This document shows positions 1 to 10,466 of a DNA stretch of 10,466 bases, piece after piece. Under the pieces are notes generated by a model that worked only from the letters and a program-made list of their open reading frames with translations, made no database searches and had not been told where the DNA came from. The stretch comes from Alphaproteobacteria bacterium (GTDB taxonomy: Bacteria; Pseudomonadota; Alphaproteobacteria; Rhodobacterales; Rhodobacteraceae): assembly GCA_030424705.1 (NCBI GenBank), contig JAUHWJ010000027.1, positions 1-10,466 of the forward strand, written 5' to 3'. Position numbers and translations under genes: made by a program. The first letter of the stretch is position 1, and every line of letters starts with the position of its first letter.

Positions 1-3000
1 GCCGGACCGTCGGCATGGCGATGCCCTCGGCGGAGCGGCAGGCCGCGCTCCTGATGCAGATCCGCCGGGAGGCGCAGTTCGACCCGGACGATCTCGCCTT
101 CCTCGAATGCCACGGCACCGGCACGCCGGTCGGCGACCCGATGGAGGCGCACGCGATCGGGGAGGTGTTCGGCCGCGCGCGGGCGAAGCCGCTGCCCATC
201 GGTTCGGCCAAGACGAATTTCGGGCATCTCGAGCCCGCGTCGGGGCTCGTCGGCCTCCTCAAGGCGCAGATGGCGCTGGAGCGCGGCGTCTATCCCGCCT
301 CGCTCCACCTCAAGGAGCCGAACCCGAACATCGCCTTCGACGACCTCAATCTCGAAGTCGCGGCGGAGCCGCTGGAGATCGAGGCGCGGGAGCGGCCCTG
401 GCTCGCCGGCGTCAATTCCTTCGGCTTCGGCGGCGCGAACGCCCATGTCCTGATCCGCCAGCCGGAAGCCGGCGAGGCGCATCCGCCCGCCCCCGCGCCC
501 CGCGCCCGCGCGCTCATCCTCTCCGCGGCGAGCCGGGAGAGCCTGGCGGAAATGGTCACGCGCTGGCGGGAGCAGCTGGGAACGGCGGAGGAGGCCGAGG
601 CCGACCTCCTCGTCAACGCGGCCGCCCACCGCCGCAGCCGCGCGGCGCATCGCCTCGTCGCCCTCGGCGACGGCGCAGCGGAGATCGCCGCAAGCCTCGC
701 CGCACATGAGAGCGGCGCGCAGCCGGCCATCACCGGGCAGCGCGTCGGCCGCGGCGAGAAGACGGCCTTCGTCTTCGGCGGCAACGGCTCGCAATGGGCC
801 GGGATGGGCCTCGACCTCTATGAGGAGAACCCGGCCTTCCGCGCCGCCTTCGACGAGGTCTCCCGCCTCTTCCGGCAGAAGTCCGACATCGACCTCGCGG
901 CGCTCCTCGCTTCGGACGAACTCGGGGAGCTGTTGGTCGAGAGCCGGGTGGCGCAGCCGATCCTCTTCGCCGTCCAGGTCGGCGTCGTGAAGGCGCTGGA
1001 GGCCGAGGGGTTGAGGCCGGACGCCGTCGCCGGCCATTCGGTGGGCGAGGTCGCCGCCGCCTGGGCCGCGGGCGTGCTTACGCTGAAGGACGCCGTGCAT
1101 CTCATCCGCACCCGCTCCACAGCCCTCGAATTCATGCGGGGCATGGGCGGGATGGCCGCCGTCCTCGCCGGGGAGGAGGCGGTGGAGGAGGCGCTCGCCG
1201 AATACGGCGACGCCTCGATCACCGTGGCGGGGGACAATTCGCCCCGCTCCTCCACCATCGCCGGCCCAGTGGAGAGCCTGAAGGGTTTCGCCAAGTTCGC
1301 CCGGAAGAAGCGCATCGCGGCGAAGCTGCTCGACATCGACTATCCCTATCACAGTCCGGCGATCGACCCGATCCGCGCGAAGCTGATCGCGGACCTATCC
1401 GACCTCGCGCCGCGCGAGGGCCGGGCCGTTTATGTCTCCTCGACCAGCGGGCGGGAGGCGCCGGGCGTGGCGCTCGACACGGAATACTGGTGGCGCAACG
1501 CCCGTCAGCCCGTGCGCTTCCGCGAGGCGGTGAGCGCGCTGGCGAAGCTCGGCTGCGGCGTCTTTGTCGAGATCGCGCCGCGCCCCGTTCTGCAATCCTA
1601 CGTCACCGACACGCTGGAGCAGCTTGGCTGGGGCGCCGCCGTCGTCACCACGCTGGAGCAGAACCCGCGAACGCCGCTCACCGCCGCCGCCATCGCCGCG
1701 CGCGCGCTCGCCCACGGCGCGAGCCTCGACGATTCGCGCTTCTTCGGCGCGCCGGCGCCTTATCGCGGCGGGCTGCCGGGCTACGCCTGGCGTACGACCG
1801 AGTTCCGCATTCAGCCGAGCGCGGAGGCGGTGGACTTCTTCGGACTCGGCGGCGTCGCCCCGCTTCTCGGGGCGCGGCTCAGGGCGGGCGAGGGCGTCTG
1901 GCGCTCGGTGATCGATGTAGCGCTCCATCCCTGGCTCGCCGATCACAAGGTGGACGGCGCGATCGTCTTCCCCGCCGCCGGCTTCGCGGAGATGGCGCTC
2001 GCCGCCGGGCGGGAGGTCCACGGCGCCGCCGAGCTTTCGGAATTCGAGATCATCCGCCCCATCGTGCTGGACGACGGCGCCGCGGTCGAGGCGCGGACGA
2101 GCCATGACGCGAGCATCGGGCAGATCCGGATCGAGAGCCGCCGCCGCCTCGCCGGCGGCGAATGGGGCCTGAACGCCTTCGGCACGCTCCGCCGCACACC
2201 ACCGGGCGAGGCCGCCGCCTCGCCGGGAGAGATCCGCGGCGCCATGAAGCTGAGCGGGCGGCAGCTCTACCAGTCGCTAGAAGGCTACGGCCTCGCCTAT
2301 GGGCCCGCCTTCCAGCGCATCCGCTCGCTGAAGGTCAACGGCGTCTCCGCCGAGGCGCAGCTGACCGAGGGCGCGGCGCCGGAGCCGGGCCTCGCGCTCG
2401 ACCCGACCGTGCTCGACGGCGCGATGCACGCCATCTTCCCGCTCATCCGCCGCGCCGCGGGGGACCGGGCGCTGGCCGCCGGCACGGCCTTCCTGCCCGT
2501 GCGCATCGGCCGCATCCGCCTATACGGGCGCGCGGAGCCGGCCGCCTCTGCGCATGTCCGCCTCGTGAAGCTCAGCCCCCGCGGGGCGGAGGCGGCGCTC
2601 GACCTCCTCAGCGCGGAGGGAAGGCTCGTCGCCTCCGTATCCGGGCTCCGGCTGAAAGCCGTGCGCCTGACCCGCGGGGCGCGGGAGACGGGCCGCGTCT
2701 GGCGGCAGGCGATGATCCGCCTGCAGGACGAGGCCGGCGCGGCGCGGCCGGAGGCGTGGGAAGACCCCGCCGCGCGGCTCCGCTCGCTCGACCTCGTGGC
2801 ATCCGAGGCGCCGGAACCCGATGTAGGTTCGCTTCTTGTGGATGCGCTTTCGCGCCGTCTTGCGTGGGATCTGGCGAATCGCTTCGCCGAGGCTGGTACA
2901 CGGCGGGTCGAGATCGCCGCGGCGCTCGACCTCGATCCCTCGGCCCGCTCGCTTCTCGCCCGCGCCATGCTGGCGCTGGAGGAGGACGGGGCCTTCGAGG

Positions 3001-6000
3001 CGGAGGCGCTCGGCGCCGGCCGGCTCGCGGCGGAATGCCCCTATCCCCCGGTCGAGGAGCTGGCGCAGGCGCTGGCCGAGGAGGCGCCAGCGCGGGCCGA
3101 GGAGCTGATGGCGCTCCTCCGGCTCGAGGCGGAATTGCCCGCCCTCCTCTCCGGCGGCCTCCGCGAGAGCGCGCCGCCGCAGGCCGCGGCGGACATCGCG
3201 CCCGCCTCCCGCGCCGTATGGGCGGCGGCGGAGCGCGCCTTCGTGGACATTCTCGCCGAATGGCCGGCCCGACGGCGCCTCGGCGCGCTCATCGTCGGCG
3301 CGGCGCCCGCCGGCGTCGCCGCGCGCCTCGCCGCCGCGCCGGCGCTGGATCGCCTCGTCGTCACCCATCCCGACCCGCGCGTGGTGGAGACCATGCGGCA
3401 GACCCTCCCGGCCTCGCCCCGGCTCGCCATCCTCCCGTTCGAGGCGGCGACAGAAGCGTCGCATGACGCGGTTCTTTCCGCCGACGCGCTGCATCGCCTC
3501 GGGCGCGAGGGGCTCTCCGCGCTCTCGGGCTCGATCGCGCCCGGCGCGCTGCTCCTCGCGGTCGAACGGGCTCCCGACCTCGCCTCGGACCTTCTGCAGG
3601 GCGCGGCGGAGGAATGGTGGGCCGCCTCGCTGACGCCGGAGGCGCCGGTCGGCCGGCGGATGCCGGCGGAGGACTGGCGCGCCATGCTGGAGGAGGCGCG
3701 GCTCGAAGCGGCCGAGGCGCTGCCGCTGCGGGAGGAGCGGACGGAGCTTTTCGCGCTCGTAGCGCGCGGCCGGCGGGGCCTTCCCGCCGCCCATGCCGAG
3801 CCGGGGCGGAAGGGCGTCATCGTGGTCCTGCACGGCCCGGAAGAGGCCTCCGCCGCGGCCGAGATCGAGGCGGCGCTCGCCGCCGTAGGCCGCGAGGTCC
3901 GGCTCGCACCGGGCGGCGTCGCGCCCGAGGGGCTCGAGGCCGGATGGGAGGCCGTGTTCCTCGCCGGCCTCTACACACAGGGCTCCGAAATGGAGCGGGC
4001 GGCAGCGCGCGTCGCCGCAGCGAAGGCCGCGCTGACGGGCCCGCGCCCCACCCGGTTCTGGATCGTGACGCGCGGCGGCCGCCCGGCCGCAGCAGGCGGC
4101 GCGGAGGCGCGGAGCGCGGCCGAGGCGGCGCTGCACGGGCTCGGCCGCGTGCTCGCCAACGAGCCCGGCCAGCCCGAAATCCGCATTCTCGATTTCGACC
4201 CGGCGATCGAGACGGAACAGCTCGTCGGCCATCTCTGCGAGGAACTCGCCGCCCCGGGCGAGGAGCGCGAGATCGTGCGGGACGATGCGGGCCGCGCCGC
4301 GCCCCGGATCGAGGCGGGGCCGGACCTTCCCGCCATCGCCGCGCGCGCCCGGCTCGGCGCGGAGGCGGCGCGGGTGCTCGAGATCGGCCAGCAGGGCGCC
4401 TTCGACAGCCTGCGCTGGGCCACGACGGCGCGCCGCGCGCCGGCGCCGGACGAGGTGGAGATCGAGGTCCGCGCCGCCGGCCTCAACTTCCGCGACGTTA
4501 TGTGGGCGCAGGGCCTCCTGCCCGAGGAGGCTCTGGAGGACGGCTTCGCCGGCGCGACGCTCGGCATGGAGTGCTCCGGCGTGGTCGCCCGCGCCGGTGC
4601 GGCGAGCGGCCGGCAGGTCGGGGAGGCGGTGATCGCCTTCGGCCCCGCCTGTTTCGCGACCCACGCCACCATCCCGGCCCGCGCCGTCGCCCCTCTTCCC
4701 GCGGGCACGGATTTCGACACGGCCGCCGCGGTGGCGACGATCTTCATCACGGCGCAATACGGCCTCGTGGAGCTGGCGCATCTCAGGTCGGACGAAACCG
4801 TGCTGATCCATGGCGGCGCCGGCGGCGTCGGCCTCGCTGCGATGCAGATCGCCCGGCGGATCGGCGCGCGCATCCTCGCCACCGCCGGCTCCCCGGCGAA
4901 GCGGCGGCTGCTGAAGGCGCTCGGCGCCGATGCGGTGTTCGACAGCCGGTCCCTCGCCTTCGCGGACCAGGTGATCGCCGCGACGGGCGGCGAGGGCGTG
5001 GACGTGGTGCTGAACTCGCTCTCGGGCGAGGCGATGGAGCGCTCGCTCGCCTGCCTCCGGCCCTTCGGCCGCTTCGTCGAACTCGGCAAGCGCGACTACT
5101 ACGCCAATTCCCCGCTCGGGCTGCGGCCCTTCCGGCGGAATCTCACCTATTTCGGCGTGGACGCCGACCAGCTCCTCTCCGCCCGGCCCGAACTGGCGGA
5201 TCGGCTGTTCCGCGACCTTGCCGAGGGCTTCTCCTCGGGCGCCTTCGCGCCGCCGCCGGTGCAGGTCTTCGAGGCGGAGGAGGCGGTGGACGCCTTCCGC
5301 CTGATGCAGAAATCCGGCCATGTCGGCAAGATCGTCATCCGCCCGCCGGCGGCCCCGGCTCTCGCGCCCGCCTCGGCGCCGGAGATCGGCGAGGGCGGCT
5401 GGCTCGTCGCCGGGGGAACGGGCGGCTTCGGCTTCGAGACGGCGCAGTGGCTCGCCGCCAAGGGCGTGAAGCGGCTCTGGCTCGTCTCCCGCTCCGGCGC
5501 GCCCGCCAAGGAAAGCCGCGCCGCGCTGGCGCAGATGCGCCGCGCCGGCGCCGAGGTCACCTTCCACGCGGCCGACATCGCTGACGAACGCGCCCTCGCC
5601 GACCTGATGGCCGGGATCGCGGCGGAGGGCGTCCCGCTCAGGGGCGTCGTCCATTCCGCCATGGCGCTCGACGACGCGCTGTTCGAGACGCAGGACGCCG
5701 CGCGGATGGAGGCGGTCATGCGCCCGAAGATCGCCGGCGCGGAACTGCTTGACCGGGCGACCCGCGGCCTCGGCCTCGACCATTTCATCGTCTATTCCTC
5801 TGTAACGACGCTTTTCGGCAATCCCGGCCAGTCGGCCTATGTCGCCGCCAACGCCGCGCTCGAAAGCCTCATGGCCTCCCGCCGCGCGGCGGGCGAGCCG
5901 GGCCTCGCCGTCGGCTGGGGCCCCATCTCCGATGTCGGTATCCTCGCGCGGGACGAGGCGGTGCGCGAGATGCTCTCGAAGCGGATGGGCGGAACGCTGC

Positions 6001-6587
6001 TCACCGCCGCGGAGGCGCTGGAAGGGTTGGAGACGATCCTCGCCGCCGGCGCGCCGGAGCCCGCCGTCACCTGGGCCCCGCTCCGCTGGGGCATGCTCGC
6101 CGCGGACCTGCCGCTGATGAAGACGCCGCTTTTCGAGCGTGTCGAGACGGCGCGGGAGGCGGGCGGCGGAGAGGGCGCGATCGACCTCGCCGCGATGATC
6201 GACGGGCTGGACGACATGGCCGCGCTTAAGGCGATCATCGAGTTCCTTGCGGCGGAGACGGGCCGCATCCTCCGCCAGCCGCCAGGCGAGCTCGATCCGC
6301 GCCGGCCGCTGACGGAGATGGGCTTCGACAGCCTGATGGCGGTCGACCTGAAGATGGCCGTGGAGGAGCGGATCGGCGCCACCCTGCCGCTCATGTCCCT
6401 CTCCGAAGGCGTCGGCCTCGCCGACCTCGCCCGGAAGCTGCTGGACGAGGCGCGCGGCCGCGCCGCCGCCTCGGACGGCGCGGCGGTCAACGCCGTCGTG
6501 GCGCAGCATGTCGCCGGCGCCATCGACGAGGACGACCGGAAGGTGGTCGAGAAGCTGGCGCGCCAGGCGGAGAGCCTGAAGGGATGA
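1..6587 (+). CDS. Highly reducing type I polyketide synthase, 5'-partial (KS-AT-DH-psiMT-ER-KR-ACP)
   Basis: Builds a reduced acyl chain on its own ACP from carboxylated extender units. Reading is in frame from base 3 (RTVG..., a conserved KS segment), so the start and the KS active-site Cys lie upstream. Residues below are counted from the Met at base 15. KS to ~147, with both catalytic His (HGTGT H33, NFGH H71). AT ~250-550: GHSVGE Ser342, Arg367 at Ser+25 (fits a carboxylated extender), His446 in YPYHS. DH ~613-885: HxxxGxxxxP His644, LDGAMH Asp801. Degenerate methyltransferase ~886-1255. KR/ER structural region ~1265-1440. ER ~1452-1777 with NADPH motif HGGAGGVG at 1599. KR ~1793-2020: GGTGGFG, Lys1905, Ser1929, Tyr1942, and LDD (Asp1886/1887), which indicates a B-type KR. 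ACP ~2055-2145 with GFDSL Ser2106. A charged tail of ~45 residues follows. No thioesterase is present. A single ACP plus a full reducing loop suggests iterative use (inference). The downstream oxoamine synthase is the likely releasing enzyme. Confidence 0.96.
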   Translation, partial: RTVGMAMPSAERQAALLMQIRREAQFDPDDLAFLECHGTGTPVGDPMEAHAIGEVFGRARAKPLPIGSAKTNFGHLEPASGLVGLLKAQMALERGVYPASLHLKEPNPNIAFDDLNLEVAAEPLEIEARERPWLAGVNSFGFGGANAHVLIRQPEAGEAHPPAPAPRARALILSAASRESLAEMVTRWREQLGTAEEAEADLLVNAAAHRRSRAAHRLVALGDGAAEIAASLAAHESGAQPAITGQRVGRGEKTAFVFGGNGSQWAGMGLDLYEENPAFRAAFDEVSRLFRQKSDIDLAALLASDELGELLVESRVAQPILFAVQVGVVKALEAEGLRPDAVAGHSVGEVAAAWAAGVLTLKDAVHLIRTRSTALEFMRGMGGMAAVLAGEEAVEEALAEYGDASITVAGDNSPRSSTIAGPVESLKGFAKFARKKRIAAKLLDIDYPYHSPAIDPIRAKLIADLSDLAPREGRAVYVSSTSGREAPGVALDTEYWWRNARQPVRFREAVSALAKLGCGVFVEIAPRPVLQSYVTDTLEQLGWGAAVVTTLEQNPRTPLTAAAIAARALAHGASLDDSRFFGAPAPYRGGLPGYAWRTTEFRIQPSAEAVDFFGLGGVAPLLGARLRAGEGVWRSVIDVALHPWLADHKVDGAIVFPAAGFAEMALAAGREVHGAAELSEFEIIRPIVLDDGAAVEARTSHDASIGQIRIESRRRLAGGEWGLNAFGTLRRTPPGEAAASPGEIRGAMKLSGRQLYQSLEGYGLAYGPAFQRIRSLKVNGVSAEAQLTEGAAPEPGLALDPTVLDGAMHAIFPLIRRAAGDRALAAGTAFLPVRIGRIRLYGRAEPAASAHVRLVKLSPRGAEAALDLLSAEGRLVASVSGLRLKAVRLTRGARETGRVWRQAMIRLQDEAGAARPEAWEDPAARLRSLDLVASEAPEPDVGSLLVDALSRRLAWDLANRFAEAGTRRVEIAAALDLDPSARSLLARAMLALEEDGAFEAEALGAGRLAAECPYPPVEELAQALAEEAPARAEELMALLRLEAELPALLSGGLRESAPPQAAADIAPASRAVWAAAERAFVDILAEWPARRRLGALIVGAAPAGVAARLAAAPALDRLVVTHPDPRVVETMRQTLPASPRLAILPFEAATEASHDAVLSADALHRLGREGLSALSGSIAPGALLLAVERAPDLASDLLQGAAEEWWAASLTPEAPVGRRMPAEDWRAMLEEARLEAAEALPLREERTELFALVARGRRGLPAAHAEPGRKGVIVVLHGPEEASAAAEIEAALAAVGREVRLAPGGVAPEGLEAGWEAVFLAGLYTQGSEMERAAARVAAAKAALTGPRPTRFWIVTRGGRPAAAGGAEARSAAEAALHGLGRVLANEPGQPEIRILDFDPAIETEQLVGHLCEELAAPGEEREIVRDDAGRAAPRIEAGPDLPAIAARARLGAEAARVLEIGQQGAFDSLRWATTARRAPAPDEVEIEVRAAGLNFRDVMWAQGLLPEEALEDGFAGATLGMECSGVVARAGAASGRQVGEAVIAFGPACFATHATIPARAVAPLPAGTDFDTAAAVATIFITAQYGLVELAHLRSDETVLIHGGAGGVGLAAMQIARRIGARILATAGSPAKRRLLKALGADAVFDSRSLAFADQVIAATGGEGVDVVLNSLSGEAMERSLACLRPFGRFVELGKRDYYANSPLGLRPFRRNLTYFGVDADQLLSARPELADRLFRDLAEGFSSGAFAPPPVQVFEAEEAVDAFRLMQKSGHVGKIVIRPPAAPALAPASAPEIGEGGWLVAGGTGGFGFETAQWLAAKGVKRLWLVSRSGAPAKESRAALAQMRRAGAEVTFHAADIADERALADLMAGIAAEGVPLRGVVHSAMALDDALFETQDAARMEAVMRPKIAGAELLDRATRGLGLDHFIVYSSVTTLFGNPGQSAYVAANAALESLMASRRAAGEPGLAVGWGPISDVGILARDEAVREMLSKRMGGTLLTAAEALEGLETILAAGAPEPAVTWAPLRWGMLAADLPLMKTPLFERVETAREAGGGEGAIDLAAMIDGLDDMAALKAIIEFLAAETGRILRQPPGELDPRRPLTEMGFDSLMAVDLKMAVEERIGATLPLMSLSEGVGLADLARKLLDEARGRAAASDGAAVNAVVAQHVAGAIDEDDRKVVEKLARQAESLKG
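2670..3780 (+). other. Degenerate C-methyltransferase-like domain inside the PKS (psi-cMT)
   Basis: This is the segment between DH and ER, about 370 residues. It follows the order of a PKS C-methyltransferase: an N-terminal helical part (LARAMLALEEDG, then ELMALLRLEAELPALLSGG), a class I Rossmann-like core, and a WW-containing segment (EEWWAAS) before the last strands (ELFALVARG). Key S-adenosylmethionine signatures are lost. The expected acidic residue and GxGxG loop after strand 1 read GALIVGAAPAG (residues 1090-1100), and the strand-2 region reads VVTHPDP. The HDAVLSADALHRL and APGALLLAVER segments still resemble strands 4 and 5. Inference: a structural, catalytically dead remnant, as in animal fatty acid synthase, so no alpha-methylation by this domain. 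Confidence 0.7.
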
Positions 6588-6591
6588 GGGG
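6586..6591 (+). promoter_or_regulatory. Ribosome binding site for the oxoamine synthase, overlapping the PKS stop
   Basis: GAGGGG begins inside the PKS stop codon and sits six bases before the ATG at 6598. This supports that start and suggests the two genes are translated from one message, with probable translational coupling. Confidence 0.65.
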
Positions 6592-6597
6592 CGGCGC

Positions 6598-7950
6598 ATG
6601 ACGGCGATCGACAAGGACCGGCACGCGCTGGTCGACCGGCTGCGCAAGGTGCGCGAGGCGCGGGCGCGCGGCGGCCGCCCCGCTCCGGCGCCTGCGCGCG
6701 TCGCCGGCGCCGCGCCGAAAGCCTTCGATTTCTCCACCCTGCCGATCTTCGAGCAGATGCGCTTTCAGGAGGCGGTGGGCCGCAGTCTCGGCATCGGCAC
6801 GCCGTTCTTCCGCCAGATCGACTCGCGGGACGGCGCGCGCTGCGTCATCGACGGCGAGGAGCGGATCAACTTCGCCTCCTACGACTATCTCGGCCTCGGC
6901 TCCCATCCGGATGTGCGCCGCGCCGCCGTGGCGGCGGCGGAGGAATGGGGCGTCTCCGCGAACGCCTCGCGCCTTGTCGGGGGCGAGCGGCCCTATCACG
7001 GCGCGCTGGAGCGGGCGGTCGCCTCGGCCTATGGCGTCGACGCGGCTGTCGCGATGGTCTCCGGCCATGCGACGAACGTGACGACGATCGGCGCGCTGAT
7101 CGGGCCGAAGGACCTGATCCTGATGGATCAGCTCATCCACAATTCGATTTCGGAAGGCGCGCGGCTCTCCGGCGCGGCGCGGCTCACCTTCCCCCACAAC
7201 GACTTCGACTGGGTGGACGAGACCCTCGCCCGCGTGCGGGACCGGTACGAGCGCGTGCTCATCGTCGTCGAGGGCCTCTACTCGATGGACGGCGACTTCC
7301 CCGACCTTCCCCGCTTCGTGGAGATCAAGGCGCGGCACGGCGCCTGGCTGATGGTGGACGAGGCGCACGCCTTCGGCGTCCTCGGCGCGACGGGGCGGGG
7401 GCTCGCGGAGCTTCAGGGCGTCGATCCGCGCAGCGTCGAGATCTGGATGGGCACGCTGTCGAAAACGCTGGCCGCCTGCGGCGGCTATGTCTGCGGCTCG
7501 GAGGCGCTGATCGCCTATCTGAAGCACAAGGCGCCGGGCTTCGTCTTTTCCGTCGGACTCGCCGCGCCCGTCGCGGCGGCGGCGGAGGCGGCGGTGCGGG
7601 CGATGCTGGCGGAGCCGGAGCGCGTGGCGCGGCTCCGCGCCAACGGCCTCCGCTTCCGCGAGCGGGCGGCGGCGGCGGGCCTCGATGTCGGACTTTCGGA
7701 GGGCTACGCCGTCACGCCGGTGATCATCGGGGACAGCCCGCGCGCCGTCGTCGCCGCGGACCGGCTCTTCAAGCGGGGGATCAACGCGCTCCCGATCATC
7801 TTCCCCGCCGTGCCGGAACAGCAGGCGCGCATCCGCTTCTTCCTCACCTCCGACCATGAGGAGGCGGAGATCGACCGCGCGGTGGACGAGACGGCGGAGG
7901 TCGTGAAGTCGCTCGAAGGCGTCGATCTCTTCGCGAGCCTCAGGGACTAG
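6598..7950 (+). CDS. PLP-dependent alpha-oxoamine synthase (AONS/SPT/Fum8-like), PKS-associated
   Basis: Fold-type I PLP enzyme of 450 residues. The family condenses an amino acid with an acyl thioester, losing CO2, to give an alpha-aminoketone. Visible family motifs are NFASYDYLGL, the SRLVGG...H segment, SGHATN, His181 in MDQLIHNS (the PLP-stacking position), EGLYSMDGD, Asp254 and His257 in DEAHAFG (cofactor N1 and O3'), Lys289 in GTLSKT (Schiff-base lysine), and Arg413 in the PAVP...RIR segment (carboxylate-binding position in SPT). An N-terminal extension of ~75 residues precedes the core. Its first part is basic and Ala/Pro-rich and could contact the PKS. The gene starts 10 bases after the PKS stop, so the natural acyl donor is inferred to be the PKS-bound chain rather than a CoA ester. 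The amino acid used (Ser, Ala, Gly or other) cannot be read from the sequence. A primary-metabolism role (biotin, threonine catabolism, heme) is less likely given the coupling. Confidence 0.92.
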   Translation: MTAIDKDRHALVDRLRKVREARARGGRPAPAPARVAGAAPKAFDFSTLPIFEQMRFQEAVGRSLGIGTPFFRQIDSRDGARCVIDGEERINFASYDYLGLGSHPDVRRAAVAAAEEWGVSANASRLVGGERPYHGALERAVASAYGVDAAVAMVSGHATNVTTIGALIGPKDLILMDQLIHNSISEGARLSGAARLTFPHNDFDWVDETLARVRDRYERVLIVVEGLYSMDGDFPDLPRFVEIKARHGAWLMVDEAHAFGVLGATGRGLAELQGVDPRSVEIWMGTLSKTLAACGGYVCGSEALIAYLKHKAPGFVFSVGLAAPVAAAAEAAVRAMLAEPERVARLRANGLRFRERAAAAGLDVGLSEGYAVTPVIIGDSPRAVVAADRLFKRGINALPIIFPAVPEQQARIRFFLTSDHEEAEIDRAVDETAEVVKSLEGVDLFASLRD

Positions 7951-7959
7951 GGCGAGACG

Positions 7960-7994
7960 GGGCGGGGCGAATGTGGAGGGCCCCCGCCCCGCCC
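7960..7994. terminator. GC-rich hairpin between convergent genes, possible bidirectional terminator
   Basis: A perfect 10-bp inverted repeat (GGGCGGGGCG at 7960-7969, CGCCCCGCCC at 7985-7994) encloses a 15-base loop. It begins 10 bases after the oxoamine synthase stop and ends 5 bases before the stop of the opposing gene. The position fits a shared terminator, but there is no T-tract on either strand, so intrinsic termination is uncertain. Confidence 0.45.
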
Positions 7995-7998
7995 GCCC

Positions 7999-8457
7999 TC
8001 ACGCGGCGGCGGGGGATCGGCGCCGCGATGCGAAGCCGAGCGCGCCCAGCCCGCCCAGCATGAGCCAGATGCCGGCCGGAAGCGGCACGGCGCCAACGGG
8101 CGGCTGCGCCTCCGGGTCGAAGACGCGGAAGTCGAAGACGCCGGGGATCGGCGCGATCACGTTCAGGCCGCCCCGGAAGTTGATCGCCTCGCCGGTCGCA
8201 TCCGAGATGCCGGCGATCTCGCTGAAATTGACGACCTCGTCGTAGAAGACCGGCCCCGACGGCGAGAAGAACGTGAAGCCGGAGAAGCCGGTCAGCTCGT
8301 CGAGCGAGAAGAGCATGTCCCCGTCCGCGTCGAAGAAGTCGATCTCGTAGTTCGAGAAGATCGCGGCCCGGGAGATCGCCTCGAGCCGGAGCGAGGCCGC
8401 CTCGGCGGCTCCGGCGGCGACACTGGCGGCGAGAAACGCAATGGCTGCGGGTTTCAT
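7999..8457 (-). CDS. Small secreted VPLPA-CTERM protein with an EF-hand-like loop
   Basis: A 152-residue protein of unknown function. Residues 1-20 form a Sec signal peptide: MKP, a hydrophobic Ala-rich core and an AEA-A cleavage site. The C terminus is a VPLPA-CTERM signal: VPLPA at 124-128, one membrane segment ~129-143, then Arg145-147. In this family the tail is known to direct export and processing by a dedicated exosortase, not seen in this window. Between them lies a short globular part with a 12-residue loop DADGDMLFSLDE (43-54) whose acidic residues at positions 1, 3, 5 and 12 match an EF-hand calcium site. The start at 8457 was chosen over an in-frame ATG 14 codons upstream because the signal peptide begins there and GAGGGA lies 7 bases before it. 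It runs the same way as xdhB but ~150 bases away, so it is probably transcribed separately. Confidence 0.85.
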   Translation of the reverse strand: MKPAAIAFLAASVAAGAAEAASLRLEAISRAAIFSNYEIDFFDADGDMLFSLDELTGFSGFTFFSPSGPVFYDEVVNFSEIAGISDATGEAINFRGGLNVIAPIPGVFDFRVFDPEAQPPVGAVPLPAGIWLMLGGLGALGFASRRRSPAAA

Positions 8458-8464
8458 CCTGTTT

Positions 8465-8470
8465 TCCCTC
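8465..8470 (-). promoter_or_regulatory. Ribosome binding site deciding the start of the VPLPA-CTERM gene
   Basis: On the - strand GAGGGA sits seven bases before the ATG at 8457. It fixes the start at the Met that opens the signal peptide, rather than the upstream in-frame ATG at 8499. Confidence 0.7.
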
Positions 8471-8519
8471 TGCAATCGGCGCCCCGACATGGCCGACAAG
8501 GGAAATCTAAGGCGCGCGG

Positions 8520-8545
8520 GCCGCGGCGATAACCTCCGCCGCGGC
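8520..8545. repeat. Perfect 9-bp inverted repeat between xdhB and the VPLPA-CTERM gene
   Basis: GCCGCGGCG at 8520-8528 is the exact reverse complement of CGCCGCGGC at 8537-8545, with an 8-base spacer ATAACCTC. It lies about 61 bases past the xdhB stop and about 62 bases before the VPLPA-CTERM start. Read on the - strand it could be a terminator for xdhB; the sequence after it (CCGCGCGCCTTAGATTT) has only a weak T-rich patch. It could instead be an operator for the VPLPA-CTERM gene. The sequence alone does not decide. The rest of the 8458-8606 gap shows no recognisable gene or clear promoter. Confidence 0.5.
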
Positions 8546-8606
8546 TGTCGATTCGTTGCGCGAAGCTTAATGAAGACGCAGCGTCAGCCCCGCCCGGATC
8601 CTGCGG

Positions 8607-10466
8607 TCAGGGCAGCGCCATCAGCACACGCTCCAGCGTCGCCGGCGCGTCGAGCGGCGTCCAGGCCCCCGCGGCGGCGGAGGCCGCCTCCTCGATGGCG
8701 AGGAAGGCGGAGATGCCGAGCATGAGCGGCGGCTCGCCCACTGCCTTCGACCGGCGGATCGTGAGCTCCCGGTTCTCCCCCTTCGCCCAGAGCCGAACGC
8801 TCATGCGCTCCGGCCGGTCCCCCGCCGTCGGGATCTTGTAGGTGGAGGGGGCGTGGGTGCGGAGGCGGCCCTGCCCGTCCCAGTCCAGCTCCTCCGTCGT
8901 CAGCCAGCCGGCGCCCTGGACATAGCCGCCCTCGACCTGCCCGAGGTCTATGGCGGGGTTCAGCGAGCGCCCGACATCGTGGAGGATGTCGGCCCGCAGC
9001 AGCCGGTATTCTCCGGTCAGCGAATCCACCAGCGCCTCCGTCACGGCGGCGCCATAGGCGAAGTAATAGAAAGGCCGGCCCGAAACGGTCGCCCGGTCCC
9101 AGGCCAGTTTCGGCGTGGCGTAGAACCCGGTCGCCGCGAGGGAGACGCGAGCGAAATAGGCGGATTTCACCGCCGCCTCCCAGGTCGTCTCCCCGCCCTG
9201 CCAGACGATGCGGCCCTTGTCGAAGATCGCGAAGCCCGCGCCGAGATGGGCGGCGATGCGGGCCTTGATCTCCTCGCAGGCCTTCTTCACCGCCATGCCG
9301 TTCATGTCGGAGCCGGAGGAGGCGGCGGTGGCCGAGGTGTTCGGCACCTTGTCCGTCCGCGTCGCGCTGATCCTCACGCGCTCCGGGTCGAGCCCGAACT
9401 CCGCGGCGGCGACCTGCTGGACCTTGCGATAGAGGCCCTGGCCCATCTCCGTCCCGCCATGGTTCAGGAGCACGGACCCGTCCTGATAGACGAGAACGAG
9501 CGCGCCCGCCTGGTTGAGATGCGTGGTGGTGAAGGAGATGCCGAACTTGACCGGGGAGAGGGCGATGCCCCGCTTCAGCACCGGGCTCGCCTCGTTCCAG
9601 GCGGCGATCTCCATGCGCCGGCCCGCGTAGTCCGTACTCTCCGCCAGCTCCTCCACGATCTCCTGGATCACGCAATCCTCGACCATCATGCCGTAGGGCG
9701 TGAGCGAGCGGGTCGGCATCGCGCCCATCGGCGCGTAGAAATTGCGCCGCCGCACCTCCAGCGGGTCGAGCCCCGTCTCCGCCGCGACATGGGCGATGAG
9801 CCGCTCAGCGCCCAGCACGCCCTGCGGCCCGCCGAAGCCGCGGAAGGCGGTCATCGAGCAGAGATTGGTGCGGCAGCGATGCGAGACGATTTCCGCCGCC
9901 GGGTAGAAATAGGCGTTGTCGGCGTGGAACATCGCCCGGTCCGCAATGGCGGCGGAAAGGTCGGCGGACCAGCCGCAATTCGCCCATTGCTCGAACCGGA
10001 CGCCGAGGATGCGCCCCTCCGCGTCGAACCCCGCCTCGTAGTCGATCCGGAACGGATGCCGCTTTCCGGTCAGGATCATGTCGTCGTCCCGGTCGAGCCG
10101 GAGCTTCGCCGGCTTCCCCGTGATCCGCGCGGCGAGCGCGGCGGCGACGGCGATGAGGTTCCCCTGCGTCTCCTTGCCCCCGAAGCCGCCGCCCATCCGG
10201 CGCACCTCAACGGTGATCATGCTGGACGGGAGGTTGAGGTTGTGCGCGATGACGGCCTGCACTTCCGAGGGATGCTGGGTCGAGGAGAGGACATGCAGCG
10301 CCCCGCCCTCCTCCGGCGTCGCGACCGCGACCTGCCCTTCGAGATAGAAATGCTCCTGCCCGCCGATCTCGATCCGCCCCTTCGCGCGCATCGGCGCGGC
10401 GTCGATGGCGGCCCGCGCATCCCCCCGCGCCATGCGGTAGGGTTCGGAGAGGAAGGAGCCGGCGGC
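8607..10466 (-). CDS. xdhB: Xanthine dehydrogenase, molybdopterin-binding subunit, 5'-partial
   Basis: Large subunit of bacterial xanthine dehydrogenase. It carries the molybdenum cofactor where hypoxanthine and xanthine are hydroxylated to urate, in complex with the XdhA Fe-S/FAD subunit in the cytoplasm. The visible part is ~619 residues including the C terminus. The frame continues past the right edge, so the first ~150 residues, by comparison with the usual ~770-780, are outside. Visible family motifs are GRIEIGGQEHFYLEG, the cofactor loop GGGFGGKETQ (Glu codon 10170-10172, bovine Glu802 position), TAFRGFGGPQG (Arg codon 9840-9842, bovine Arg880 position), HLNQAGALV followed by GGTEMGQGL, and KAVGEPPLML (Glu codon 8733-8735, the catalytic base, bovine Glu1261). 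All catalytic positions are intact. xdhA should lie beyond the right edge. The usual xdhC does not follow; the next gene is the VPLPA-CTERM protein. Confidence 0.95.
   Translation of the reverse strand, partial: AAGSFLSEPYRMARGDARAAIDAAPMRAKGRIEIGGQEHFYLEGQVAVATPEEGGALHVLSSTQHPSEVQAVIAHNLNLPSSMITVEVRRMGGGFGGKETQGNLIAVAAALAARITGKPAKLRLDRDDDMILTGKRHPFRIDYEAGFDAEGRILGVRFEQWANCGWSADLSAAIADRAMFHADNAYFYPAAEIVSHRCRTNLCSMTAFRGFGGPQGVLGAERLIAHVAAETGLDPLEVRRRNFYAPMGAMPTRSLTPYGMMVEDCVIQEIVEELAESTDYAGRRMEIAAWNEASPVLKRGIALSPVKFGISFTTTHLNQAGALVLVYQDGSVLLNHGGTEMGQGLYRKVQQVAAAEFGLDPERVRISATRTDKVPNTSATAASSGSDMNGMAVKKACEEIKARIAAHLGAGFAIFDKGRIVWQGGETTWEAAVKSAYFARVSLAATGFYATPKLAWDRATVSGRPFYYFAYGAAVTEALVDSLTGEYRLLRADILHDVGRSLNPAIDLGQVEGGYVQGAGWLTTEELDWDGQGRLRTHAPSTYKIPTAGDRPERMSVRLWAKGENRELTIRRSKAVGEPPLMLGISAFLAIEEAASAAAGAWTPLDAPATLERVLMALP

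Follow-up and report, generated by a model that had tools for sequence, protein, structure and literature searches.

The DNA analysed here (the window) is the entire contig JAUHWJ010000027.1, 10,466 nucleotides long, from genome GCA_030424705.1 (654 contigs, 66.6% complete). It encodes a type I polyketide synthase (PKS) and, directly after it on the same strand, an alpha-oxoamine synthase (AOS), with the following features:

3..6587, + strand: PKS open reading frame of 2194 aa, running off the contig at its cut 5' end
6..653, + strand: ketosynthase (KS) C-terminal domain and KS-associated extension (Pfam PF02801, PF16197)
768..1703, + strand: acyltransferase (AT; Pfam PF00698), GHSVG motif scanned in the full-length relative
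1860..2666, + strand: dehydratase (DH; Pfam PF21089, PF14765), HxxxGxxxxP motif in the full-length relative
4446..5339, + strand: enoylreductase (ER; Pfam PF08240, PF00107, PF13602)
5397..5930, + strand: ketoreductase (KR; Pfam PF08659)
6246..6434, + strand: single acyl carrier protein (ACP; Pfam PF00550) with a GxDS site, GFDSL in the full-length relative
6586..6591, + strand: GAGGGG, ribosome-binding-like, read directly, sharing two bases with the end of the PKS stop codon and separated from the AOS ATG by 6 bases
6598..7950, + strand: AOS open reading frame, ATG at 6598, 450 aa (Pfam PF00155)

Pfam gave the PKS the order KS-AT-DH-ER-KR-ACP, with about 590 aa without domain assignment between DH and ER, which is that of a fully reducing, one-module type I enzyme, and no Pfam model for a thioesterase or terminal thioester-reductase matched the 2194 aa in the window at an E-value of 0.01. 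The N-terminal half of the KS with its active-site Cys is absent only because the contig begins there. A very close relative (G001, 96.3% DNA identity over 8,592 bases) has a full-length PKS of 2472 aa that is 98.2% identical to the window PKS over its entire 2194 aa and contains the KS motif DTACSSS, and the one-module reducing architecture lacking a releasing domain was found both by Pfam and in this relative. The PKS stop and the AOS ATG are 10 bases apart, both on the + strand. Open reading frames, Pfam and the sequence itself thus bear out the preliminary description of this DNA, which had read a fully reducing PKS without releasing domain, an AOS 10 bases on and a ribosome-binding stretch overlapping the stop; open frames of 6.6 kb and 1.35 kb with this domain order are not a product of chance. 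A thioesterase or reductase gene immediately upstream, serving the PKS, would have spoken against that description. The window is cut there, starting inside the PKS; in G001 the upstream neighbour is a divergent GT2 glycosyltransferase gene and not a releasing gene of either kind.

The adjacency proved to be conserved. Among the 80 closest AOS loci (the best 80 of 529 confirmed relatives, in named genomes; several share genera, and L022 is the locus of G003 itself), 77 have a PKS that precedes the AOS and shares its strand. In Streptomyces anthocyanicus the two activities are on one polypeptide, a 1607-aa CDS of which the first 888 aa match the PKS, and a feature label suggests the same for Planktothrix.

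We then counted neighbours in the 55 long relative loci, using score thresholds set by eye: 39 have at least one capsule gene and 16 have none, 32 have a KpsS/C-class gene, and an SDR was called in 31, at most 600 bp downstream of the AOS in 27 of these. The KpsS/C query, taken from genome G002, was an 847-aa frame whose first half is antisense to a second PF05159 gene, and its matches still mark real PF05159 genes. A capsule gene was found in 0 of 20 control stretches, compared with 39 of the 55 long loci; the controls were unmatched, 14 of the 20 coming from genomes without a PF05159 match, which leaves 6 fair ones (0/6 with a capsule gene). Across 190 genomes of the class, PF05159 is present in 6 of 8 with the AOS versus 6 of 182 without it (Fisher p 4e-7). 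In 4 of the 6 having both, the two genes lie at most 10 kb apart, where random placement would give about 0.05 genomes; this distance within genomes is a stronger test than the weak control and points the same way, so our odds stand. The association is incomplete in both directions, with the AOS absent from 6 of the 12 class genomes that have PF05159 and PF05159 absent from 2 of the 8 that have the AOS; in two of those 8 (G061, G176) the AOS match is only 43-44% identical and may belong to another subfamily. The AOS family is in this way tied genomically to SDR genes and to capsule genes of the ABC-transporter type.

In G002 the pair adjoins an SDR gene, two PF05159 genes and KpsT-, KpsM- and KpsE-like genes, the Kps-type names resting on scores under NCBIfam cut-offs and PF05159 alone scoring above its own. 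Close counterparts of the SDR, of both PF05159 genes and of the KpsT-like gene lie together on another contig of the window's genome (C605). The SDR and PF05159 counterparts of G001 are likewise on a contig (C114) other than that of the pair, whose 42-kb contig gave no capsule-gene match, and in G003, from the same genus, the SDR/PF05159 genes are again not on the contig of the pair. Since an SDR and a KpsS/C-type gene are thus not in one cluster with the pair in the window's genome or in G001, we filed the locus as a PKS-AOS pair and not as a complete rkp-1 cluster.

This separation bears on the reading that competes best with ours, namely that the product is a sphingoid or aminoketone metabolite in free form and that the nearness of capsule genes in relatives is functionally meaningless for this lineage. 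Besides the distance between pair and Kps genes in the window's species and the 16 long loci lacking a capsule gene, it can draw on the PfSgaAB enzymes of Pseudomonas, which yield free sphinganines and, as proposed, PG-sphingolipids, described in a main text that has no word beginning with capsul, rhizob or RkpA (PMC12134224). We nevertheless consider it rather unlikely. Capsule genes occur in 39 of 55 long loci, and 4 of the 6 class genomes with both genes have them no more than 10 kb apart; the window's genome retains close counterparts of the SDR and capsule genes found next to the pair in G002; and titles of rhizobial genetics papers cited in PMC7902896 and PMC3557214, with passages there, link the rkp-1 genes with the capsule.

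The window AOS misses every NCBIfam cut-off scored. Its best score is 345.7 bits against the 426.45 of bioF (AONS); the others are 293.1 against 460 and 249.6 against 493 for KBL and 216.0 against 338.55 for ALAS. Its scores with the curated SPT models (276.9/640, 263.8/500 and 185.7/670 bits) rule it out as a canonical SPT, a gene for which the window's genome carries elsewhere. Around the canonical SPT of G002, a scan of 10 frames named only two TRAP transporter proteins at an E-value of 1e-30. In both trees, which take KBL, AONS, ALAS and bacterial SPT as references beside the rkp-1 enzyme, the AOS grouped with the AOS of the Sinorhizobium meliloti rkp-1 region (50.2% identical), outside all four of these families; the group containing the rkp-1 enzyme has 91 members and a support of 0.785 in FastTree, and an SH-aLRT of 97.2 and a UFBoot of only 67 in an IQ-TREE run on 64 rows, and the AONS references are split over more than one group. 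The grouping with the rkp-1 enzyme and the PKS pairing in relatives together make the window pair a described arrangement: it resembles RkpA-RkpG and shares its design with PfSgaA-PfSgaB, agreeing with this type of PKS-linked AOS pair in every respect tested (PKS type, gene order and AOS group).

Residues K289, H181, D254, H257 and R413 of the AOS fall in columns that do not vary among 17 aligned sequences, and from its family position we take K289 to be the PLP lysine. A residue table shows D254, H257, K289 and R413 to be identical in the window AOS and a Pseudomonas homologue (L169), and all four are also common to the KBL, ALAS and AONS rows, so they do not decide the choice of amino acid. 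The enzyme could accordingly use alanine, glycine or another amino acid and make a 1-deoxy sphingoid or a simple aminoketone, a reading that fits an AOS scoring under the SPT, KBL, AONS and ALAS cut-offs and a sequence that by itself leaves the amino acid unfixed. We judge it improbable, since PfSgaB, which has SPT activity, uses serine near-exclusively (PMC12134224); the residues shared with L169 would point the same way were they not shared with the other families too. A housekeeping role (AONS, KBL or ALAS) for the AOS, with its place after a PKS due to chance, is extremely improbable: bioF is the enzyme's top NCBIfam match and it is about 33-38% identical to the KBL and ALAS of the genus, but it falls below the bioF cut-off, stands apart from the KBL, AONS and ALAS references in both trees, belongs to a conserved pair, and coexists in G001, G002 and G003 with separately encoded ALAS and KBL.

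In the pathway we propose, the PKS would work iteratively with its single ACP and build up a long, saturated acyl chain there, and the AOS would take the thioester-bound chain and join it to an amino acid (in all likelihood serine) with loss of CO2, so that a 3-keto sphingoid base results. The SDR encoded on the other contig beside two PF05159 capsule genes would most likely reduce the ketone to a sphinganine-type base, and the lipid would act for the capsule, either as its anchor or as an acceptor used by KpsS/KpsC-type enzymes. A sphingoid-type aminoketone product is very likely by analogy with PfSgaAB, which also suits the aminoketone or sphingoid-like product envisaged earlier (PMC12134224); by the same analogy serine is a likely substrate, and PfSgaAB and family chemistry lead us to infer a saturated chain and sphinganine. 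Service of the lipid to the capsule, which we draw from gene neighbourhood, has about even chances. The explanation as a whole, a chain builder and off-loader of the RkpA-RkpG / SgaA-SgaB type with a sphingoid product and a tie to the capsule, seems to us probable.

The pair, then, probably makes a sphingolipid-like lipid, and the frequent capsule-gene neighbours of related pairs suggest that this lipid may anchor the sugar capsule to the cell. The relatives also suggest an answer to a long-standing question: the nature of the lipid that rkp-1 supplies to the capsule of rhizobia, and what a PKS is needed for in a capsule locus. More tentatively, and at somewhat less than even chances, a PKS-made sphingoid base could be the lipid that anchors ABC-transporter-dependent capsules across a broad range of Proteobacteria, with PKS, AOS and SDR making the base, an LTA-synthase-like enzyme adding a phosphoglycerol head in some species, and KpsS/KpsC-type enzymes using the base instead of lyso-phosphatidylglycerol as acceptor of the Kdo linker. 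If so, anchors of a sphingolipid-like kind would be common among Proteobacteria that make capsules but are not counted as sphingolipid producers, and the lipophilic molecule of rkp-1 would be joined to the PG-sphingolipids of PfSgaAB. No title in the literature listings searched links capsules with sphingolipids, which is not enough to call the link unpublished. The preliminary interpretation held in part: it was borne out for the identity of the AOS, its pairing, the upstream gene as seen in G001 and the fit of the product, and none of the three results that would have overturned it was obtained. It did not hold for the supposed lack of a characterised counterpart, as the RkpA-RkpG type (rhizobial capsule) and the PfSgaA-PfSgaB type (sphinganine) exist, or for a self-contained compact cassette, SDR and capsule genes being frequent partners.

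In the fungal Fum1-Fum8 and SphA systems an AOS releases the PKS chain, as we propose for the window pair. A chain named aminoacyl transferase sphA scored 99.6 bits, below a bacterial SPT (200.7) and the best PDB match (216.9), and is therefore not the nearest relative. Swf-type PKSs of sponge symbionts, also considered, have R/ST and radical SAM genes as partners and no AOS in the excerpted text of PMC3908369. The same excerpts group wcbR of Burkholderia capsule clusters with rkpA, and loci of Caballeronia, Paraburkholderia and Burkholderia lata combine a PKS with an AOS from the window enzyme's group; in Caballeronia and Paraburkholderia, unlike the window, an LpxC-like deacetylase gene lies between the two and the PKS is preceded by a gene of the LTA-synthase family. 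The RkpA-RkpG pair of the rkp-1 region is known from rhizobial capsule genetics in S. meliloti and also in R. tropici, to go by titles cited and passages given in PMC7902896 and PMC3557214, which tie the rkp-1 genes to the capsule. The S. meliloti Ak57 record carries generic product names, to which we assigned Rkp names by gene order. The region has the same PKS type (38.9% identity to the G001 PKS over nearly its full length, 53% in the first 450 aa), with an AOS of the same group directly after it and then an SDR, whereas the window's species has the SDR and capsule genes on another contig. The RkpI-like gene of S. meliloti is of the LTA-synthase family (PF00884); tblastn gave no relative of it at 1e-8 and none better than E 0.3, in 20 PF00884 loci out of 22 matches listed from G000-G003 and G015, the window's genome being incomplete. 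PfSgaA-PfSgaB of Pseudomonas fluorescens MYb115, shown in 2025 to be needed for C24-C28 sphinganines, with a KDSR-like SDR, SgaC, proposed for the step after them (PMC12134224), likewise form a two-gene unit of an iterative one-module PKS and an AOS, PfSgaB being set beside the window AOS by description; a product has been shown for that pair alone, while the window pair is known from its genes. With these systems beside it, the window pair adds one more instance to an enzyme partnership already described.

The source genome is incomplete (654 contigs, 66.6% complete, 3.2% contamination), and the window, which is one entire contig, encodes:

3-6587, plus strand: type I polyketide synthase (PKS), frame open from the contig edge, with Pfam matches, in order, to KS (C-terminal half), AT, DH, ER, KR and one ACP
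6598-7950, plus strand: alpha-oxoamine synthase (AOS), starting 10 bases past the PKS stop
7999-8499, minus strand: small VPLPA-CTERM protein (sorting signal, TIGR03370), flanked by the AOS gene and xdhB

A Pfam scan of the PKS frame (3-6587) matched no releasing domain. Between DH and ER, a stretch of about 590 aa (2667-4445) had no Pfam match and may be a decayed methyltransferase or a structural region. The intact PKS start is present in a very close relative (G001), whose 2472-aa PKS carries the KS Cys motif and is 98.2% identical to the part in the window (DNA 96.3% identical over 8,592 bases); the gene upstream of it is a divergent GT2 glycosyltransferase. The second opposite-strand gene downstream of the AOS encodes a xanthine dehydrogenase large subunit (xdhB), and neither this neighbor nor the VPLPA-CTERM gene is counted within the PKS-AOS system. 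At the point matching window position 8592, contig C14 of G001 has about 514 extra bases that are missing from the window; there, a 155-aa DUF1203 gene separates the VPLPA-CTERM gene from xdhB.

A housekeeping role for the AOS was ruled out by scores below every curated cut-off, by separate ALAS and KBL genes, both present in G001 and in two genomes of the same genus (G002 and G003), and by its tree grouping. The scores were 345.7 for bioF (cut-off 426.45), 293.1 for KBL (460), 216.0 for ALAS (338.55) and at most 276.9 for three SPT models with cut-offs of at least 500. Using FastTree on 119 AOS-family rows (118 distinct), all 91 PKS-linked rows, a set that takes in three loci without an upstream PKS and the G003 locus twice (L012, L022), fell in one group with support 0.785. 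In an IQ-TREE run restricted to 64 of these 119 rows, this group received an SH-aLRT of 97.2 and a weak UFBoot of 67, and the nine AONS references did not come together as a single group. The PKS-linked group includes the AOS of the S. meliloti rkp-1 capsule region and enzymes from Pseudomonas, Caballeronia and Paraburkholderia. Labels of reference rows L138 (ALAS) and L141 (SPT) were assigned without a model scan, and the trees left out Fum8, PigH, CqsA and PfSgaB. A canonical bacterial serine palmitoyltransferase (SPT; L133, G000:C305:854-2029; NF047599, 648.6 bits, cut-off 500) is likewise encoded in the window's genome, and one is present in G001 and in G002; two sphingoid-base routes may thus coexist.

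To describe the pairing, we used the best 80 of 529 relatives confirmed in named genomes; these loci are not independent, because all were selected for their similarity to a single AOS and some genera contribute more than one locus. A PKS match lay upstream on the same strand in 77 of these 80. Of the three exceptions, L055 has its PKS match downstream, L092 has one on the opposite strand, and the 11 kb of L074 show none. Among loci with successful frame calls and an upstream PKS, gaps ranged from -29 to +117 bases, except in L063 and L100 (847 and 879 bases), both with an LpxC-like gene match. In Caballeronia and Paraburkholderia, such an LpxC-like gene separates the PKS from the AOS, a hint of an amino-sugar step:

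L170:10898-11824 and L171:10890-11804, between PKS and AOS: gene annotated UDP-3-O-acyl N-acetylglycosamine deacetylase

Streptomyces anthocyanicus has PKS domains and AOS on one polypeptide, and in Planktothrix the feature over the AOS match is labelled type I PKS, which suggests the same by label alone. The AOS is patchy, occurring, with the window's own genome included, in 5 of 61 genomes among relatives (E 1e-80) and in 8 of 190 class genomes (E 1e-85).

In the complete genome G002, the AOS gene is convergent with an SDR gene, followed by two genes of the capsule family PF05159 and by KpsT-, KpsM- and KpsE-like genes; the Kps names come from NCBIfam matches under curated cut-offs (KpsM 91.1/300, KpsE 214.9/437.5, KpsS 187.9/600), and the PF05159 match is well above the Pfam cut-off. 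Contig C605 of the window's genome holds together the SDR counterpart (71% identical to that of G002), two PF05159 genes and, at the contig end, a KpsT counterpart; contig C114 of G001 also holds KpsM and KpsE counterparts. Compared with G002, the break in the window's genome is located between SDR and AOS, and G003 likewise has its pair and its SDR/PF05159 genes on separate contigs.

Of the best 80 of 529 loci, 55 span 17 kb or more. Among these 55, 39 had a KpsS/C, KpsE, KpsM or export gene match, 14 an LTA-synthase-like gene and 31 an SDR; for 27 of these 31, the distance from the AOS to the SDR downstream was 600 bp or less. As controls, 20-kb stretches around 12 SPT, 5 AONS, 2 KBL and 1 ALAS genes were taken; none of these 20 had a capsule gene, and one had an SDR call. 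This control is weak because 14 of the 20 come from genomes without a PF05159 match, leaving 0 of 6 fair controls. The within-genome comparison is the better test. Across the 190 class genomes, PF05159 (E 1e-30) was present in 6 of 8 with the AOS versus 6 of 182 without it (Fisher p 4e-7; 5e-6 without the window's genome), and in 4 of the 6 with both (G077, G116, G195, G222) the two lay less than 10 kb apart, versus about 0.05 genomes expected under random placement. Against a capsule link, G176 and G225 carry the AOS and no PF05159, and G061 and the window's genome have the two on different contigs; the AOS genes of G061 and G176 are just 43-44% identical.

A GT2 glycosyltransferase related to the upstream one of G001 and G002 was found in 9 of the best 80 of 529 loci (L060, L066, L072, L075, L080, L081, L082, L086, L096), with no capsule gene match in six, a borderline export-gene match in L060 and L082, and a KpsS/C match in L086. 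Locus L052, on a contig titled Mycobacterium sp. KBS0706, is of proteobacterial type with SDR and KpsS/C matches, and its organism name is probably wrong.

In E. coli, KpsS and KpsC build the Kdo linker on lyso-phosphatidylglycerol. For the PKS-AOS pair PfSgaA-PfSgaB of Pseudomonas fluorescens MYb115, PMC12134224 establishes that C24-C28 sphinganines need both genes and that the AOS condenses acyl-CoA with serine (alanine and glycine being hardly used), proposes an SDR for ketone reduction, assigns masses 154 Da heavier to phosphoglycerol sphingolipids, and reports 6,101 homologous clusters, Burkholderia dominant; its main text contains no word beginning with capsul, rhizob or RkpA. In rhizobia, rkpA and rkpGHIJ are described as apparently producing, modifying and transporting a lipophilic molecule, maybe a capsule carrier or anchor (PMC3557214). 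From this chemistry and this statement, we infer that the window's pair would make a sphingoid base, which in many relatives would be the acceptor for KpsS/KpsC. An LTA-synthase-like enzyme would perhaps add the phosphoglycerol head; no candidate for this step was found in the window's genus, the window's genome being incomplete.

In the S. meliloti Ak57 record (L168, CP090106.1), the only annotation of the PKS is SDR family oxidoreductase. The 512-aa LTA-synthase-like frame at 14367-15905 has no entry in the PLSDB table, which is known to be incomplete. With a length of 3.7 Mb, the record bears the title pSymB; since rkp-1 is reported to be chromosomal, this title may be wrong. Its genes for PKS, AOS, SDR, the LTA-synthase-like PF00884 frame and PF05159 are consecutive, and a polysaccharide export gene lies upstream of them, in agreement with the rkp-1 order described in PMC7902896, where rkpU lies upstream of rkpA.
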